DNA of 64,000 nucleotides from the NCBI GenBank assembly GCA_905235135.1, contig CAJOKR010000025.1:26954-90953 (forward strand), read 5' to 3'. The notes below the pieces were generated by a model that ran no database searches, was not told the DNA's origin, and was given only the letters and a program-made list of their open reading frames with translations. Shown in pieces: positions 1 to 64,000 of the stretch. Position numbers and translations under genes: made by a program. Origin of the DNA: an uncultured Bacteroidales bacterium (lineage in GTDB: Bacteria > Bacteroidota > Bacteroidia > Bacteroidales > WCHB1-69). Each line of letters starts with the position of its first letter. The stretch's first letter is position 1.

Positions 1-1173
1 GTTGGTTCCGTCGTGGCTCACAAATGTGCTTCCGTACCGGAAGTTTTCACCGAAATCATGCTGGCCTCGCGCACAAAGGCGAAATGCGACGCCATCGCTG
101 CACATATTGGCGACAACCGCATCCAGACCGCCCAGGTGGATGCCGACAATGTGGAGGAGACCATCCGTCTGCTTGAAAGCTACAAACCGGACCTGCTGAT
201 TAATGTGGCCCTGCCGTATCAGGATTTGCCGCTGATGGACGCCTGTCTGGCTACCAAGACCAACTACATGGACACGGCCAACTACGAGCCCCGCGACAAA
301 GCGAAATTCGAGTACAGCTGGCAATGGGCTTACCACGATCGTTTCAAAGAGGCCGGCATCATGGCCCTTCTCGGTTGCGGTTTCGACCCCGGTGTAACCA
401 GTATCTACACTGCATACGCTGCCAAGCACTATTTCGACGAAATGCACTATCTCGACATCGTGGATTGCAATGCCGGCGACCACGGTAAGGCTTTCGCCAC
501 CAACTTTAACCCCGAAATCAACATCCGTGAGATCACCCAACGCGGCAAGTACTGGGAGAACGGCCAGTGGGTGGAAATCGACCCGATGTCAATTCACCGT
601 CCGGTGGAATATCCCAATATCGGCGACCGTGAATCGTATTTGCTTTACCACGAGGAACTTGAGTCTCTCGTGAAGAGTTATCCGACCATCAAGCGTGCCC
701 GTTTCTGGATGACCTTCGGGCAAAAGTACCTCACCGTGCTGAACGTGCTGCAGGAAATCGGCATGACCAGCATCAAGCCCATCAACTACAAGGGTATGGA
801 CATTGTGCCGTTGCAGTTCCTGAAGGCGGTGCTGCCGGAACCCTCCTCCCTGGGCGAAGGCTATCACGGTCAGACCTCCATCGGTTGCCAGATCAAGGGC
901 ATCAAGGACGGCAAGGAGCGTACCTATTACGTGTGGAACAACTGCGACCACGCCGAATGTTTCAAGGAAGTGGGTGCACAGGCTGTATCCTATACCACGG
1001 GCGTTCCCGCGATGCTTTGCGCCAAGATGATCCTCACCGGCAAATGGCAGGGTAAGGGTGTCTTCAACGTCGAACAGTTCGATCCCGATCCGTTCATGAA
1101 CGAGATTGGCGGCTACGGCCTGCCCTGGAATGAGCAGATTGACCAGCCGCTACCGGTCTATAAGCACGAGTAA
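1..1173 (+). CDS. Saccharopine dehydrogenase-family protein, probably carboxynorspermidine/carboxyspermidine synthase; 5' end lies outside the window
   Basis: Frame is open from base 1 (VGSVVAHKC... resembles the end of a GxGGVGSVVAHK Rossmann motif), so the ORF-track start at 13 is probably internal. Family-like sequence includes CGFDPGVTS and the C-terminus. Confidence 0.85.
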   Translation, partial: VGSVVAHKCASVPEVFTEIMLASRTKAKCDAIAAHIGDNRIQTAQVDADNVEETIRLLESYKPDLLINVALPYQDLPLMDACLATKTNYMDTANYEPRDKAKFEYSWQWAYHDRFKEAGIMALLGCGFDPGVTSIYTAYAAKHYFDEMHYLDIVDCNAGDHGKAFATNFNPEINIREITQRGKYWENGQWVEIDPMSIHRPVEYPNIGDRESYLLYHEELESLVKSYPTIKRARFWMTFGQKYLTVLNVLQEIGMTSIKPINYKGMDIVPLQFLKAVLPEPSSLGEGYHGQTSIGCQIKGIKDGKERTYYVWNNCDHAECFKEVGAQAVSYTTGVPAMLCAKMILTGKWQGKGVFNVEQFDPDPFMNEIGGYGLPWNEQIDQPLPVYKHE

Positions 1174-1186
1174 AAACAACAAAAAA

Positions 1187-1211
1187 GAGCCGCGCACTGC
1201 GGCTCTTTTTG
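1187..1211. terminator. Intrinsic terminator between convergent genes
   Basis: GAGCCGC-GCACT-GCGGCTC hairpin followed by T5 and preceded by an A run. Confidence 0.85.
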
Positions 1212-2012
1212 TTAAAACCATATCCGATAAGGAAACTGCGCCCTTTCATCAATATAATATAGTGCATTCTGGAAAATGTGGAACTGCTTGATGCGGTTCC
1301 AAAGGTGTCCGACCTCGATTTCTTCCACGTTCATCGGGGTGGAGGATGTTGGCAGACTGTATCTGTACAACTTATTATCTTTCAAATAAATGATCTGATC
1401 TTTCATCAGTTGCATAGCTTTTATGCCGGGGATTGGGATTTCCCGCTCGAAAGTGCCGAAGAAGTCGAAGAGGCAGATGCCGTGGATCGTGTCCAACAGA
1501 GCGATGCGGTGTTCAGGGACGACCTGCATGTCTGTGGGGTGAAACTCGCCGGGGAAGGTGATGTGTGTCTTGGAGAGCAAGTTCAGGCTGAGGTCGGTGA
1601 TGAGCAGATCTTGGTTGGCCTCGTCGTACAGCACAATTTTGTTGGGGTTTCCCATAGCCGCTAATGAAACCGTCATCAGCGATTTCTCGAAGAGGCTGAG
1701 CGGGGCTCCAATGGGTGCCAACTCGTTGTTTAACAGCATAACCGTTCCGCTTTCCTGATAGAATACGAGAATCTTGGAGGCGATGCCCGCATCCACCCGA
1801 GTGATGTCGCCGTTGGTCTGTTCGCTGTAGTTCAACGGTTTTGAGCCGTCGGCGGGAAGCATGTCCAGGTTGGTACCTTGTGTGACGAAGACATTTCCCT
1901 GCAAGTCGGTGGTAATGCCGTCACAAGGCATATCAAAAAGCCGCTCCTGGGCGTTTGCACAACCCAGGGCGACTGTAAAAGTTATGATGATGATGGTGAT
2001 GAGATGTTTCAA
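1212..2012 (-). CDS. Secreted hypothetical protein, possibly 6-bladed beta-propeller-like
   Basis: 266-aa ORF with signal peptide (MKHLITIIIITFTVALGCANAQ). Confidence 0.7.
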   Translation of the reverse strand: MKHLITIIIITFTVALGCANAQERLFDMPCDGITTDLQGNVFVTQGTNLDMLPADGSKPLNYSEQTNGDITRVDAGIASKILVFYQESGTVMLLNNELAPIGAPLSLFEKSLMTVSLAAMGNPNKIVLYDEANQDLLITDLSLNLLSKTHITFPGEFHPTDMQVVPEHRIALLDTIHGICLFDFFGTFEREIPIPGIKAMQLMKDQIIYLKDNKLYRYSLPTSSTPMNVEEIEVGHLWNRIKQFHIFQNALYYIDERAQFPYRIWF

Positions 2013-2033
2013 TTTTCAGGTTTCAGGTTCTTG

Positions 2034-2060
2034 GTAGAGACGCAAAATTTTGCGTCTCGT
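2034..2060. repeat. GTAGAGACG palindrome, core CAAAATTTTG
   Basis: GTAGAGACGCAAAATTTTGCGTCTCgta, near-perfect palindrome. Confidence 0.85.
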
Positions 2061-2085
2061 AAGTCTCAAGTCTTAAGTCTTAAGT

Positions 2086-3528
2086 CTAGAATTTACAACC
2101 AATGGTAGCCACCACACTGTGGGTCTTTGCCTTGTATTCGCAGGGGGTGCCGTAAGCGTCGAACAACCAGTAGGCATCCTTGCTCATGCGCAGCACGTAT
2201 GCGAGGTCGAGGAACATGATTTTACCTCTAAACCCGAGACCGGCGGAGATGAAGTGCGCGGTATTGTCGTAAGGGCTATTCCCCATTTTGTAGGGCGAGG
2301 TTTTCAGCCGGTAGCCGGCGCGGAGGGCAAATCCTTGCGTGACGTTGATCTCACCGCCCACGCGGAGAGTGTGCGAAACTCCGTATTTCGTGCGGATGGC
2401 ATCATTTTCGTGAATGTAGTCGTAGTGGTCGTCATAGAGGGTGGCTTTGCTGTAGTCTTCGAACTCATACTCGGCGGCGATGAAGGCGCGCTTGGCGATG
2501 AGGAACGAGGCGTTGACATTGAATTTCAGCGGGGTGGTCAGCGTGAAGGTAGTATAGTTGTTGTAGGAATCTTCACTGCTAGTGCCGTTTGAGTAGTGGG
2601 TGATCATCGAACGGATAAATCTGTCTCTGACTTTCCAGTAGTAGGTTGGAGTGTGGAAGGCGGCGCCAATTCGCAAGAAATCAACGGGTTGGTAAATGAG
2701 ACCTATTTTGAAATTGACGCCCGTCCCCGAGTTCTGCTGTTCGGAATTGAGGGTGTAGTCTCTAATACCGTTGATGTTGTCTTGATTGGCCGGCTCCTCA
2801 GAGTAGGAACAGGCCTCTTTGAAGTTGAGGAACGGGAAGGCCAGCGTACCGCCGATGTACAATTTGTCGTTGTAGTTGCCGCCTACCGAGATAACCATCT
2901 CGTCGATAGCACCGCTGCGGGTTACCACGGCATGTTGGGCGATGTCCTGATCGCTGAAAAAGCTGTAGTATTGGTCGTTGGTACCCGAAATGGTGTCAAT
3001 CAGCCAGCTGTTCCAAGCCAGATACCCGTCGCCGGTAAGATTGTTGTAGGGAATGCCATCAACATGATTCAACACCATGTCCATCAAGGTGTTATGCGTA
3101 ACAGCATTGGTGCGGAGCGTGCCGTTGAAGTCCTTGATGCGGTTGTAACCGAACCCAAACTGCCAGCTTTTCCAGTTGTTGTCGCCACGGATTTCGTGAG
3201 CCGAAACGATGCCGGCCTGCGGGACGGTGTATTTGAACTTTTGGGAGGGAGTGTTGGTTCCGCAATAGTAGTTGTCGGTGTAGTTGAAGTTGAGCATCAT
3301 CGGGGTGAAGGTCACCTCGTTGCGCTTGAACAACCCGATAGATGCAGGGTTGGTGCTGAGTGCGGAGAAGTCGCCGCCCGTTGCGCCGAATGCCCCACCA
3401 GCGCCCATGAAACGCGCCGTGCCCAAATAGTCGGCCTGCGAGAAGGTGAAGGCCTCATAGTCGCCCTGGGCGCGCACCGCACCGCACAAGGCCATGATTA
3501 CGATGATAAAGGATGCTATCTTTTTCAT
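2086..3528 (-). CDS. Outer-membrane transport protein (OmpP1/FadL-like)
   Basis: 480 aa, signal peptide, FMGAGGAFGATGGDFSALSTNPASIGLF motif, beta-barrel pattern and terminal F. Confidence 0.85.
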   Translation of the reverse strand: MKKIASFIIVIMALCGAVRAQGDYEAFTFSQADYLGTARFMGAGGAFGATGGDFSALSTNPASIGLFKRNEVTFTPMMLNFNYTDNYYCGTNTPSQKFKYTVPQAGIVSAHEIRGDNNWKSWQFGFGYNRIKDFNGTLRTNAVTHNTLMDMVLNHVDGIPYNNLTGDGYLAWNSWLIDTISGTNDQYYSFFSDQDIAQHAVVTRSGAIDEMVISVGGNYNDKLYIGGTLAFPFLNFKEACSYSEEPANQDNINGIRDYTLNSEQQNSGTGVNFKIGLIYQPVDFLRIGAAFHTPTYYWKVRDRFIRSMITHYSNGTSSEDSYNNYTTFTLTTPLKFNVNASFLIAKRAFIAAEYEFEDYSKATLYDDHYDYIHENDAIRTKYGVSHTLRVGGEINVTQGFALRAGYRLKTSPYKMGNSPYDNTAHFISAGLGFRGKIMFLDLAYVLRMSKDAYWLFDAYGTPCEYKAKTHSVVATIGCKF

Positions 3529-3536
3529 TAGTATTT

Positions 3537-3597
3537 GGTTTAAGGTTTAAGGTTTAAGGTTTAAGGTTTAAGGTTTAAGGTTTAGGGTTTAAGATTT
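3537..3597. repeat. Heptamer tandem array (GGTTTAA)n, about 8 units
   Basis: Direct reading; begins 8 bp upstream of the ATG of the minus-strand outer-membrane gene. Confidence 0.95.
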
Positions 3598-3719
3598 ACA
3601 GACTTGTGACGTAAGACTAAAGACTTTGGGGTCTTACGTTAAGTCTTGATGATTTGTCAAGTGTTTCTTTTTATAATTTCAGGTTTCAAGTCTTACGTCT
3701 TGCGTCTCACGTCTTAAGT

Positions 3720-5402
3720 CTATCGTCTGCCGCCGCCGTGGGAACCACCGCCGCTGGAATGTCCTCCACCGCTGGAGTGTCCGCCGCCGCTGTAGGAGGA
3801 ACGGCTGCTGCTCGAAGAAGAGCTGTAGCTGGAACGGCTGCTACTGCTGGACGGGCTGCTATAGCTGGAGCGGCTGCTGCTCGAAGGTCTGCTGCTCGAC
3901 GGGGAATTGTAGTTCGAACGATTGTTTGATGAAGAATTATTGTAGGATGGACGGCTGCTGGATGACGAGGGGTTGCTATAGTTGGAATTGCTGTTGCGGC
4001 TGTTCGAAGAACTGGAAGGGGTGTTGTAGTTTCTTGAAGAAGAGGGCGTTGTAGTTGCCGGACGGGTGGTTGTGGTCGTCGTCGGGCGGGTAGTCGTGGT
4101 TGTGGTCGTTCTGCCGGTAGTGGTGGTAGCAGGTCTCGTGGTGGTGGCTGGACGGGTGGTCACGCTGGAGGGGGTTACCACGGTGCGCGTCACTGTTCTT
4201 GACGATTGAGAGGTCGGACTGGTTGTGGTCGTGGTAGGTCTCGAAGTGCCAGTGGTGCTAGCATTGCCTGACGTGAACGTGCTGGCATCCGTACGAGCGT
4301 TGTTGTTGGTTGAAGCCTCTGATCTTGAGGAGGTTACCGTAGTTGTGGTCGGTCTGTTTGTAGAGGAGTTGCCAGTTGCCGGGGTGGTGCCGGAGTAACT
4401 ATGTTGTCCCTGAATATCAGTAGAATTCACATTGGTGGTTTTGCTGCCCATGTCGGTGCGGGAACCCGTAACGACGGGTTTGTTGGTGTTGCTGCCATTG
4501 TGGGCACTGCCAGTGCCGGTGGTACCTGCCGCGAGATTGTCATAGCGTTGGTTAAAGCTTTCAGGTGAGGAAGTCACGGAGTAGTAGTTGTTGGTCTCGC
4601 CATTGCCGTGAGCACCTGACGGTCCGTTAGGTCCATTGTTGTCGTCCGGACGGTCGCCGCGACCGCCGCCGTTTCCGCCATTGCCCACTGAAGGTCCGAT
4701 GTTGTTGCGGTGACCATAGTAGTAAGCATGGTTCGGGTCGTGGTGGTTGTGATAGTAGTCGATGGGCTCGCAGCCAGGATGATACGGATGGTGCGGGTGA
4801 TACCAGGGATCGTAGGCGTGGTAGTATGGGTCATACCAGCCCCAACCGTAACGGAAACCGTAGTCATACCAATAGGGGGAATAGTAGTAGGGACGGTAGT
4901 AGTAGCCAGGCCACCACCAGTTATAACCCAGGTAAATGCTCAAACCCCAGCTGGCTGGATAATAATCATACCAATACATATTGGTGAAGTAGGGATCGTA
5001 ATAGCCCCAACCGGCATATACATCGGTGTGGAACCGACGGAGGCGGGAACTGTAACAGTAGTCGTAATAGTCATCGGGGTCGTAACTGTAGCTGCCAGCG
5101 GCGACCGAAGCGTTCGTATCATCGACCACTTCCATATACGTAGTGATGACCGGCTCCGTGCTGCCCGGATAGTAGGTCAGTGTGCGGAGCAGGTTGCCGT
5201 TTTCGTCAGTCTCATAAATGATGGAATCGGGTTCCACGGTCGGGGTCGCGGTGGCAGTATTCGCGGAGACGGGGGCTGCCTTTTGCACGACTTTTTCGCC
5301 CGAAGACGTGTATATGTCATCGTAATAGGCAAAATTTGCTGTAGAACAGGCTGCTAATAAGCCAGTTACAACGCTTAAAACGATTAAAAATTGTTTCTTC
5401 AT
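3720..5402 (-). CDS. Lipoprotein with Tyr/Trp/His-rich middle and Ser/Thr/Arg/Asn low-complexity tail
   Basis: Start trimmed to MKKQFLIVLSVVTGLLAACS (lipobox). Composition read from the translation. Confidence 0.75.
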   Translation of the reverse strand: MKKQFLIVLSVVTGLLAACSTANFAYYDDIYTSSGEKVVQKAAPVSANTATATPTVEPDSIIYETDENGNLLRTLTYYPGSTEPVITTYMEVVDDTNASVAAGSYSYDPDDYYDYCYSSRLRRFHTDVYAGWGYYDPYFTNMYWYDYYPASWGLSIYLGYNWWWPGYYYRPYYYSPYWYDYGFRYGWGWYDPYYHAYDPWYHPHHPYHPGCEPIDYYHNHHDPNHAYYYGHRNNIGPSVGNGGNGGGRGDRPDDNNGPNGPSGAHGNGETNNYYSVTSSPESFNQRYDNLAAGTTGTGSAHNGSNTNKPVVTGSRTDMGSKTTNVNSTDIQGQHSYSGTTPATGNSSTNRPTTTTVTSSRSEASTNNNARTDASTFTSGNASTTGTSRPTTTTTSPTSQSSRTVTRTVVTPSSVTTRPATTTRPATTTTGRTTTTTTTRPTTTTTTRPATTTPSSSRNYNTPSSSSNSRNSNSNYSNPSSSSSRPSYNNSSSNNRSNYNSPSSSRPSSSSRSSYSSPSSSSSRSSYSSSSSSSRSSYSGGGHSSGGGHSSGGGSHGGGRR

Positions 5403-5493
5403 AGTGTCCTCCTTATCTCTTATTTTTTTATTTTTGCACCTAATTTTCAAATAGACGGCAAAAGTACTAAAAAGTTAATTTATAAAAGAGTTT

Positions 5494-6969
5494 ATGGCAA
5501 AAAATTTTTGTTCAAGAGCAGAGAATTATTCGCAGTGGTATAACGACATTGTGAAGAAAGCAGACCTTGCGGAGAACTCCTCCGTGCGCGGTTGTATGGT
5601 GATCAAGCCCTACGGCTATGCGATTTGGGAGAAAATGCAGCGTCAGCTGGACCAGATGTTTAAAGATACGGGGCATTCCAACGCCTATTTTCCGATTTTC
5701 ATCCCGAAGTCGTTCTTCAGCCGCGAGGCCAGCCATGTGGAGGGTTTCGCCAAGGAGTGCGCCGTGGTGACCCACTACCGCCTCAAGAACGACCCCAACG
5801 GCGGCGGCGTGGTGGTCGATCCCGATGCCAAGCTCGAAGAGGAGCTCATCGTGCGCCCCACCTCCGAGACCATCATCTGGGACACCTACAAGAACTGGAT
5901 CCAGTCGTACCGCGACCTCCCGATCCTCTGCAACCAGTGGGCCAACGTCGTGCGCTGGGAGATGCGCACCCGCCTTTTCCTCCGCACCGCCGAGTTCCTC
6001 TGGCAGGAGGGCCATACCGCCCACGCCACCCGCGAGGAAGCCTTGGAGGAAACCGACAAGATGATCCACGTCTATGCCGATTTCGCCGAGAAACACATGG
6101 CCATCCCCGTCATCATGGGCGTGAAATCCCCGAACGAGCGTTTCGGCGGCGCCCTCGACACCTACTGCATCGAGGCCCTCATGCAGGACGGCAAGGCCCT
6201 GCAGGCCGGCACCTCCCACTTCCTCGGACAGAACTTCGCCAAGGCTTTCGACGTGAAGTTCCTCAACCAGCAGAACGAGCAGGAATACGTGTGGGCCACC
6301 TCCTGGGGCGTCTCCACCCGTCTCATCGGCGCGCTCATCATGACCCACTCCGACGACAACGGCCTTGTGCTGCCGCCTGTGCTGGCTCCCATCCAGGTGG
6401 TCATCGTGCCTATCTACAAGAACGATGAACAACGCCAACAGATTGCCGCAAAGGCAGATACGCTCGTGCAGAAACTGAAAGCCCTCGGCATCTCCGTGAA
6501 GTTCGACAACGACGACACCAAGCGTTCCGGCTGGAAGTTCAACGAGTACGAACTCAAGGGCGTGCCCGTGCGCGTGGCCATCGGACCCAAGGACCTGGAG
6601 AACAACGAGGCTGAGGTCGCCCGCCGCGACACGATGGAGAAGTACAACGTCTCCTTCGACACGCTCGTGGAACACATCCAGCAGCTTTTGGACGAAATCC
6701 AGCAGAACCTCTTCAACAAGGCCCTGAAATTCAGGGAGGAACACACCTACAAGGCCGACACTTGGGACGAGTTCGTCGATCTGCTCGACAACAAGCCCGG
6801 CTTCGTCTATGCCCACTGGGACGGCACCCCCGAGACCGAGGAGAAGATCAAGGACCTCTGCAAGGCGACCATCCGCTGCATCCCGTTCAACAACCCGCAG
6901 GAGGAAGGCAAGTGCATCCTCACCGGGAAGCCGTCGCATCAGAGGGTGTTGTTCGCACGCGCCTATTAA
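5494..6969 (+). CDS. proS: Prolyl-tRNA synthetase
   Basis: 491 aa; class II aaRS motifs ([36 protein letters not shown]) and C-terminal RVLFARAY. Confidence 0.97.
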
Positions 6970-7042
6970 CAGTTAGCAGTTAGCAGTTAGCAGTTAGCGG
7001 CCAAAAGCCAACAGCCAAAAGCCAATAGCCAAAAGCCAAAAA
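6970..7042. repeat. Two adjacent heptamer arrays: (CAGTTAG)n then (GCCAAAA/GCCAACA/GCCAATA)n
   Basis: Direct reading between the proS stop and the mazG start. Confidence 0.9.
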
Positions 7043-7044
7043 AT

Positions 7045-7836
7045 ATGGAACAAACCGATAAATACGCAGAGGCGCTCGCGGGTTTCCGGCGGTTGCTGGA
7101 GATCATGGACGAGCTGCGCGAGAAGTGTCCGTGGGACCGGGCGCAGACCTTCGACACGCTGCGGAACCTGACCGTGGAGGAGACCTTCGAGCTGGCGGAT
7201 GCCATCATCGAGAAGGACTACAACGATATGTGCAAGGAGCTCGGCGACCTGATGCTGCACATCGTCTTCTACTCGAAAGTCGCGTCCGAGCAAAACCTGT
7301 TCGAGGTGAAAGATGTCCTTAACCAGCTGTGCGAGAAGCTGATACGCAGGCATCCGCACATCTATGGCGAGGTGAAAGCCGACTCGGCCGATCAGGTGCA
7401 CGACAACTGGGAGAAGATCAAACTGCAGACGGAGGGCAACCGTTCCGTGCTGGGCGGCATCCCCTCCGGTATGCCTGCCATCACCAAGGCCTACCGCATC
7501 CAGGACAAGGTCAGCGGGGTGGGCTTCGACTGGGACAACTGCGACCAGGTATGGGACAAAGTGCAGGAGGAACTCGGCGAGCTGCAGGAGGAGGTCCGCA
7601 ACGGCGGAAGTCACGACAGGGTGGAGGAGGAGTTCGGCGACGTGCTCTTCTCCCTCATCAACTACGCCCGCTTCCTCGACGTCCACCCCGAAGACGCCCT
7701 CGAAAAGACCAACCGCAGATTCATGCACCGCTTCCAACTCCTCGAGCAGATGGCCAAAGCCGACGGCCGCCAGCTCACAGACATGACCCTCGCCGAAATG
7801 GACGAATATTGGGAACGAGCGAAAAACAGGTTATAG
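7045..7836 (+). CDS. mazG: Nucleoside triphosphate pyrophosphohydrolase MazG
   Basis: 263 aa; LREKCPWDRAQTFDTLRNLTVEETFELADAI and EELGELQEEV motifs. Confidence 0.96.
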   Translation: MEQTDKYAEALAGFRRLLEIMDELREKCPWDRAQTFDTLRNLTVEETFELADAIIEKDYNDMCKELGDLMLHIVFYSKVASEQNLFEVKDVLNQLCEKLIRRHPHIYGEVKADSADQVHDNWEKIKLQTEGNRSVLGGIPSGMPAITKAYRIQDKVSGVGFDWDNCDQVWDKVQEELGELQEEVRNGGSHDRVEEEFGDVLFSLINYARFLDVHPEDALEKTNRRFMHRFQLLEQMAKADGRQLTDMTLAEMDEYWERAKNRL

Positions 7837-7878
7837 GTTATAGGTTATAGGTTATAGGTTATTGGTTATTGGTTATTG
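7828..7878. repeat. Heptamer array (GGTTATA)n/(GGTTATT)n overlapping the mazG stop codon
   Basis: aggttataggttataggttataggttataggttattggttattggttatt; the mazG TAG lies in the first unit. Confidence 0.93.
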
Positions 7879-7924
7879 AAGCTTTTTATGATGAGACGAT
7901 GAGACGATGAAATGATGATATAAT

Positions 7925-9477
7925 ATGCGGAAAGAATTTAACATTACAGGTAGTTGTAATCCCGAGCGGCATTACATGGTGGACTCGCCTGAGCGGTTCG
8001 CGGCGGTGGAACGCCTCATCGACAAGGGCAGTTATTTCACCATCAACCGCGCACGCCAGTACGGGAAAACGACTACTTTGCAGGCCATTCGTCGTAGGTT
8101 GTCGGGTAAATATCTGATAATCAAGACTAGTTTCGAGGGGGTGGGGGATCTCTCTTTTCTGAGGTATCCTTTTCAAGAATGTTCTCGAAATTGATGGGTC
8201 GGGAGATTCCTGAAGCTGCAGAGAATCTGTTTCTCAAAGAATACTGGGAAAAGGCAGGTGCTAAAGATTCGGATTTGGATACGTTGAGTGAAGATATCTG
8301 CCGCTTTTGTCAAATATCTGCGCAACCCGTCGTTTTGCTAATTGACGAGGTGGACCAAAGCTCGAATAATCAGTTGTTTGTAAAGTTTCTTGGAATGCTT
8401 AGAAATTTGTATCTCCGTCGGGAGGATAACGGCATGAATTCCACATTTTATAGTGTGATTCTTGCGGGCGTGTATGATGTGAAGAACCTCAAGCTCAAGA
8501 TTCGTTCAGATGATGAAAGTAAGTACAACTCCCCGTGGAACATCGCTGCCGACTTCAATGTCGATATGACTTTCCACGCGGAGGAGATCGCGCAGATGCT
8601 CGGCGACTACGAGCGCGACGTGCGTACGGGCATGGACATCCGCGCCGTCAGCGAGGAGATTTACAAATACACGAATGGGTATCCATTCCTGGTGAGCAAG
8701 CTTTGCAAGGTGATTGACGAAGAACTGAATCTGGATTGGACGGTAGAGGGGGTGCAGAATGCCGCCAAAGCCACCATTTTCAACAAAAACACCCTTTTTA
8801 CCAGTCTGACCAAAAATCTGGAAAACTATCCGGAACTGAAGCAGTTTGTATATTCGCTCTCCATTCTGGGAGATACCATCAATTACGACCCCAACAATCC
8901 GGTGATGGAATTTGCGACCATGTTCAGCATCATCAAGTACGATTCCAGCCGCAAGGTCAGTATTCACAACATCATCTTCGAGGAGGTGCTGAACAACTAT
9001 TTCATTGCCGAGCAGAACATTGCCGACATGGGGAAATTGAGACCGATATATAACTATGTAAAGGACAATAGGTTGGATATGCAGTTTGTGCTGGAACGTT
9101 TCCGTGACCTGATGCGCGAGGAGTACCGCAAGGAGGACGGCAAGTTCCTCGAACGGCAGGGTCGTCTCATCTTCCTGAGCTTCCTGAAACCCATCATCAA
9201 TGGCACGGGGTTCTACTACGTGGAGCCGCAGACCCGCGACAACCGCCGCATGGACCTCGTCGTGACCTACGGAAGGGAGGAGTTCGTGGTGGAGCTGAAA
9301 ATCTGGCGCGGTGACAAGTACGAACGCACAGGTCTGGAGCAGCTCTCCGAATACCTGGCCGTCCGGGGCAGGCACGAAGGCTATCTCGTCACCTTCGACT
9401 TCTCGAAAAACAAAGCGGACCGCGAACCCGAATGGGTGGAGTTCAACGGAACCCGCATCTTTTGCGTCATCATCTGA
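7925..9477 (+). pseudogene. AAA-type ATPase with PD-(D/E)XK-like C-terminus, interrupted by a frameshift
   Basis: Two overlapping ORFs (7925-8194, 8179-9477). The first holds the N-terminus (YFTINRARQYGKTTTL Walker A); the second holds VVLLIDEVDQ Walker B and RMDLVVTYGREEFVVELKIW. The frame changes near 8150-8162. Confidence 0.75.
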
Positions 9478-9543
9478 CCCACATCCCAAATCACACATCC
9501 CAAGTCCCAAATCACAAATCCAAAACCACCAAATCGTCGAAGA

Positions 9544-11481
9544 ATGACCCATAAATTAAAGATAGTATATATGGTAATGATGTCAATCCTGACGGCAGCT
9601 CTGCCTGTGGAGTTGTCTGCCCAGAAGCCCTCCAAGGCCGCGGCGTTGTGCACGAAGGCTGTCCAGGCCATGCAGGCGCAGGATTTCGACAAGGCGATGG
9701 GCTACCTCGACCAGGCGCAGGCCAAGGATCCCGGCTACCCCGACATCTATGTCATGAAGGGCGACATCTACAATTTCCGTCTCCAGTCCGACTCCGCCAA
9801 GCTCTGCTACCAGCGTGCCATCGATCTCATCGGCGACCCCGACCCGATGCTCTACTACATCGCCGGCAACGAGGGTGCGAAGTGCGGCGACTACGAATAC
9901 GCACTCCGCACGCTGCAGCTCTTCCTCCAGAAGGGCCTCCAGTATTCCGACGTGCACCCTGACGCGCAGAAAACGATTGCCGACTGCCGTTTCGCCATCG
10001 AGGCGATGAAGCATCCGCACAGTTTCGAACTCGTGAACCTCGGTCCGGGGGTGAACTCCGAGTGGGACGAGTACCTCGCGGCCATCACCGCCGACGATGC
10101 CGAGATTGTCTTCACCGTGAAACGCCCCCGCGACCAGCAGACCGTGTGCGCCTTCTGCCTCAACGAGGAGGACCTCTACGCGAGCCGGAAGGGCGGCGAC
10201 GGCGACTGGCTGCCCCGCGAGCCGCTCGGGTCGCCCGTGAAAACCGGCTACAACGAGGGGGCGCAGTGCCTCTCCCCCGACGGCAAGTATCTGCTCTACA
10301 CGATGTGCGACGCCGACTTCGGGATGGGCAGCTGCGACCTCTACTGGGCCAAGCGCATCGGCGAACGGTGGTCGCGGCCCCGCAACTTCGGACTGCCCGT
10401 CAACACGCAGGCCTGGGAAAGCCAGCCCTCCATGGCCGCCGACGGCATGACCATCTATTTCGCCTCCTCCCGTCCCGGCGGCTTCGGCGGAATGGACATC
10501 TGGAAGACCACCATGACCGCCGAGGGGGAGTTTTCCATCCCCGAGAACCTCGGCCCCGCCGTCAACACCCCGGGTGACGACGCCGCCCCGTTCATCCACA
10601 GCGACGGCCGCACCCTCTACTTCGCCTCCAACGGCCGCGTCGGCATGGGCGGCTACGACCTCTACTACACGACCCTCCAGGCTGACGGCAGCTGGAGCGA
10701 GCCCCGCAACATGGGCTACCCCCTCAACTCGCCCGCCGACGAAATCAACATCTTCATCAACGCCACCGGCACCATGGCCTACATCTCCTCCGACAAGGGG
10801 GGCGGCTACGGCGGCCTCGACCTCTACAGCTTCGTGCTCGACGACGGCCTGCGCCCCAACCCCGTCACCTACATCAAGGGACATGTGCGTGATGCCTTCA
10901 CTGGCGACCCGCTGGCCGCCCGCATCGAGATGATCGACCTGAACACCCGGCAGCTGCTGACCTCCACCACCTCCGACCCGCAGACTGGCGGCTACCTGGC
11001 CTGCATCCACACCGGCGGCAACGTCCTGCTCAACGTCTCCCATCCCGACTACCCCTTCTACTCCGAGAACTTCCAGGTCGAGAAGTCCTACTCCGAACTT
11101 TCGCCCTTTCTGAAGGACATCCTCCTGCAGCCCACCGACGTGGGCACCGTGGTCACGCTCAAGAACGTCTTCTTCGACTTCGACCGCACCGAGCTCAAGC
11201 CCGAGTCGTTTGTGGAGCTGGACAAGCTTGCCGACTACCTGCGCACCAACGACATCCGCATTGAGATCGGCGGCCACACCGACGACCAGGGCACCGACGA
11301 CTACAACGACCGTCTTTCCGAGAACCGGGCCAAGGCGGTCTATGACTACCTTGTGGGCAAGGGCATCCCCGCCGCGCGGCTGCAGTACAAGGGCTACGGC
11401 AAGCGCGTGCCCATCGCCGACAACACCACCGACACCGGCCGCGCCACCAACCGTAGGACGGAGTTCAAGATTGTGCGGTAG
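9544..11481 (+). CDS. OmpA-family protein: TPR, WD40-like (PD40) repeats, carboxypeptidase-regulatory-like domain, OmpA C-terminus (PorE-like architecture)
   Basis: 645 aa; repeated LSPDGKYLLYT / FASSRPGGFGGMDIW; OmpA motif FDFDRTELKPES...IEIGGHTDDQGTDDYNDRLSENRAKAVYDYLVGKGI. Confidence 0.9.
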   Translation: MTHKLKIVYMVMMSILTAALPVELSAQKPSKAAALCTKAVQAMQAQDFDKAMGYLDQAQAKDPGYPDIYVMKGDIYNFRLQSDSAKLCYQRAIDLIGDPDPMLYYIAGNEGAKCGDYEYALRTLQLFLQKGLQYSDVHPDAQKTIADCRFAIEAMKHPHSFELVNLGPGVNSEWDEYLAAITADDAEIVFTVKRPRDQQTVCAFCLNEEDLYASRKGGDGDWLPREPLGSPVKTGYNEGAQCLSPDGKYLLYTMCDADFGMGSCDLYWAKRIGERWSRPRNFGLPVNTQAWESQPSMAADGMTIYFASSRPGGFGGMDIWKTTMTAEGEFSIPENLGPAVNTPGDDAAPFIHSDGRTLYFASNGRVGMGGYDLYYTTLQADGSWSEPRNMGYPLNSPADEINIFINATGTMAYISSDKGGGYGGLDLYSFVLDDGLRPNPVTYIKGHVRDAFTGDPLAARIEMIDLNTRQLLTSTTSDPQTGGYLACIHTGGNVLLNVSHPDYPFYSENFQVEKSYSELSPFLKDILLQPTDVGTVVTLKNVFFDFDRTELKPESFVELDKLADYLRTNDIRIEIGGHTDDQGTDDYNDRLSENRAKAVYDYLVGKGIPAARLQYKGYGKRVPIADNTTDTGRATNRRTEFKIVR

Positions 11482-11767
11482 GGGGGCAGGGTTAGAGGGT
11501 TAATCATCTATCGTTCGCGCGCTTGTTCGTCATTAACCTCACCCCCTTGCCCCTGTCCAAATGGCGAGGGGTGGTACCGACCTCCCCTAACAGTTTCTCA
11601 CATTGCAGTCGTTGGACTCCTCCCCCAGTTGTGGGAGGCCGGGAGGTGGTAATCAAGCCCACACACAAATGATGGATAGATACCAAAATCGCCCCTTTAC
11701 GCTATTCCTATATATGATAATATATATCTTATCACCTTCCGCCACCCCGGCACCCTGCCAAGCACTT

Positions 11768-11916
11768 CCCATACCTTTCCCATACCTTTCCCATAGCTTT
11801 CCCATACCTTTCCCATAGCTTTCCCATACCTTTCCCATACCTTTCCCATAGCTTTCCCATAGCTTTGCCATACTAAGGAGTATGGCATCACTATGGCATC
11901 ACTATGGCAACTGTAT
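11768..11916. repeat. 11-bp tandem repeats: CCCATA(C/G)CTTT x9, then TATGGCATCAC units
   Basis: Direct reading. Confidence 0.93.
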
Positions 11917-12167
11917 GCCATCCCTAACCCTCTAACCATGTAACCCCTAACCATGTAACCAACCCCACCCCTTTTCGTATAAGAAGATATACGGGAAATG
12001 GGGGAGGAACGGCGGAATTGACTGCCCTTCGCGACTGTTGATACCCTGTTGAAAAGTTTTAATAACTGAGACGATGCAGATAAGAAGCTGTATATAAGTA
12101 AGTTAGGGAAAATTTCAAAAAAATCGAAAAAAAACATTGCGAAAAGACAAACAATGGAAAAAAAATG

Positions 12168-12175
12168 TATTTTTG
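12168..12175 (+). promoter_or_regulatory. Putative Bacteroidota -7 element (TATTTTTG)
   Basis: aaaatgTATTTTTGcagg in an AT-rich leader upstream of the giant gene; no convincing -33 element at normal spacing. Confidence 0.5.
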
Positions 12176-12288
12176 CAGGTTAAAAATTATGTATAGTGTA
12201 AAGTAATGTATAGTGTTGACTTAAAGGCAAAAAACGAATCGAGTAGAGAAAAATAAATAATATAAATTACAAATTAAACAAAAACAGT

Positions 12289-15200
12289 ATGAAAAAACTA
12301 TTATCAATTTGCTTTCTGAGCATTCTGCTGGGGCTTCTGAGCTTCAGCGCGCAGGCGCAAAATTGCGGGTTCGTCATCAAGAACCTGCAGCCCGACACCA
12401 TCGAGGGTGTCGTGCAAATGTCGCCTGATGGCTTGCTGCCGTTGGAGCATACGCTGGGCCACGGGGTCTTCATCAACCCCACTGACCCGTATGACTATTA
12501 CGGCAACGCCACTGTTGATAGGACAGAACTGTACGAGCTGTTCCTTTGCAATTCGTGCAACCTGGACGACAAGACGAAGGTCTCCCTCGACTGGATCCTG
12601 CAACGGCAGGACGAGGACGGGAACTGGGTGACGGTAAATGACAATCTTTCCGACTACGTGGATTTTGACATCTACACCCTCTATCCCGAGATCAACAACC
12701 TGGGCGTGTGCAACAGCATCACGTGGCTCGGCGGCAGAGTGCCCAACGGCTTCGGCTATTGCGAGCAAGCAGTTGCCCCGGACATGTTCCACGGCATCAC
12801 CTGCAACACCCCGACCAACTATCCCGGCGCCGTCCCTGTCGGCCAGGGCACTCCCTACAGCGTCATGAACCAACTCGGCGAGCTCATCCCCGCCATGGGC
12901 ATGACCCCCATCTACACAGAAGCACTTGACTACTTCTATTATGACTTCTTCTCCCAGACCAGAACCCTCTTCCAACTCAAATGGAAACAGGTTGGTAAAT
13001 ACAGACTGATTGTGAACCTGCGTGAGCGCATCGGCGGTACCGCTTGGAACAACCTCACCTGGAATGAGAACGAAACTACCGACTTCATCGGCGGACACCA
13101 GTCCTGCTGCGGTGAGATCCTGATGTCCGACACCCTTTCCTATCCCGTCTTCGGCGAATTCTCCAAGGAGGTTTGCGAGAACGAGACCTGGACCTTCGGT
13201 CAACCCTCTAATACCTTCACGGTTACCACTCCCGACACCAATGTTGTCTTCGGCCGCACACTCAATGCCGGTTCCGGCAATTGCGAGATGTTCCAATCCG
13301 ACAGCATTTACAGAGTGCACTTCTTCGTGCGCCATACTCCTGTTGTCGTGGTGAAGGACACGAACATCTGCCGTTGCGCGACTCCCGATGTAATGGCTTC
13401 CATCACGGTTGATACCGTTGGTCTGAACGACACCCAGTGCTCCTATAAGATCCAATGGATGCACAGTGACATGAAATGGTATGATGAGCAAGGCTACTAC
13501 ACCAAGTTTCCGGACAGCCATGACATCCTACCGTCCGATTGGAATGGTGACACCATCTATACCTATATTGTCCGTCAGATTAATACCTACAACGACACGT
13601 TGGATTGCGTTGGCCCGCAGGCCCAGTTCACCGTGACCCTCAAGGAAATGCTTGCTCCCGAGATCACCTCTCCGGCAGCGGACACGCTCGATTTCTGTAT
13701 TGAGGCGATTGATGCGACCACTTCGCTGGATCTCGCCGCACAGGCGCAGGACGAATGCGGTACCACCATCCATTGGTACACGAAGCTGACATCCGCCCGC
13801 TACTATGAGTCTTTGCCTGTAGGTAACACGTTCACGAGTTACATAGACAAGACCTCTATCCTTGAAGGTGCGACTCCGCAAGTGTTCCTGGCCAACTACC
13901 TGCCTTCTGTCAACAAGGACACCACGCTCTATTTCTTCGCGACATCCTATAACGAGGATCTGGAATGTGAATCCCGCAAATTCGACTACTTTGTGGTGCT
14001 CATCCACCAAACGCCCGAATTGACACCCACAATTGCCAAGTCGGTTTATTGCCAGCACGACAATGTGGAGATGACCGCTACTGTCACCAACGACCCGCAG
14101 CACACTGATCCGGACTACACTTTCGTGTGGACCGGCGTGACCATTCCGGCGAATGAGGAAAAAGAGATTGAAGTGTCTGGCCCTGAGGAAGTCCTATCAG
14201 ATTGTTTGCCGTTAAACGATTATTATTTAAGAAACTACACTCAGCAGATTTACACGCCTGAGGAAGTTCCTGCGGGTGAGATTACCAAAATGGCTTTCAA
14301 ATTTGGGGATGGTCAAAGCCCTATTACTAGTAAGTCTTCTGATGTGGAGATATATCTGACAACAACAAACAAGAATGCTTTCAACTCTGCGGCTGACTTC
14401 GTGACGACTGATCTTGAGCTTGTTTATACTGGCGATATGAACGTCACTTCGGGTTGGAATGAGATTTCTTTCACTCACCCCTATAGTTACACGGGTGAAA
14501 AGAATCTGGTGGTTGTAGTGAAAGATAATTCTGGTGGGTATGATCGTCGTAGCTATTTTAGTTGTTCTAAGACCAGTGACAACTCAAACAAAGCAATGGC
14601 GTTTTGGACTGATAATGCGCTTCCGAATCCTATCACGAGTCCTGTTGGTGGTCGCCTTGGGATTTACAATCATCGTAATGATATCAAGTTCACGGTTATT
14701 CCGACAAGTGTTGCTTATACCACTTCTGATAGTTGTCATCACGCTTACAACCAGTTAGATACTACGGGTCACCAGTGCGGTGATACCCTCCGTAGCAGTG
14801 TTTACGTAATTGATGGCAACGGTTGTACGTCACAGCCTGTCAACTTTGTCTATGTCATGAACGACACTCTCGCTCCGACAGTCACCGGTGCTATCGATAC
14901 CACTCGCTTGAACGCCTGTAAGCTCGATACCACGAACACTTTCCATTACAACAGCATTGCTGATTTTCCTGCCACGATCACGATTACGGACGACGCTGTT
15001 GTTCCCGGTGACAACTGTGGTTTCACGGATCTCACCATGACCTATACGTCCACTTATAAAGATGGCGACTGCGAAGACACCCTTACCTACAACTATGTTG
15101 TTACGGACTGGTGCGGCAATAACGCCACTTTCTCCCAAGTGTTCATCTCTCATGACAGCTCGGCTCCGTACTTCGAGTTCGCAGAGGGCGAGTTCCCGTA

Positions 15201-18200
15201 TGTGCGCCTCTTCCCGGTGCCCGCTTATCATGACTGCCAATACAACTCTCCCGACAGCATGGACTTCGTCAATGCTGTTGCCGCTCACGTGCGTGACAAC
15301 TGCACCGACTCCGCTACCCTGATGCAGAGCGTCAAATTCCACTGGGAGAACACCGCTCTTCCGCCCGTTGGCGAAGATCCGACCGGTGCTACCAATATCT
15401 TCAGACAGAAGAACCACCTGACCGTTGCCGCTGTCATCACCGACAACTGCGGTAATACGGCTGACTCCCTGTTTATCTATCTTGACAAACCCGATAGCAT
15501 CTGGATTGAAGAGGAAATCACTAACCTCGATGCCATCTGTCAAGGCGACACCTCTAACCTTACGTTCAATGCTGATCTGATCCACGGTGACGAGCACCTC
15601 GGTCTCATCGAGCCTCTCACCTACGAATGGAGCGTCCTCAATGGTAGAACCGCTACCTTCGGCACCCCGACCGCTCTTACGACTAACGTTGTTCCTGAAG
15701 GCTTCGGCGATTTCATCTTCGTGTTGACGGTCACCGACGCTAACGAGTGCTCTGCCGTTTCCGGTTACTACAAACTGCATGTCAATGCTTATCCGGATGT
15801 GAAGATTGTTGCTAACCCGCACGACGGTTCTGTGAACCCGTTCTGCCCGACCTACGGCGACGTTGCTCTCCAAGTTGTGGATAAGAACACCAACGAAGTT
15901 GTTTCTGGCCTCACCTACGAATGGTCTGGCGAAGATGTTAATGCTTCTACTCTTGCTACCACCACACTGAGCATCCAGCCCAGCAAGTGCACGCACGACT
16001 ATGTGGCTAACGTTCATGTTACCGATCCTATCGGTTGCGACGCTACCGCTACGATCACTATTCACGTTGCTGACAACGAGGCCCCTGTCTTGGCTGACGG
16101 TTCCCTCAAGGACAGCGTTCTCGAATACCAAGCTAATTGCGAACTTAAGGTTCCCGACTTCGCTCCGTTCATGGAAGGCAATGTCACTGACAACTGCTTC
16201 TCCTATGCTAAGGGCGAAATCACCTACGAGCAGACTCCTGCCAACGGTACTGTCATCAACGATGAAGATTGGACCGATGGTTATTTCATCGTTACTGTTA
16301 AGCTGACGGATGCTTGTGATAACTTCAGCACCTACACGGTGAAGGCTATCAAGCCCGTCAATGAGCCGAAGCTTGCTCTCCAGCTCAGCGCTGACTCTCT
16401 CTGTGAGAATGATGAAGCATACGCTAATGGTATCACCATCTCCTCCACGGTTACTGATGGTAAGGCTCCGTTCACCTACGCTTGGACGCAAGGTATCAGC
16501 ACGGATGTTATCAGCACCGTTGAGAACTATATCGTTACGGAATCCCATGGCACTTACGAATATACTCTCGTTGTGACGGATGCTAATGGTTGTACCGCTG
16601 AGGCTACTGTTGATGTGACTATTTTCTACAGAGGCGATGACTTCCCGACCCGCGAATGGGCTAACACCCTTTGCCAAGGTTACAACGGTGCTCTCGCTAT
16701 CGACACTGTTCCTTACGGCTACTCTTTCATCTTCCAAGAGAATGGTATTCTGGTGCTGAAGAGCCAGGATGTCCCCGCTCACGAAACTTCTCCTTGGAAC
16801 ACTGTCCTGTACAGCCCCTGCGCTCCTGGTGAATGGACTCTGACCATCATCACCCCCGATGGCTGTGAACACGATACGTTGATTTATATCCCGAATGACC
16901 CGAAGGGTACTCCTGCTCCTGTTGCTACTCCGCACGATGTGACCAACTGTTTGGACAACAACGGCTGGATTGAAGTGACGATGCAGGCTGGTTATACCTA
17001 TTACTTCATCGATGGTAACGATACCACGCTGATTACTAATGCTACTATTAGCGGTCTCTCTGCTTCTTCTTATAAGATTTTCAGAGTTGACAACGCTACT
17101 GGTTGTCCTTCTGAGGCTATCACCCTTACGCTCGGTACCACTGCCGAAGGTCCTGACTTCGAGATTGGTAACGCTGTTGCTAATACCCGTTGCGTTGCTC
17201 CGGCTAATGGTTCCTTCGATCTCCTCACCCCGAACCTCCACTATGTGGTTACCCTCGGTGATGATACTATCTATGAAGGTACTATCACGGATGTTTACAC
17301 TGTTGCGAATCTTGCCGAAGGTGATTATCATGTGATTGTTACGGATCCTGAGACTAACTGTCAGAACGCCGATGACATCCACGTCGGTGATAATACGAAT
17401 AAACCTTCTGTCCATGGTGTTCCTACTGACAATACCTACTGCGACCAAGAACTTGGCGCTGACGGTTCTATCGCCGTTACGGTTGGTAACAACACGACCT
17501 ACAAGGTTTATGACGCTGAAGAGGAAGAGGTTGGCACGACCGGTCTCTGGCAAGGCACCTATTATGTCGTTGCTGTTGACAACCTCGGTTGTACGGCTAC
17601 GGATACTGTTAATGTTGGTTTCACTCCTACCTATCCGACCATCAAGGCTGATTCTACTATGAATATGTCTTGTGTTGAAGAAAACGCTAACGGTACTATT
17701 ACGATTACAATCACCAACACTCCTGCGGGTAAGACCTACAGACTGTGGAGCATGGATGAAGAAGGCGAATGGGCTGGTCCTGTTGAGCAAACGACCAACG
17801 TGTTCACCGGTCTCCTTGCTGGCGAATATCAGTACCAAGTTGTCTCCACCAAGGGTTGTGAGTCCGCTCTCGGTACCATCACGGTTGAGCAATATGAGCT
17901 TGAAGAGATGACTCTCACCTCTACTGCTGACTACATGTGCGAGCCCACGAATACTATCGCTGGTAATGGTACGATTACCGTCACCGCTCCTGTGGCTTCC
18001 ACTGGTCATACCTTCACCTATACGCTTGGTGAAGTCAGCAACACCACTGGTGTGTTCACGAACCTCGCTCATGGTGAGTATGTCGTCACGGCTGTTGAAA
18101 CCGAAAGCGGCTGTACTGTTGAAGGCGAAACCACTGTTGAATCCAACGCTTATGTTGTCACGATGGACAGCGTTGTTACTCCGAACAACCACTGCGCTGA

Positions 18201-21200
18201 ACCGTTCAATGGTGCTGTTACGATCAACGTTACGACTAACAACCCGAACGCTCAGTTGACCTACAAACTTGACGATGGTGAATTCCAGACCAGCAACACG
18301 TTTGAGGCTCTTGAGGATGGTCACTATACCGCCGTCATCTATGATGCCAACGTGAACTGCTACTATGAGCTGGGTATCGACATCGACAGACAGGAGAATA
18401 ACCTTGCTCTTACGGGTGTTACCACTCCGAACCACGGTTGTACTCCGGATCTCTACGATGGTACTTTGACTGTTGAGGCTACCTCTACCACTTGGGCTAA
18501 TCCTTCTTACCAGTTCAGCTTCCAGCACGGTGATTACGCTACCACCTCTTCCTGGAATCAACTTAGCGCTGGTAACTACACCGTTACTGTGATGGAAATG
18601 AATTCTCATTGTACGGCTGAGGAGACCTTCACGGTTGATCCCGAGGGTTGTCTCCCGGTTATCACCGATACCGCTTATAACCACAACCTCAATCCTGCTC
18701 ATTGGCACTTCTGCTTGAACACCGAGAACGCTTATCTCGAGTTCTCCGCTACTCTGCCCGAGGGTTGCGAGAACGAAGGTTTCGCTTACAACTGGTCTGT
18801 CGATTGCCATGCACAGACGGGTACCGGTAACATCATCCCCGTTGCTACGGATGAAGTTCACTGCTGTACTTACACCATGACGGTGACCAGCCTTGCTACG
18901 GGTTGTACCAGCGAGCTGCCCGTGTATGTCTGTATCGATGCTATCCCCGCCATCCAGTTCCAGATCAATCATGCTGACTTCAACGATGTTCCGAGAGTTA
19001 AGGAAATCTGTGTGAACGAAGAAGTTACGGTTGGTATTAAGCCCAACAGCTGGGAACACGCTGTTTGGACCAACGGTTACCACTCCGTTATTGATCCTAC
19101 TTACGAATTCGTTGTTGAGCCTTATGCTACCACTCCTGGTGTCATGAAGTCCTTCTGCGTGGATGTTATCGACTACAACGGATGTCCGAACCAAGGTGTC
19201 ATCAGCTTGCTCTCCAAGCCGCTGCCCGTTGCTGAGGTTTACGACACCGCTTGCACGTGTGTTGATCTTTTCAATCATGCTGCTTATAGACCGGTTAGTG
19301 TTGCGTTCTGCTATGATGCTGATCTTGCTGACGCCAATAATCATGTCCACTACCAGTTTAACGATACCATCTTTGGCGGTGGTGTGAACGGTTGCGACAG
19401 CGTGACCATCCACTACATCACCCTGCTTGGTGAGCCTGAAATTTCTGGCGAAGTGGATACTGCTTTCTGCGCCGGTACTACGATTGCTGATGTTATCGCA
19501 GACGTGGTAATCACGAACGCTATCGATACGGTTATTTATCTCAATGGTCAAGAAGTTGAGCTGACGGATGCTCTTGCTTATCACAACTGCGATATTGATA
19601 AACTTGAAATCATTGCCTTCTCCGGATCGTATTCTGAATATGGCGAAATGATTTACTGCAATGATTACGCTTATTACAATTTCGTTGTGAACACTGCTCC
19701 GAAGTTCAATGCTAATCTCGTTGTTGCTGAAAATTATTGTGCTAACGGTCAGCCCAGAGTTTTGGCTATTCCCGCTCACAGCAATAATATGTGTACCAAT
19801 GAGGTTACCACCATGCATCTCTATGTGACGAACACCGCCAATATCAATGATGTCTTTGTTGACCTTGGTGCTGTTACCGCTCCTGAGATTTCCTTCATCC
19901 CGAGAAAGGCTTACAACGGTAAGAAACTCGCTATCGAGATTAAGAACTCTTGCGGTAGTGATGTGAAGTTTGCTGACCTTGTTGTTGACTCTACGGTGAT
20001 TGAGCTTACGAATGTCGAATACTGCGAAGGTACTGCCATCAGTTACGACGCTATGCTTCCGAATCATTACGATCCTGCGAATGTGACTGCTTACCTGATT
20101 ACCGCTACTGGTGCCCAGCCATACGAGCCTAACACCCTGCTGACGTATGCTCAGAATGGTACCCAGATTTACTTCGTGGTTAGGGGTGAGATTTGTCCTT
20201 ACGTTGTGACGGATACGGTTAATCTTGTTATCTATCCGAAACCGACTGTTACGTTACAGCCTAATCATGATATGTGTCTTGAGGATGCTGCTACTGCTCT
20301 CACAAACGCTGTTACTGCTCAGTATGCTACGACTGAGAAGTGGCAATACAAGGCTACGGCTAACGCTACCGCTTACATGGATGCTGCTGATGTGGATGCT
20401 TTGGTTGAGGCTATTAAGGACATGCCTGAGGCTCATATCGCTTACTACGTCTGGAACAAGTGCGGTGAGGCTACTGCTTATGCTGATGTTCGTATCCTTC
20501 AACCGCTGCAAATTACGGCTCAGAATGTCTTGGTTTGCCCGGATGCTACGCTTAGCAATGTGAAGGCTTTGGCCAATGTCTCTGTGGATTACAACAACTA
20601 TCTCGCATCTGAGGTTGATGTTGTTTACACGGTTAAAGTTGCTGACGTTGATGTCACGCTCGATAGCAACAGTGTTGTTTTGGATTACACCACTGCTTAC
20701 AATGACCTCACCATCACTGCTACAGCGCAGACTAAGGACGGTGTTGAGGCTTGCGGTGATGCTTCCACTCCGATTGTTGTGAGCTTCAAGCACAGCACCT
20801 TTACAGATCCTACCTTTAAAGCTGCTTGTGACGATCAAATGTTGAGCGAATTTATCGCTACGCAACCTTCTTACACTGGCAACGATTCTGCTGTTGGTCA
20901 CTGGGAAGTTTTGGATGATAGTGAAGATTACTATGAGGTTAATCCTAATGAATATGTTGTGGATTGGGCTACTAATCCTTGGGTCAAGTATGTTTGGAGT
21001 ACTCAATGTGACGATAATTACGAAACCGAATCTGTTGTTTTACGTGAATATATCAACAGAGCACCTGAAATCACCGACCTCGTTTACTCGCTTACGGCTT
21101 GCGAGGGTGGCACGATCAGTGAATCTGCTACTAATTTGGAAGTTGTGTATCACGGTAATGAAAGCCTTTATACCACCACTTGGACTGTTGATGGTGAAGA

Positions 21201-22626
21201 GTTCGACTTCAACACTCCGCTGACCATGGATTATGATAGTATGGAACTGGTTGTTACGATTGATGACAATGGTGAGGCTTGCGGTTCTGTGAGCGAATCG
21301 ATTATCATCAATGTCAACCCGAACCCGAATCCCACGATCACTGGTCCTGCTAAGGCTTGTAGCGGTGACAATATCACCTTCGTCGCTGAGCCCGATGGTG
21401 CTAATTACACCTATGTATTTACCATCGACGGCAACTATGAGAATATGGTTGTCTCTGGTAATGAGGTTTCTGCTGATGTCTTTGCTGACGGTGTTGAGTT
21501 CGTTACGGCTCAAGTTACCGTTACGGATGAGCACGGTTGTTCCGGTACTTCCGAGACCAGCCTGCCCGTCAGAGTCACTGACAGACCTGAGTTCATCTTC
21601 TACAACGCTGATGGTTCTGAGAATACCGCTCATTACTATGAAGCAGAGACGGGTAATACCGCCAGCACTGTTGGTCTCAACTACGGTTGGATGATTAACA
21701 CCAACTGCGCTATCGAAGATAAGTTGGTCTATGTTGAGTTCGACTACTACTACAATGGTGAGTTGATTGCTGACAACACTACGATTGGTCAATACTTGGC
21801 TACTCAAACCCAAACTGACGAGTATGGCAATACAAATCCGTTTGTCACGGCTCTTACCTTCAGTTGGTTGAATGGTGACCAATCTCCGCACCAGCCGAAT
21901 ACTTCCCTGTACAACTTCTCCATCGCTAACCCGAACGTTTCTACGGCAGGTAACCACTTCCCGAATACCAACCTGGGTCTCTCCAACACCGATGTGTATG
22001 ATGACCTCTGGATGCACTTCATCGGTGATCGTAAGGTGGATGCCACTATTGTACCGTTCAGATTGAATGGTGAGTACAAGGTTGTCTATAGACTCTACTC
22101 CACGACTAGCGAGGATGACTTCATGAATCTGTACTATGAGAATAGTCACCACATGGATGACAACTACTATGGTCAGAAGCTGCACCTCGGTGGTCAGAAC
22201 GCCTTCACGAACAATCCTACTCTCACTCTGTTGATCAGCGATTCAATCATCATCAACGTTACGGGTGAGAACATGGTTCCGTCCACCACTCCTGGTGAGG
22301 AAATGACTGTTACTCCTGAGGTTGCTCCTCAGCTGGCTATGGAAGATGCCGTTATCGTTCCTGACATGGAAGTTTGGCCGAACCCGGCTCCCGCTGTCAC
22401 CACGACCCTCAAGGCCCGCGTCCACAACTTGAACGGCGACGCTACCGTAACCTTGACAACCCTCACCGGTAAGCAAGTCTATAACGGTAGGATCTTTATC
22501 AACAACGATAACTACTACTTCGAGTTCGATGTGAACAGCCTCTCCGTTGGCTCTTACATCATGACTGTCCGTACCGCTACTGACGTCATCACGAAGAAGG
22601 TCATCGTCACCTCCCTTGCACGGTAG
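12289..22626 (+). CDS. Giant secreted T9SS type A cargo protein with Ig-like/SprB-like repeats (3445 aa)
   Basis: Signal peptide MKKLLSICFLSILLGLLSFSAQAQ; repeated Cys-containing Ig-like units (TDANGCTAEATVDVT); C-terminus VWPNPAPAVTTTLKARV...GSYIMTVRTATDVITKKVIV is a sorting domain. Confidence 0.92.
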   Translation: MKKLLSICFLSILLGLLSFSAQAQNCGFVIKNLQPDTIEGVVQMSPDGLLPLEHTLGHGVFINPTDPYDYYGNATVDRTELYELFLCNSCNLDDKTKVSLDWILQRQDEDGNWVTVNDNLSDYVDFDIYTLYPEINNLGVCNSITWLGGRVPNGFGYCEQAVAPDMFHGITCNTPTNYPGAVPVGQGTPYSVMNQLGELIPAMGMTPIYTEALDYFYYDFFSQTRTLFQLKWKQVGKYRLIVNLRERIGGTAWNNLTWNENETTDFIGGHQSCCGEILMSDTLSYPVFGEFSKEVCENETWTFGQPSNTFTVTTPDTNVVFGRTLNAGSGNCEMFQSDSIYRVHFFVRHTPVVVVKDTNICRCATPDVMASITVDTVGLNDTQCSYKIQWMHSDMKWYDEQGYYTKFPDSHDILPSDWNGDTIYTYIVRQINTYNDTLDCVGPQAQFTVTLKEMLAPEITSPAADTLDFCIEAIDATTSLDLAAQAQDECGTTIHWYTKLTSARYYESLPVGNTFTSYIDKTSILEGATPQVFLANYLPSVNKDTTLYFFATSYNEDLECESRKFDYFVVLIHQTPELTPTIAKSVYCQHDNVEMTATVTNDPQHTDPDYTFVWTGVTIPANEEKEIEVSGPEEVLSDCLPLNDYYLRNYTQQIYTPEEVPAGEITKMAFKFGDGQSPITSKSSDVEIYLTTTNKNAFNSAADFVTTDLELVYTGDMNVTSGWNEISFTHPYSYTGEKNLVVVVKDNSGGYDRRSYFSCSKTSDNSNKAMAFWTDNALPNPITSPVGGRLGIYNHRNDIKFTVIPTSVAYTTSDSCHHAYNQLDTTGHQCGDTLRSSVYVIDGNGCTSQPVNFVYVMNDTLAPTVTGAIDTTRLNACKLDTTNTFHYNSIADFPATITITDDAVVPGDNCGFTDLTMTYTSTYKDGDCEDTLTYNYVVTDWCGNNATFSQVFISHDSSAPYFEFAEGEFPYVRLFPVPAYHDCQYNSPDSMDFVNAVAAHVRDNCTDSATLMQSVKFHWENTALPPVGEDPTGATNIFRQKNHLTVAAVITDNCGNTADSLFIYLDKPDSIWIEEEITNLDAICQGDTSNLTFNADLIHGDEHLGLIEPLTYEWSVLNGRTATFGTPTALTTNVVPEGFGDFIFVLTVTDANECSAVSGYYKLHVNAYPDVKIVANPHDGSVNPFCPTYGDVALQVVDKNTNEVVSGLTYEWSGEDVNASTLATTTLSIQPSKCTHDYVANVHVTDPIGCDATATITIHVADNEAPVLADGSLKDSVLEYQANCELKVPDFAPFMEGNVTDNCFSYAKGEITYEQTPANGTVINDEDWTDGYFIVTVKLTDACDNFSTYTVKAIKPVNEPKLALQLSADSLCENDEAYANGITISSTVTDGKAPFTYAWTQGISTDVISTVENYIVTESHGTYEYTLVVTDANGCTAEATVDVTIFYRGDDFPTREWANTLCQGYNGALAIDTVPYGYSFIFQENGILVLKSQDVPAHETSPWNTVLYSPCAPGEWTLTIITPDGCEHDTLIYIPNDPKGTPAPVATPHDVTNCLDNNGWIEVTMQAGYTYYFIDGNDTTLITNATISGLSASSYKIFRVDNATGCPSEAITLTLGTTAEGPDFEIGNAVANTRCVAPANGSFDLLTPNLHYVVTLGDDTIYEGTITDVYTVANLAEGDYHVIVTDPETNCQNADDIHVGDNTNKPSVHGVPTDNTYCDQELGADGSIAVTVGNNTTYKVYDAEEEEVGTTGLWQGTYYVVAVDNLGCTATDTVNVGFTPTYPTIKADSTMNMSCVEENANGTITITITNTPAGKTYRLWSMDEEGEWAGPVEQTTNVFTGLLAGEYQYQVVSTKGCESALGTITVEQYELEEMTLTSTADYMCEPTNTIAGNGTITVTAPVASTGHTFTYTLGEVSNTTGVFTNLAHGEYVVTAVETESGCTVEGETTVESNAYVVTMDSVVTPNNHCAEPFNGAVTINVTTNNPNAQLTYKLDDGEFQTSNTFEALEDGHYTAVIYDANVNCYYELGIDIDRQENNLALTGVTTPNHGCTPDLYDGTLTVEATSTTWANPSYQFSFQHGDYATTSSWNQLSAGNYTVTVMEMNSHCTAEETFTVDPEGCLPVITDTAYNHNLNPAHWHFCLNTENAYLEFSATLPEGCENEGFAYNWSVDCHAQTGTGNIIPVATDEVHCCTYTMTVTSLATGCTSELPVYVCIDAIPAIQFQINHADFNDVPRVKEICVNEEVTVGIKPNSWEHAVWTNGYHSVIDPTYEFVVEPYATTPGVMKSFCVDVIDYNGCPNQGVISLLSKPLPVAEVYDTACTCVDLFNHAAYRPVSVAFCYDADLADANNHVHYQFNDTIFGGGVNGCDSVTIHYITLLGEPEISGEVDTAFCAGTTIADVIADVVITNAIDTVIYLNGQEVELTDALAYHNCDIDKLEIIAFSGSYSEYGEMIYCNDYAYYNFVVNTAPKFNANLVVAENYCANGQPRVLAIPAHSNNMCTNEVTTMHLYVTNTANINDVFVDLGAVTAPEISFIPRKAYNGKKLAIEIKNSCGSDVKFADLVVDSTVIELTNVEYCEGTAISYDAMLPNHYDPANVTAYLITATGAQPYEPNTLLTYAQNGTQIYFVVRGEICPYVVTDTVNLVIYPKPTVTLQPNHDMCLEDAATALTNAVTAQYATTEKWQYKATANATAYMDAADVDALVEAIKDMPEAHIAYYVWNKCGEATAYADVRILQPLQITAQNVLVCPDATLSNVKALANVSVDYNNYLASEVDVVYTVKVADVDVTLDSNSVVLDYTTAYNDLTITATAQTKDGVEACGDASTPIVVSFKHSTFTDPTFKAACDDQMLSEFIATQPSYTGNDSAVGHWEVLDDSEDYYEVNPNEYVVDWATNPWVKYVWSTQCDDNYETESVVLREYINRAPEITDLVYSLTACEGGTISESATNLEVVYHGNESLYTTTWTVDGEEFDFNTPLTMDYDSMELVVTIDDNGEACGSVSESIIINVNPNPNPTITGPAKACSGDNITFVAEPDGANYTYVFTIDGNYENMVVSGNEVSADVFADGVEFVTAQVTVTDEHGCSGTSETSLPVRVTDRPEFIFYNADGSENTAHYYEAETGNTASTVGLNYGWMINTNCAIEDKLVYVEFDYYYNGELIADNTTIGQYLATQTQTDEYGNTNPFVTALTFSWLNGDQSPHQPNTSLYNFSIANPNVSTAGNHFPNTNLGLSNTDVYDDLWMHFIGDRKVDATIVPFRLNGEYKVVYRLYSTTSEDDFMNLYYENSHHMDDNYYGQKLHLGGQNAFTNNPTLTLLISDSIIINVTGENMVPSTTPGEEMTVTPEVAPQLAMEDAVIVPDMEVWPNPAPAVTTTLKARVHNLNGDATVTLTTLTGKQVYNGRIFINNDNYYFEFDVNSLSVGSYIMTVRTATDVITKKVIVTSLAR

Positions 22627-22645
22627 TCGATAAACTGAATAAAGC

Positions 22646-22684
22646 AAAGGAGTTGTGCGCACATCGCGTGCAACTCCTTTTTTG
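22646..22684 (+). terminator. Intrinsic terminator
   Basis: AAAGGAGTTG...CAACTCCTTT stem followed by a T run. Confidence 0.85.
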
Positions 22685-22689
22685 TTTAG

Positions 22690-22810
22690 ATAGTGATTAG
22701 TGATCAGTGAACTGTGATTAGTGAATAGTGATTAGTAATCAGTTATTAAATTCTGGTATCAAGCAATAGTCTTAAGTCTCTAGTCTAAAGTCCCAAGTCT
22801 TAAGTCTAAA
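22690..22810. repeat. Degenerate 7/8-bp repeats: GTGATTA-type followed by AGTCTTA-type
   Basis: gtgattagtgatcagtgaactgtgattagtgaatagtgattag... then gtcttaagtctctagtctaaagtcccaagtcttaagtct. Confidence 0.8.
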
Positions 22811-22816
22811 ATCCCA

Positions 22817-24600
22817 ATGAGTTTTCTTCCGAAATTTCTTCGACAATATGCTGGGCGTTTGGCGCTGGTGTTCCTGCTGAACGTGCTGAGTTAACGATTT
22901 TCACGTTTCTAATGATCGAGCCGTTCGTTAAGTTGTTGTTCAGGGGGACGTTGGAGGGGTTGAGTCCCGTGTCAGCCTACATGGTTTCCATTGTTTCTGC
23001 GGTGGTGCCGTTGGATAGTGCACGGGAATCCATTGCGGTGCTGATTGTGGCGGCTGCGGTGCTCTATTTCCTCCGCAATCTGGCAGCCTACGGATCGCAG
23101 TGGGTGATGGCGCACGTACGTAGCGACTTCCTCTACCAGTTGCGCAACCGCCTTTACGAGAAGATGATTTCGTTGCCGTTGGGCTATTTCACCATGGAGA
23201 GTCGTGGCGATACGGTGACTCGTGCGGTGAATGACACCCAGGAGGTGGAATATACCGTGCTGACCTCCATCCACAAGTTCCTGACGGATCCGATTGCGCT
23301 GGTCTGCTACTTGACCTTCCTCTTCTACATCGACTACCAGCTCTCCCTTTGGGCTGTACTGCTGATGCCCATCTCGTTCTTGATTATCGGGTTCTTGTCA
23401 CATCTGCTCAAACGTTCCTCCAAGACCTACCGCCAACGGCTTGGGGTGTTGCTCTCACATGTGGAGGAGACTCTTTCCGGTCTGCGGGTAATTTATGGCT
23501 TTAACGCACAGGAACGAGCCTATCGGAAGTTCGAGAAACTGAACAACGAGTTCCATGAGAATCAGAAAAAGGTTTATCGGCAGAGCTATCTCGCTAATCC
23601 TTTGAGTGAGTTCCTCGGGGTGGTCTCGGTGATGGTGGTATTGGTGATTGGAGGTTCCTTAGTGCTGTCAGAACGTTCCACGCTTTCGGCTGAGCTCTTC
23701 ATCACCTATATTGCGCTGTTCACCCAGATCATCACCCCGGTGTCGAATATCTCTTCCGCCTTTGCTGATTACAAACGAGGCGAGGCTGCCCTGGACCGCA
23801 TACAAGATTTTCTCGCCATTGGGGATCAGGTCGAGGATCGTCCGGATGCGATGCCTGTGCCGGGATTCCATCAGGAAATTGCGTTTCAGGATGTCTCGTT
23901 TGCATACGCGGACACGGACGTTCTGCACAATATCAATCTGACAATACCCAAAGGCAAGACGGTGGCGTTAGTAGGTTCTTCGGGTGCAGGCAAGACCACG
24001 CTCGCGGATCTACTAATGCGTTTTTACGATGTCACCAGTGGGCAATTGCTGTTGGATAACATCCCCGTGGACCATTACCGTGTTTCAGACTATCGCGGGT
24101 TGTTCGCGCTCGTTTCCCAGGATGTGATGCTCTTCCACGATACAATCTACCGGAACATCACGCTGGGTTGCGATGCCACGATGGAAGAGGTGATGGAGGC
24201 TGCCAAGGCTGCCAACATCTACGACTTCGTAATGTCCCTCCCCGATGGTTTCGACCACGTGGTCGGCGATCGAGGGGTAGCATTGTCGGGCGGACAGCGC
24301 CAGCGGGTGAGCATCGCCCGTGCCGTGTTGCGTAAAGCACCGATTCTGGTTTTGGACGAGGCCACTTCCGCGATGGACACCGAATCGGAACGGCTGGTGC
24401 AGCAATCGGTGGATGCTTTGTCGAAACAGCGCACGGTGGTGGTCATCGCCCACCGTCTATCCACCATCCGCCACGCCGACTGCATCTGCGTGTTGGACGC
24501 TGGCCAGATTGCGGAGGTGGGAACACATGAGGAACTGATGGCGATGAAGGGCGCGTATTACCAATTTGTAGAGACGCAAAATTTTGCATCTCTACCATAA
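22817..24600 (+). pseudogene. MsbA-like ABC transporter (TM domain + ATPase); early frameshift, or translation restarts at 22912
   Basis: ATG at 22817 encodes MSFLPKFLRQYAGRLALVFLLNVLS then TAA (22892-22894). The +1 frame continues TIFTFLMIEPFVKLLF into the intact ORF 22912-24600 (GSSGAGKTTL, LSGGQRQRVSIARAVL, ILVLDEATSAMD). Confidence 0.75.
24568..24595. repeat. GTAGAGACG palindrome encoding the ABC transporter C-terminus
   Basis: GTAGAGACGCAAAATTTTGCATCTCTAC, translated as VETQNFASL just before the stop. Confidence 0.88.
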
Positions 24601-24628
24601 CCCTTTTTACATTGTTAATTAAAACATT

Positions 24629-25294
24629 ATGTCAAAACATAAATTAGAACGGTTCGCAGAAAACGCGACATTTGGGAATTTGTTCCAGCATACGGAGTAT
24701 GACAGGGTAGGGAAGGAGTTTCCCTTGCGGGGTCGTTGGAAGGAGGATTATTTCCACAATGACCGGCCCATCGTGCTGGAGTTAGGATGCGGCAAGGGGG
24801 AATACACCGTCGCGATGGCGAAGCGGTTTCCCGAACGCAATTACATTGGTATTGACCGGAAGGGAGCACGGCTTTGGCGTGGCTGTAAGGATGCGATTGA
24901 GCAGAAGTTGGCGAATGTGGCTTTCCTGCGCATCACCATCGACCACATCGGGCTCTATTTCGCGCCCGGCGAAGTGGATGAAATTTGGGTCACCTTTCCG
25001 GACCCGCAAATCAAGAAGGAGCGCAAGCGGTTAGTCGGTCCCCACTTCGTGAATGACTACTACCGGCAGATTTGGCCGGCAGACGGAGGCATCCTCCATC
25101 TCAAGTCCGACAGCGACTTCCTGTACGAGTACCTTCTCGAAACTGCCCAGGAACAGCATTGGCAGCTTCTCGAGAATATCCCCGACGTCTATGCTGGCAC
25201 CGCCGTCCCGCTTCTCACCGAAGTGCAGACGTTTTACGAGAAGATGTGGTTAGCGGAGGGGAAAACGATTCACTACGTGAGACTTAAGATTTGA
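24629..25294 (+). CDS. trmB: tRNA (guanine-N7-)-methyltransferase
   Basis: 221 aa; LELGCGKGEYTVAMAKRFPERNYIGIDRKGARLW and VTFPDPQIKKERKRLVGPHFV. Confidence 0.95.
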   Translation: MSKHKLERFAENATFGNLFQHTEYDRVGKEFPLRGRWKEDYFHNDRPIVLELGCGKGEYTVAMAKRFPERNYIGIDRKGARLWRGCKDAIEQKLANVAFLRITIDHIGLYFAPGEVDEIWVTFPDPQIKKERKRLVGPHFVNDYYRQIWPADGGILHLKSDSDFLYEYLLETAQEQHWQLLENIPDVYAGTAVPLLTEVQTFYEKMWLAEGKTIHYVRLKI

Positions 25295-25330
25295 GACTTT
25301 GGACTTAAGACTTTGGACTTAAGACTTAAA

Positions 25331-25366
25331 AAAGGCGCGGTTACCAAGTAGGTTTCCGCGCCTTTT
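25331..25366. terminator. Intrinsic terminator between convergent trmB and gcvT
   Basis: AAAGGCGCGG...CCGCGCCTTTT hairpin. Confidence 0.8.
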
Positions 25367-25390
25367 CGCATTTTCCGCAAATATCCGCAA

Positions 25391-26485
25391 TTATTCGGGT
25401 TTGTAGAACGGCATCTTCACAGTGACGGCCTTCAGCAGGCGGTTGCGCACCTTGATGAAGATCTCCGTGCCGGATTTCGCAAACTCTTTCTTGATAAGCG
25501 CGGTGCCGATGCCCTTGTTCACGGACGGGCCAAATGTACCCGAGCGAACCTCGCCGATGACATTGCCCTCAGCGTCGCACACCTCGTAGCCGTTTCTCGG
25601 AATACCGCGGTCGATGAGCTCGAAACCGGCGATACGGCGCGTCACACCGTTGGCCTTCAGGTCTTCCATGAACTTGCGGTCGATGAAGTCCTTGCCATCC
25701 ACAAATTTGGTAATCCAACCCAGACCAGCCTCGATCGGGGAAATCGTATCGTCAATCTCGTGACCGTACAGGCAGAAGCCCATTTCCAGACGCAGCGTGT
25801 CGCGAGCACCCAGACCGATGGGTTTGATGTCGAATTCGGCACCAGCCTCAAAGACGGCGTCCCAAATCTTCATCGCATCCTCGTTCTTGAAATAGATTTC
25901 GCATCCGCCGCTGCCAGTGTAACCCGTGGTGGAGAACAAGATGTTGTCAATGCCGGCAAACGTGATGATCTGGTTGGTGTAATACTCCATATCGACGACG
26001 TTGGCGGCGGTCAGCTTCTGCATGGCCTTGAGAGCCAGAGGACCCTGGACAGCCAATTGGGAAATGCTGTCGGAGATATTCTCAATCTCTGCACCAAAAG
26101 CCTTGTTCTGCTCAACGACCCATGCCCAGTCCTTGTCAATGTTAGCGGCATTCACCACCAACAGATAATCCTCATCGTGAAGGTTATAGACCAGCAGGTC
26201 ATCCACAATGCCGCCCTTGCCATTCGGGAAGCAGCTGTATTGCACCTTGCCCGGGAACAGCGCAGCAACGTCGTTCGTGGTGATGTGTTGCAGAAGAGCC
26301 AGCGCCTTGGGGCCCTTCACGGTGAATTCGCCCATGTGGGAAACATCGAACACGCCCACCTTGTTTCTCACCTGCAGGTGCTCGTTGGTGATGCTGTCGT
26401 ACTGAATCGGCATGTAAAAGCCAGCAAATTCTTCCATTTTGGCGCCCAACGCCTCATGTTTCGCTCTGTAAACAGTTTCTTTCAT
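25391..26485 (-). CDS. gcvT: Glycine cleavage system T protein (aminomethyltransferase)
   Basis: 364 aa; [61 protein letters not shown]. Confidence 0.97.
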
Positions 26486-26648
26486 ATCGATTTTCTTTAT
26501 TGTTTGTACTAATTTTTTTTCGACTGCAAAAATACAAAATTAATTAGACTTAAGACTTGAGATATGAGACTTTTTTTCTGATGTGATCGTTGTGTTGAAA
26601 AAAAGACTACTTTTGCAAAAAGTATTATCTAACAAAATATTTTATATT

Positions 26649-27021
26649 ATGAAAACTTATTCATTTGAAAACCTTGAAGTTTGAAAAAAATCCAGAGAAC
26701 TTGTACTATGTGTTTACCGCATTCAATCCTCTTTTCCTTCATTTGAAAAATATGGTTTGGGTAATCAGTTGAGGAGAGCTGTTGTTTCCGTGTTATCAAA
26801 TTTTGTTGAAGGAAATGCCCGCTATTCCATAAAAGAACAAATACATTTCATTGAGATTGCCCTCGGATCGTTGATGGAAGTCTATTGTCAGTTGACATTA
26901 GCTTCATGATTTAAACTACATCACTGAAGAGCAATTAAAACTCTGCAAAGAGAAAATAGGAGAAGTTTATAGGTTACTAAAAGGAATGCGGTACCAAAAG
27001 TTCAAACAGCTCCCTACCTAA
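26649..27021 (+). pseudogene. Four-helix-bundle (S23/IVP-like) protein pseudogene
   Basis: Manual translation: MKTYSFENLEV*KKSRELVLCVYRIQSSFPSFEKYGLGNQLRRAVVSVLSNFVEGNARYSIKEQIHFIEIALGSLMEVYCQLTLAS, then frameshift, then DLNYITEEQLKLCKEKIGEVYRLLKGMRYQKFKQLPT*. Not in the ORF track. Confidence 0.85.
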
Positions 27022-27068
27022 TAGTCTTAAGTCTCAAGTCTCAAGTCTTAAGTCTCAAGTCTTAAGTC
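27022..27068. repeat. Heptamer array (AGTCTTA/AGTCTCA)n
   Basis: tagtcttaagtctcaagtctcaagtcttaagtctcaagtcttaagtcc. Confidence 0.92.
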
Positions 27069-27701
27069 CTACTGCGGGTATTTCTTCAGCACATTCTCCG
27101 CCAGGAACTGCGCCACCTGGTCGGTAGTGAATCCTGAGACGTTGATGACAATGTCGTAATTGCGGGCATCGTAGCGGGATGTTTCGGCGAAAGCTTTCGT
27201 GTAGTTTTCGCGGGCCTTGTCGGTACGTTCCATAATCTCGCGGGCGCCTTTTTCGTCCACGCCCTGCTTCTCCATCAGACGTTTCACGCGGCATTCGGGG
27301 TTGGCGATGATGAGCAGGCGCATGGCGTTGGGGTCGTCCTTGAAAATATGGAAGCCGGTGCGCCCCACGATGATGCAGGATTCTTGTGCGGCGAGTTCTT
27401 TGAGGATTTTCGCTTCCTCATAGTAAATCTGTCTTGAATCGACCTCGAAGGATTCGAAGGCGATGGCGGCCGTGGTGCCGAACTGCTTGTAGAAGCGGCA
27501 GAAATCGGCCCACCAGCCCTGTTTCGTGGCTTTGACCTTTTCGAGTTCCTCTTCTGAAAGGTTGTATTTTTCGCGGATGGAGGCGAGGATTTCCTTGCCA
27601 TAGACTTTCACGCCGAGCAGCTCGCCCAGCTTTTCGGCGATTTCCTTACCGCCGGAGCCCGCCTCGCGGTTGATGGTGATGACGAATTTTTGATCTGCCA
27701 T
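27069..27701 (-). CDS. Cytidylate kinase-like family protein
   Basis: 210 aa; VITINREAGSGGKEIAEKLGELLGVKVYGKEIL, CIIVGRTGFHIF, RVKRLMEKQGVDEKGAREIMERTDKARENY. Confidence 0.88.
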   Translation of the reverse strand: MADQKFVITINREAGSGGKEIAEKLGELLGVKVYGKEILASIREKYNLSEEELEKVKATKQGWWADFCRFYKQFGTTAAIAFESFEVDSRQIYYEEAKILKELAAQESCIIVGRTGFHIFKDDPNAMRLLIIANPECRVKRLMEKQGVDEKGAREIMERTDKARENYTKAFAETSRYDARNYDIVINVSGFTTDQVAQFLAENVLKKYPQ

Positions 27702-27758
27702 ATTGTTCGTTTTTGTTATTTATAAATTAGACGGCAAAAGTACGATTTTTCGTGATTG

Positions 27759-27786
27759 GTAGAGACGCAAAATTTTGTGTCTCTAC
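27759..27786. repeat. GTAGAGACG palindrome, AAAATTTT core
   Basis: GTAGAGACGCAAAATTTTGTGTCTCTAC. Confidence 0.88.
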
Positions 27787-27853
27787 GTAAGGGTTTTCCA
27801 TGTGCCTCTGTGATTTGTATTTTGTGTATTTTTGCCGCTCGAAATATATAATG

Positions 27854-27925
27854 CCTTAAGTAGCCTCGAAGAGGCAAAACGCACGAAGTGCAATTAACCC
27901 CACACAAGCGAAGCGCAGTGTGGGG
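27854..27925 (+). repeat. Three-hairpin repeat element, copy 1
   Basis: CCTTAAGTAGCCTCGAAGAGGCAAAACGCACGAAGTGCAATTAACCCCACACAAGCGAAGCGCAGTGTGGGG; inverted homologue at 40151-40224. Confidence 0.9.
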
Positions 27926-27967
27926 GTGAGACAATGACGAAACAGACAAAGTTACAATAATCATAGT

Positions 27968-28690
27968 ATGGAAAATTACGGCAAACTCTACCTTATCCCG
28001 ACCCCCATCGCGGAGGGTGCGTTCGGAACTTTCTTTCCGTCGGTGAACGCGGATGTTATCAATGAAACGGATTACTACATCGTGGAGGCGTTGCGGACGG
28101 CGCGGCGTTTCCTGCGGTATGCGGGCATCCGCAAGCCGATTGACGAGCTCACTTTCTTCGAGCTGAATGAGCACACGCAGGGGGTGGAGCTGAACGATTA
28201 TCTGCAGCCCTGTTTGGAGGGCAAGAATGTTGCGGTGATGTCGGAGGCTGGGGTGCCGTGTGTGGCCGATCCAGGGCACAAGGCGGTGGAGAAGGCACAT
28301 CAGCTGGGCATTGAGGTTGTGCCGCTTATTGGACCGAGCTCGCTGATACTCGCGCTGATGGGCAGCGGCATGAACGGGCAGAATTTTACCTTTCATGGGT
28401 ATCTGCCGGCGGAGCAGTACGACAGGGAAAAGAAGCTGGTCGAGATTGAATCGGTGGCGGTGAAGACGGGCCAGACGCAGATGTTTATCGAAACGCCGTA
28501 CCGCAACAACCGGATGACGGCTTCCATCTGCAAGGTGCTGCAGCCGGCCACGCGGGTCTGCATTGCCGCGAATCTGACGGCTGAAAATGCGCTATTGAAG
28601 ACGCAATCGGTGTCAAAATGGCGGAAATATTTCGAGAAGGAAGCAAACCAATTGGGGAAAATCCCGTGCATATATCTGATTAATAGGTAA
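27968..28690 (+). CDS. SAM-dependent tetrapyrrole methylase-family protein (RsmI-like rRNA methyltransferase)
   Basis: 240 aa; LYLIPTPIAE, VAVMSEAGVPCVADPGHKAVEKAHQLGIEVVPLIGPSSLILALMGSGMNGQNFTFHGYLP. Confidence 0.88.
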   Translation: MENYGKLYLIPTPIAEGAFGTFFPSVNADVINETDYYIVEALRTARRFLRYAGIRKPIDELTFFELNEHTQGVELNDYLQPCLEGKNVAVMSEAGVPCVADPGHKAVEKAHQLGIEVVPLIGPSSLILALMGSGMNGQNFTFHGYLPAEQYDREKKLVEIESVAVKTGQTQMFIETPYRNNRMTASICKVLQPATRVCIAANLTAENALLKTQSVSKWRKYFEKEANQLGKIPCIYLINR

Positions 28691-28713
28691 ATAATTTTTT
28701 TTTATCAAATGTG

Positions 28714-28742
28714 TTGACGGTAACGAAAAAAGTGTATTTTTG
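28714..28742 (+). promoter_or_regulatory. Putative Bacteroidota promoter for the tRNA-Leu/tRNA-Gly pair
   Basis: TTG (-33) and TATTTTTG (-7) separated by 18 bp, about 40 bp before tRNA-Leu. Confidence 0.65.
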
Positions 28743-28783
28743 CGACGTCATTTTTGAGTGACACGTTCATTGGAAAATGTGCT

Positions 28784-28867
28784 GCCATGGTGGTGGAATG
28801 GTAGACACGAGGGACTTAAAATCCCTTGCCCATTGCGGGCGTGTGGGTTCAAGTCCCACCCATGGTA
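28784..28867 (+). tRNA. tRNA-Leu (UAA)
   Basis: Acceptor GCCATGG/CCATGGT, anticodon loop CTTAAAA, long variable arm, T-arm GTGGGTTCAAGTCCCAC. Confidence 0.95.
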
Positions 28868-28873
28868 CGACAA

Positions 28874-28946
28874 GCGGAAGTAGCTCAGTTGGTAGAGCAC
28901 AACCTTGCCAAGGTTGGGGTCGCGAGTTCGAGTCTCGTTTTCCGCT
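28874..28946 (+). tRNA. tRNA-Gly (GCC)
   Basis: GCGGAAGTAGCTCAGTTGGTAGAGCACAACCTTGCCAAGGTTGGGGTCGCGAGTTCGAGTCTCGTTTTCCGCT. Confidence 0.95.
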
Positions 28947-28950
28947 CTCC

Positions 28951-29008
28951 GTAGAGACGTCACAATGTGGCGTCTCTACATATTTTAAAATTGTGGCGTC
29001 TCTACACG
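28951..29008. repeat. GTAGAGACG palindrome plus an adjacent half copy
   Basis: GTAGAGACGTCACAATGTGGCGTCTCTAC followed by ATTGTGGCGTCTCTACACG. Confidence 0.85.
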
Positions 29009-29074
29009 TTTTAAAACAATATCGATCTGGCCGTTTTCCAATGATTTGTTTTTCGTATCAAAATTTCAACAGAT

Positions 29075-29935
29075 ATGCAAACACGAATCGCAATTATTGG
29101 TTACGGCAACATCGGAAAGGCCGTGGAGCAGGCAGTTTTGGCTGCTGAGGACATGCAACTCACTGGCATTTTTCACCATAACGACAATTTAGACAACATC
29201 GAGGCCGACGTGGTCGCGCTTTGCACGCCCACGCGCGAGGTGCCCGCATTTGCGGAGAAATTGCTGAAACGGGGTATCTGTACAGTGGATAGTTTCGACA
29301 TTCACGGGCAGATTTACGACCTCCGCAAGCAACTCATGCCCATTGCGAAGGAGCACAAGGCGGTGAGCGTCATCGCCGCAGGTTGGGATCCCGGTTCCGA
29401 CTCCGTGGTGCGCGCCCTGCTCACGGCCATCGCGCCCAAGGGTATCACCTACACCAACTTCGGTCCTGGTCGCAGCATGGGACACACGGTAGCCGCCAAA
29501 GCCATCCCCGGCGTGAAGGACGCCCTTTCGATGACGATTCCGCTTGGTACAGGTATCCATCGCCGCATGGTCTATATCGAATTGGAAGATGGCGCCGATT
29601 TTGCCACGGTGGAGAAACTGCTGCTCGCGGACGACTATTTCGCCCACGACGAGACCCACGTGATCCCCGTTCCCTCCATAGATGTGCTCAACAACGTGGC
29701 CCACGGCGTACACTTGGAACGCAACGGCGTGAGCGGCGACACCCATAACCAGCGTTTCGAGTTCAACATGACCATCAACAACCCCGCGCTCACCGGTCAA
29801 GTTTTAGTTGCTGTCGCCCGCGCTGCTGTGCGCATGAAGGCCGAGCAGCGTTTCGGTGCCTGCACGATGATTGAAATCCCACCGATTTACATGCTGCCGG
29901 GGGATGAGGAGACGTTGATTCGGGCGTTGGTGTAA
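29075..29935 (+). CDS. ddh: meso-Diaminopimelate dehydrogenase
   Basis: 286 aa; IAIIGYGNIGKAVE, VIAAGWDPGSDSVVRALLTAIAPKGITYTNFGPGRSMGHTVAAKAIPGVKDALSMTIPLGTGIHRRMVYIEL. Confidence 0.95.
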   Translation: MQTRIAIIGYGNIGKAVEQAVLAAEDMQLTGIFHHNDNLDNIEADVVALCTPTREVPAFAEKLLKRGICTVDSFDIHGQIYDLRKQLMPIAKEHKAVSVIAAGWDPGSDSVVRALLTAIAPKGITYTNFGPGRSMGHTVAAKAIPGVKDALSMTIPLGTGIHRRMVYIELEDGADFATVEKLLLADDYFAHDETHVIPVPSIDVLNNVAHGVHLERNGVSGDTHNQRFEFNMTINNPALTGQVLVAVARAAVRMKAEQRFGACTMIEIPPIYMLPGDEETLIRALV

Positions 29936-29950
29936 TCCGATAGAATATTT

Positions 29951-29977
29951 GTAGAGGTGCAAAATTTTGCGCCTCTA
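29951..29977. repeat. GTAGAG palindrome, AAAATTTT core, covarying arm
   Basis: GTAGAGGTGCAAAATTTTGCGCCTCTAt. Confidence 0.85.
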
Positions 29978-30019
29978 TTTGTTTTAGGAATTCAGGGGAG
30001 GTTGTCTCATACTTGCCGG

Positions 30020-30556
30020 TCATTTTTTGACAACCCTCCACTCACCCGGCTGAAGCGTGCCTAAGCTGAGATCGCCGATTTGGACGCGGATGAGTCGTAG
30101 GGTAGGGAAGCCGACAGCAGCGGTCATGTGGCGGACTTGGCGGTTCTTGCCTTCGGTGAGGGTGAGGCGTACCCAGCTGGTGGGAATGTTGGCGCGATAA
30201 CGGATGGGCGGCATGCGCTCCCAGAGGTTCTCCGGCGGCGGCACCTTTTCGGCCTTGCAGGGACGGGTATGGTAACCCTTGATGACGACCCCCTTCCGCA
30301 GTTTTTGCAGGGCCTCATCGGTGATCTCCCCATCGACTTGCGCGAGATAGGTGCGCGGGTGGGCGTTCTTCGGGTCTAACAGCCGCTTGATCAGCCGTCC
30401 GTCGTCCGTCAGCAGCAGAGCGCCTTCACTGTCATGGTCTAATCGTCCCGCGGCATAGACTCCGGGCGGAAATCCGAACCCGTCGAGGGCGGGATGCCCC
30501 GCCTCGGGGGTGAACTGGCTCAGCACGCCGTAGGGTTTGTTGAAGAGGATTACCAT
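30020..30556 (-). CDS. rluE: RsuA/RluB/RluE-family pseudouridine synthase
   Basis: MVILFNKPYGVLSQFT..., AAGRLDHDSEGALLLTDDGRL, TLTEGKNRQVRHMTAAVGFPTLRLIRVQIGDLSLG. Start trimmed to MVILF. Confidence 0.88.
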   Translation of the reverse strand: MVILFNKPYGVLSQFTPEAGHPALDGFGFPPGVYAAGRLDHDSEGALLLTDDGRLIKRLLDPKNAHPRTYLAQVDGEITDEALQKLRKGVVIKGYHTRPCKAEKVPPPENLWERMPPIRYRANIPTSWVRLTLTEGKNRQVRHMTAAVGFPTLRLIRVQIGDLSLGTLQPGEWRVVKK

Positions 30557-30644
30557 GACCTTGTCTTTCGTATTTGTTTTTCCTTTTCGTCCGACGGGCA
30601 AAAATACAAAAAATATGAGCGTCCACGAACCTATGTTCATGTGT

Positions 30645-30710
30645 CAACGCCGGTGCAGGAATCTGCCAACGCCGGTGCAGGAATAAGCCAATGACCGTAC
30701 AGGCATAAGC
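30645..30710. repeat. Three degenerate 22-bp tandem units (CAACGCCGGTGCAGGAATNNGC)
   Basis: Direct reading of 30645-30666, 30667-30688 and 30689-30710. Confidence 0.85.
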
Positions 30711-30715
30711 CAACA

Positions 30716-30747
30716 CGTATATACGTCTGAGTCGAGACGTATATACG
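30716..30747. repeat. Perfect inverted repeat CGTATATACGTCT-GAGTCG-AGACGTATATACG
   Basis: 13-bp arms, 6-bp loop; each arm contains the palindrome CGTATATACG. Confidence 0.9.
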
Positions 30748-30775
30748 CATGAACCAAGACACGGTTTAAACGAAA

Positions 30776-30803
30776 GTAGAGACGCACGGCCGTGCGTCTC
30801 TAC
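30776..30803. repeat. GTAGAGACG palindrome, ACGGCCGT core
   Basis: GTAGAGACGCACGGCCGTGCGTCTCTAC, perfect 28-bp palindrome. Confidence 0.92.
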
Positions 30804-30809
30804 AGGTTG

Positions 30810-30894
30810 CGGAGAGAGAGGGATTCGAACCCCCGGAGGTGTTACCCTCAACGGTTTTCAAGACCGCCGCAATCGACCGCTCTGCCATCTCTCC
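30810..30894 (-). tRNA. tRNA-Ser (UGA)
   Basis: Reverse complement GGAGAGATGGCAGAGCGGTCGATTGCGGCGGTCTTGAAAACCGTTGAGGGTAACACCTCCGGGGGTTCGAATCCCTCTCTCTCC; anticodon TGA. Confidence 0.95.
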
Positions 30895-30952
30895 AATTGG
30901 GCGGCAAAAATACATTTTTTTCTGATACGCCAAAACAAAAGATTTTTCCGTT

Positions 30953-30980
30953 GTAGAGACGCACGGCCGTGTGTCTCTAC
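30953..30980. repeat. GTAGAGACG palindrome, ACGGCCGT core, second copy flanking tRNA-Ser
   Basis: GTAGAGACGCACGGCCGTGTGTCTCTAC. Confidence 0.92.
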
Positions 30981-30991
30981 ATGCGGGATAA

Positions 30992-31759
30992 TCATCCTTT
31001 TTTTGTAATAAAACCCTCCTCTGACACGTCGTACCGCTCCGTTAAATCGAAGCAATTTCGGATATTTTCCTCCGTCAGCACCGCGTTTCGGTCGCCGAAA
31101 TGGAGCAGGTTGCCGCTCTTGAGCAATAGAATCTGTTTGGAGTAAGCCTTTGCGATGGGCAGGTCGTGGAGGATGATGAGGATGCTGACTCCCTGTTCTT
31201 CGTTGAGCTGTTGCAGGATGTCCATGATTTCGAACTTGTGGGTGACGTCGATGTTGGAGAGGGGCTCGTCCAACAGCATGATTCCGGTCTGCTGGGCCAT
31301 GGCGCGGGCCACCATCACGCGCTGACGCTCGCCGCCGCTTAACGCCTGCAGGAGGCTGTCGCGGTATTTCCATACCTTGCACCGCTGTAGCATATCTTCT
31401 ACCACTTCCTTGTCCTCAGCGCGTTGCATTTCCCACGGGGTCTGATACGGATTCCGCCCTAACATCACGTAGTCAAACACGGTGATGTCGAATACGATGT
31501 CTTGATATTGCGGCACGTAGGCGATTTCTCGGGCCAGATCCATCATCTTGTAATCCGTCAGCGGTTTCCCGTTAAGGGTTATCGTGCCGCTGTCGGGTTT
31601 CAACAGTCCTACGATGCACTTCAACAGCGTGGTTTTGCCCGACCCGTTCGGCCCCAAAATCGAACAGAAGCCCCCTTGCGGGAAATTTACGGACAAACTG
31701 CTGAATATTTGCTTGTTGTCGTAACCGAATGTTAGATTATCAACGGTAATGCAATCCAT
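30992..31759 (-). CDS. ABC transporter ATP-binding protein (iron-siderophore/cobalamin FecE/BtuD type)
   Basis: 255 aa; ILGPNGSGKTTLLKCIVGLLKP, LSGGERQRVMVARAMAQQTGIMLLDEPLSNID. Confidence 0.9.
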   Translation of the reverse strand: MDCITVDNLTFGYDNKQIFSSLSVNFPQGGFCSILGPNGSGKTTLLKCIVGLLKPDSGTITLNGKPLTDYKMMDLAREIAYVPQYQDIVFDITVFDYVMLGRNPYQTPWEMQRAEDKEVVEDMLQRCKVWKYRDSLLQALSGGERQRVMVARAMAQQTGIMLLDEPLSNIDVTHKFEIMDILQQLNEEQGVSILIILHDLPIAKAYSKQILLLKSGNLLHFGDRNAVLTEENIRNCFDLTERYDVSEEGFITKKG

Positions 31760-31773
31760 GTTTCATTCATGTC

Positions 31774-33639
31774 TCATTCAAAATAATGTCGCAATTCTTC
31801 CGCACCGAAAATGTGCAACGTATTCTTTCCCGATGGCGAAATTGTGGGCATATCGCTTTCGAACAGTTTGCGAATCAAGACTTTGACCTCTTCCTGCGTG
31901 GTGGGGACGCGTTGGCGGGAGCGTTTCTGGCGGGCCATGCTCTGCGCCATTCCGGAAATCTTGTCGCCCTTGTGGATGACTTGGTTGGTCTGGTAGGCGC
32001 TGAGCACATTTTCGATAAGGGCCTGCACATCACCCTCTTCCTCCTCATCATTGGGGGTGGCGTTGACGGCAAGGTGGGTGTTGTCCATCTGTTCCAATTC
32101 GTAACCTAACCGTAGGAAGTCCTCCTTCAGCGAGATGGCCAGGTCGGTTTGCGCGGCGGTGAGAGTGACCGTCTGCGGGAAAAGGCTCTGCTGAGGTCGT
32201 ATCGGGGTGTTTTTCAGCGCATTGACGTACATGTCGTAGAGGATGCGCTCTTGCACGTTGGGCAGGTCGGCGACCATCACCTGACCGTTCAGCTCGAAAA
32301 AGAGATAGCGGCCGCCGAACACAAAGTATGGGATGTTTTCGGGAAGCTCGAGGTTGTTTTCCGCCGTTTCGGGTTGGAAATCAACGGTTTGCTGCTCTTC
32401 TTTCGGGTATTCCACTTTCTCCACGTTAAGCTCCTTGAGGAAGTTTTCCCAGTCGTTGGAGGTGGGCGCCTCACGACGGAAGCCGCCTCCGCCAAACTGC
32501 TGGAACGGAGAACTGTGCTTCTTTTCCGGCACCTTGTCGAAGGGGTTGTAATTGTGGTTGGTGCTGATGATGGGAGCGGTGATCTCCTTATTCTCAGGCT
32601 TGTCGGTGATGATATCGGGAAACGAATCGTCGAAATCGATCATTGGGGTGAGCGACATCGTGCCAAGGGCTTTCTTTACTGTGGAGTTGAGAAATCCGAA
32701 GATGAGACGCTCGTCCTGCAGTTTGACCTCCACCTTGGTCGGGCTGACGTTGACATCGATCATGGCGGGGTCGATTTCAATGGCGATGAAGTAGGGTGGG
32801 TGGGAGCCCTGCGGGATGAGGTCGGCGTATGCCTTCTCGACTGCATAATTGAGCAGACTGTGGCGCACAAAACGGTGATTGATAAACATATACTGTTCGC
32901 TCTTCTTTTTGGCGTTCTCGGGTTTGGCGATAAAACCGGAGATGTGCATCAGCTCGTGGTTAAGCTCCACAGGGAAGAGCTTGTCGTTGAGGTGCTGCCC
33001 GAAAATGTTGACGATGCGCTGGCGCATGTTGGAGGCGGGCAGCAGCAGGATGAGTTTGCCGTTATTATAATATTGGAAGGTGATGTCGTGGTGAATGAGG
33101 GCCACGCGGTAAAGTTCCTCTTCAATATGGGTGAGTTCCACATTGTCGGATTTGAGGAAGTTGCGGCGGGCGGGCACGTTGAAGAAGAGGTTTTTGACGG
33201 CGATGGAGGTGCCGTCGGCGCAGGTGATGGGTGCATGTTCCTTGATTTCAGCCCCTTCGATGAGGACGAGGGTGCCCATCTCGTCGGCGGCTGGCTTGGT
33301 TTTGAGTTCCACGTGCGCGATGGCGGCAATGGAGGCGAGAGCCTCGCCGCGAAAGCCCTTGGTGCAGATGTGGAACAGGTCGTCGGCCTTGCGCAGCTTG
33401 GAGGTAGCGTGCCGTTCGAAGCAGAGGCGTGCGTCGTTGAACGACATGCCCTTGCCGTTGTCGGTCACCTGGATGAGGGTCTTGCCCGCGTCCTTGATGA
33501 TAAGTTGGATTTGGCTTGCGCCGGCATCCACGGCATTTTCGAGCAGCTCCTTAACTACGGAGGCGGGGCGCTGCACGACCTCTCCGGCCGCAATCTGGTT
33601 CGCCACCGCGTCGGGCAGCAGTCGTATGATGTCTTCCAT
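31774..33639 (-). CDS. mutL: DNA mismatch repair protein MutL
   Basis: 621 aa; IRLLPDAVANQIAAGEVVQRPASVVKELLENAVDAGA, GFRGEALASIAAIAHVEL. Confidence 0.97.
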   Translation of the reverse strand: MEDIIRLLPDAVANQIAAGEVVQRPASVVKELLENAVDAGASQIQLIIKDAGKTLIQVTDNGKGMSFNDARLCFERHATSKLRKADDLFHICTKGFRGEALASIAAIAHVELKTKPAADEMGTLVLIEGAEIKEHAPITCADGTSIAVKNLFFNVPARRNFLKSDNVELTHIEEELYRVALIHHDITFQYYNNGKLILLLPASNMRQRIVNIFGQHLNDKLFPVELNHELMHISGFIAKPENAKKKSEQYMFINHRFVRHSLLNYAVEKAYADLIPQGSHPPYFIAIEIDPAMIDVNVSPTKVEVKLQDERLIFGFLNSTVKKALGTMSLTPMIDFDDSFPDIITDKPENKEITAPIISTNHNYNPFDKVPEKKHSSPFQQFGGGGFRREAPTSNDWENFLKELNVEKVEYPKEEQQTVDFQPETAENNLELPENIPYFVFGGRYLFFELNGQVMVADLPNVQERILYDMYVNALKNTPIRPQQSLFPQTVTLTAAQTDLAISLKEDFLRLGYELEQMDNTHLAVNATPNDEEEEGDVQALIENVLSAYQTNQVIHKGDKISGMAQSMARQKRSRQRVPTTQEEVKVLIRKLFESDMPTISPSGKNTLHIFGAEELRHYFE

Positions 33640-33699
33640 AGGGTTAAAAAAGGTTAAAACGGTTAGACGGTTACACGGTTAGGGTTAAGAGATTTGGGG

Positions 33700-33945
33700 T
33701 TAGAAGAATTTCCAGAGCACGATGGCGAGGACGATCACGAAGAAGATCATGAAGATGATGGTGATGGAGGAGCTGTTGTTTTTGCGGTCGGCGGTATGGT
33801 TGCGCTTGCTCTGCCACTCTTCGTGGAGGTTGCGGGCGAAGTCCTTGCGGGCGTCGCCGGTGGATTCCTCCTTTTTCTGGTCGTAGAATCTGGGTTTGTA
33901 GTTGAACTGTCTCGGTTCGCGGTTGTTAAAAAACGTGAATGCCAT
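33700..33945 (-). CDS. Small hypothetical protein with C-terminal TM helix
   Basis: 81 aa ending ITIIFMIFFVIVLAIVLWKFF. Confidence 0.7.
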   Translation of the reverse strand: MAFTFFNNREPRQFNYKPRFYDQKKEESTGDARKDFARNLHEEWQSKRNHTADRKNNSSSITIIFMIFFVIVLAIVLWKFF

Positions 33946-34040
33946 AACTTTGAATTTTAGACTGCAAAGGTACGATTTTTTCTATTTAAGGGCAACGAAG
34001 AAAAATTTTTCGACAGGTGTCGGACTATCCAAAAAAAGTG

Positions 34041-34048
34041 TATTTTTG
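34041..34048 (+). promoter_or_regulatory. Putative -7 element (TATTTTTG) for tRNA-Met
   Basis: aaaagtgTATTTTTGcagcctc, 14 bp before the tRNA. Confidence 0.55.
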
Positions 34049-34061
34049 CAGCCTCAAAAAA

Positions 34062-34135
34062 GGCGGGGTAGCTCAGTTGGTTAGAGCGTCGGATTCATAA
34101 CCCGGAGGTCTCGAGTTCAACTCTCGATCCCGCCA
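34062..34135 (+). tRNA. tRNA-Met (CAU)
   Basis: GGCGGGGTAGCTCAGTTGGTTAGAGCGTCGGATTCATAACCCGGAGGTCTCGAGTTCAACTCTCGATCCCGCCA. Confidence 0.95.
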
Positions 34136-34141
34136 CAGAAG

Positions 34142-34174
34142 AAGGCGACTGTTTCAGCCGCCTTTTTTGTTTTT
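34142..34174 (+). terminator. Intrinsic terminator after tRNA-Met
   Basis: AAGGCGACTG-TTT-CAGCCGCCTT hairpin (one bulge) and T run. Confidence 0.75.
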
Positions 34175-34197
34175 GTAAAGGCAAGACGCACTTTTTT

Positions 34198-34225
34198 GTA
34201 GAGACGGAGCACGCTCCGTCTCTAC
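34198..34225. repeat. GTAGAGACG palindrome, GAGCACGCTC core
   Basis: GTAGAGACGGAGCACGCTCCGTCTCTAC. Confidence 0.9.
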
Positions 34226-34288
34226 TTTTTTTTGTATCTTCGCCAGTCATTTTTTAAACATCAAAAGTCATTGATAATCTATTGGAAC

Positions 34289-35272
34289 ATGTTGAAAATT
34301 AGGACAATATTTGTACTGTTGGCGGCTGCGGTTATCCTGCTTCCGGCGTGCGACCGCACCAAGAAAACCCCGAAAGATACCCCACAAGCCACTGTCACCC
34401 TGCCGGCATTCGACAACGACTCCGCATACGCGTTCGTGAAGGCGCAGACCGATTTTGGACCGCGCGTGTTGGGCTCGGAAGCGCACGAAAACTGCCGCAC
34501 ATGGCTGTTGGGAAAACTGCGCGAGTATTGCGATACGGTTTACAACCAGACGTTTACGGCCAAAACTTACGACGGCAAATCGTGGCCTTGTGCCAACCTC
34601 ATTGGCAGTTTCGGTCCCGAAAAGACCAAGCGTATCGTTTTAGCCGCGCATTGGGATTCCCGTCCCTTTGCCGACCACGACCCGATTCCCGCCAACCGCG
34701 AAACCCCCATTGACGGGGCTAATGACGGAGCCAGCGGCGTGGGCGTGCTGCTCGAAATTGCCCGCCAACTGCATGAGAGCCAACCCAATGTGGGTGTGGA
34801 TATCGTCTTCTTCGATGCCGAGGACTACGGTCCGAGGGAGAGCGAAAGTGTACCGGGCGACTGGTGGGGACTCGGTGCCCAGTATTGGGCGAAAAATCCT
34901 CATATCCAAGGATATATGGCTAATTACGGCATTCTGCTCGACATGGTGGGCAGTCCGAACGCGCAGTTCATGCAGGAGCAGTTCTCCTTGCGGGATGCGC
35001 AGGACGTGGTGCGCAAGGTGTGGTCCACGGCCTACGAACTCGGTCACGGGCAGTACTTCCAGAACAAGCCCGGCGGCGTGATTACCGACGATCACTACTA
35101 TGTCAACAAATACGCCCCCTTCAAGATGATCGACATTATCCATTATGATGCGGCTTCCGGTACCGGCTTCGACCCCGTCTGGCATACCATGAACGACAAT
35201 ATCCAGCACATCGACCGGAATACGCTCGGTGTGGTGGGTACAACTTTATTGCAAGTCCTTAAAAACGAATAA
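34289..35272 (+). CDS. M28-family metallopeptidase / glutaminyl-peptide cyclotransferase-like lipoprotein
   Basis: Start trimmed to MLKIRTIFVLLAAAVILLPAC; VLAAHWDSRPFADHDP, PIDGANDGASGVGVLLEIAR, VDIVFFDAEDYG. Confidence 0.88.
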   Translation: MLKIRTIFVLLAAAVILLPACDRTKKTPKDTPQATVTLPAFDNDSAYAFVKAQTDFGPRVLGSEAHENCRTWLLGKLREYCDTVYNQTFTAKTYDGKSWPCANLIGSFGPEKTKRIVLAAHWDSRPFADHDPIPANRETPIDGANDGASGVGVLLEIARQLHESQPNVGVDIVFFDAEDYGPRESESVPGDWWGLGAQYWAKNPHIQGYMANYGILLDMVGSPNAQFMQEQFSLRDAQDVVRKVWSTAYELGHGQYFQNKPGGVITDDHYYVNKYAPFKMIDIIHYDAASGTGFDPVWHTMNDNIQHIDRNTLGVVGTTLLQVLKNE

Positions 35273-35278
35273 CCTACG

Positions 35279-36550
35279 ATGAAAGTATTCAAATTCGGCG
35301 GCGCCTCCGTGAAGGACGCCCCAGCCATTGAAAATCTGAAAAACATCCTGCAACGTTATGAAAACGAGCAGCTTGTGGTGGTGATTTCCGCTATGGGCAA
35401 GACTACCAACTTCATGGAGAAGATGTTGGATGCCTATTACCATGCGCCGGAAAACGTCCCAGCTTTGCTTTCGGAACTGCGTACCCAGCACGAGTCTGTG
35501 GCAGAGCAGCTTATGGGTGCGGATAACTCCTTCCTGCCGCACTCCGAACGGATTTTTACGTTGCTGAACGAGCAGCTGCAGCGTCCCACGTCCGACAATT
35601 TCGATTACGACTATGACCGTATCGTCAGTTTCGGCGAACTGCTCTCCACGACGTTGATTGCCACCTATCTGAACACGCAAGGCATTGAGACGCAGTGGCT
35701 TGATGCACGACAGCTGGTGCGTACGGATAATACCTACCGCGAGGGTCATGTCGATTGGGCGGTGACGCAGAAGCTGGTCTGCAATACTATCAACCCCTAC
35801 TTCCAGAACCGCACCCACGGCATTGTGCTGACGCAGGGCTTTATCGCGGGCACAGCCGAAAACCAGACCACCACCCTCGGGCGCGAGGGGTCCGACTATT
35901 CTGCGGCTATCTTAGCTTATGCGCTTGATGCTGAGTGTGTTACGGTGTGGAAAGACGTCCCCGGCATCCTCAATGCTGACCCGAAACGGTTCGCCGATGC
36001 GGTCAAAATCGACAAACTGACCTACCACGAGACCGTTGAATTGGCCTATTATGGTGCGAGCGTTATCCATCCGAAAACGCTTAAGCCGCTGCATAACAAG
36101 CAGATACCGTTGTTCGTCAAATCCTTCTTCCATCCGGAGACTGAGGGCAGCATGATTACGAAGGATGCCGATCTGACGGAAGTCCCTTCATTTATCGTGA
36201 AAGACAACCAGCTGCTGATTTCGGTCTCCCCGCGTGACTTTTCCATTATCGGGGTGGAGAATCTCTCCATCATTTTGGACATTCTGGCAAAATATCGCGT
36301 CAAAATCAACCTGATTCAGAATTCCGCGCTCACCTTCTCGGTCTGCACCGACAATGTGCCGTTGCGGCTCAAACCTTGTATCGAGGCCTTGCAGGAGGAG
36401 TTCATTGTCAAGTTTAACGATGGCATACGGTTGGTGACCATCCGTCATTATGATGCAGAGTCTGAGAAGACTATTCTAAATATGTTTGATAATGAGGAAG
36501 TTATAATCCGACAGAGCAATCGACATACCATTCAAATGATTCTGAAATAA
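35279..36550 (+). CDS. lysC: Aspartate kinase
   Basis: 423 aa; MKVFKFGGASVKD, TTLGREGSDYSAAILAYALDAECVTVWKDVPGILNADP, C-terminal ACT-like region. Confidence 0.93.
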   Translation: MKVFKFGGASVKDAPAIENLKNILQRYENEQLVVVISAMGKTTNFMEKMLDAYYHAPENVPALLSELRTQHESVAEQLMGADNSFLPHSERIFTLLNEQLQRPTSDNFDYDYDRIVSFGELLSTTLIATYLNTQGIETQWLDARQLVRTDNTYREGHVDWAVTQKLVCNTINPYFQNRTHGIVLTQGFIAGTAENQTTTLGREGSDYSAAILAYALDAECVTVWKDVPGILNADPKRFADAVKIDKLTYHETVELAYYGASVIHPKTLKPLHNKQIPLFVKSFFHPETEGSMITKDADLTEVPSFIVKDNQLLISVSPRDFSIIGVENLSIILDILAKYRVKINLIQNSALTFSVCTDNVPLRLKPCIEALQEEFIVKFNDGIRLVTIRHYDAESEKTILNMFDNEEVIIRQSNRHTIQMILK

Positions 36551-36568
36551 AATATACGAAATCGTCGC

Positions 36569-36598
36569 TTGATTTATTAAAACAAAAATGTATCTTTG
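36569..36598 (+). promoter_or_regulatory. Putative Bacteroidota promoter
   Basis: TTG and TATCTTTG separated by 19 bp, upstream of the T9SS thioredoxin-like gene. Confidence 0.65.
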
Positions 36599-36646
36599 CA
36601 GGCATAAAATTATGAACATATATCATTATTAATTAAACCCAATTTT

Positions 36647-38296
36647 ATGAAAAAGTTATCCTTATTACTTTGCATTTGCGCGATGACTTTGGCCAGTTTT
36701 GCGCAGCTGCCGAATGGGACTTATGCTCCCGCTTTTACCGGTTATGAGATTAACAAAACGACCGGTTCCATCATCACAGATAACCCCATTACGCTGTATG
36801 ACCTCACTGATGCAGGTTATGTGGTTTACATGGATGTCTTCGCCACTTGGTGTCCTCCGTGCTGGAGCTTCCACACGGGCGGTCATCTGGAGAATCTCTA
36901 TTCCCAGTATGGTCCTACCGGCACCAATGAGGTGCGCGTGTTGGCTATCGAGGGCAGCAACGGCAACTATGCTTCTTTGAGCGGCACTGGCCCCGATGCT
37001 GGCGGTAGCGCCACGCAGGGCAACTGGCTGGCTGGTGTGGAATATCCCGTCATTCCCTTGAAGATGTCTCCGAACACCACCCAATTCGACAGCGATTATG
37101 CCATTGCCTACTTCCCCACCGTCTATATGGTTTGCCCGAACCGTCTGGTTTATGAGGTGGGCCAGCAGTCCACGGCCAACCTGTATGCTGCAAGAAGCAC
37201 CTGTCCCCAATTCGACAACACTCAGGTTGACAACGCTTTGCTCCTCACTTCCGGCGGCCTTGACGCCGTTTACTACTGCTCCTGCTCCGCCAACCCGACC
37301 GTTGACCTGCAGAATGTGGGTTCCGCGACGCTGACTTCCGCGACGCTGACCATCGAATTTGACGGTCAGACCACGACCTACGACTGGACGGGTTCTCTGG
37401 CTACCTACGAGAAAGCTACGGTTACGTTGCCTCAAATCACCTCCAGCGTTGACGGCGCACACACCTACACGGTAACTGTCACTACGGTGAACGGCGTGGC
37501 GGATCCCGACACCGCTTGGAACACCATCGCTTCCACTTTCAATGTGGCTATCAGTCCTACCTCCTCTTCCATCGACGAAGATTTCAGCAACGGCATCCCC
37601 TCCGACTGGAGCAATTCTGACGGTCTGTTGCAAACGTACACCCTTAACGGTAATCACGGCACAGCGGTGGTTTTCGCTGCATACAACTACGATAGCGGTA
37701 CCACTTCGGAACTCTATCTGCCGTTTGAGAACCTGTCCAGCCTCACCAATCCCGTTTTGGTCTTCGATTTGGCCCACAAACGCTATAACGCCAATTATTC
37801 CGAGAGACTGCGCGTGCTCTATTCCACCAATTGTGGTGCTACCTGGCAGTCCTTGTACACCAAGTCCGGCAACAATCTGTCAACCTCTTCCGGCAATACA
37901 ACCAGCAGCTTCATTCCCACCGATGACCAATGGCGTGATGAAATCATTGATCTGTCTGGCATTACGGATAATGACGATGTTGTCATCAAATTCGAGTTCA
38001 GAAGCGGTTACGGCAATAATGTCTGGATCGACAATGTGAGAGTGATGAACGGCACCGGCATCGAAGAAATCGCCAACGATGTGAATGTCTATCCGAATCC
38101 GGCCACCGATAAGATCAACATCACCACTCCGGACAACGTGCTCCGCGTGGAGATCTTCAACATGCAGGGCCAGCTCGTGAAGGCTGAAGCCGGCGAAGTG
38201 AACAGCATCTCTGTGAAAGACCTCGCCAACGGCGTTTACACCTTGAAGCTGACGACCGACAACGGTACCTCAATTCACAAGATTGTGAAGAAGTAA
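36647..38296 (+). CDS. T9SS type A cargo protein with N-terminal thioredoxin-like domain (CPPC)
   Basis: Signal peptide; VVYMDVFATWCPPCWSFH; C-terminus VNVYPNPATDKINITTPDNVLRVEIFNMQGQLVK...LANGVYTLKLTTDNGTSIHKIVKK. Confidence 0.9.
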   Translation: MKKLSLLLCICAMTLASFAQLPNGTYAPAFTGYEINKTTGSIITDNPITLYDLTDAGYVVYMDVFATWCPPCWSFHTGGHLENLYSQYGPTGTNEVRVLAIEGSNGNYASLSGTGPDAGGSATQGNWLAGVEYPVIPLKMSPNTTQFDSDYAIAYFPTVYMVCPNRLVYEVGQQSTANLYAARSTCPQFDNTQVDNALLLTSGGLDAVYYCSCSANPTVDLQNVGSATLTSATLTIEFDGQTTTYDWTGSLATYEKATVTLPQITSSVDGAHTYTVTVTTVNGVADPDTAWNTIASTFNVAISPTSSSIDEDFSNGIPSDWSNSDGLLQTYTLNGNHGTAVVFAAYNYDSGTTSELYLPFENLSSLTNPVLVFDLAHKRYNANYSERLRVLYSTNCGATWQSLYTKSGNNLSTSSGNTTSSFIPTDDQWRDEIIDLSGITDNDDVVIKFEFRSGYGNNVWIDNVRVMNGTGIEEIANDVNVYPNPATDKINITTPDNVLRVEIFNMQGQLVKAEAGEVNSISVKDLANGVYTLKLTTDNGTSIHKIVKK

Positions 38297-38317
38297 GTTC
38301 AATCAATAAAACAAAAA

Positions 38318-38345
38318 AAGGCCGACGAACGTCGGCCTTTTTTTG
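38318..38345. terminator. Bidirectional terminator between convergent genes
   Basis: AAGGCCGAC-GAAC-GTCGGCCTT with flanking A and T runs. Confidence 0.88.
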
Positions 38346-38347
38346 TT

Positions 38348-40039
38348 TTATTGATGTACAATCTTTCGGAGGATTTCGTGGCCGTTAGAGGTTTTGATGT
38401 GGAGGATGTAGGTGCCGGAGGGAAGGGAGCGGAAATCCAAATTGTTGATGTTGTCCCGTTGTAGGGGCGAATAATTATTCGCCCCTACGGCACGGCCTTG
38501 TATGTCATAAAGGGAGATGTTGACGATTCCCAAATCGCCGTTAATCTCCACCGTCACGAAATCCTTCGCGGGGTTTGGGTAAATAGAGATGGCATTTTCA
38601 TAGTCGTCAATTCCAACGTGCTGGGACAGTTGTACGTTTTGGATGACCTTCTGGCCGTCCGCCACATTGGCGACAATCGTTTTCGGGAGGTAGCCCTCGG
38701 CGGAATAGGTGACTGCATACTGACCACCCTTGATGGGACGGTGGTAGTCGCCGTGCGGCAGGGAGGTCTCCACGTAGGAATGGTCGAGGTCGTGGTCGGC
38801 GATATAGATAATCGCTTCAAGCGGCTCGCCCGTCAGCGAATCGGTGACTGTGCCGTGGATGCCATGGTTCGCCTCCCCGATAAAGTTCAGCAAAGCACGG
38901 TACGCAAAGCTCCAATAATACGGTAAGTAGTTGGTCGATAAAACTTTACTGTCGCAAACCTCAATGGTGACGTGGCGCGTGCCGAGATACCAGTTGTGGT
39001 AGTCCTGCATGGAGCCGGTAATGACATACCAGTCGCCACCCTCGGTGACACCGTTATCTTCCTCCGTCATGTAGGTGCTGTGGTAAGACTGGCAGGTGTC
39101 GGCATACCGGTGTCCTACATACTCCCACCAGGCAGCGTCGGCATGACTGTGTTGCCACGACATCCAAAAGTCCCACGGATAGTTGAAAACTTCCGCACCG
39201 CCGTGTAGGTTGGCCGCCAAAGTGAGGTTGTGTGCCTGCATGAACTGCATCATTGCCTGCACCTCGGGTTCGTCCTCGTTTTCTTTCGCGGGGTTCTGTC
39301 CTGCCCATGGGAACGAGCGATTCAGATCAATCCCGTGAAGGTTTTCCCGAATCGAAATTGGCGAGGAGTTGATTTGGTCGTCGGAGGTGTAATAGGTACC
39401 GTCGGGGTTGTGCAGCGGACAAATCCAAATGTCCACATTGTTGACTAACTCGGTGACGTATGCGTCTGTGTTGTAGTTGGTTAGCAGATAGTCGATAAGC
39501 CTCAGCATCATGTAGTAGCCCACCACCTCGTCGCCGTGGATGGTGGAGGAGTAGAAGATGGATGGCTTTCCCTCGCTACCGCTGAGGTCGTTGCTGATGT
39601 GGGCGCATAGGATTTTGCGTCCTCCCGGTGTCGCGGCCAAGATGGTGTCAATCTCGCAAAGCTGCGGGTAGCGCGTCCGGAAGGTGTCCATCATGGCGGT
39701 ATAGGTGCTGTAGGTCGGATAGCGCCTCCAGGAGGAGGTCATCTGCTCGTAGCTATTGGCCATCTGCACGTTGGCGCGGGTCTGCGGTACAGTCGTATAG
39801 GGGATGCCCTTTGCTAAGAAGTTGTCGAAATCCCTGTACGACAGACAGATGCGGGTGTTGAAGGTGTTGTCTGTGTTACGCTGCACACGGTCCACGGAGA
39901 ACTCCCGCGACAGCGACTGCAGCGTGGCAGCGTCTAAGACGGTCTCCACGTAGGTGCTGGGATAGGTCAGCGTGGTGTTTTGCGCTGACGCGGAGATGGT
40001 GAGGATGATGGCGATGATTAGGGTAATAGGTTTTTTCAT
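38348..40039 (-). CDS. M14-family zinc carboxypeptidase with T9SS type A sorting domain
   Basis: Start trimmed to MKKPITLIIAIILTISASAQ; HGDEVVGYYMMLRLIDYLL, HNPDGTYY, DLNRSFPWAG, YPNPAKDFVTVEING. Confidence 0.9.
   Translation of the reverse strand: MKKPITLIIAIILTISASAQNTTLTYPSTYVETVLDAATLQSLSREFSVDRVQRNTDNTFNTRICLSYRDFDNFLAKGIPYTTVPQTRANVQMANSYEQMTSSWRRYPTYSTYTAMMDTFRTRYPQLCEIDTILAATPGGRKILCAHISNDLSGSEGKPSIFYSSTIHGDEVVGYYMMLRLIDYLLTNYNTDAYVTELVNNVDIWICPLHNPDGTYYTSDDQINSSPISIRENLHGIDLNRSFPWAGQNPAKENEDEPEVQAMMQFMQAHNLTLAANLHGGAEVFNYPWDFWMSWQHSHADAAWWEYVGHRYADTCQSYHSTYMTEEDNGVTEGGDWYVITGSMQDYHNWYLGTRHVTIEVCDSKVLSTNYLPYYWSFAYRALLNFIGEANHGIHGTVTDSLTGEPLEAIIYIADHDLDHSYVETSLPHGDYHRPIKGGQYAVTYSAEGYLPKTIVANVADGQKVIQNVQLSQHVGIDDYENAISIYPNPAKDFVTVEINGDLGIVNISLYDIQGRAVGANNYSPLQRDNINNLDFRSLPSGTYILHIKTSNGHEILRKIVHQ
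38461..38488. repeat. GTAGGGGCG palindrome inside the carboxypeptidase sorting domain
   Basis: GTAGGGGCGAATAATTATTCGCCCCTAC, perfect; translated in frame as GANNYSPLQ. Confidence 0.93.
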
Positions 40040-40057
40040 AGGTCTGTTTCTATTTTT

Positions 40058-40164
40058 CTGTAAACGCCCCACACTGCGGGTCTTTCTGTAAACGCCCCAC
40101 ACTGCGGGTCTTTCTGTAAACGCCCCACACTGCGGGTCTTTCTGTAAACGCCCCACACTGCGGC
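40058..40164. repeat. 28-bp direct tandem repeat (CTGTAAACGCCCCACACTGCGGGTCTTT), 3 full units plus a partial
   Basis: Units begin at 40058, 40086, 40114 and 40142; no spacers. Confidence 0.95.
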
Positions 40165-40224
40165 TTCGCCTTGTGTGGGGTTAATTGCGCTTCGCGCGTT
40201 TTGCCCCTCCGGGGCTGCTTAAGG
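40151..40224 (-). repeat. Three-hairpin repeat element, copy 2
   Basis: Minus strand reads CCTTAAGCAGCCCCGGAGGGGCAAAACGCGCGAAGCGCAATTAACCCCACACAAGGCGAAGCCGCAGTGTGGGG. Confidence 0.9.
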
Positions 40225-40240
40225 AATTATATCTCATAAC

Positions 40241-42028
40241 TCATAATTTCGAAAGGTACGCCTTAAGGTCGGCGGCCTTTTTGGGGCCGATGACGGCGGC
40301 GAGGTCGGATTCGGGGACGGTGGTGATTTTGGAGACGCTCTTGAATTCTTTCAACAGTTTGGTCTTGAGTACTTTGCCGATGCCGGGAGCGTCGTCTAAT
40401 ATGGAGGCGATGCTGGTTTTGCCACGGCGTTTGCGGTGGTGGGTGATGCCGAAACGGTGTACCTCGTCACGGACGTGCTGGAGGAGCTTTTGCGCCTCGG
40501 ACCGTTTGTCGATATAGACGGGCACATCGTCGCCCACCTTGTAGATGTCCTCCAACCGTTTGGCGATGCCCACCATCATGAGGCGGTCTTCGATGTGGAG
40601 GGCGATGATGGCGTTCCAGGCGGCACGAAGTTGTCCCTTTCCGCCGTCAATGACCACGAGGTCGGGAAGAGGCTTTCCCTCCTCCAAAAGTCTATGGTAG
40701 CGACGGTAGATGACCTCCTCCATGGAGGCGAAATCGTCTGCCCCGACTACGGTTTTGATGTTAAAATGGCGGTATTCGCTTTTGGCGGGTTTCCCGTCGA
40801 TGAAGCAGCTCATGGCGGCCACGGGATCCTCGCCCTGGGTGTTGGAGTTATCGAAACATTCGATGCGGCGCGGCAATGTCTTCATCCCAAGTGCCTCTTG
40901 CAACGCGAGCAGCACCCGCTGGTTGCGACGGTCGGGGTCCACAAGATCCTGCCGCTTTTTCTTTTCCAACATGTAGAAATGGGCGTTGCGGGCGGCAAGT
41001 TCGAGCAGTTTGCGCTTGTCGCCGCGCTGGGGGACTTGCAAATCCATATCGTCGGGGGCGATTTCCGGCGTGAAGGGCACCAACAGGGTGGGGGAGAGTC
41101 CGCCCACGCGCTCCCGGATGTCGAGGATGGCGGTCCAAAGGGCATCCTCGCGGGTGGTCTCCATGCGGTTGTCAATTTCGAGGGTATGTGCCTGTACAAT
41201 AGCCCCGTCAATCACCCGCAAGAAGCTGACATACGCGCAGTTGTCTTCCAAATCCTCCTCCATCCCGAATGCATCCATGTCGGTGAGCGATGGGTTCACC
41301 ACCACTGACTTGCCGATGAAATTCTCTAAAACGTCGATCTTGCGTTTTATCTCGCCCGCCTGTTCGAATTTCAACTCGTCGGCATAGCGCATCATCTCTT
41401 CGCGCAGCTGTCTGACAACCTCCCGTCGGTTCCCTTTGAGAATCTGCATGGCCTTCTCGATATTGGCCTGGTAGTCGGCAGCGTTGATGAGCCCGCAGCA
41501 GGGTGCGGCGCACTTTTTGATCTGGTATTGGATGCAGGGGCGGTCGTTGTTGCGGAGGATTTTGCAGTTGCGCAGAGGAAACATTTCGTGGATGAGGTCG
41601 AGCAGGATGTTCATCTGCTTAACTGAGGAGTAAGGACCGAAAAGATGCATGGTGGCGGGGTCGGGACGGCGCGTGGGGAAAACCCTCGGGAATTCCTCTC
41701 GGGTGACCGCAATCCACGGGTAGCTCTTGTCGTCCTTCAGCATGATGTTGTACCTCGGCTTGAACTGCTTGATCATGCTGTTTTCTAATAGCAGGGCCTC
41801 CCATTCGCTATCGACCACCACCGTCTCGATGTCGCGGATTTTCGTCACCAGCATCCGCACTTTCGGCGAATCGTGATCCTTGTTGAAATAAGATGACACC
41901 CGCCGTTTCAGCCGCTTCGCCTTCCCGACATAGATAACCGTGCCCTTGTCGTCGTAGAAGCGATATACGCCCGGCTTCTCCGGCAAGGTCTTCAGAATCA
42001 GTTTGATATTTTCGGGTGTCTCTTTCAA
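40241..42028 (-). CDS. uvrC: Excinuclease ABC subunit C
   Basis: 595 aa; LPEKPGVYRFYDDKGTVIYVGKAKRLKRRVSSYF, ECFDNSNTQGEDPVAAMSCFIDGKPAKSEYR, DLVVIDGGKGQL. Start codon appears to be TTG. Confidence 0.96.
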   Translation of the reverse strand: MKETPENIKLILKTLPEKPGVYRFYDDKGTVIYVGKAKRLKRRVSSYFNKDHDSPKVRMLVTKIRDIETVVVDSEWEALLLENSMIKQFKPRYNIMLKDDKSYPWIAVTREEFPRVFPTRRPDPATMHLFGPYSSVKQMNILLDLIHEMFPLRNCKILRNNDRPCIQYQIKKCAAPCCGLINAADYQANIEKAMQILKGNRREVVRQLREEMMRYADELKFEQAGEIKRKIDVLENFIGKSVVVNPSLTDMDAFGMEEDLEDNCAYVSFLRVIDGAIVQAHTLEIDNRMETTREDALWTAILDIRERVGGLSPTLLVPFTPEIAPDDMDLQVPQRGDKRKLLELAARNAHFYMLEKKKRQDLVDPDRRNQRVLLALQEALGMKTLPRRIECFDNSNTQGEDPVAAMSCFIDGKPAKSEYRHFNIKTVVGADDFASMEEVIYRRYHRLLEEGKPLPDLVVIDGGKGQLRAAWNAIIALHIEDRLMMVGIAKRLEDIYKVGDDVPVYIDKRSEAQKLLQHVRDEVHRFGITHHRKRRGKTSIASILDDAPGIGKVLKTKLLKEFKSVSKITTVPESDLAAVIGPKKAADLKAYLSKL

Positions 42029-42029
42029 G

Positions 42030-42214
42030 GGTTTAAGGTTTAAGGTTTAAGGTTTAAGGTTTAAGGTTTAAGGTTTAAGGTTTAAGGTTTAAGGTTTAAG
42101 GTTTAAGGTTTAAGGTTTAAGGTTTAGGTTTAAGGTTTAAGGTTTAAGGTTTAAGGTTTAAGGTTTAAGGTTTAAGGTTTAAGGTTTAAGGTTTAAGGTT
42201 TATGGTTTGAGGTT
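42030..42214. repeat. Long heptamer tandem array (GGTTTAA)n, roughly 26 units with one 6-bp unit
   Basis: Direct reading; abuts the uvrC start codon. Confidence 0.97.
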
Positions 42215-42260
42215 TCAAGTCTCAAGTCTTAAGTCTCAAGTCTCAAGTCTTAAGTCTCAA
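42215..42260. repeat. Heptamer array (AAGTCTC/AAGTCTT)n contiguous with the GGTTTAA array
   Basis: caagtctcaagtcttaagtctcaagtctcaagtcttaagtctc. Confidence 0.92.
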
Positions 42261-43789
42261 TTATCTATTAATCTCGGGACGGGCATTACGAACAGGTCTT
42301 CGGGTTTGCGGGGACGGTAGGCATCTAACCAGCGGAATCCTTGGAGTTTGCGTTCGTTTTCCTTTATCTCTTCGTCGGGGTGAACCTGCCCGGAGGGGGC
42401 ATCGAAGTAGCGAATCTGCTGTATGTGGTTGCTGTCGAGGTAGATACGCATTTCACTCGTGATGGAGGTGTTGATGCCGATGAGCGAGCTGTCTTCCTCC
42501 TGGACGTAATAGACACACTCTGCATTTCCCACAATATCAACACGTTGGAGATTTCGATTTTCCAAATGTCCGATGATGTTCAGCCCTTTGATCTGGTTGA
42601 ATTCCGTGTCTTCGAAAAGCCCGCCGACGATGAACCCCGACCTGCAAAGTTCGATCGTGGAGTGTATCGAATCGAGCATTGTAAATCGGACAGTGTCGCC
42701 GGTAAGTTGGTAGTTATCGGACCAGAACACAGGATTGTAATACATTACCAGCATGGAGTCTTCTACGTTGTAAACCATTGAGTCACAAGCGCCTTGAAGA
42801 TCTTTATGTTGGAATTTGGTGTGGAAGAAAGCGCGGACTAATGTGGGGTTGGAGGCGGTGTCGAAATCGACGAACAGCGTGTCGCAATGGAGAAAAAGAG
42901 AGTCTTGGTTGTCATCAATATAGACGAGCATATTGCTGTCGGTGGCAATAGAAGTGCCGCCTTTCTCATGATGTTCGAGGTAATTTCCCGAGACGATGAG
43001 GTGGTTGGCCGTGTCCACGAAACGGGCGTTGCGCCAGGCACGGCCGAATTTCAGCTGCTGGTCGTAATAGACGCTGTCGGCGAAAAGTTGCTGTTTCTCG
43101 CCGAGAAGCTGCACGTTTCCGTAAAGGATGGAGATGTCGGATTCGGTTTTGTAGAGCCCGCGGTCGGTGAAGATGGTGTTTTCCTCGTTGACGAGGTGCG
43201 TGGGCGAGATGAAGTAGGCGATTTTGCTGCTGGCGTTGTAACGGAGGGAGTCGCAGTCCATAGTGTAGCTGGTGCTGCGCAGGAGCACCGAATCGTGGAG
43301 GTAGGCATCGTCGGTGTTGGTGTAGTATTTTCCGATGACGCTGGTCAGGGTGTCCGCATCGTTGAAGATTTGGCCGCCGGTGACGTAGTAGCCGCAGTCG
43401 ATGTTGAGGTCGTAGAAGAGGCTATCGGCGAGCAGGTACGACTTGCCGTTTTCGAGACGCACCTTGCCGGCGATGACAGCCTGCCGGATGTTGCCGTCGT
43501 AGGTGGCGCGGTAGCCGTTCAGGTGGATGGAGTCGCTAATGACGAAGCGGACGGGGTTGCCGTAAGCGATGATGTAGTTGTCCGCCTCATAAAGGTAGGC
43601 ACTGTCGCAGTAGCCCACCACGTTGTCCTGTTTGAATTTGACATTGCCGATGAGCCGCTGAGCACCGGGGTAAGCGTCCTCGTCGTAGTAGCCCATGTCC
43701 GCCCGATAGAGAATCTTGCGGTTGCTCTGTCCGTGTATCGCGCTGATACACAGAATGCTGAGTAACAGTATGGCGGACAGTCGCTTCAT
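42257..43789 (-). CDS. OstA/LptA-like LPS export organic-solvent-tolerance family protein
   Basis: 510 aa, signal peptide, repeated strands (ADMGYYDEDAYPGAQRLIGNVKFKQDNVVGYCDSAYLYE...). Confidence 0.82.
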   Translation of the reverse strand: MKRLSAILLLSILCISAIHGQSNRKILYRADMGYYDEDAYPGAQRLIGNVKFKQDNVVGYCDSAYLYEADNYIIAYGNPVRFVISDSIHLNGYRATYDGNIRQAVIAGKVRLENGKSYLLADSLFYDLNIDCGYYVTGGQIFNDADTLTSVIGKYYTNTDDAYLHDSVLLRSTSYTMDCDSLRYNASSKIAYFISPTHLVNEENTIFTDRGLYKTESDISILYGNVQLLGEKQQLFADSVYYDQQLKFGRAWRNARFVDTANHLIVSGNYLEHHEKGGTSIATDSNMLVYIDDNQDSLFLHCDTLFVDFDTASNPTLVRAFFHTKFQHKDLQGACDSMVYNVEDSMLVMYYNPVFWSDNYQLTGDTVRFTMLDSIHSTIELCRSGFIVGGLFEDTEFNQIKGLNIIGHLENRNLQRVDIVGNAECVYYVQEEDSSLIGINTSITSEMRIYLDSNHIQQIRYFDAPSGQVHPDEEIKENERKLQGFRWLDAYRPRKPEDLFVMPVPRLIDN

Positions 43790-43792
43790 GGA

Positions 43793-44461
43793 TTAATGCA
43801 GCAGGGTGGAGTCGGTTTTGTCGCTGATGATACGGTCTTGACGGAAGGTGATTTCGCGCCACACCTCGCCAGAGGGGGTGTAATAGACCTCGGGACCGTC
43901 TTTTTTGTTCTGTTTGTAGTGGGTAGTGCGGGCAGGGCGGCCGTTCTTGTCGTAGAAGGTGACCTCGCCGTCGCCGTTCTTGAAAGTGCCGTTGCCCACG
44001 GGGATGCCGCGCTCGTCGTAATAGTTCCATTCCCCGTCGAACATGTCATTCTGGAATCCGCCCTCGATTTTCACGCTGCCGTCGAGATGATAGGCCTTGT
44101 GCGGACCGTTCTTCCGGCCGTGGAGATAGGTGGTCACCTGGCTTTTGCAGCCGTTGGGCGTGAACATGGTCTCCACGCCCTCGATGGAATCGTTCTCATA
44201 GACGCAGTGGGTGTCGAGGGCACCGTTCTTATAGTAGCGGTTGAACTCGCCATTGCGTTTGCCATTGCGCATCTCCACCTCCATTTCCACAATGTTTGGA
44301 TTCTGGTAGTAATAGACGGTCTTGCCGTGCTCCTTTTTGCCTTTATACTGGATGACGGACTGGATGCGGCCGTCGGGGTATTGGGTCGTCTCCGTGTGCG
44401 TGCATGATGCGCCGGCCAGCGCGATGGCGGTGACGATGATAATGCGGGTCAGATTCTTCAT
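43793..44461 (-). CDS. MORN-repeat (YwqK-like) lipoprotein
   Basis: 222 aa; lipobox GASC; repeated GKRNGEFNRYYKNGALD / GEWNYYDERGIPVGNGTFKNGDGEVTFYDKNG. Confidence 0.85.
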   Translation of the reverse strand: MKNLTRIIIVTAIALAGASCTHTETTQYPDGRIQSVIQYKGKKEHGKTVYYYQNPNIVEMEVEMRNGKRNGEFNRYYKNGALDTHCVYENDSIEGVETMFTPNGCKSQVTTYLHGRKNGPHKAYHLDGSVKIEGGFQNDMFDGEWNYYDERGIPVGNGTFKNGDGEVTFYDKNGRPARTTHYKQNKKDGPEVYYTPSGEVWREITFRQDRIISDKTDSTLLH

Positions 44462-44559
44462 AATACCATATAATATTAGGGCGGCAAAGATACAATTTTT
44501 AGGGAATGGGGAGATGGGTCGTATTCGTAAAATATGTACTTTTGCGGCAAATATATTCT

Positions 44560-45673
44560 ATGAAAAAAGTATTGACAATCAGCATCTTATTGATGATATG
44601 TGGGATGATGACCCTCACCGCCCAAATCCAGCACTTCACCTGGCAGGGTACGGAGCGTGAATATCTCATCCGTGTGCCCTCGCAGCATACGAGTCCTCTG
44701 CCTGTGCTCTTCTTCCTGCACGGGTTAGGCGACAATATCACGAACTATGACCAGACGTTCAACTTCGGGCAGATAGCCGAGGAGTTCGGGTGGGCGATTG
44801 TGGCGCCGCAAGCTCTCAACCAGGGCATAGGCGCCATGTGGAACGCCGGACTGATGCCCAGCTCCATCGATGACGCCGGCTTCCTGATGGCCCTCCTCGA
44901 CTCGCTGACCATCCAGTATCAGCTCGATCCCGACAGCGTCTTCTTCTCGGGCTTTTCGATGGGCGGCTTCATGACGCATCGCATGGCCATCATGCACGGC
45001 GATCGTATTACCGCGTGCGTTCCTTTCAGCGGACTGATCACCACTGCGGATGCCGCACAAACGCCCGTCGCGCCCGTCCGGATGCTCCACGTCCACGGCA
45101 CGAATGACAACGTGGTGGGTTACAACGGATATTCCACCGCGTTTGGCATGAATCTCGGCCTTGGGGTGGATGCTATCATGGACTACTGGCAGAATGCGAA
45201 CAGCTGCACTGGTGAGCCCGCCATTGACACGCTCCCCGACCTCAAGAATGACGGGCTGCGTTTTATCCGCTACACCTACAACTGCGGCACCGACCTGCAG
45301 CTGCTGAAAGTGGTTGGCGGCACCCATAACTGGTATGATGTCGCGCACAATGATGTTGGCTACAAGGAGATTCTCTACGAGTTCTGCTCCGGTCACAGCC
45401 TTCCGTCAGGCGTGCCCGCACGTGAGACGGGGTATCTGCAGGTCTGGCCGAACCCCACAAACGGCGTCCTCAACATCCAGATGCCCAATTCCGATTCACC
45501 GGCTAAAGACATTCAGGTTTTCGATGTGTATGGAAAATTGGTGGATCGTGGTAGGGGCGAATGATTATTCGCCCCTACAGACCACAAAAATCGATATGTC
45601 CCGCTTCCCCGACGGTGTCTATTTCGTGCAGGCAGGCAGCAGTGCGGTGACAAAGGTGGTGGTGTCTCGTTAA
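44560..45673 (+). pseudogene. PHB-depolymerase/feruloyl-esterase-like hydrolase with T9SS sorting domain split by a palindromic insertion
   Basis: MKKVLTISILLMICG...; VLFFLHGLGDN, FFSGFSMGGFMTHRMA; VWPNPTNGVLNIQM. Frame ends at 45564 inside the palindrome; +1 frame continues GANDYSPLQTTKIDMSRFPDGVYFVQAGSSAVTKVVVSR*. Confidence 0.85.
45551..45578. repeat. GTAGGGGCG palindrome inside the esterase sorting domain
   Basis: GTAGGGGCGAATGATTATTCGCCCCTAC. Confidence 0.93.
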
Positions 45674-45685
45674 AAAGAAATTACC

Positions 45686-46171
45686 ATGCAACCCTTATAT
45701 ACCATAAAAAGCATGTACTCGATAGAGGAGTTCATGCGATTCAACAGAACGCTTCGCCTTCGGAACAAGAAAATCGTTGTTTTCCTGACCATATTAAATG
45801 TACTGTTGGTCGCTTTGACCGTGTTATGTTTGGTTAACGGCAGTTACATCTGGGCCGCGATTGCCGGTTTTTATCTGGTCTTCCTCAACTGGTACTTGTT
45901 TCGCGGCATCGACAAGCGCATGGCCAAAGTGTTTGTGCGGAATACGGAGATTGCCGGACAGCGGTGCGAGTTCCAGTTCTTTGAGGACCATTTCGACGCC
46001 CTCACGAAAAGCGGCACCACCAGCATTGATTACGGCAAGATAAAGAACATCATCGAAACGAGAACCAATGTTTATATCATGTACTCTGATTCACAGGGAA
46101 TAATGATGAAGAAGCCGATGCCGGAGGGGTTCTTGGGGTTTTTGAGAGGGAAGGTTGTAAAAGTAGAGTAG
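45686..46171 (+). CDS. YcxB-like membrane protein
   Basis: 161 aa; two hydrophobic helices followed by a conserved-looking soluble tail (IDYGKIKNIIETRTNVYIMYSDSQGIMMKK). Confidence 0.65.
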   Translation: MQPLYTIKSMYSIEEFMRFNRTLRLRNKKIVVFLTILNVLLVALTVLCLVNGSYIWAAIAGFYLVFLNWYLFRGIDKRMAKVFVRNTEIAGQRCEFQFFEDHFDALTKSGTTSIDYGKIKNIIETRTNVYIMYSDSQGIMMKKPMPEGFLGFLRGKVVKVE

Positions 46172-46197
46172 AGTTATCTCCCCGCAGAACGCGCAGA

Positions 46198-47136
46198 TTA
46201 ACGCAGATTGTTTTCGCGTAAATCAGCGAAAATCAGTGAGATTTGCTCGAGAAATCGCAACAATCCTACAATCTCTTCCTGCAGCTTGTCCGAAACCGGC
46301 ACAAGCGGCAGACGTAACGCATTGTCGATGAGGTCCATGGCGGACATGATAGCTTTCACGCCGGCGGGACTGCCCTCTTTGAAGCAGTCGATGGTGAGCG
46401 GGACGAGCTGCTGGTGGATGGCTCGCGCCTCGTCCAACTCTTGTCGCATGATGTGGTGTACCATGTCGGCGACCTTCTTCGGGAACGCGTTGGCCATCAC
46501 GGAGATAAGTCCGTCAGCACCGGCGGCCATGAGCGGCAGGGTGAGCAGGTCGTCGCCGGAAATCACGAGGAAGCCCTCGGGACGTTTGGCGATGAGTTGC
46601 AGGATCTGCTTCATCATGCCGGAAGCCTCCTTGATGCCGACCACGTTGGGACATTCCTCAGCGATGCGTAGTGTGGTGGCCGCCTCCAAGTTGCAGGAGG
46701 TTCGGCCGGGCACGTTGTAGAGGAATACTGGCATATCTGTAGCGGCTGCAAAGGTCTTGTAATGAGCGATTAAACCCGCCTGAGAGGGCTTGTTGTAGTA
46801 GGGGGTGACCGTCAAAATAGCATCCACGTCGAAGGCGGCGAGGTGGTCCAACTTGCGGATCATGAACTGGGTGTTGGGGCCGCCGAGACCCACCATCACG
46901 GGCAGGCGCTTGGCGTTCGTTTCCAAGATGCAGCGCAGCACATCATCTTTTTCGGGCGGGGCGAGGGTGGGGTATTCGCTGGTAGTGCCCAAAGCCAGAA
47001 GGTAATCGACACCGTTGTCAATCGTACGGTTGACCAGCGTGGACAGGCGGTTGAAATCAATTTGCCCGTCTTTTTTGAAAGGCGTGATCAAGGCTACGCC
47101 CAGGCCTTTGAAAGCTTTTTGCACGTCGGGTCTCAT
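46198..47136 (-). CDS. dapA: 4-hydroxy-tetrahydrodipicolinate synthase
   Basis: 312 aa; GVALITPFKKDGQIDF, LGTTSEYPTL, VTPYYNKPSQAGLIAHY, VFLYNVPGRTSCNL, GIKEASG. Confidence 0.96.
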   Translation of the reverse strand: MRPDVQKAFKGLGVALITPFKKDGQIDFNRLSTLVNRTIDNGVDYLLALGTTSEYPTLAPPEKDDVLRCILETNAKRLPVMVGLGGPNTQFMIRKLDHLAAFDVDAILTVTPYYNKPSQAGLIAHYKTFAAATDMPVFLYNVPGRTSCNLEAATTLRIAEECPNVVGIKEASGMMKQILQLIAKRPEGFLVISGDDLLTLPLMAAGADGLISVMANAFPKKVADMVHHIMRQELDEARAIHQQLVPLTIDCFKEGSPAGVKAIMSAMDLIDNALRLPLVPVSDKLQEEIVGLLRFLEQISLIFADLRENNLR

Positions 47137-47663
47137 TTTCCGGAGAGTTTTTGGGTGTAGTTAAACGTGGATGCGAGGAACTGGCTGTAGTTGCCGCTTT
47201 CGGTCTGGATGAAGAGGTCGTAAAGCTGTTGGAAATCGGGACAGCTCCCGATTATGAATTTCGAGTGGGCGGTGGCGAGAATGGCCTCCGCAGGCGCGTG
47301 GTAGCGATAGTTGAAATCCAACAGGATGTCGAAGTCGCGGTTTATGAAATCGGTGACCTGCACGACGTTGGGCTCGCCGCACCAAGTGAGCTGCTTTTGG
47401 CAGAAGTAGTCGGCGGAGAGCTGCTGCAGGCAGTAGAAGGGTACATACTTCTCGTCGATGTAGCCGATGAGGTGTACCACTTTGCCGGAATTCTGCAGCT
47501 GGGTGAAAATCCGGAAGATGGCCTTGTAGGAATCTTCATCGGTGATTTCGCACAGCATCCCGACGGTGGTGGCGCGTTCAAGAGCGCAAACCTCCCGTAT
47601 TTTGTCGGGTCTTCTGGCTTGAAGGTGCTTGCGGAGGAAGTATTTTTTGATGCGGTCAAACAT
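47133..47663 (-). CDS. Conserved Bacteroidota hypothetical protein (DUF6913-like)
   Basis: Start trimmed to MFDRIKKYFLRKHL; 4-bp overlap with dapA. Confidence 0.65.
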   Translation of the reverse strand: MFDRIKKYFLRKHLQARRPDKIREVCALERATTVGMLCEITDEDSYKAIFRIFTQLQNSGKVVHLIGYIDEKYVPFYCLQQLSADYFCQKQLTWCGEPNVVQVTDFINRDFDILLDFNYRYHAPAEAILATAHSKFIIGSCPDFQQLYDLFIQTESGNYSQFLASTFNYTQKLSGK

Positions 47664-47686
47664 AGGAAAAGGTCTTTTCAAAACAA

Positions 47687-47717
47687 TTGGCAAAAATACA
47701 AAAAAATAGTATATTTG
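47687..47717 (+). promoter_or_regulatory. Putative Bacteroidota promoter for bamD
   Basis: TTG and TATATTTG separated by 20 bp. Confidence 0.65.
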
Positions 47718-47732
47718 CGCGGTTTTTTTATT

Positions 47733-48671
47733 ATGGCAAAGAAGACTTGTAACATCTTGATAGTTATATTGTTAGCCTTTGCGGTGGATGTCTATGCGAC
47801 AGACTTTCGCTGCGTGGTTGACACGGTTGTGCCTAAAACGGAGGTCGGCGGTGACACTGTCGCCCCGGTGAAGGACAAGCCGGCGAAAGGCAAGCCTGCG
47901 AAGTCAGGGAGGGTTAACAACAAGCGGGTCACGTTCGAGACGTTCGACCAGCACTATGCCCGTGCCATGAAATTCTACAACAACCGCCAGTGGCTCTCCG
48001 CCGCCGGCCTCTTCCAGGAACTTTACCCCCTTTCGTTGGGCACCCCGCGCGCCGACACCATCCTCTTCCTCTTTGCCGACTCCTACTACCAAAACGGCGA
48101 CTACAATATGGCCGCCCTCCATTTTCGCGACTACGTGCGTCGCTATCCCAACTCCGAACACACCGAGGATGCCTTCTTCCGTTGCATCCAGGCCGTCTAT
48201 AAGACCAGCCCCGATTATAGCCTCGACCAGTATAACACGCAGTACGCCATCGAACAGATTAAGTCGTTCCTGCAGGCCTATCCCGATAACAATCATGTGG
48301 AAGAGTGCAACCTCATGCTCGACGACTTGCGTCTCAAGCTGGCCCGCAAAGATCTGGAAATCATGAAGCTATATTACAACACCGACCACTACGAGGCGTG
48401 CCAGATTGCGGCGAAGAACTTCTTCAACGAATATTCCTACTCCCCGCTGATGCCCGAGGCGGTCTATTACCTCGTGCTTAACAACTACGAGTATGCCCGC
48501 CGCAGCACCGAGCGCAAGAAGCCCGAACGCCTCAAGGCCTGCCTCGACGCCTGCCAGAAAATGAGCATCAACTACCCGGACAGCAAATATGTCAAGGAAA
48601 CCGACAAAATTGCGCAGGATGTCACCAAACAATTGGAAAAACACAAGAACAAATCAAATAAATCCTCATAA
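47733..48671 (+). CDS. bamD: Outer-membrane protein assembly factor BamD
   Basis: Start trimmed from 47151 to MAKKTCNILIVILLAF; TPR pattern FYNNRQWLSAAGLFQELYP...LFADSYYQNGDYNMAALHFRDYVRRYPNSEHTEDAFF. Confidence 0.9.
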   Translation: MAKKTCNILIVILLAFAVDVYATDFRCVVDTVVPKTEVGGDTVAPVKDKPAKGKPAKSGRVNNKRVTFETFDQHYARAMKFYNNRQWLSAAGLFQELYPLSLGTPRADTILFLFADSYYQNGDYNMAALHFRDYVRRYPNSEHTEDAFFRCIQAVYKTSPDYSLDQYNTQYAIEQIKSFLQAYPDNNHVEECNLMLDDLRLKLARKDLEIMKLYYNTDHYEACQIAAKNFFNEYSYSPLMPEAVYYLVLNNYEYARRSTERKKPERLKACLDACQKMSINYPDSKYVKETDKIAQDVTKQLEKHKNKSNKSS

Positions 48672-49001
48672 ATGAAAGCGTTAGAATACAAAAAATTGAA
48701 AATCGACCTGTTCGCCAAGACGAAAGACATTCGCATGTACGACAAGGACACTGGCAACTTCTACAAGAGCATCGTCATCATGTCGAAGCGCGCCGACCAG
48801 ATTGCTGCTGAGCTGAAGCAGGAGTTTCAGGAGAATTCCCACCTGCAGGCACCGCAAGACCGTTCTGGCGAGGAGGTTTACGAGAACCGCGAGCAGATTG
48901 AACTCTCCAAACTCTACGAGCAGCTTCCCAAACCCACTCAGCTTGCTCTTCACGAGTTCGAAGAGGGACAGGTTTACTTTAACGACGTAACGGACAAATA
49001 A
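48672..49001 (+). CDS. rpoZ: RNA polymerase omega/Rpb6-family subunit
   Basis: 109 aa; NFYKSIVIMSKRADQIAAELKQEF, located between bamD and coaBC. Confidence 0.82.
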   Translation: MKALEYKKLKIDLFAKTKDIRMYDKDTGNFYKSIVIMSKRADQIAAELKQEFQENSHLQAPQDRSGEEVYENREQIELSKLYEQLPKPTQLALHEFEEGQVYFNDVTDK

Positions 49002-49011
49002 TCAGCTGATT

Positions 49012-50205
49012 ATGGGTAAACACGTGGTCATCGGCATCTCAGGTGGCATCGCGGCTTACAAGACGATGTACCTTATCCGGCTGTTCAAGAAGAACGGCTG
49101 GGAGGTGCGTGTGACCGCCACCCAAAATGCCCTCCAGTTTGTGACTCCGCTGACCATCGAGACGCTGTCGCAGAGTAAGTTATACACCGACATGTTCGAT
49201 GTGAACCGCGCTATGGAGGTGGAACACATTGCCTTGGCGGAATGGGCTGACGCCCTTGTGGTGGCACCGGCTACGGCCAACATCATCGGCAAGTTCGCGC
49301 ACGGCATCGCTGACGATGCGCTCTCGACCCTCTTCCTGGCCGTGAAGAAGCCTGTCTTCATAGCGCCGGCCATGAACAGCAATATGTTCGAAAACACTGT
49401 CGTTCAGCAGAATATCGGATTGTTGCGCGAGCGCGGCTGCCATATTCTCCTACCCAATGAAGGGTTCTTGGCCTGCGGTACCACTGGAAGTGGCCGGATG
49501 CAGGAGCCTGAGGAGATTTTCGAGCAGGTGGATGAAGAACTGTCGAACGATCATTCCTTACAGGGTAAAAACGTGTTGATCACCGCTGGTCCGACCTACG
49601 AACCTATTGATCCTGTGCGTTTTATCGGTAACCACTCTTCCGGTCTGATGGGCTTCTGTCTGGCAGAGGCTGCCACTCGCAAAGGTGCGATGGTCACACT
49701 CGTCACAGGCCCGTCTAACTGCGCCGCCCGTCACCCGAACATCCGTCGCGTGGATGTGAAAACGGCCGAGGAGATGTATCAGCAGTGTATGCAATGCGTT
49801 GACGAGCAGGATATTATCATCATGTCCGCAGCGGTAGCCGATTACACGCCCGCACACGTCGCGCCCGAGAAAATCAAGAAGGACTTCGCACAACTGTCGG
49901 TTGAGCTGGTTAAGACCAAAGACATTCTGGCTTCGGTTGGGAAAATCAAGCGCGAAGGACAGCTGCTCATCGGTTTCGCACTGGAGACTGAAAACGAGGT
50001 GGAGAATGCCAAAAAGAAACTGCACAATAAGAATGCAGATTTGATCGTTCTCAACTCTCTGCGCACCGCCGGCGCCGGCTTCCGCACCGCCACCAACCAG
50101 GTGACTATTTTCGCCCGTGACGGTCGGGAGTTCGCCAGCGAGCTGAAGAGCAAGCGCGAAATCGCGGAGGAGATTCTCCAAACCGCCAAAATCTATATCC
50201 AATAA
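49012..50205 (+). CDS. coaBC: Bifunctional phosphopantothenoylcysteine decarboxylase/phosphopantothenate-cysteine ligase
   Basis: 397 aa; [59 protein letters not shown]. Confidence 0.97.
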
Positions 50206-50221
50206 TAAAAAAACCGCAACT

Positions 50222-52804
50222 ATGAAACGTTTTATCGGAATGCTCATCCTCCTGTTGGTGGCCTTCACCCCCCTGAAAGCCCAAGACTTCCAGTGCTCGG
50301 TGTCCATCAACTCCACGATGGTGTCAAGTTCTGGCAACCAGCAGCGTTACAACGAGTTACGTCAGAAACTGTACTCCTTTGTCCACGACCGTAAGTGGTG
50401 CCAGTATAATCTGAAACAGAACGAGCGCATCGAGTGTTCCATCACCATCAACCTGACCAAAGAGTCGGGCGATGAGTATGAGGGAACGGCTACATTGGTG
50501 CTGCAACGCCCTGTGTATAAGGCAAGTTACAAAACTACCTTGATGAGCTTCCAGGACAAGAAAGTGAAGTTCAAATATTCGGACGGTGATCCGCTCGAGT
50601 ACGACGAGAGCTCTACCTTGTCGGAGCTTACCTCCCTCATCGCGTACTATTTGAACCTGTTTATTGCTGTGGAGCTGGATTCTTTTTCCCCGTATGGCGG
50701 TTCACCCTATTTCGCCAAATGTCAGAACACCGTCAACCTGAACCAGAAGGATGTAGGCTGGAACGTGGCGGAGAGCGGACAAAATAACCGTTACTGGATT
50801 ACGGAGAATTTCACCAACAGCACGTACAACAAAATTCATGACTTCTACTATCAGTACCACCGCCTCGGTTTGGACGTGATGTATGAGACCCCCGATGCCG
50901 GGCGCGCCGTCATCCTCGAAAGCCTCAAACTGCTGCAGCAGGTCAATGCGCAGAAGTCCAACCTGGCCGTCGTCCGCATCATCCTGAACACCAAAAAGGA
51001 TGAAATTATTAACATTTTCAAGGAAGGGATGCCGTCGGAGAAGACCCAGGTCATCAACATCATGAAGCAAATTGACCCGACGAACTCTTCGTCCTACGAT
51101 GCCATCAACATCCAAATAATCGCGATGTTAACTTCTTTGCAGATAGAGAATTATGCGATTATCCGGTCTTTGGAAATCCCGTTTCGGCCAGGACTGACGG
51201 CGATTACCGGTGAGACTGGCGCGGGTAAGTCCATCCTGATGGGCGCCCTGTCGCTGATTCTCGGCAACCGCGCCGACACCGATGTGCTGTTCGACAAGTC
51301 GCGGAAATGCATTGTCGAAGCCACTTTCGATGTGCGGGAGCTCGGTCTGCAATCCCTATTTCAGCAATACGACCTTGATTACCAAGACGATACTATCATC
51401 CGGCGCGAAATCAACGAGCATGGCAAGTCCCGTGCGTTTATCAACGACACGCCGGTGAATCTTACCACGCTCAAAGCCGTCGCTTCCCTGTTAGTGGACA
51501 TCCATTCCCAGCATCAGACGCTGATGTTGCAAAATGCCGGATTCCGGCTGAGGTTGATTGACCAATTTGCCCAGAATCAGGAACTTGTGGGCCAATATCA
51601 GCAAGCGTTGCACGAATGGCAAACACAGAAATCGGCGTTGGAGGAGTTACGGCAGCATTGTGCTGAGGCCGCCCTTCGTTACGACTATAACCTATACACG
51701 ATTGAGGAGCTGGAGAAAGCGGCATTGCAACCCGATGAACAGTCCGAGATTGAGCAGAAAATCAAGGAATTGTCTCATGCTGAGACGATTAAGTCGCACC
51801 TCTATAACGCCACCCGCATCTTGTCGGAGCAGGAGGGTGGCAATATATTATATATGTTGAAGTCGCTGGGGCAGGAGTGCCGTGCGTTGGAAAATTTGGG
51901 TGGGGAGTATGCCGCCTTCAGCCAGCGCATCGACAACCTGACGGCGGAGGCACAGGATCTCTCCTACGAGATGTCGCGGAAAAACGAGGCTGTGGAGGTG
52001 AATCCCGCCTTGACCGACCAGCTGAACGAGCGTCTGGACCTGATGTTCTCGCTGCAGAGCAAGTATCACGTTGAAAGCAACGAGGCTTTACTGGCCCTTT
52101 TGGAGAAGTTGCAACAAGAGGTGGCTTCCTATTCCGATGATCGGGAGCAACTGGCTGATAGAGAGAAGTATGTGAAGGATTTGGAGACGGAGGCACAACG
52201 TCTGGCAGTGTTGCTTTCGGCTTCGCGCAAGGAGGCTGTGCCCGCGCTTGTGCGCTCGATGGAAGAGCGTTTGCGGCAGTTAGGCATGGCGGACAGCCGT
52301 TTCGCTGTGGAGATTGAGGAAAGTGACGAGCTGCGGGAGACGGGTCGAGATATGGCGACGTTCCTTTTCAGTGCGAATCCCGGCGTTGCCCCTGCCGATA
52401 TCGCCCGCATCGCATCAGGCGGTGAGATGTCACGTATCATGCTCTGCCTCAAATCGATAATCACCGATTCCATGTACTTGCCCACCATCATTTTCGATGA
52501 GATTGACACGGGCATTTCCGGAGAAACTGCCTCGAAGGTTGGGCAGATGATGCGGCTGCTGGCGCGCAAGCATCAGGTGATCGCCATCACGCATCTGCCG
52601 CAAATTGCAGCCTGCGGCGACCAACACTATCTGGTGTACAAACAGTCTGACGGCAATCGTACTTACACGAATATCAAGCCGTTGGAGATGTCAGAACGCG
52701 AGCAGATGATTGCCACGATGATGAGCGGCGAAAACCGCACCGAATCGGCTGTGGCTGCTGCCCGCGAAATGTTGAAATCAATGCAAGTAAAAGATAACCA
52801 ATAA
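50222..52804 (+). CDS. recN: DUF4835-family exported protein fused in frame to DNA repair protein RecN (RecN part from about 51125)
   Basis: 860-aa ORF: signal peptide + DUF4835-like to about DAINIQIIA, then MLTSLQIENYAIIRSLEIPFRPGLTAITGETGAGKSILMGALSLILG...MSRIMLCLKSII...IIFDEIDTGISGETA. Confidence 0.88.
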   Translation: MKRFIGMLILLLVAFTPLKAQDFQCSVSINSTMVSSSGNQQRYNELRQKLYSFVHDRKWCQYNLKQNERIECSITINLTKESGDEYEGTATLVLQRPVYKASYKTTLMSFQDKKVKFKYSDGDPLEYDESSTLSELTSLIAYYLNLFIAVELDSFSPYGGSPYFAKCQNTVNLNQKDVGWNVAESGQNNRYWITENFTNSTYNKIHDFYYQYHRLGLDVMYETPDAGRAVILESLKLLQQVNAQKSNLAVVRIILNTKKDEIINIFKEGMPSEKTQVINIMKQIDPTNSSSYDAINIQIIAMLTSLQIENYAIIRSLEIPFRPGLTAITGETGAGKSILMGALSLILGNRADTDVLFDKSRKCIVEATFDVRELGLQSLFQQYDLDYQDDTIIRREINEHGKSRAFINDTPVNLTTLKAVASLLVDIHSQHQTLMLQNAGFRLRLIDQFAQNQELVGQYQQALHEWQTQKSALEELRQHCAEAALRYDYNLYTIEELEKAALQPDEQSEIEQKIKELSHAETIKSHLYNATRILSEQEGGNILYMLKSLGQECRALENLGGEYAAFSQRIDNLTAEAQDLSYEMSRKNEAVEVNPALTDQLNERLDLMFSLQSKYHVESNEALLALLEKLQQEVASYSDDREQLADREKYVKDLETEAQRLAVLLSASRKEAVPALVRSMEERLRQLGMADSRFAVEIEESDELRETGRDMATFLFSANPGVAPADIARIASGGEMSRIMLCLKSIITDSMYLPTIIFDEIDTGISGETASKVGQMMRLLARKHQVIAITHLPQIAACGDQHYLVYKQSDGNRTYTNIKPLEMSEREQMIATMMSGENRTESAVAAAREMLKSMQVKDNQ

Positions 52805-52812
52805 GATACATT

Positions 52813-53448
52813 ATGAAAAAAGTACTCATTTTCCTCATAGCCGCGCTGTTCTGTTTCAGCGGTTACGCGCAACGCCGCGAGAGCCCCGACAGCAAGTTCA
52901 TCTACATGACTTCCGTGGGTTATGCCACCGGTTTGGGGGAGATTTCGCTGCCGAATGACCAGGGCGAGGAACTCAAGACCGTGCAGAACCGCACATTTGA
53001 CATATCCGTCAACCAACTTCTTGGGTATCAGTTTAATCCATACTTCCAAATGAGCCTCGGCGCGGGCTTCGACTTCTGGCGTTACACGGCGTTCATCCCC
53101 ATTTACCTGAACTTCACCGTCAATTTCACCGACACCAAGTTTGAGCCGGTGTTCTATCTGAATGCAGGTTATTCTTTCAAATGGTACGTCTCTTCCGTGC
53201 CCGAAAAGATGGACCGTGTGGTGCATGGCACGAAGACCGGCCCGATGGGGGAGAGCGGTATCGGCTTGCGTATCAACATCAACGATAAGATGTCGCTCCT
53301 GTTAGCCGCCTGCTACAAGGTCCAATATTCCGATGTCCGCTACACCATCTTGCGCCCGGGCGAGCAGGATTTCTCGGCCTATTCCACCAATGCCCGCAAG
53401 GACGCTCTCTACCATTTCGCCGGCATTCGCCTCGGATTTCAGTACTAA
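52813..53448 (+). CDS. Outer-membrane beta-barrel-like hypothetical protein
   Basis: 211 aa, signal peptide MKKVLIFLIAALFCFSGYAQ, terminal aromatic (RLGFQY). Confidence 0.7.
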   Translation: MKKVLIFLIAALFCFSGYAQRRESPDSKFIYMTSVGYATGLGEISLPNDQGEELKTVQNRTFDISVNQLLGYQFNPYFQMSLGAGFDFWRYTAFIPIYLNFTVNFTDTKFEPVFYLNAGYSFKWYVSSVPEKMDRVVHGTKTGPMGESGIGLRININDKMSLLLAACYKVQYSDVRYTILRPGEQDFSAYSTNARKDALYHFAGIRLGFQY

Positions 53449-53476
53449 GTCCCAAGTCTAAACAACAACAACAACA

Positions 53477-53671
53477 ATGAAAGAAACCCTAACCTATACA
53501 GAGGCTTTTGAGGAGCTGAAAACAATTGTGGATCAGTTGGAGAATGACAGCGTGAGTGTGGATGAGCTGACGGAAAAGATGAAGCGTGCCACGGTGCTGA
53601 TGAAGATTTGTCGCGACAAGTTGACGAAAACGGAGGAGGAAGTCAACAAAACCATTGAGGAACTGTCGTAG
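53477..53671 (+). CDS. xseB: Exodeoxyribonuclease VII small subunit
   Basis: 64 aa; LTYTEAFEELKTIVDQLENDSVSVDELTEKMKRATVLMKICRDKLTKTEEEVNK. Confidence 0.9.
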   Translation: MKETLTYTEAFEELKTIVDQLENDSVSVDELTEKMKRATVLMKICRDKLTKTEEEVNKTIEELS

Positions 53672-54322
53672 ATGTCCACGTTTGAGCTCATAGAACCCGA
53701 AATCGAGGCTTACTGCGAGGCACACACGACCGAGGAGTCCGATTTGCTTCGCCGGCTCTATCGCGAGACGCATCTGCAGACCATCAACCCGCGCATGGCG
53801 TCTGGGCAGTTGCAAGGACAGTTCTTGTCGCTGATTTCCAAGATGATACGTCCGAGACGTATTCTCGAAATCGGCACTTTTACGGGGTATTCCGCCATTT
53901 GTTTAGCGGAAGGGCTCACCGATGACGGCATTTTGCACACGATTGAGATAAACGAGGAGTATGAGGACCGCATCCGGCGGTATGTTTCGGAGAGTGTTGA
54001 TAGTGAGAAGATTAAGTTGCATATCGGAGATGCGAAGGAAATTGTGCCGTCGTTGAACGAAACGTGGGATTTGGTGTTCATTGATGCGGAGAAGACTGAT
54101 TATGAAACCTATTACGAGATGGTGCTCCCGCAGGTTCGAAAGAACGGTTTTGTGCTGATTGATAATACGTTGTGGAATAGTAAGGTGGTTCATGAGGTCC
54201 GGCACAACGACCATGATACGCAGGCAGTGATGGCCTTCAACGACCTGCTGCAGCGTGATTCACGGGTGCGCAACCTGCTGCTGCCGTTCCGTGACGGTTT
54301 GATGATGATTGAGAAATTATGA
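53672..54322 (+). CDS. O-methyltransferase (family 3, SAM-dependent)
   Basis: 216 aa; [60 protein letters not shown]. Confidence 0.92.
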
Positions 54323-55002
54323 TGAGAATAGACATACTGACCCTTTTCCCCGAGATGTTTCCGGGCGTGTTTGGGAGTTCCATCCTGAAACGTGCCGTCG
54401 AGAAGCAGTATCTGGAGTTGCACGTGCATGACATCCGCACCTACACCTACGACAAGCACCATCGCGCCGACGACTACCCGTTTGGGGGCGGTGCGGGCAT
54501 GGTGATGATGGTGGAGCCGATTGCCCGTTGTATCGAGCAGCTGCAGAGCGAGCGCGATTACGACGGCATCTTCCTGATGGCGCCCGATGGGGTTGCCTTC
54601 AACCAACAGAAAGCCAATGAGTTGTCGATGCTGCACAACATCATCCTGCTCTGTGGTCACTACAAGGGCGTCGATGAGCGCGTGCGGGAGCTGTACGTCA
54701 CCGGAGACCTGAGTATCGGGGATTACGTGCTGTCGGGAGGTGAGTTGGCGGCTATGGTCATCACGGATGCGATTGCGCGGGTAATCCCGGGCGTGATCAG
54801 TGACGGTGCCTCCGCCCTTTCCGACTCTTTCCAGGACAACCTGTTGTCCGCTCCTGTTTATACCCGTCCGGCGGATTTCCGCGGTCATCGCGTGCCCGAT
54901 GTGTTGCTCTCCGGCAATCCTAAGCTGATTGACGAATGGCGTATGAATCAGCAACTTACACGAACCCAAGAACGTCGTCCTGATTTGTTGAGCCATGAGT
55001 AG
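54319..55002 (+). CDS. trmD: tRNA (guanine-N1-)-methyltransferase
   Basis: 227 aa; [69 protein letters not shown]. Confidence 0.97.
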
Positions 55003-56266
55003 TTTTCGCACATACGTCGAATCGTTCCGCACCCCAGACCGGCTTTTCAACGCCAGTTTTCTGCTGTTGATGTTAGCGATGGCGTTGCTGCCGTTCACCG
55101 TCTATTATATGTGGCCCATCGGCATTCTGCTGGTCCTTTTGTGGGCGTTGCAGGGTAAATGGCGCGAGAAATGGGAGAATTTCAAGGCCAACGACGGCAT
55201 CCCATACGGGCTTTTCCTGTTCGCCATCTGCCTCATCCCGCTGACCGGGCTCATCAATTCCGAACACCAGAACTACGCATGGCGGACGGTGGAGTGTTAC
55301 CTGTGGTTCTTCATCGCCCCGCTTATTCTGCTGACAAATTCTCGTAAATTACTGACAAAGAAACATATACAACTTCTTCTTGCCGTTTTTTGTGCCAGCG
55401 TTTTCGTGCATATTATGGTGTTGTATGTGCATGGTATCTATATGGTTCATAAAACGGGGGACCATGTCTATCTTTACTATTCGACTTTTTCGTTTCTGCG
55501 GCATCCTACCTACGTGACCCTGTACACTACTTTCGCCTATCTTGTGATTTTGATTTATCTAATTGATAATCATAATATTATAAGTATTGGAAGGAAGATT
55601 ACACTCTATATAGTTGAAGCCCTCATGCTCATTGGGGTCTTTTTGCTGTATTCCCGTGCAGGCATCATCACCTTGGTGGCTGTACATCTGCCGGTGGCGG
55701 TTTATGCGGTCCACAAGCGTAAGACCGAATGGAAATGGATATTGCTGGTTTTCATAGCGATGGCGGTGCTGTTTACGTTGCTGATGACCACCGATTTTAT
55801 GCCAATCAATCGCTTTAAGGAGCCGAAATACACCTTGGAGGAGGAAAGCGAGCCCTCCAAGAGCAGTGACGTGCGGCTCTTCCTCTGGCAGGCGGGTTGG
55901 GAAGCTGCGGTTGAAAACCTGCCTTTCGGTACTGGCACCGGCGACTGTTTCGAAGCGATGCAGGAGAAATACCGCAGTCACGGCCACTGGGTGAACTTCG
56001 ACCACAATTATAACGCTCACAACCAGTATTTGCAAGCGTTGCTCACGAACGGCATCCCCGGCATCATCTTACTGTTACTCTATTTCTACGCTCCGCTCGC
56101 CGAATCGATCCGTTATCGCGACATCCTGTTGCTCTCGTTGTTCATCCTATTGGCGATGAACAGCTGTTTCGAGTGCCTGTTCGACCGCCGCTTCGGGGTG
56201 GATTTCTTTGCAATTACCATTCCGCTGCTGATGATGCAAGCGATAGACAGGGGACTTAAGACTTGA
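54995..56266 (+). CDS. O-antigen ligase-family membrane protein
   Basis: 423 aa, many TM segments; [11 protein letters not shown]...[23 protein letters not shown]. Confidence 0.83.
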
Positions 56267-56367
56267 GACTTGGGACTTTTGGATGGTTACAGTTTGATTT
56301 TATGATAGAAAATAGTGTCCTGCATTATTAGTAGTTTTAAATGGTTAACCTTTTTTTACATATTCAA

Positions 56368-57372
56368 ATGATCAACAAGCAATTACAAGCGTTTCACACC
56401 ATAAGTCTTAAGTCTTACGTCTCAAGTCTCAAGTCTAAGGTTTCACGTCTGTTCTTATTCATCACGCTGTTTCTCGCCAGCGCAGGCGCATTTGCGCAAG
56501 AGAAAGAGACCTATCTGTACGCAGAAAAGGACACGAGCAAGCTGTATTTGGATGTGTACGTGCCGAAGATACAGAACGAGCAGCAGTCGTGCCTGATGTT
56601 CGTGTTTGGGGGCGGTTTCATCGGCGGGAAGCGCGACGACAACCAGATACAGCAGGTTTGGCGTCACTTCACCGATAAGGGCTATGTGGTCATCGCCATT
56701 GACTACAGACTTGGGATGCGCGGAAAGACGGAGTTTGCGGCGCTGAAAGCCCTTAAGAACTTCCAGAAATCCATCGACATGGCGGCAGAAGACGTGATTT
56801 CGGCGCTGGACTACATCATCCGGAATCTTCGTCATACGGACAAATACACCATCGACTGCGCCCACATTGTGGTGATGGGCAGCAGTGCGGGGGCCATCGC
56901 GGCGCTGCAGGCCGATTATGCAATGTGCAACGGCTACTTAAACAGCGACAATCTCCCCCAGAGTTTCCGGATTGCCGGGGTGGCTGCCTACGCCGGCGCT
57001 ATCTTCTCCACCCACGGAGTGCCCAAGTACAAGAACCGCGCACCGGCACCCACGCTTTTCTGTCACGGCACCGACGATAAGCTGGTGAACTACAACAAGA
57101 CCCAGTTCGCCAACATCGGGTTCTTCGGGTCAAAATCCCTTGCGAAACAGTTCAAGAAGAAAGGTTACACCTACCAAATTCGCCGTTACACGGGCCTCGG
57201 GCATCAGGTGGCGGCTTTCTACAACGATGAGTTCGACGTCATTGAGGATTTCATCACGAAAATAGCGTTCACCGACAGCGGTGTCCAGCTTGACGAGACC
57301 CGCTACGACCCGCGCATCGAGCCGAAGTGGAACAACTTCAGGGTGCGGGATCTCAAAAAATTCGCGCAGTAA
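56368..57372 (+). CDS. Secreted alpha/beta-hydrolase (esterase/lipase-like)
   Basis: VFGGGFIGGKRDDN, VIAIDYRLGMRG, VVMGSSAGAIAALQADY, FCHGTDDKLVNYN. Start uncertain because a heptamer repeat overlaps the N-terminus. Confidence 0.82.
   Translation: MINKQLQAFHTISLKSYVSSLKSKVSRLFLFITLFLASAGAFAQEKETYLYAEKDTSKLYLDVYVPKIQNEQQSCLMFVFGGGFIGGKRDDNQIQQVWRHFTDKGYVVIAIDYRLGMRGKTEFAALKALKNFQKSIDMAAEDVISALDYIIRNLRHTDKYTIDCAHIVVMGSSAGAIAALQADYAMCNGYLNSDNLPQSFRIAGVAAYAGAIFSTHGVPKYKNRAPAPTLFCHGTDDKLVNYNKTQFANIGFFGSKSLAKQFKKKGYTYQIRRYTGLGHQVAAFYNDEFDVIEDFITKIAFTDSGVQLDETRYDPRIEPKWNNFRVRDLKKFAQ
56401..56450. repeat. Heptamer repeat (AGTCTTA/CGTCTCA/AGTCTCA) inside coding sequence
   Basis: ataagtcttaagtcttacgtctcaagtctcaagtctaaggtttcacgtct, translated ISLKSYVSSLKSKVSRL. 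Confidence 0.88.
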
Positions 57373-57408
57373 CCTTTGTTTCGAAAAGGCGTATGCCAAC
57401 AAAAAATG

Positions 57409-57416
57409 TATCTTTG
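57409..57416 (+). promoter_or_regulatory. Putative -7 element (TATCTTTG)
   Basis: aaaaaatgTATCTTTGccg about 70 bp upstream of the 1504-aa T9SS gene. Confidence 0.5.
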
Positions 57417-57484
57417 CCGTTTGGGATATTATCCCGAACGGTTTTTTAATTGTCTAAAAGTCAAATAATTAAATAACAAAAAGT

Positions 57485-60400
57485 ATGAAAAGAACATCTA
57501 TTCTTTGCAGTATCATCACGTTGTGTATGATACTGTTTGCGGTGGTGGGTTTCGCCCAAACTGTTGTCTTTAGTGAGGATTTCAGTGCCATAACCGACTC
57601 TGTCGGAGGATCAGACATCTCATCCTCTTTGGACACTTACACCTCCCTGCCGGGTTGGACTGGCAATAAGGTGTATCGGAACACCGGTAAAATTAAATTG
57701 GGCACCACTTCAGCGTTAGGTTGGATTCAGACACCCGTTATCGACCTTTCTGGTGATAACGGCAACTGCACCTTGGAGTTTGATGCCATTGCCTGGTATC
57801 ATGATTCGACATTCATTAAGGTTTATTTAGATGATGTTGTGTATGTCGTCAACGGTTTGGACAATAGCGGGAGTTATGGCACCTACGGCCACTACACGGT
57901 AGTGTTGACGGGAGGTACAAGTTCCTCTCACATCAAATTTGAGGGAGCTGCTGCCAGCCACGGGCGTTTCTTCCTTGACAATATCACTATCACCCAGTCT
58001 GGTGGTGCACAGACGGCAGCTCAGCCTACATTCTCCACTCCGGCGGGAACATACAATTCGCCGTTTGATCTGACTATCTCTACTACCACAAACAATGCGA
58101 CCATCTATTACACCACTGACGGTACTACTCCCACGGAAACTTCCACAATTTATACCTCTCCCATAACCATCAGCCAGACTACCACGGTGAAGGCTATGGC
58201 CACTGCTGCGGGTTACAACAACAGCCTTGTGGCCACCGCAACGTACACCTTCCCAACTTCTTTGGCCAACATTATAGAATTCAAGTTGCAAACCAGCACT
58301 ACCCAATTGTTCACGATTTCCAACGATGTCACATACGTGTTCGGTTCTGGCGCGTACACCTATGTCAAAGATGCCTCTGCAGGCCTTCTGATTTATGGAA
58401 GCAATGCCTTCACCGGTTTCAATGAGGGTGACCAGATTAGTAATTTGACGGGCAAGAAGTCGGTTTACAGCGATCAGATTGAAATGACCAGCACTGTTGC
58501 TCCGGACCCTGCCACGTCGAATACGGGTAGCGTGGCACCTGTTGTGGTCAACATCAGCGACCTGATTGTGGATTACGACGACTACGATGCACAGCTCATC
58601 ACCATCGAGAACGTCACTTTCCCGAACGGTTTCAGCGGTTCAACCACCACGTTTACGCAGGGGACGGAAACACTCACCCTTTACAATCGATTCGGCATTG
58701 ACACCACGCTGGCGGCTGGCGCTACTGTGAACGTCACGGGTTTCGCTGCCATTCATAGCGATAGCATCCAGATTTACCCGCGCTATAACAGCGACCTTTC
58801 CTCACAGGCCCCGGTCCTTCTTCCCTCCCTCACCATCACTGCTCCCGCTAACGGTAGCGATTTCAGCAGTTTGGATACGCTGCCCATCGGGATTGATATC
58901 CAGAACTTCACCCTCGGCACCGACGGCTACCTCAAAGTTGAGAGCCCGCTGTTGACCGCCATCGGCTTCACGAACCCCGTCTATCTCGACCAAACGGACC
59001 TCAACATGCTTTTGGCAGCCACCCTTTCCCCGCTGCCCTCTGGCACGCACACTATCACCTGCTCGCTGGTCGATATGAACCAGGCCGCCCTCACCCCTGC
59101 CGTGACAGCGACCACCACGTTTACTGTCACCATGCCCGTGCTTGACGCTCCGGCCATCACTGCTGCCGGCGATGAGGCTCCGGGTGACAATACCTTCTAC
59201 TTCAATGCCACTGTCACCATGACGGCTGGCAATGATGCCGCCATCTACTACACCACCGACGGCACTGTTCCTACCGATGCTTCCACGCTTTACACCGCCC
59301 CGTTCGAGGTTACGACGACCTCCACGGTCAAGGCTGTCGCGGTGAAGGCCAACTGGCAGAGCAGCGATGTGGCCACGTTGGATGTGACCATCACCGCCCC
59401 GACGGTTGCCACGCCTGTGTTTGCCCCTGTGGCAGGTACTTACGCCGACAGCGTGACCTTCAGCATCGCTTGCGCTACGGAAGGCGCGGTGATTCGTTAC
59501 ACCACCGATGGCACTGTTCCCACGGAGACTTCCGATGCCTATTCCGCTCCGATTACTCTGACCGTTACGACCACCGTCAAGGCTGTCGCGTTCAAGACCG
59601 ACTGGTTTGCCAGCGAGACTGCCACGGCCGTATATACTGTGGTTTACGAGCCTGTGCTGACTGTCGATGTCACCGCGTTGAATTTCACCAGCACCCAGCT
59701 GAGCCAGACTTTCACGGTTAGCGGCGCTCATTTGGACAATGCGGTTACGATGACTTGCAGCGATTCGCACTTCACGTTGACTCCCGCCACCATCACCAAC
59801 CCCAACAGCAACACCACGGTTACGGTGACTTTCGACGGTACGGAACCTGCTACGGGCACCATCACGGTGGCTTCCGACACGCTGAGCGAGACCATCGCCC
59901 TGACGGCTACCGCGCAGCTGCCCGCGCCCGTGATCACCTCCGACACTGACAACGACACGCTGGTCACTGTGACGATGACCTGCGCCGTCGCTGACGCTGC
60001 TATCCGCTACACTACCGATGGCACGGAGCCGACTGCCACATCCGACCTGTATAGTGCACCTATTGTTCTCAATATCCCGGGCACCTACACGGTGAAGGCT
60101 ATTGCCATGAAAGCCGACTGGGAGAACAGCAATGTGGTTACGGAAACCTACACAGTTATTGAGCCTTCTGTCGGCGACACCATTATATACATGGTTGGAT
60201 TTGAGGACGGCGAGGGCTTTACCGCCAGCAACGTTTACAACAACACGACCGTGAATTACACCGGTCCGGCGGACCAACAGTGGGGCACCTATTACGGCAC
60301 GCCGGCCACCACAAACCATATTTTGGGGGCTCAATCCATGCAAATGCGTTGGTACACCAGTGCCACGAGCAATATCGGTTACACCTTCACGAACTTCGAG

Positions 60401-61999
60401 TTGCGTAATGTCACGCACGTCACTTTCGTTGCAACGAGCACTAATAATTTGAAAGTCAACGTGTCACACTCCATTGACGGCGGCACGACATACACGAGTG
60501 GGGAAATCTTCGATGTGAGCAGCTCTGCCCAAACGTTCGACTACTTGGTCGATGAGACTGGTACTTACGACTATGTGCGTCTTAAGTTCACGATTGTGTT
60601 GCCGGAGACGGCTCCGACGGCCACCTCTCGCTTGGTCATTGACAGTGTCGTGGTATTCGGCGTTCCGAATGTGACCCCCACGACTGTCATTGCGCCGGTA
60701 ATCACTCCGAACTCCGGCTTCTACTATGAGCCGCAGACGGTGACTATCACCTGTTCAGAAGCGGATGCCGTGATCCGTTACACCACCGACGGGAGCGTTC
60801 CTACCGAGACCTCAACGGTTTACAGCACCCCGTTTACGGTGAACACCAACACCACCATCAAAGCCAAGGCTTGGAAAGCAAACATGACCCCGAGTTTCGT
60901 GAGCAGTGTGACAATCTCGTTCCCGGAGCAGGTGACCAATATTGCAGCCTTCAAGGCTAACGCTTCCACAAGTGCCCAGCAGATTATGAGTGACGTGACC
61001 TTCGTGTTCCGCAGCGGTAACTACATGTTTGTGGAAGATAACTCTGCTGCTTTGTTAATCTACGACAACGCCACCGTAATCACCACTGAGTACAACGAGG
61101 GCGATGTTATTGAGGGCGGAATTTTCGGAAGCTACCAGCTCTATAACGGGATGGTGGAGCTGATTCCTTCACACAATGCTAACGCCGCTACCGGCACACC
61201 TGTGACTGTTTCACCGACCGTCGCCACCGTGTCGAATGTCAAAAGCCAGTACGCCAATGTGTATGAGTCTCGTTTAGTGCGTCTTAACGATGTGCAGTTC
61301 ATTGATTCTGTATCCTTTGTGCAAAATGGCGACACCATGTCTATCCGCGACCGCTTCAATACGGTTGATATGGGAATCAACGCTGGCGATATTGCCGATG
61401 TGACCGGTTTTGTGAGTTACTCTACCAGCAACGGTTACCAGATTTACCCGCGTGACAACAACGACATCGACATCCATCCGGTGGTGATTTTGGACACGGT
61501 AGCCACGCCCGTGTTTGACTGGTTCAAGGATGGCGAATTCTACAGAATCATTCTCACCTGCGCCACTGAAGGTGCCAGTATCTACTACACTATTGACGGC
61601 ACCGATCCTGACGAATCCTCCCTTTTGTACACCGGCCAGTTCCCGTTGCCACTCAACATGCATTACACGCTGAAGGCCGTTGCCATGAAGGACGGGATGG
61701 TTAACAGTGCGATTGCGGTTCATGACTACGATCCTACCGGCATTGCGGATTACACTTTGCGCGACAACCTCAGTGTGTGGCCGAATCCCGCCGACAGCCG
61801 TGTGTTCATCGGCGCGGAGGGTGAAAATGTCACCATCGAGAAAGTGGAGCTGTACAACCTGTATGGCCAGTTAGTGGATGTCGTGAACGTGAATGCTGCT
61901 GTGGCGGAGGTTTCCGTCAGCGCGCTCGCCACGGGTACCTATTTCGCCAAGGTCTTCACCGACAAGGGCATTGCCACAATGCCGGTGATTCGGAAATAA
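57485..61999 (+). CDS. T9SS type A cargo protein with multiple chitobiase/FN3-like (CHB_HEX_C-type) repeats and DUF5689-like regions
   Basis: 1504 aa; recurring A(T/V)IYYTTDGTxPTxxSxxYxxPxxxxxxTTVKAxAxK units; C-terminus VWPNPADSRVFIG...ATGTYFAKVFTDKGIATMPVIRK. Confidence 0.9.
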   Translation: MKRTSILCSIITLCMILFAVVGFAQTVVFSEDFSAITDSVGGSDISSSLDTYTSLPGWTGNKVYRNTGKIKLGTTSALGWIQTPVIDLSGDNGNCTLEFDAIAWYHDSTFIKVYLDDVVYVVNGLDNSGSYGTYGHYTVVLTGGTSSSHIKFEGAAASHGRFFLDNITITQSGGAQTAAQPTFSTPAGTYNSPFDLTISTTTNNATIYYTTDGTTPTETSTIYTSPITISQTTTVKAMATAAGYNNSLVATATYTFPTSLANIIEFKLQTSTTQLFTISNDVTYVFGSGAYTYVKDASAGLLIYGSNAFTGFNEGDQISNLTGKKSVYSDQIEMTSTVAPDPATSNTGSVAPVVVNISDLIVDYDDYDAQLITIENVTFPNGFSGSTTTFTQGTETLTLYNRFGIDTTLAAGATVNVTGFAAIHSDSIQIYPRYNSDLSSQAPVLLPSLTITAPANGSDFSSLDTLPIGIDIQNFTLGTDGYLKVESPLLTAIGFTNPVYLDQTDLNMLLAATLSPLPSGTHTITCSLVDMNQAALTPAVTATTTFTVTMPVLDAPAITAAGDEAPGDNTFYFNATVTMTAGNDAAIYYTTDGTVPTDASTLYTAPFEVTTTSTVKAVAVKANWQSSDVATLDVTITAPTVATPVFAPVAGTYADSVTFSIACATEGAVIRYTTDGTVPTETSDAYSAPITLTVTTTVKAVAFKTDWFASETATAVYTVVYEPVLTVDVTALNFTSTQLSQTFTVSGAHLDNAVTMTCSDSHFTLTPATITNPNSNTTVTVTFDGTEPATGTITVASDTLSETIALTATAQLPAPVITSDTDNDTLVTVTMTCAVADAAIRYTTDGTEPTATSDLYSAPIVLNIPGTYTVKAIAMKADWENSNVVTETYTVIEPSVGDTIIYMVGFEDGEGFTASNVYNNTTVNYTGPADQQWGTYYGTPATTNHILGAQSMQMRWYTSATSNIGYTFTNFELRNVTHVTFVATSTNNLKVNVSHSIDGGTTYTSGEIFDVSSSAQTFDYLVDETGTYDYVRLKFTIVLPETAPTATSRLVIDSVVVFGVPNVTPTTVIAPVITPNSGFYYEPQTVTITCSEADAVIRYTTDGSVPTETSTVYSTPFTVNTNTTIKAKAWKANMTPSFVSSVTISFPEQVTNIAAFKANASTSAQQIMSDVTFVFRSGNYMFVEDNSAALLIYDNATVITTEYNEGDVIEGGIFGSYQLYNGMVELIPSHNANAATGTPVTVSPTVATVSNVKSQYANVYESRLVRLNDVQFIDSVSFVQNGDTMSIRDRFNTVDMGINAGDIADVTGFVSYSTSNGYQIYPRDNNDIDIHPVVILDTVATPVFDWFKDGEFYRIILTCATEGASIYYTIDGTDPDESSLLYTGQFPLPLNMHYTLKAVAMKDGMVNSAIAVHDYDPTGIADYTLRDNLSVWPNPADSRVFIGAEGENVTIEKVELYNLYGQLVDVVNVNAAVAEVSVSALATGTYFAKVFTDKGIATMPVIRK

Positions 62000-62073
62000 T
62001 CTGTCACAGATTTTTTACCAAAACAGAGGTGTGTGTCCTATCTCATGCCTCTGTTTTGGTATTTGAGGGCATC

Positions 62074-62117
62074 GCAGAGACGTTGCGCGCAACGTCTCTA
62101 CCGTACGACGTCTCTAC
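62074..62117. repeat. GAGACG palindrome (TTGCGCGCAA core) plus half copy; supplies the stop codon of the CHU_C fragment
   Basis: gcAGAGACGTTGCGCGCAACGTCTCTAC then CGTACGACGTCTCTAC. Confidence 0.87.
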
Positions 62118-62308
62118 AACACCGTCACGCTCCCTGTAAACCGATACGGGTTGCCGCCGATCACTGTGCAGCGAATCACGTAATTGTAAACCGCGTTGAC
62201 AGCTGTCTTCCCGTTAAGGCTGCCGTCCCAGCGGAAACCTTTGTCCGTAGAGTAGAACACCTGTTCGCCCCAGCGGTTGAAGATGCTGATTTCGAAGTCG
62301 TTAACCAT
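62114..62308 (-). pseudogene. Remnant of a CHU_C/gliding-motility-type (T9SS type B) C-terminal domain
   Basis: VNDFEISIFNRWGEQVFYSTDKGFRWDGSLNGKTAVNAVYNYVIRCTVIGGNPYRFTGSVTVL*, without its usual upstream part. Confidence 0.8.
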
Positions 62309-62858
62309 GCTTTGAACCTGTCTCGTACATTATTTTTGAAATTTCTACTGCATTTCCAACAGATTGGTTGGAGCACGATAATGTGAACCATAGGGGCATA
62401 TATGGATCACGTTCAATGATTTTTGCATTAAGTAGGTTGGCCTGATTTTTCAGTATAAGAGTATCCGCTAAGTCATATAATTTGACGTACAATAAATCTG
62501 AAACTCCCACAGTGTCATTATACACAGTAATATAAAAAGGGGCCCTATAGTATTCGCCGAGATTCGGAAATGTTTCCTCGCCAGATATGTTAAGGATTGT
62601 CCAGTAGTAGGCAGAATACTCTGGTAAACGACATGTTATAGTAGAAGGATGAAAACAGCTGGGCTGAATTCCCGCTTGGATTAAAAGTCTGCGAGCAGTT
62701 ACAGTATCTTCACTTGTTTGAAACAAGACAAATTGACGTTGGGGGTAACATTGCAAGGTCACTCTTTCCTCAGCATTATAATAGTAGGTGTCTTGTGCGG
62801 ATATTTGAACTCTGCATAATATTAACAATACGGCTATGGTGAAATGTAATCTATTCAT
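62301..62858 (-). pseudogene. N-terminal fragment of a secreted protein (resembles the pro-region of large Bacteroidales surface proteins, possibly S8 peptidase-like)
   Basis: MNRLHFTIAVLLILCRVQISAQ...MPLWFTLSCSNQSVGNAVEISKIMYETGSKHG*, stopping next to an unrelated C-terminal domain in another frame. Confidence 0.6.
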
Positions 62859-63357
62859 TGTTTTTGTCGGGATTTGATATTAATAAATCTAAAGTTACGT
62901 TGTCTTTGTTCGATAATTTGCTATCGGTGATGCATGCCACAGCCCATGTCGAACTGGCAACAGCCATTATGCCCACTGAAATATTAACTTGCAAGACATA
63001 TTCATTTGGCTGGGCCTTTTCCCATTCAACAGTCTGTGTGTAATTCCCAGGGACAACACCATATACCAATAACACAGTGTGCTTTGTGAAATCAATATTG
63101 TCTAATGAATACAAGGATTGTTCTGGAAACAATGCGTCCATTTCGTCCTGCGTGTCGATACGATACAATTTTTCAGGTACAAGATGCTCTCTACAGAATT
63201 GTTTGTCAATGCCAAATTCTGATATTGAAACTACAGGTGACTGCTTGCATGAGGTAAACATTACGCCAGAAAGGGATAACGCCACCAATACCAACGCATA
63301 AAACACATATAATGACCGACTGTTTTTTCTCTCGTGTTGACTTGTTGTTTTTTTCAT
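62851..63357 (-). CDS. Hypothetical lipoprotein
   Basis: 168 aa; hydrophobic N-terminus with SGVMFTSC; overlaps the downstream ORF by 8 bp. Confidence 0.7.
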   Translation of the reverse strand: MKKTTSQHERKNSRSLYVFYALVLVALSLSGVMFTSCKQSPVVSISEFGIDKQFCREHLVPEKLYRIDTQDEMDALFPEQSLYSLDNIDFTKHTVLLVYGVVPGNYTQTVEWEKAQPNEYVLQVNISVGIMAVASSTWAVACITDSKLSNKDNVTLDLLISNPDKNNE

Positions 63358-63506
63358 CGTTTTAATCTTTATAGGGAGGGACCTCTATTTTTACCATTTC
63401 CGAGTCACACCTTCAGACCTTGCGAGGTCCTTTAGTCAAAATCTGAAGATATGACGCTGCAAATCTACAAAATAATCATAAGAGGCGTTCACCGCCTCAC
63501 AACCTT

Positions 63507-63913
63507 CTATTGGTATTCCCGCCCTTCCGCATCCTTCACGCGCAACACATACACGCCCGCGGGAAGGGATTTCACGTCCAGGGTGGCTGTTCCGTCCTGT
63601 AGAGACGTTGCGCGCAACGTCTCTACTGACCCCGCAAACGTTTTTAATTGTTACTATACGCCGCCGTGGTGCTGAAGAACAACCCTGTGAACGTAAACTG
63701 CTGTGTGACAGTGTCGCGATAGACTAACTGCGCCGGAATGTTCAGGAATATCCGGTTGTTGTTCTCGTCCGTGTAGTTCAGCGAACGGTCCGGCATCAGG
63801 AAAATGTTCTCAGAGGTCAACCCAAAAGTGTCGGTGGTGGTGGCTGTGATATCGGTGCCGTCTGCGCTAAGGATTACTTGCGCCAAAGCTCTACAATCTC
63901 TGATATACTCCAA
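63507..63913 (-). pseudogene. Hypothetical protein fragment followed, in another frame, by a T9SS type A C-terminal remnant
   Basis: ORF 63644-63913 ends ...FTGLFFSTTAAYSNN*; the shifted frame reads KTFAGSVETLRATSLQDGTATLDVKSLPAGVYVLRVKDAEGREYQ* to 63507. Confidence 0.65.
63599..63626. repeat. GTAGAGACG palindrome (TTGCGCGCAA core) inside the T9SS CTD remnant
   Basis: GTAGAGACGTTGCGCGCAACGTCTCTAC, read as VETLRATSLQ. Confidence 0.92.
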
Positions 63914-64000
63914 GTCTTAAGACAGCTGTTTGACGAAGTCGAGGCTCGGAAGCTGTTTTTGACAGATGCTTTGTATGTGATGATGCGGGATGCGGTAATG

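Follow-up and report, generated by a model that had tools for sequence, protein, structure and literature searches.

The AT-rich island near the right end of the window, the 64,000-nucleotide stretch of an uncultured Bacteroidales genome analysed here, is probably an operon. A structured leader at its 5' end precedes a lipoprotein gene (ORF1) and a broken T9SS surface-protein gene (ORF2), and this leader likely acts as a self-contained module of promoter and pseudoknot RNA derived from the orphaned right end of an insertion sequence (IS) of the IS5 family. The origin of the leader from an IS5-family right end is well supported, as is its structure; its function we infer. Copies of the leader are conserved and covary, use G-U pairs in a strand-specific manner, are attached to the transposase in relatives and precede the start codons of unrelated genes.

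GC content is 0.38-0.39 across 62300-63360 vs 0.519 (sd 0.042) for the window, whose lowest 1-kb values, down to 0.391, fall in the island. ORF1 (62851-63357, minus strand; GC 0.387), the lipoprotein-like first gene of the operon, lies 20 nt past the leader and has distant homologs in relatives. ORF2 (62301-62858, minus strand; GC 0.380) is what remains of the N-terminal part of a large T9SS surface protein, matching the N-termini of open frames of 1,110-1,405 aa in relatives, the complete ones of which end in type A sorting domains. On the other side of the leader is the 3' part of a small lipoprotein gene, 'pre' (63644-63913, minus strand), whose 5' part runs into the contig end; since the contig stops at window position 64000, the right side is readable only to that point. 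The order 'pre'-leader-ORF1-ORF2 recurs in two relatives, G038 (L239) and G023 (L238), together with the same drop in GC after 'pre' (from 0.49 to 0.35-0.39). There 'pre' is 73-76% identical to the window gene, although the adjoining ORF1 and ORF2 are just about 27-38% identical to their counterparts. The leader is thereby found at the orthologous site between 'pre' and ORF1 in three species, with different leader subtypes. An earlier note on this DNA had described an AT-rich island here, with a small lipoprotein gene and an N-terminal fragment, bounded by two palindromes of common core and by a T9SS remnant on either side. The GC plot and gene assignments bear this description out, the remnants being a CHU_C domain on the left and a type A sorting domain on the right. 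Taken together, AT-richness, palindromes and remnants exceed chance; the palindromes are not specific to the site.

The leader is an 83-nt structured RNA (63378-63460, minus strand) that scores 101.5 bits with model R1. A predicted -7 box of an outward promoter, TAGATTTG (63460-63467, minus strand; consensus TAnnTTTG, PMC9330008), abuts it and adjoins the 5' end in nearly all copies. The hairpin consists of a 5' arm (63437-63457) and a 3' arm (63402-63422) closed by a loop that carries the heptamer GGACCUC (63424-63430). The partner of this heptamer, GAGGUCC (63379-63385), lies at the 3' end, where it is both the second strand of the pseudoknot and the right terminal inverted repeat of the IS (all on the minus strand). 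In the alignment of copies the hairpin spans about 21 bp, and an A-rich linker and GARGUCCC come after it. Among 77 distinct sequences, 90.4% of the stem cells are paired. Two-sided changes in the stem number 184, against 54.7 in shuffles (0/500), which ignore relatedness, and 30-52 in slid controls. G-U pairs outnumber A-C pairs 529 to 68, so the fold is that of RNA from the minus strand, the leader's own. Of 117 copies, 103 can pair the loop heptamer with the 3' end at no fewer than six of seven positions, and they do so in three unrelated stem types; about 10% of the copies are without the 3' pairing. Pair 35-78 is C-G in 35 copies and U-A in 66, and the G-U to A-C ratio of the pseudoknot is just 36:13. 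Covariation of the loop heptamer with the terminal one might also stem from a role of both as transposase sites, which would be a second cause of the heptamer signal. Unpaired letters of the loop and of the A-rich linker are also conserved among copies. The leader hence combines, beside coding genes, a conserved secondary structure with covariation, the mark of a structured cis-regulatory RNA. Two antisense matches in A5 were judged false and left out of later counts; they are still inside model R2. A known RNA was considered and rejected, as Rfam gives no match at E<=1 for the window stretch; eight other leader loci returned just a chance miRNA match. A GC-rich subtype with unrelated stem letters and the same loop and 3' end occurs at L238:5283-5362, L246:54-133 and L248:1901-1983, directly before an ORF1 homolog in L238 and L246.

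The IS origin is evident from the surroundings of the copies. The upstream flanks of many leaders are the 3' end of a transposase, and a transposase or its remnants is present within 1.8 kb in 47 of 166 copies. The enzyme is an IS5-type DDE transposase with IS5-like named relatives. The 23 transposase matches in the genus belong to 21 loci. Contig ends truncate two of these; the other 19, the testable ones, all have the leader downstream on the same strand, at the IS right end. Complete IS copies carry terminal inverted repeats GGGGACYTCTA...TAGARGTCCCC, so that the leader corresponds to the IS right end, with the terminal repeat as its 3' strand. The window copy keeps the right inverted repeat only, with neither a transposase nor a left inverted repeat beside the leader. 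No such transposase was found in the genome of the window, yet it holds at least eight orphan leader copies. Target duplications are limited to 3-4-base matches in a few copies, none of them consistent. L204:5802-5883 and L047:1504-1678 include leaders in tandem and, in L204, a leader that a complete IS follows directly. In L200, L197 and L221 the tail of the 3' end is present in additional copies just behind the leader; these arrangements look as if insertions recur at one spot. Leader matches of identical score and GC in L155, L177, L194, L207 (one MAG), L171 and L206, in that MAG near contig ends, probably reflect a recent multi-copy spread.

The stretch 63378-63477 (minus strand) matched most genomes of the genus, and model R1 detects 283 leader copies in 39 of its 40 genomes. 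The leader is found in a few other Bacteroidales genera as well. Its distribution is narrow, since 395 other genomes drawn across the class gave none (E 1e-5, strict filters). The combined exact pattern retrieved 70 stretches, all from MAGs whose labels are Bacteroidales, Bacteroidetes/Bacteroidia or a lower taxon (genus or family) of these, mostly of rumen or horse gut origin; viral contigs gave 0 matches to the exact leader pattern. A same-strand ORF follows within 250 nt in 147 of 162 copies, mostly with its ATG 7-30 nt past the leader end. By a simple heuristic, 75% of the downstream products look exported vs 37% of background ORFs. Matches to 90 Pfam families are found for 122 downstream products, a sorting domain being present in nine, and no family or pathway is common to these 122 proteins. 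A pathway-specific riboswitch was rejected on account of this diversity. Two loci in genomes of different families, L127 (G226) and L090 (G012), have nearly the same protein start (MKQYRKLLVLML..) behind the leader, possibly after joint transfer of leader and gene. L076:477-1496 and L113:1511-2530 have a common leader type and a near-identical signal peptide (MKNLISLFVILA) followed by different mature proteins, a possible case of exchanged 5' parts of surface genes.

In the mechanism that we propose, the IS right end would be a self-contained expression module in which an outward Bacteroidetes promoter is followed by an RNA that folds at once. Transcription would start at the base of the hairpin, and in cells the RNA would adopt the hairpin of about 21 bp with its loop paired to the terminal inverted repeat. 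Because this repeat is at the IS edge, the fold would close exactly at the IS border, whatever gene follows. The leader would give the next gene a standard protected 5' end and may set ribosome access to the start codon or stability. An IS landing in a 5' UTR, by supplying that 5' end and ribosome access, would then take over expression and not destroy it. Once the transposase is lost, promoter-leaders would remain as host regulatory parts, as in the window. A wider scenario, which we put forward tentatively, is that a branch of the IS5 family spreads the promoter-pseudoknot leader, that hundreds of orphaned copies became regulatory leaders of mostly exported proteins in gut Bacteroidales, and that the same RNA logic operates in IS1168 and IS1169 upstream of nim genes. 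Outward promoters of IS are already known. If the leader works in the proposed way, it would explain why a gene can be switched on by an IS inserted only a few bases ahead of its start codon, would supply surface-protein genes of uncultured gut Bacteroidales with ready-made leaders, and would suggest that IS-driven Bacteroides genes are under RNA-level as well as promoter control. A similar arrangement is found in IS elements that switch on drug-resistance genes of Bacteroides.

The promoter and leader might instead serve the IS itself, controlling the transposase after circularisation or after landing behind another copy, with incidental effects on the host. Outward promoters are known to drive transposase expression in circular intermediates (PMC9330008), and the leader in L204 lies immediately upstream of a complete IS. 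We nevertheless regard this role as unlikely, because more than 90% of the copies are without transposase and have nonetheless retained structure, promoter and their place ahead of genes. The reverse history is that an IS picked up a regulatory RNA of the host, either a riboswitch or an RNA targeted by some protein or small RNA. It would agree with the conserved unpaired letters of loop and linker, with the enrichment of exported proteins downstream and with the leader being at the orthologous pre-ORF1 site of three species in different subtypes. The downstream genes, however, have no common pathway, each testable transposase locus of the genus carries the leader and comparable ends exist in distant IS, so that a capture of this kind also has a low probability.

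Hairpin and inner repeat could also be DNA-level binding sites of the transposase, their complementarity just reflecting two copies of the inverted repeat. The loop heptamer is indeed identical to the repeat of the left end (GGACYTC), and the 3' heptamer is that of the right end, but neither the excess of G-U over A-C in the stem nor its two-sided changes are expected of DNA, and the stem letters are wholly different between subtypes; we consider this explanation unlikely as well.

Among named elements, the closest are IS1168, which precedes nimA in L275, and IS1169, which precedes nimD in L276; their transposase is about 45% identical. Like the IS of the window leader, they have an IS5-family transposase, the same orientation and a TAnnTTTG-like box, and their right ends lie immediately upstream of an unrelated gene's start codon. 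They likewise show complementarity between loop and terminal repeat, in letters that differ from those of the leader and from each other (heptamers GGGUUCU/AGAACCC in IS1168 and GAGUUCU/AGAACUC in IS1169). They differ by their inverted repeats, TAGAACYCACC, and by shorter or weaker hairpins. The link between the leader and these elements is one of architecture read by eye, since model R2 reaches just 12.6 bits on IS1168 (E 0.25, not significant). Five further IS with such ends, from other Bacteroidales families, have at least six complementary bases in four cases and four bases in one. MFE structures have long hairpins in L277, L279 and L281 and weaker ones in IS1169 and L280, while loop-to-tail pairing replaces the hairpin in IS1168 and L278. 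Related IS with other ends (L283, L284) do not have this architecture.

Leaders with an H-type pseudoknot, of the preQ1-I and SAM-II kind, resemble the leader in having an A-rich linker and a hairpin loop whose pairing partner is a 3' strand close to the start codon. The leader described here differs from these riboswitches by a much longer stem, by being IS-borne and by the absence of both a common downstream pathway and an Rfam match. The GUCCY-hairpin (Weinberg 2010, PMC2864571) is a candidate RNA of Bacteroidetes, listed for Proteobacteria too, with an uncertain role; the 3' end of the leader has GUCCC. Known Bacteroides systems place IS1168/IS1169 upstream of nimA/nimB and nimD, and IS1186 upstream of cfiA. 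A review (PMC9330008) counts these three elements among those with complete outward promoters, and the literature found in a search of limited reach describes them only as promoters. ISAba1, ISEcp1 and IS1237 also have complete outward promoters and, as proposed for the leader module, are mobile promoters that activate neighbours; a conserved structured leader RNA is absent from their description in PMC9330008. A limited literature search for structured leader RNAs in IS ends found none described, nor did we find an earlier description of an IS end containing a conserved, covarying leader RNA in which one pseudoknot strand is the inverted repeat.

At the left boundary of the island is the 3' end of a T9SS type B (CHU_C) gene (62109-62321, minus strand), out of frame with ORF2 and 84% identical in DNA to G021:C6:3007-3219. 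Its CHU_C domain match covers 62114-62308 (minus strand; PF13585, E 6.5e-10). In G021 the counterpart is part of a 568-aa frame, past whose stop a palindrome occupies the corresponding place, and CHU_C ends elsewhere are part of frames of about 565 aa. As ORF2 homology in the window ends near residue 181 and the CHU_C gene end starts at 62321, the true fusion is at about 62313-62321 and not at the palindrome. This is one real out-of-frame junction, with the 5' part of a surface gene on one side and the 3' end of a different surface gene on the other. At the right boundary, a C-terminal remnant assigned to the T9SS type A sorting domain (63490-63599, minus strand) lies just inside the palindrome; its TIGR04183 match is at about 63510-63599 (E 1.8e-4, below the model's cut-off). 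Remnant and palindrome are repeated together elsewhere in the genome. In the window they sit between 'pre' and the leader, a position at which the remnant is not present in the G038 and G023 loci.

The earlier note took such CTD/palindrome units to recombine with or replace one another, swapping the 5' parts of surface-protein genes. CTD and palindrome DNA does occur repeatedly in the genome, and a real fusion junction is found at the edge of the CHU_C end. Against this, the left palindrome is a 3' flank that CHU_C genes hold in common, the right one is CTD coding DNA, and the 'pre'-leader-ORF1-ORF2 order is conserved in the two relatives, with no breakpoint at the palindromes. Recombination between these units is mostly contradicted by these observations and appears extremely improbable. 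An exchange of 5' parts retains support from the junction, which joins the CHU_C end to the N-terminal 181 or so residues of another surface protein, and from the divergence of ORF1 and ORF2 beside a conserved 'pre'; the part of the claim that made the CTD-palindrome unit its vehicle falls. The mobile 5' part that the evidence supports is the IS-derived promoter-leader.

The core TTGCGCGCAA is common to both palindromes, the left one at 62074-62101 having one mismatch and the right one at 63599-63626 being perfect. G021 and G007 have a palindrome at the place of the left one, just past the CHU_C stop, and G006 has one next to the corresponding stretch, indicating that the left palindrome arrived with the 3' end of the CHU_C gene. 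In intact CTD genes of the same genome as the window, the right one codes for VETLRATSLQ, and it reads in frame as VETLRATSL at the same sorting-domain place in three long T9SS proteins (L002:1505, L007:1505 and L013:1505), where a palindromic repeat has been accepted as protein-coding sequence. Pattern and model searches, the source of all genome-wide counts, found 16 sites with the palindrome core at <=3 mismatches and 248 GAGACG-N10-CGTCTC sites (G000) with several self-complementary cores; the reversed-pattern control gave 0. These sites outline a dispersed family of 22-30-bp palindromes, GTAGAGACG-core-CGTCTCTAC plus a GTAGGGGCG variant, built on several different self-complementary cores. 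About eleven palindromes of this frame or the variant are inside the window alone, among them, besides the two at the island, those at 2037-2058, 24568-24595, 27759-27786, 30776-30803, 30952-30981, 34198-34225, 38461-38488 and 45551-45578. Recombination ends were rejected as their identity, given 248 genome-wide relatives and no breakpoint marked by either palindrome. REPs of a linked Y1/RAYT transposase were also rejected, the stretches around the four Y1_Tnp genes of the genome having no such palindrome. A literature search for the palindrome sequence yielded nothing relevant. A separate palindrome with 25-bp arms, at 38304-38353 between converging genes, is probably a two-way terminator.
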